A program made the translations under genes and the position numbers. From Candidatus Fermentibacterales bacterium (lineage in GTDB: Bacteria; Fermentibacterota; Fermentibacteria; Fermentibacterales; JAFGKQ01), in NCBI GenBank assembly GCA_016928495.1, contig JAFGKQ010000206.1:1-5048 (forward strand): a DNA stretch of 5,048 bases, written 5' to 3'. The notes under the pieces were generated by a model, which was not told the DNA's origin, did no database searches, and was given only the letters and a program-made list of their open reading frames with translations. This document shows, piece by piece, positions 1 through 5,048 of this stretch. Within the stretch, counting starts at the first letter, position 1. Each line of letters opens with the position of its first letter.

Positions 1-150
1 GATCACGTGAAGCGCTACAACCGGGAGCTGGACGAGGCGAAGGTGGACACCGACAGGATAGCGCCCATGATCCTGCCTGACTACACCGGAGTCAACCCCG
101 AGGTAAAGAAGCGCCAGCTCACCGCCGAGTACTTCGGGACACTGAAGTGA
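1..150 (+). CDS. C-terminal end of an unidentified protein (5' partial)
   Basis: Frame 1 is open from the first base of the window and ends at a TGA at 148-150, giving the last 49 residues of a protein whose start lies outside. The visible end is hydrophilic and charged. It starts DHVKRYNRELDEAK, continues through a LPDYTGVNPEVKK stretch and ends LTAEYFGTLK. It has no cysteine motif or membrane segment. Its stop lies 31 bp before the hydrogenase small-subunit start, on the same strand, so it is very probably in the same operon. By comparison with other group 3c hydrogenase loci it may be an electron-transfer partner (Hdr-like, MvhD-like or flavoprotein), but I do not recognise the tail and assign no function. 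Reality of the coding region is likely because reading frame, codon composition and spacing all fit; identity is unknown. Confidence 0.72.
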   Translation, partial: DHVKRYNRELDEAKVDTDRIAPMILPDYTGVNPEVKKRQLTAEYFGTLK

Positions 151-165
151 CCGCCACCGGCAGCC

Positions 166-175
166 GGGAGGAGGA
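166..175 (+). promoter_or_regulatory. Ribosome binding site of the hydrogenase small subunit
   Basis: A purine run GGGAGGAGGA ends 6 bases before the ATG at 182. It is a strong Shine-Dalgarno match and supports this start codon for the small subunit. Confidence 0.8.
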
Positions 176-181
176 CTCCGC

Positions 182-1153
182 ATGAGCAAGCCCAAGGTCG
201 CCTTCTACTGGGCGGCAAGCTGCGGCGGTTGCGAGATCTCGATCCTGGACATAGGAGACCGCATCCTGCCGCTGTCCCAGGCGGTGGACATCGTGTTCTG
301 GCCCTGCGCGATGGACATCAAGTACGAGCAGGTGCGCGGGTTCCGGGACGGCGAGATCGACCTCTGCCTGTTCAACGGGGCCATCAGGACCTCGGAGAAC
401 GAGGAGATGGCGAAGCTGCTGCGGCAGAAGTCGAAGATCCTGATAGCCTATGGCTCCTGCTCCTCGGAGGGATGCATCCCTGCTCTGGCCAACGCCAAGA
501 GCCGCAGGGAGATCCTCGAGAGGGCCTACCTCGAGACCCCCAGCACGGACAACCCCGAGGGCATCATCCCGCGGACCTCGACCGGGGTGCCGGAGGGCGA
601 GCTGGAGCTTCCCGAGTTCTACGATACGGTGCTGACCCTCGACCAGGTGGTCGAGGTGGACTACTACGTTCCGGGCTGCCCGCCGGTCGCCGACCAGACC
701 TGGGCGCTGTTCCAGGCTGTCCTCGAGGGAAAGCTGCCGGAACGGGGCTCGGTCGTCGGGGCCGGGGAGAAGATAGTCTGCGAGGACTGCCCGCTCGAGA
801 AGCAGGACAAGAAGATCTCCGGCTTCCACCGGCCCTTCGAGATAATCCCCGAGCCGGGCAAGTGCCTTCTCGAGCAGGGCATCTTCTGCGCGGGAATCGC
901 AACCCGAACGGGGTGCGGCGCGCAGTGCCCCAGCGTCGGGATGCCCTGCAGGGGCTGCTACGGGCCGCCCCCCAATGTCGTGGACCAGGGCGCCAAGATA
1001 GTCAGCGCCCTGGGCTCGATCATCGACGCGCGAGAGCCGGAAGACGTGAAGAGGATCATCGAGCAGATCCCCTACCCCATCGGCATGTTCTACCGCTTCG
1101 GCCTTGCCCACTCGATCCTTCGAAGGCGGACGATCAATGAGCAAGAGAATTAG
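182..1153 (+). CDS. mvhG: Group 3c-type [NiFe]-hydrogenase small subunit (MvhG/VhuG-like)
   Basis: This 323-residue protein is the iron-sulfur electron-transfer subunit of a cytoplasmic [NiFe]-hydrogenase and passes electrons between the active site of the large subunit and partner redox proteins. Proximal-cluster ligands are visible as SCGGCE (C14, C17), GSCSSEG (C93) and PGCPP (C166). The C-terminal half carries exactly eight more cysteines, C200, C203, C228, C236, C245, C249, C256 and C259, in the family pattern CEDCP, KCLLEQG, GCGAQCP and PCRGCYGP. They are enough for two further all-cysteine [4Fe-4S] clusters (inferred). There is no Tat signal peptide or membrane anchor, unlike group 1 and 2 enzymes, and the length matches group 3c. 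FWPCAMDIKYE and NGAIRTSENEEMA resemble MvhG/VhuG-type sequences. The start at ATG 182 follows a strong Shine-Dalgarno site. The 3' end overlaps the large-subunit gene by 17 bp. Group 3b is the main alternative; the exact subgroup is less certain than the family. Confidence 0.93.
   Translation: MSKPKVAFYWAASCGGCEISILDIGDRILPLSQAVDIVFWPCAMDIKYEQVRGFRDGEIDLCLFNGAIRTSENEEMAKLLRQKSKILIAYGSCSSEGCIPALANAKSRREILERAYLETPSTDNPEGIIPRTSTGVPEGELELPEFYDTVLTLDQVVEVDYYVPGCPPVADQTWALFQAVLEGKLPERGSVVGAGEKIVCEDCPLEKQDKKISGFHRPFEIIPEPGKCLLEQGIFCAGIATRTGCGAQCPSVGMPCRGCYGPPPNVVDQGAKIVSALGSIIDAREPEDVKRIIEQIPYPIGMFYRFGLAHSILRRRTINEQEN
1123..1130 (+). promoter_or_regulatory. Ribosome binding site inside mvhG that sets the mvhA start
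   Basis: AAGGCGGA lies inside the small-subunit coding sequence, 6 bases before the ATG at 1137. It favours that ATG over an in-frame ATG at 1104, which would add 11 residues before the conserved N-terminus (IDPITRLEGHG). The arrangement suggests translational coupling of the two subunits. Confidence 0.6.
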
Positions 1154-2603
1154 CATAGACCCCATCACCAGGCTGGAAGGCCACGGCCGGATCGAGATAT
1201 TCCTCGACGACAACGGAGACGTCGAGAACGTCTACTTCCAGGTCCCGGAGCTCAGGGGCTTCGAGAAGTTCTGCGAAGGGCATCCGGTCGAGGAGCTGGC
1301 CAGGATCACCACGCGCATCTGCGGCGTCTGTCCCGAGGCGCATCACATGGCCTCCGCCAAGGCCGCCGACGCCGTCTACAAGGTCGAGATACCCCCCACG
1401 GCGAAGAAGCTCCGCGAGCTCCTCTACAGCGCCTTCTTCGTGACGGACCACGCCACCCACTTCTATATCCTGGGCGGGCCGGACTTCATCATGGGCCCGG
1501 ATGCGGACCCGAAGGTCAGGAACATCCTCGGCGTGATCGGCAAGGTCGGCGAGGAGATAGGCCTCAGGGTCATCAACACCCGCCACGAGTGCCACAGGAT
1601 CATCAAGATGCTCGGCGGTCGTACCGTCCACCCGGTCTGTGCGATCCCGGGCGGGATCTCCAAGGCCCTCACGGAAGAGGAGCGCGAGGAGGTCGAGGCG
1701 ATAGCCCGGCGGACGGTGGAGTTCGGGAAGTTCAGCCTGGATCTCTTCGATGATATGGTCCTGGGCAACAAGGCTTACCTGGCCATGATCAGGAGCGACG
1801 CCTACTCGCACCGGACGCACTCGATAGGCACGGTGGACGAGAACAACCACGTCAACTTCTACGACGGGCAGCTCAGGGTGGTGGACACCGAGGGGGAGGA
1901 GCTTGCCAGGTTCCATCCCTCCGAGTACCTGGATCACCTGGCCGAGCGGGTCGAGCCCTGGACATACCTGAAGTTCCCCTATCTGAAGAAAGTGGGCTGG
2001 AAGGGGCTGGTGGACGGACAGGACAGCGGAGTCTACAAGGCGACTCCCCTGTCGAGGCTCAACGCGGCCGATGGGATGGCAACACCCATGGCGCAGGAGG
2101 CCTACGACAAGATGTTCTCGACCCTGGGCGGCAAGCCGGTACATGCCACCCTGGCCACGCACTGGGCCCGGCTGGTCGAGATGATGTACGCGGCCGAGAG
2201 GCTGCTCGAGCTGGCCACGGACCCGGAGATCACCTCGACGGACATCCGGGCGATCCCGAAGGCCACTCCGAGCGAGGGAGTGGGATGCGTGGAAGCTCCC
2301 AGGGGGACCCTGATCCACCACTACACCACGGACGAGCGGGGGCTGGTTCGCAAGGTCAACCTGATCGTCGGCACGACCAACAACAACGCCGCGATATGCA
2401 TGTCGCTCAAGAAGGCAGCACAGAAGGTGATACGGGGCGGCGCGCAGGTGAGCGAGGGTCTGCTCAACCTCGTCGAGATGGCGTTCAGGGCCTACGATCC
2501 CTGCCTGGCGTGCGCCACGCACTCGCTCCCGGGCGACATGCCTCTGGTCATCACCATTCACGACTCATCGGGACAGGTGGTGGACACGGTCAGCAGGGAC
2601 TAG
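1137..2603 (+). CDS. mvhA: Group 3c-type [NiFe]-hydrogenase large (catalytic) subunit (MvhA/VhuA-like)
   Basis: This 488-residue protein holds the Ni-Fe(CN)2CO site for reversible H2 oxidation. The N-terminus has the family signature IDPITRLEGHG (residues 7-17). The L1 motif RICGVCPEAHH gives nickel ligands C62 and C65, and the L2 motif DPCLACATH gives C456 and C459 with H462. All four ligands are cysteine; there is no in-frame UGA that would suggest the selenocysteine seen in some Vhu enzymes. EAPRG, with R389, matches the conserved arginine above the active site (inferred by family pattern). The 26 residues after H462 form the C-terminal extension that a HycI/HyaD-type endopeptidase removes after nickel insertion; no such protease is in this window. 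The start at 1137 is chosen because it has a Shine-Dalgarno site and the N-terminus then begins just before the conserved block. The gene overlaps mvhG by 17 bp in a different frame. HdrABC and MvhD-like partners are expected from the family but would have to lie outside the window. Confidence 0.93.
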   Translation: MSKRISIDPITRLEGHGRIEIFLDDNGDVENVYFQVPELRGFEKFCEGHPVEELARITTRICGVCPEAHHMASAKAADAVYKVEIPPTAKKLRELLYSAFFVTDHATHFYILGGPDFIMGPDADPKVRNILGVIGKVGEEIGLRVINTRHECHRIIKMLGGRTVHPVCAIPGGISKALTEEEREEVEAIARRTVEFGKFSLDLFDDMVLGNKAYLAMIRSDAYSHRTHSIGTVDENNHVNFYDGQLRVVDTEGEELARFHPSEYLDHLAERVEPWTYLKFPYLKKVGWKGLVDGQDSGVYKATPLSRLNAADGMATPMAQEAYDKMFSTLGGKPVHATLATHWARLVEMMYAAERLLELATDPEITSTDIRAIPKATPSEGVGCVEAPRGTLIHHYTTDERGLVRKVNLIVGTTNNNAAICMSLKKAAQKVIRGGAQVSEGLLNLVEMAFRAYDPCLACATHSLPGDMPLVITIHDSSGQVVDTVSRD

Positions 2604-2706
2604 CAGCAGAAGCCTGCGGACAGCCTCGTCGCGATCCGGCCGCTCTCGACCCGGGAGCATCGACCGGGCGCGAGGCCTTCGAACCTCAAGAAAGGCAGCC
2701 GCTCGA
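2604..2706 (+). other. Intergenic gap between mvhA and the fusion kinase gene
   Basis: This 103-bp GC-rich gap holds no gene. I see only weak structure. There is a 5-bp stem CCCGG/CCGGG at 2650-2654 and 2664-2668 with no following T-run. A distant inverted pair GCCTCG/CGAGGC lies at 2623-2628 and 2671-2676. There is no clear -35/-10 promoter. Lack of a convincing terminator leaves co-transcription of the kinase gene with the hydrogenase possible, but the gap is long enough for a promoter I cannot recognise. Confidence 0.5.
2688..2695 (+). promoter_or_regulatory. Probable ribosome binding site of the cNBD-acetate kinase gene
   Basis: AAGAAAGG lies 11 bases before the ATG at 2707. It is purine-rich but slightly far, so it is a moderate Shine-Dalgarno site. 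It supports translation from the start of the N-terminal sensor domain rather than from inside the gene. Confidence 0.5.
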
Positions 2707-4404
2707 ATGTCTGAAGTACTGCAACTCCTCTCCGACGTTCCGCCACTCCGGGACCTGTCGACGGCCGAGCTGGAGAATCTGATCAGGAGCAGCGATGTCA
2801 GGATCGCGTCGCCCGAAGGCGTAGTGGTCCGGAAGGGCAGGTCCTGGCCCCGGATCGGGATCGTTCTGGCCGGAGAGCTGGAGGTGGTCGCGACCGATGA
2901 CGGAGACAGCAGGTCGCGTGTCTCTCTGCTCGAGCCGGGCGACATGTTCGGGCAGCCGCCCTCGGGGAAGCAGTCCGCATCGGAAGTCGAAGTGCTCGCG
3001 GTTACCGAGTCGGTCTACCTCATGATCCCCTGGTACACCTGGGAGGAGATGATAGGTAGCAGAGACGGCTCTTCCGAGGCCCTGGCCTCGGTCTGCGTAA
3101 CACTCGATGCTCCGGACAGGACAAGGGGCCGTGCTCAGGCCAGGGCTGCCGCCGGGGCGGACCGTTACGGCCTCGGGCTCAGCTCGAGCAGGCCGGCGAA
3201 GATACTGGTCATCAACTGCGGCAGCTCGTCCCTCAAGTACAACTTCTACGACACGCATGACCGCTCGAACGATCGGGAGGGCATAGTCGAGCGTATCGGG
3301 ATCGAGGGTGGCCGGCTGGTCCATCGCCCGGGTGACGGCACCAAGGTCATCAGGGAGCTCGGCAGGATCAACCACGACGTAGCCTTCGAAGCGGTGGTCG
3401 AAGTGCTTACGGACAGCGAGATGGGAGTCATCCGGGACCTGTCCGATATCACGGGTGTGGGTCACAGGGTCGTCCACGGGGGCTCGAAGTACAGCGATCC
3501 GGTCGTCATAGACGACGATGTGGTATCCGAGATCGAGAGGCTCTGCAGCTTGGCCCCGCTCCATAACCCCCATAACCTGGCAGCCATAAGGAAGAGCATG
3601 GCTCTGATGCCCCAGGTGCCGCAGGTGGCCGTCTTCGACACGGGGTTCCACCAGAGGATGCCGGCTCACGCCTACATGTACGCGCTTCCATACAGCTTCT
3701 ACGAGCAGCAGGGCATCAGACGCTACGGCTTCCACGGCATTTCCCACAACTACCTGGCGCTGCGGGCCGCATCCTGCCTCGAGAGGGACGTTGCCGATCT
3801 CAGGATCATCACCTGCCACCTCGGCAACGGCTCGTCGGTCTCGGCGGTGGACCGTGGGAGATCCGTGGATACCAGCATGGGCCTCACGCCGCTGGAAGGA
3901 CTCGTCATGGGCACCAGGAGCGGCGACATAGACCCCGGCGCGATGCTCCACATGGCGCGGACCAACGACATGGGGTTCGAGGAGCTCGACAGCCTGCTCA
4001 ACAGGAAGAGCGGAGTCCTGGGCCTCTCCGGCATCTCCAACGACTTCAGGGAGATCGAGGACGGCGCCAGGCAGGGCAACAGGCTCGCGCTCCTGGCCCT
4101 CCACGTCTTCTGCCACAGGCTCCGCAAGTACATCGGGGCCTACATCGCGGTTATGGGCGGCCTCGATGTCATGGTCTTCTCCGCCGGCATCGGCGAGCGC
4201 AGCCCCTGGGTCAGGAGCCTGACCTGCCAGGGCCTGTCGGAACTCGGCATCGAGCTGGAAGACAGGGTCAACAGGTACGGCTACGCGGGTGGGGACGAGG
4301 TCATCGACCTCTCTTCGAAGAAGTCCCGCGTGAAGGTACTGGCCATGCAGACGGACGAGGGCAGAATGATCGCCCGCGAGACCATCCGCGCCCTGGACAG
4401 ATAG
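2707..4404 (+). CDS. ackA: Acetate kinase with an N-terminal cyclic-nucleotide-binding-like domain (fusion protein)
   Basis: This 565-residue protein has two parts. Residues 1-133 form a Crp-type cyclic-nucleotide-binding fold: an N-terminal helix (LRDLSTAELENLI), the beta-roll segment IGIVLAGELEVVA, then LLEPGDMFG at the phosphate-binding cassette. A linker (about 134-164) leads to a full-length acetate kinase of about 400 residues, which interconverts acetyl phosphate plus ADP with acetate plus ATP in the cytoplasm. Kinase hallmarks are present in order: LVINCGSSSLK (N170, S173, S175, K177), GHRVVHGG (R254), APLHNPHN, FDTGFHQRMP (D311), YGFHGISH (H343), CHLGNGSSV (N374), MGTRSGDIDPG (R404), GIGERS and TDEG (E551). 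These correspond to the Methanosarcina AckA active-site residues N7, R91, D148, H180, N211, R241 and E384. No helix-turn-helix follows the sensor domain, so it is not a transcription factor. In the cassette the usual Glu and Arg appear to be Gln (Q83, Q89) and the loop is shorter, so cAMP or cGMP binding is uncertain. The usual GIGEN motif reads GIGER. There is no internal ATG at the kinase boundary. The kinase assignment is firm; ligand control of the kinase is inference. Confidence 0.93.
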   Translation: MSEVLQLLSDVPPLRDLSTAELENLIRSSDVRIASPEGVVVRKGRSWPRIGIVLAGELEVVATDDGDSRSRVSLLEPGDMFGQPPSGKQSASEVEVLAVTESVYLMIPWYTWEEMIGSRDGSSEALASVCVTLDAPDRTRGRAQARAAAGADRYGLGLSSSRPAKILVINCGSSSLKYNFYDTHDRSNDREGIVERIGIEGGRLVHRPGDGTKVIRELGRINHDVAFEAVVEVLTDSEMGVIRDLSDITGVGHRVVHGGSKYSDPVVIDDDVVSEIERLCSLAPLHNPHNLAAIRKSMALMPQVPQVAVFDTGFHQRMPAHAYMYALPYSFYEQQGIRRYGFHGISHNYLALRAASCLERDVADLRIITCHLGNGSSVSAVDRGRSVDTSMGLTPLEGLVMGTRSGDIDPGAMLHMARTNDMGFEELDSLLNRKSGVLGLSGISNDFREIEDGARQGNRLALLALHVFCHRLRKYIGAYIAVMGGLDVMVFSAGIGERSPWVRSLTCQGLSELGIELEDRVNRYGYAGGDEVIDLSSKKSRVKVLAMQTDEGRMIARETIRALDR

Positions 4405-4432
4405 GAGATATGGGGACACAACACTTATCTCC
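4404..4432 (+). repeat. REP-like unit 1 (outer subtype)
   Basis: Stem GGAGATA at 4404-4410 pairs with TATCTCC at 4426-4432 around the 15-nt loop TGGGGACACAACACT. Its first base is the last base of the acetate kinase TAG stop codon. Confidence 0.85.
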
Positions 4433-4437
4433 TGCTT

Positions 4438-4465
4438 GAGATAAGGGTACATAACATCTATCTCC
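4438..4465 (+). repeat. REP-like unit 2 (inner subtype)
   Basis: Stem GAGATA at 4438-4443 pairs with TATCTC at 4459-4464 around the 15-nt loop AGGGTACATAACATC. It has the same orientation as unit 1 and differs from it in the loop (CATAACATC instead of CACAACACT). Confidence 0.85.
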
Positions 4466-4495
4466 GATCATGAGCCCGATCTCAGCCACAAAGCT

Positions 4496-4524
4496 GGAGA
4501 TAGATGTTATGTCCCTTTATCTCC
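4496..4524 (-). repeat. REP-like unit 3 (inner subtype, inverted)
   Basis: Stem GGAGATA at 4496-4502 pairs with TATCTCC at 4518-4524 around the 15-nt loop GATGTTATGTCCCTT. It is the inverted partner of unit 2 with two mismatches. Its last base falls in the stop codon of the leftward gene. Confidence 0.85.
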
Positions 4525-5048
4525 TATCTCTCGCCATGACGCAGGAGATAAGTGTTGTGTCCCCTTATCTCAGGCACGGTCATCGAGCCGTTCATCAGAA
4601 CGACTACGCCGGCATTGGCACCCGCTCTGAGAATCTCCTCATCCAGGGTCTTCTGCAGGTCGTGACACGGCTCGATGAAGCATGACTCGAGCACAGCATC
4701 CTCGAGGTCCGTGCAGGCGAGGATAGTCGATCTGCCTGCAGTCTCCGCTATCCTGGCGGCCTTGTGCATTCCCAGCCTGTAGTCCAACTCTCTCAGACCC
4801 TCGCTCACCTCCCGGGGTGACCCGAAGCTCGAGAGCAGGTCCACGAAACCTCTCTCCCCCACGCCTTCCGCGCACCTGGCCACCAGGATCAGGCTGCCCC
4901 CTTCCGCCAGCGCCAGCTTGCCGTGCTCGATCGCCTTGTGGGCCTGGTACAGGTCGACATCGAGCGGTGGGACAGCCACCGTGATCACCACTTCCACCCT
5001 GCCGGAGACCGGAACGCAGTACACCTCCGCCGCTCTCTCCACGGCAGC
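4524..5048 (-). CDS. LarA-type (DUF2088) nickel-dependent 2-hydroxyacid racemase homologue, C-terminal part (5' partial)
   Basis: The minus-strand frame is open to the end of the window and gives the last 174 residues; the start lies beyond base 5048. The first ATG/GTG-like codon at 5042-5040 is an internal GTG, not a supported start. The segment matches the C-terminal domain of LarA-family proteins, cytoplasmic lactate racemases or related 2-hydroxyacid racemases/epimerases that use a nickel-pincer nucleotide cofactor. Diagnostic parts are PPLDVDLYQAHKA (residues 27-39), with Gln35 and Lys38 at the positions of the substrate-binding Gln and Lys of lactate racemase, followed by GGSLILVARCAEGVGERGF. 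The catalytic histidines and the pincer lysine belong to the unseen N-terminal domain. LarA itself has a GGYPKD-like motif where this protein has AVPPLD, as in the broader DUF2088 group, so the substrate is open and no gene symbol is given. The native family end is near MTVPE. The last 15 residues (E160-R174) and the TAG come from the palindrome. Confidence 0.82.
   Translation of the reverse strand, partial: AAVERAAEVYCVPVSGRVEVVITVAVPPLDVDLYQAHKAIEHGKLALAEGGSLILVARCAEGVGERGFVDLLSSFGSPREVSEGLRELDYRLGMHKAARIAETAGRSTILACTDLEDAVLESCFIEPCHDLQKTLDEEILRAGANAGVVVLMNGSMTVPEIRGHNTYLLRHGER
4544..4572 (-). repeat. REP-like unit 4 (outer subtype, inverted)
   Basis: Stem GGAGATA at 4544-4550 pairs with TATCTC at 4566-4571 around the loop AGTGTTGTGTCCCCT. 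It is the near-perfect inverted partner of unit 1. It is read as coding sequence by the C-terminus of the leftward LarA-like gene. Confidence 0.85.

Follow-up and report, generated by a model that had tools for sequence, protein, structure and literature searches.

Acetate kinase (AckA) is usually a stand-alone enzyme that lacks a sensor domain. The kinase encoded in the contig analyzed here, which comes from a Candidatus Fermentibacterales bacterium (hereafter, the window; 5,048 nucleotides), resembles the known members of the family (PF00871, TIGR00016; structures 2iir and 1tuu) in possessing a complete kinase domain with the catalytic residues kept, but differs from them in carrying a Crp-like domain, about 160 residues long, at the N-terminus and in belonging to a separate AckA lineage. 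Fusions of AckA with the phosphotransacylase PduL, such as WP_011798166.1 of Polaromonas naphthalenivorans, combine these two enzymes in one chain, as do two homologs of the window protein (those in genomes G005 and G121); however, the Polaromonas protein has no Crp-like domain and belongs to a distant AckA branch, whereas the window protein carries the Crp-like domain and lacks PduL. The mycobacterial protein acetyltransferase Pat (NF058543) is regulated by cAMP and similarly contains a domain of the cNMP family preceding a metabolic-type enzyme, but its catalytic domain is a different one and the sensors of the fusion proteins lack the arginine of the phosphate-binding cassette. Finally, the family 2B encapsulin shell protein (NF041163) carries a Crp/Fnr-type cNMP domain without being a transcription regulator (PMC8049743). 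Taken alone, the window domain matches this family best among the NCBIfam models, but the score is far below the family cut-off and the shell protein has no kinase. No description of a cNMP-acetate kinase fusion was found in the literature searched, and the Crp-like-AckA(-PduL) proteins apparently represent a rare lineage built of known parts that is undescribed there.

Architecture of the fusion protein

The fusion gene (positions 2707-4404, plus strand) encodes a protein of 565 amino acids in which a cNMP_binding-like domain and an acetate kinase are joined in one open frame, as indicated by the open reading frame listing and the domain scans. The Crp-like domain (residues 36-116; 2812-3054, plus strand) is recognized only weakly in the Pfam scan (PF00027, 31.4 bits, E 1.9e-7), above the gathering cut-off of 27.5 bits, whereas the homologs score 64.8-68.9 bits; nevertheless, a profile of the six fusion sensors strongly matches the structures of PKG, PKA-R, SthK and CRP. 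The helices and the beta-roll of this domain span about residues 1-133. The interdomain helix or linker (residues 117-164; 3055-3198, plus strand), which ends after the conserved DRYGL motif, is 4 residues shorter in the window than in the homologs. It is followed by the complete acetate kinase domain (residues 165-557; 3199-4377, plus strand), which aligns with positions 1-392 of the 392 in the PF00871 profile (469.8 bits). The C-terminal helix-turn-helix of Crp/Fnr transcription regulators was not detected in the fusion by either Pfam or NCBIfam scans. The single uninterrupted frame and the two-domain architecture proposed in an earlier, sequence-only reading are thus borne out by the Pfam domains and by recurrence in other genomes, and the data also support the proposed attachment of a Crp-type domain to a metabolic enzyme.

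The acetate kinase domain

The kinase scores 471.5 bits against TIGR00016 (cut-off 293.4), a subfamily model that covers acetate as well as propionate kinases. Thirteen positions of Methanosarcina thermophila AckA (1tuu), N7, S10, S12, K14, R91, H123, D148, F179, H180, H208, N211, R241 and E384, which we take to have catalytic or substrate-binding roles, are all matched in the window protein (in the same order, N170, S173, S175, K177, R254, H286, D311, F342, H343, H371, N374, R404 and E551), and most of them are also invariant among 26 AckA sequences (the window protein and 25 others). In the predicted model, the ten-residue blocks beyond residue 160 mostly have pLDDT values of 83-96, with a low stretch at residues 395-406. 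For most of the sensor, which was modeled without homologous rows, pLDDT is below 50, too low to place this domain on the AckA dimer. The full-length profile match and the 13 matching positions agree with the earlier description of a complete kinase that keeps its visible catalytic residues, and the best reading of these data is an enzymatically active acetate kinase.

Second copies of AckA were sought in three genomes. In the assembled genome of the window (G000), no AckA other than the fusion was detected because the two remaining matches are butyrate-kinase-like, with 24-29% identity along part of the chain; similarly, G005 and G032 yield no second full AckA match.

Phyletic distribution and origin

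The search for the two-domain architecture and the mapping of its taxonomy, both proposed in the earlier reading, reveal a narrow distribution. Within the phylum, represented by 42 genomes from one order and three families, the fusion is present in four, namely G000 of family f1 and G005, G032 and G040 of family f2; in the last two, the contig ends inside AckA. Two more fusions are found among the 396 genomes of an Acidobacteriota sample, taken from the phylum to which an Aminicenantes genome belongs: that of G121 is complete whereas that of G253 (L085, 1471-2535) is cut by a contig end and is more distant. None of the 344 genomes in the Spirochaetota sample contains the fusion; seven candidate matches there cover the AckA part only and were rejected. 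Among plasmids, no record contains the whole query, the best ones encoding AckA-PduL without the sensor or AckA alone, and no relative of the sensor was found on viral contigs. Another candidate, the AckA of G008 that lies in one long frame, was discarded as well: the gap in it is a run of N rather than an inserted domain.

In the tree of 66 AckA domains, the five closer fusions form one clade (support 100/99) apart from the resident AckA, and the phylum's 25 AckA that stand alone comprise a separate clade (100/100). Given this separation, the gene was probably acquired horizontally, and acquisition accompanied by replacement of the resident gene is the simplest reading; the gain of an additional domain by a resident AckA is rejected by the tree topology. 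The lineage is rare and has probably spread horizontally. G121 branches outside the fusion members of the phylum. The AckA of G253, for which the sequence is partial, does not group with the main fusion clade; its position is weakly supported, and it may represent an independent fusion.

The PduL domain and the supply of acetyl-phosphate

The complete homologs in G005 and G121 are 773 amino acids long and contain a C-terminal PduL phosphotransacylase after AckA (in G005, 223 bits for PTAC; in G121, 257.5 bits for the phosphate propanoyltransferase model). These complete triple fusions from two phyla are located at L050, 1489-3810 (the same as L088, 8342-10663) and at L084, 67-2388. In the window, the frame stops after AckA, without a C-terminal PduL; no PduL was found in the assembled G000 and, within the 42 genomes of the phylum, none outside G005. 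Because G121 branches outside the members from this phylum, parsimony suggests that the form with the Crp-like, AckA and PduL domains is probably ancestral and that the window copy lost PduL. Sensor-free AckA-PduL chains exist in Pseudomonadota. Such chains are encoded on plasmids of Polaromonas and Paracoccus (L116, 3998-5779; L117, 2998-4761), where they are annotated only as acetate/propionate family kinases.

An observation at odds with an active acetate-forming kinase in the window is that G000, at 81% completeness, has no clear source of acetyl-phosphate: PduL and a typical Pta are not found in the assembly, which encodes only two PTB-like proteins. Most of the 42 genomes of the phylum, including those with AckA, similarly have only PTB-like proteins and neither a typical Pta nor PduL.

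Genomic neighborhood

The assembly to which the window belongs, as contig C301, comprises 2.3 Mb in 337 contigs. Just upstream of the fusion and on the same strand, there are genes for the small and large subunits of a [NiFe]-hydrogenase, MvhG/VhuG-like (182-1153, plus strand) and MvhA/VhuA-like (1137-2603, plus strand, from the ATG at 1137; the listed open reading frame starts with TTG at 1104), and 103 bases separate the end of the MvhA gene from the fusion gene. The convergent downstream gene, cut by the contig end, encodes the C-terminal part of a LarA-type Ni-dependent 2-hydroxyacid racemase (4524-5048, minus strand) whose best NCBIfam match is the malate racemase LarAH6, below the cut-off; in general, malate-racemase models are the best ones for the LarA proteins of these loci, with scores below the cut-off. 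In G005, the gene order is isocitrate dehydrogenase (IDH)-PEPCK-LarA-MaeB(PTA)-fusion-GlcD-GlcF/Hdr-like-FeS-MvhD-MvhG-MvhA-HycI (hydrogenase protease). The MvhG, MvhA and LarA genes of the window belong to the same gene set, in a different order. A malic enzyme-PTA gene precedes the fusion in G032 and G040. The fusion of G121 is flanked by PilT and a GTPase, and the hydrogenase and 2-hydroxyacid context is absent. The best inference from these arrangements is that, in the phylum, the fusion belongs to a predicted module that would convert 2-hydroxyacids to acetate and dispose of the electrons as H2.

The Crp-like domain and its ligand pocket

Binding of cAMP or cGMP was judged by the presence of the arginine and the glutamate of the phosphate-binding cassette. 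The alignments show that the arginine (of ...PR[ST]A[TS]...) is replaced by serine or threonine in all six fusion sensors, so that the expectation of cyclic nucleotide binding fails throughout the family; in the window, the pocket is eroded further, with glutamine in place of the ribose-binding glutamate. The cassette that reads GEMSLLTGEP[ST]CADV in the other members of the fusion clade, where it is strongly conserved across two phyla, is represented in the window by the remnant GQPPSGKQSASEVEV (residues 82-96; 2950-2994, plus strand), with serine at the arginine position. The corresponding segment of G253 is GEISLMTGDRTIVSI, and the cassette of the six-sensor profile aligns to sequences such as GERALLYDEPRTASI, again with serine or threonine opposite the arginine. 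Because the part that grips cAMP is missing, the window domain is probably not a cAMP switch. The explanation that appears best overall, to which we assign a probability of about 55%, is that the protein is an active acetate kinase whose Crp-like domain belongs to a type that serves for control or docking without the use of cAMP, the pocket being eroded in the window copy. Two of the alternatives, a vestigial domain and a docking module, are more specific versions that overlap this explanation.

The domain might be vestigial in the lineage of the window, its function having been lost, perhaps along with PduL, such that it persists only through the in-frame fusion. The window beta-roll keeps only 12 of the 34 columns that are invariant in the other four members and has lost 22, compared with 54 of 58 otherwise invariant columns kept in the N-terminal half of the kinase, and the linker helix is shortened. 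By relative-rate counts, unique changes on the window branch significantly outnumber those on its sister branch (29:12, p 0.01, and 31:9, p 0.0007), indicating faster divergence. When the beta-roll is contrasted with the kinase, the excess reaches significance with G040 as the reference (p 0.013) but not with G005 (p 0.24). Nevertheless, the frame is intact over 164 codons, with no stop and with a coding-like GC content at third positions, and complete loss of function is a possible but tentative reading.

A docking or oligomerization module that holds the kinase near malic enzyme-PTA, PduL or the hydrogenase, or else extends the AckA dimer, would fit the fusion with PduL, the adjacency of the MaeB-PTA, GlcD and Mvh genes, and the constraint on a domain that lacks the canonical pocket. 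Indeed, a comparison of G040 with G032 shows purifying selection on the beta-roll (dN 0.053 versus dS 0.297), similarly to the kinase, and the NCBIfam model nearest to the window domain, that of the family 2B encapsulin shell protein, points in the same direction (36.5 bits, far below the cut-off of 400). However, the high conservation of GEMSLLTGEP[ST]CADV in the other members of the clade across two phyla points to a pocket that has a function and not just a scaffold, and we regard a docking module as possible but not likely.

Classical allostery, in which cAMP or cGMP bound to the N-terminal domain would set the activity of the kinase as in the cAMP-regulated acetyltransferases of mycobacteria, is improbable. 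The domain is recognizably of the cNMP family, the sensor of G005 weakly matches mycobacterial Pat (45.7 bits against a cut-off of 460), and the glycine and glutamate of the cassette are retained in five of the six homologs, but the universal replacement of the phosphate-binding arginine and the loss of the glutamate along with almost the whole cassette in the window copy do not support the nucleotide-binding sensor envisaged in the sequence-only reading.

The junction itself raises no such doubts. The GC content at third codon positions is 0.76-0.88 throughout the sensor and across its junction with the kinase, through which the two alternative forward frames do not stay open, and the motif [DP]YG[LF].L....P.K[IV]LVINCGSSSLK is common to the window, G005, G032, G040 and G121; G253 differs slightly at the start (PLKILVINC). 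The open frame alone is weak evidence here because, in this G+C-rich DNA, the opposite strand likewise contains an open frame of 588 codons (2686-4452, minus strand), most likely a by-product of the high G+C content. Thus, the coding signal that continues across the junction and the recurrence of the same junction in five other genomes indicate that the fusion is genuine. An assembly or frame artefact that joined two genes, and in particular a join at about 3110-3200 of the kind that the earlier reading had raised as a concern, is for practical purposes excluded on these grounds even though the assembly is fragmented, and the related concern that the two parts might always be separate genes in homologs is dispelled by the same five genomes.

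Functional implications

Under the preferred reading, that of an active kinase with a Crp-like domain not using cAMP, the window protein would produce ATP in the final conversion of acetyl-phosphate to acetate, assuming activity and this direction of flux. The likely full form of the lineage, with the Crp-like domain, AckA and PduL, would convert acetyl-CoA to acetate and ATP within one chain. The gene cluster of the host would oxidize 2-hydroxyacids such as malate or lactate, with the electrons leaving through the Mvh-type hydrogenase. Across the lineage, the Crp-like domain might modulate or dock the kinase via a ligand or partner other than cAMP or cGMP. In the window copy, given the absence of PduL and the eroded pocket, it is probably ligand-independent, that is, structural, docking or vestigial; several domains of the Crp family sense other ligands through unrelated pocket residues, so that erosion of the cNMP cassette is no proof of ligand independence.

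A more specific and so far speculative extension is that the conserved GEMSLLTGEP[ST]CADV pocket of this undescribed Crp-like-AckA(-PduL) family senses a non-nucleotide signal and matches the yield of ATP to hydrogenase-linked oxidation of 2-hydroxyacids, the window protein being a derived form that lost PduL and remodeled the pocket. Candidate signals include a CoA thioester, an acyl phosphate, a 2-hydroxyacid, or the redox state perceived via the conserved cysteine.

The case illustrates that the Pfam cNMP_binding label is no warrant for control by cAMP. The complete triple fusions of G005 and G121 can be tested in vitro and are more suitable for experiments than the window protein. The fusion lineage stands in for the resident AckA in several genomes and is located near an Mvh-type hydrogenase in two families. 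If the proposed interpretation is correct, the built-in Crp-like domain, joined by PduL in the fuller form, would make this fermentative, ATP-producing step a directly regulated one.
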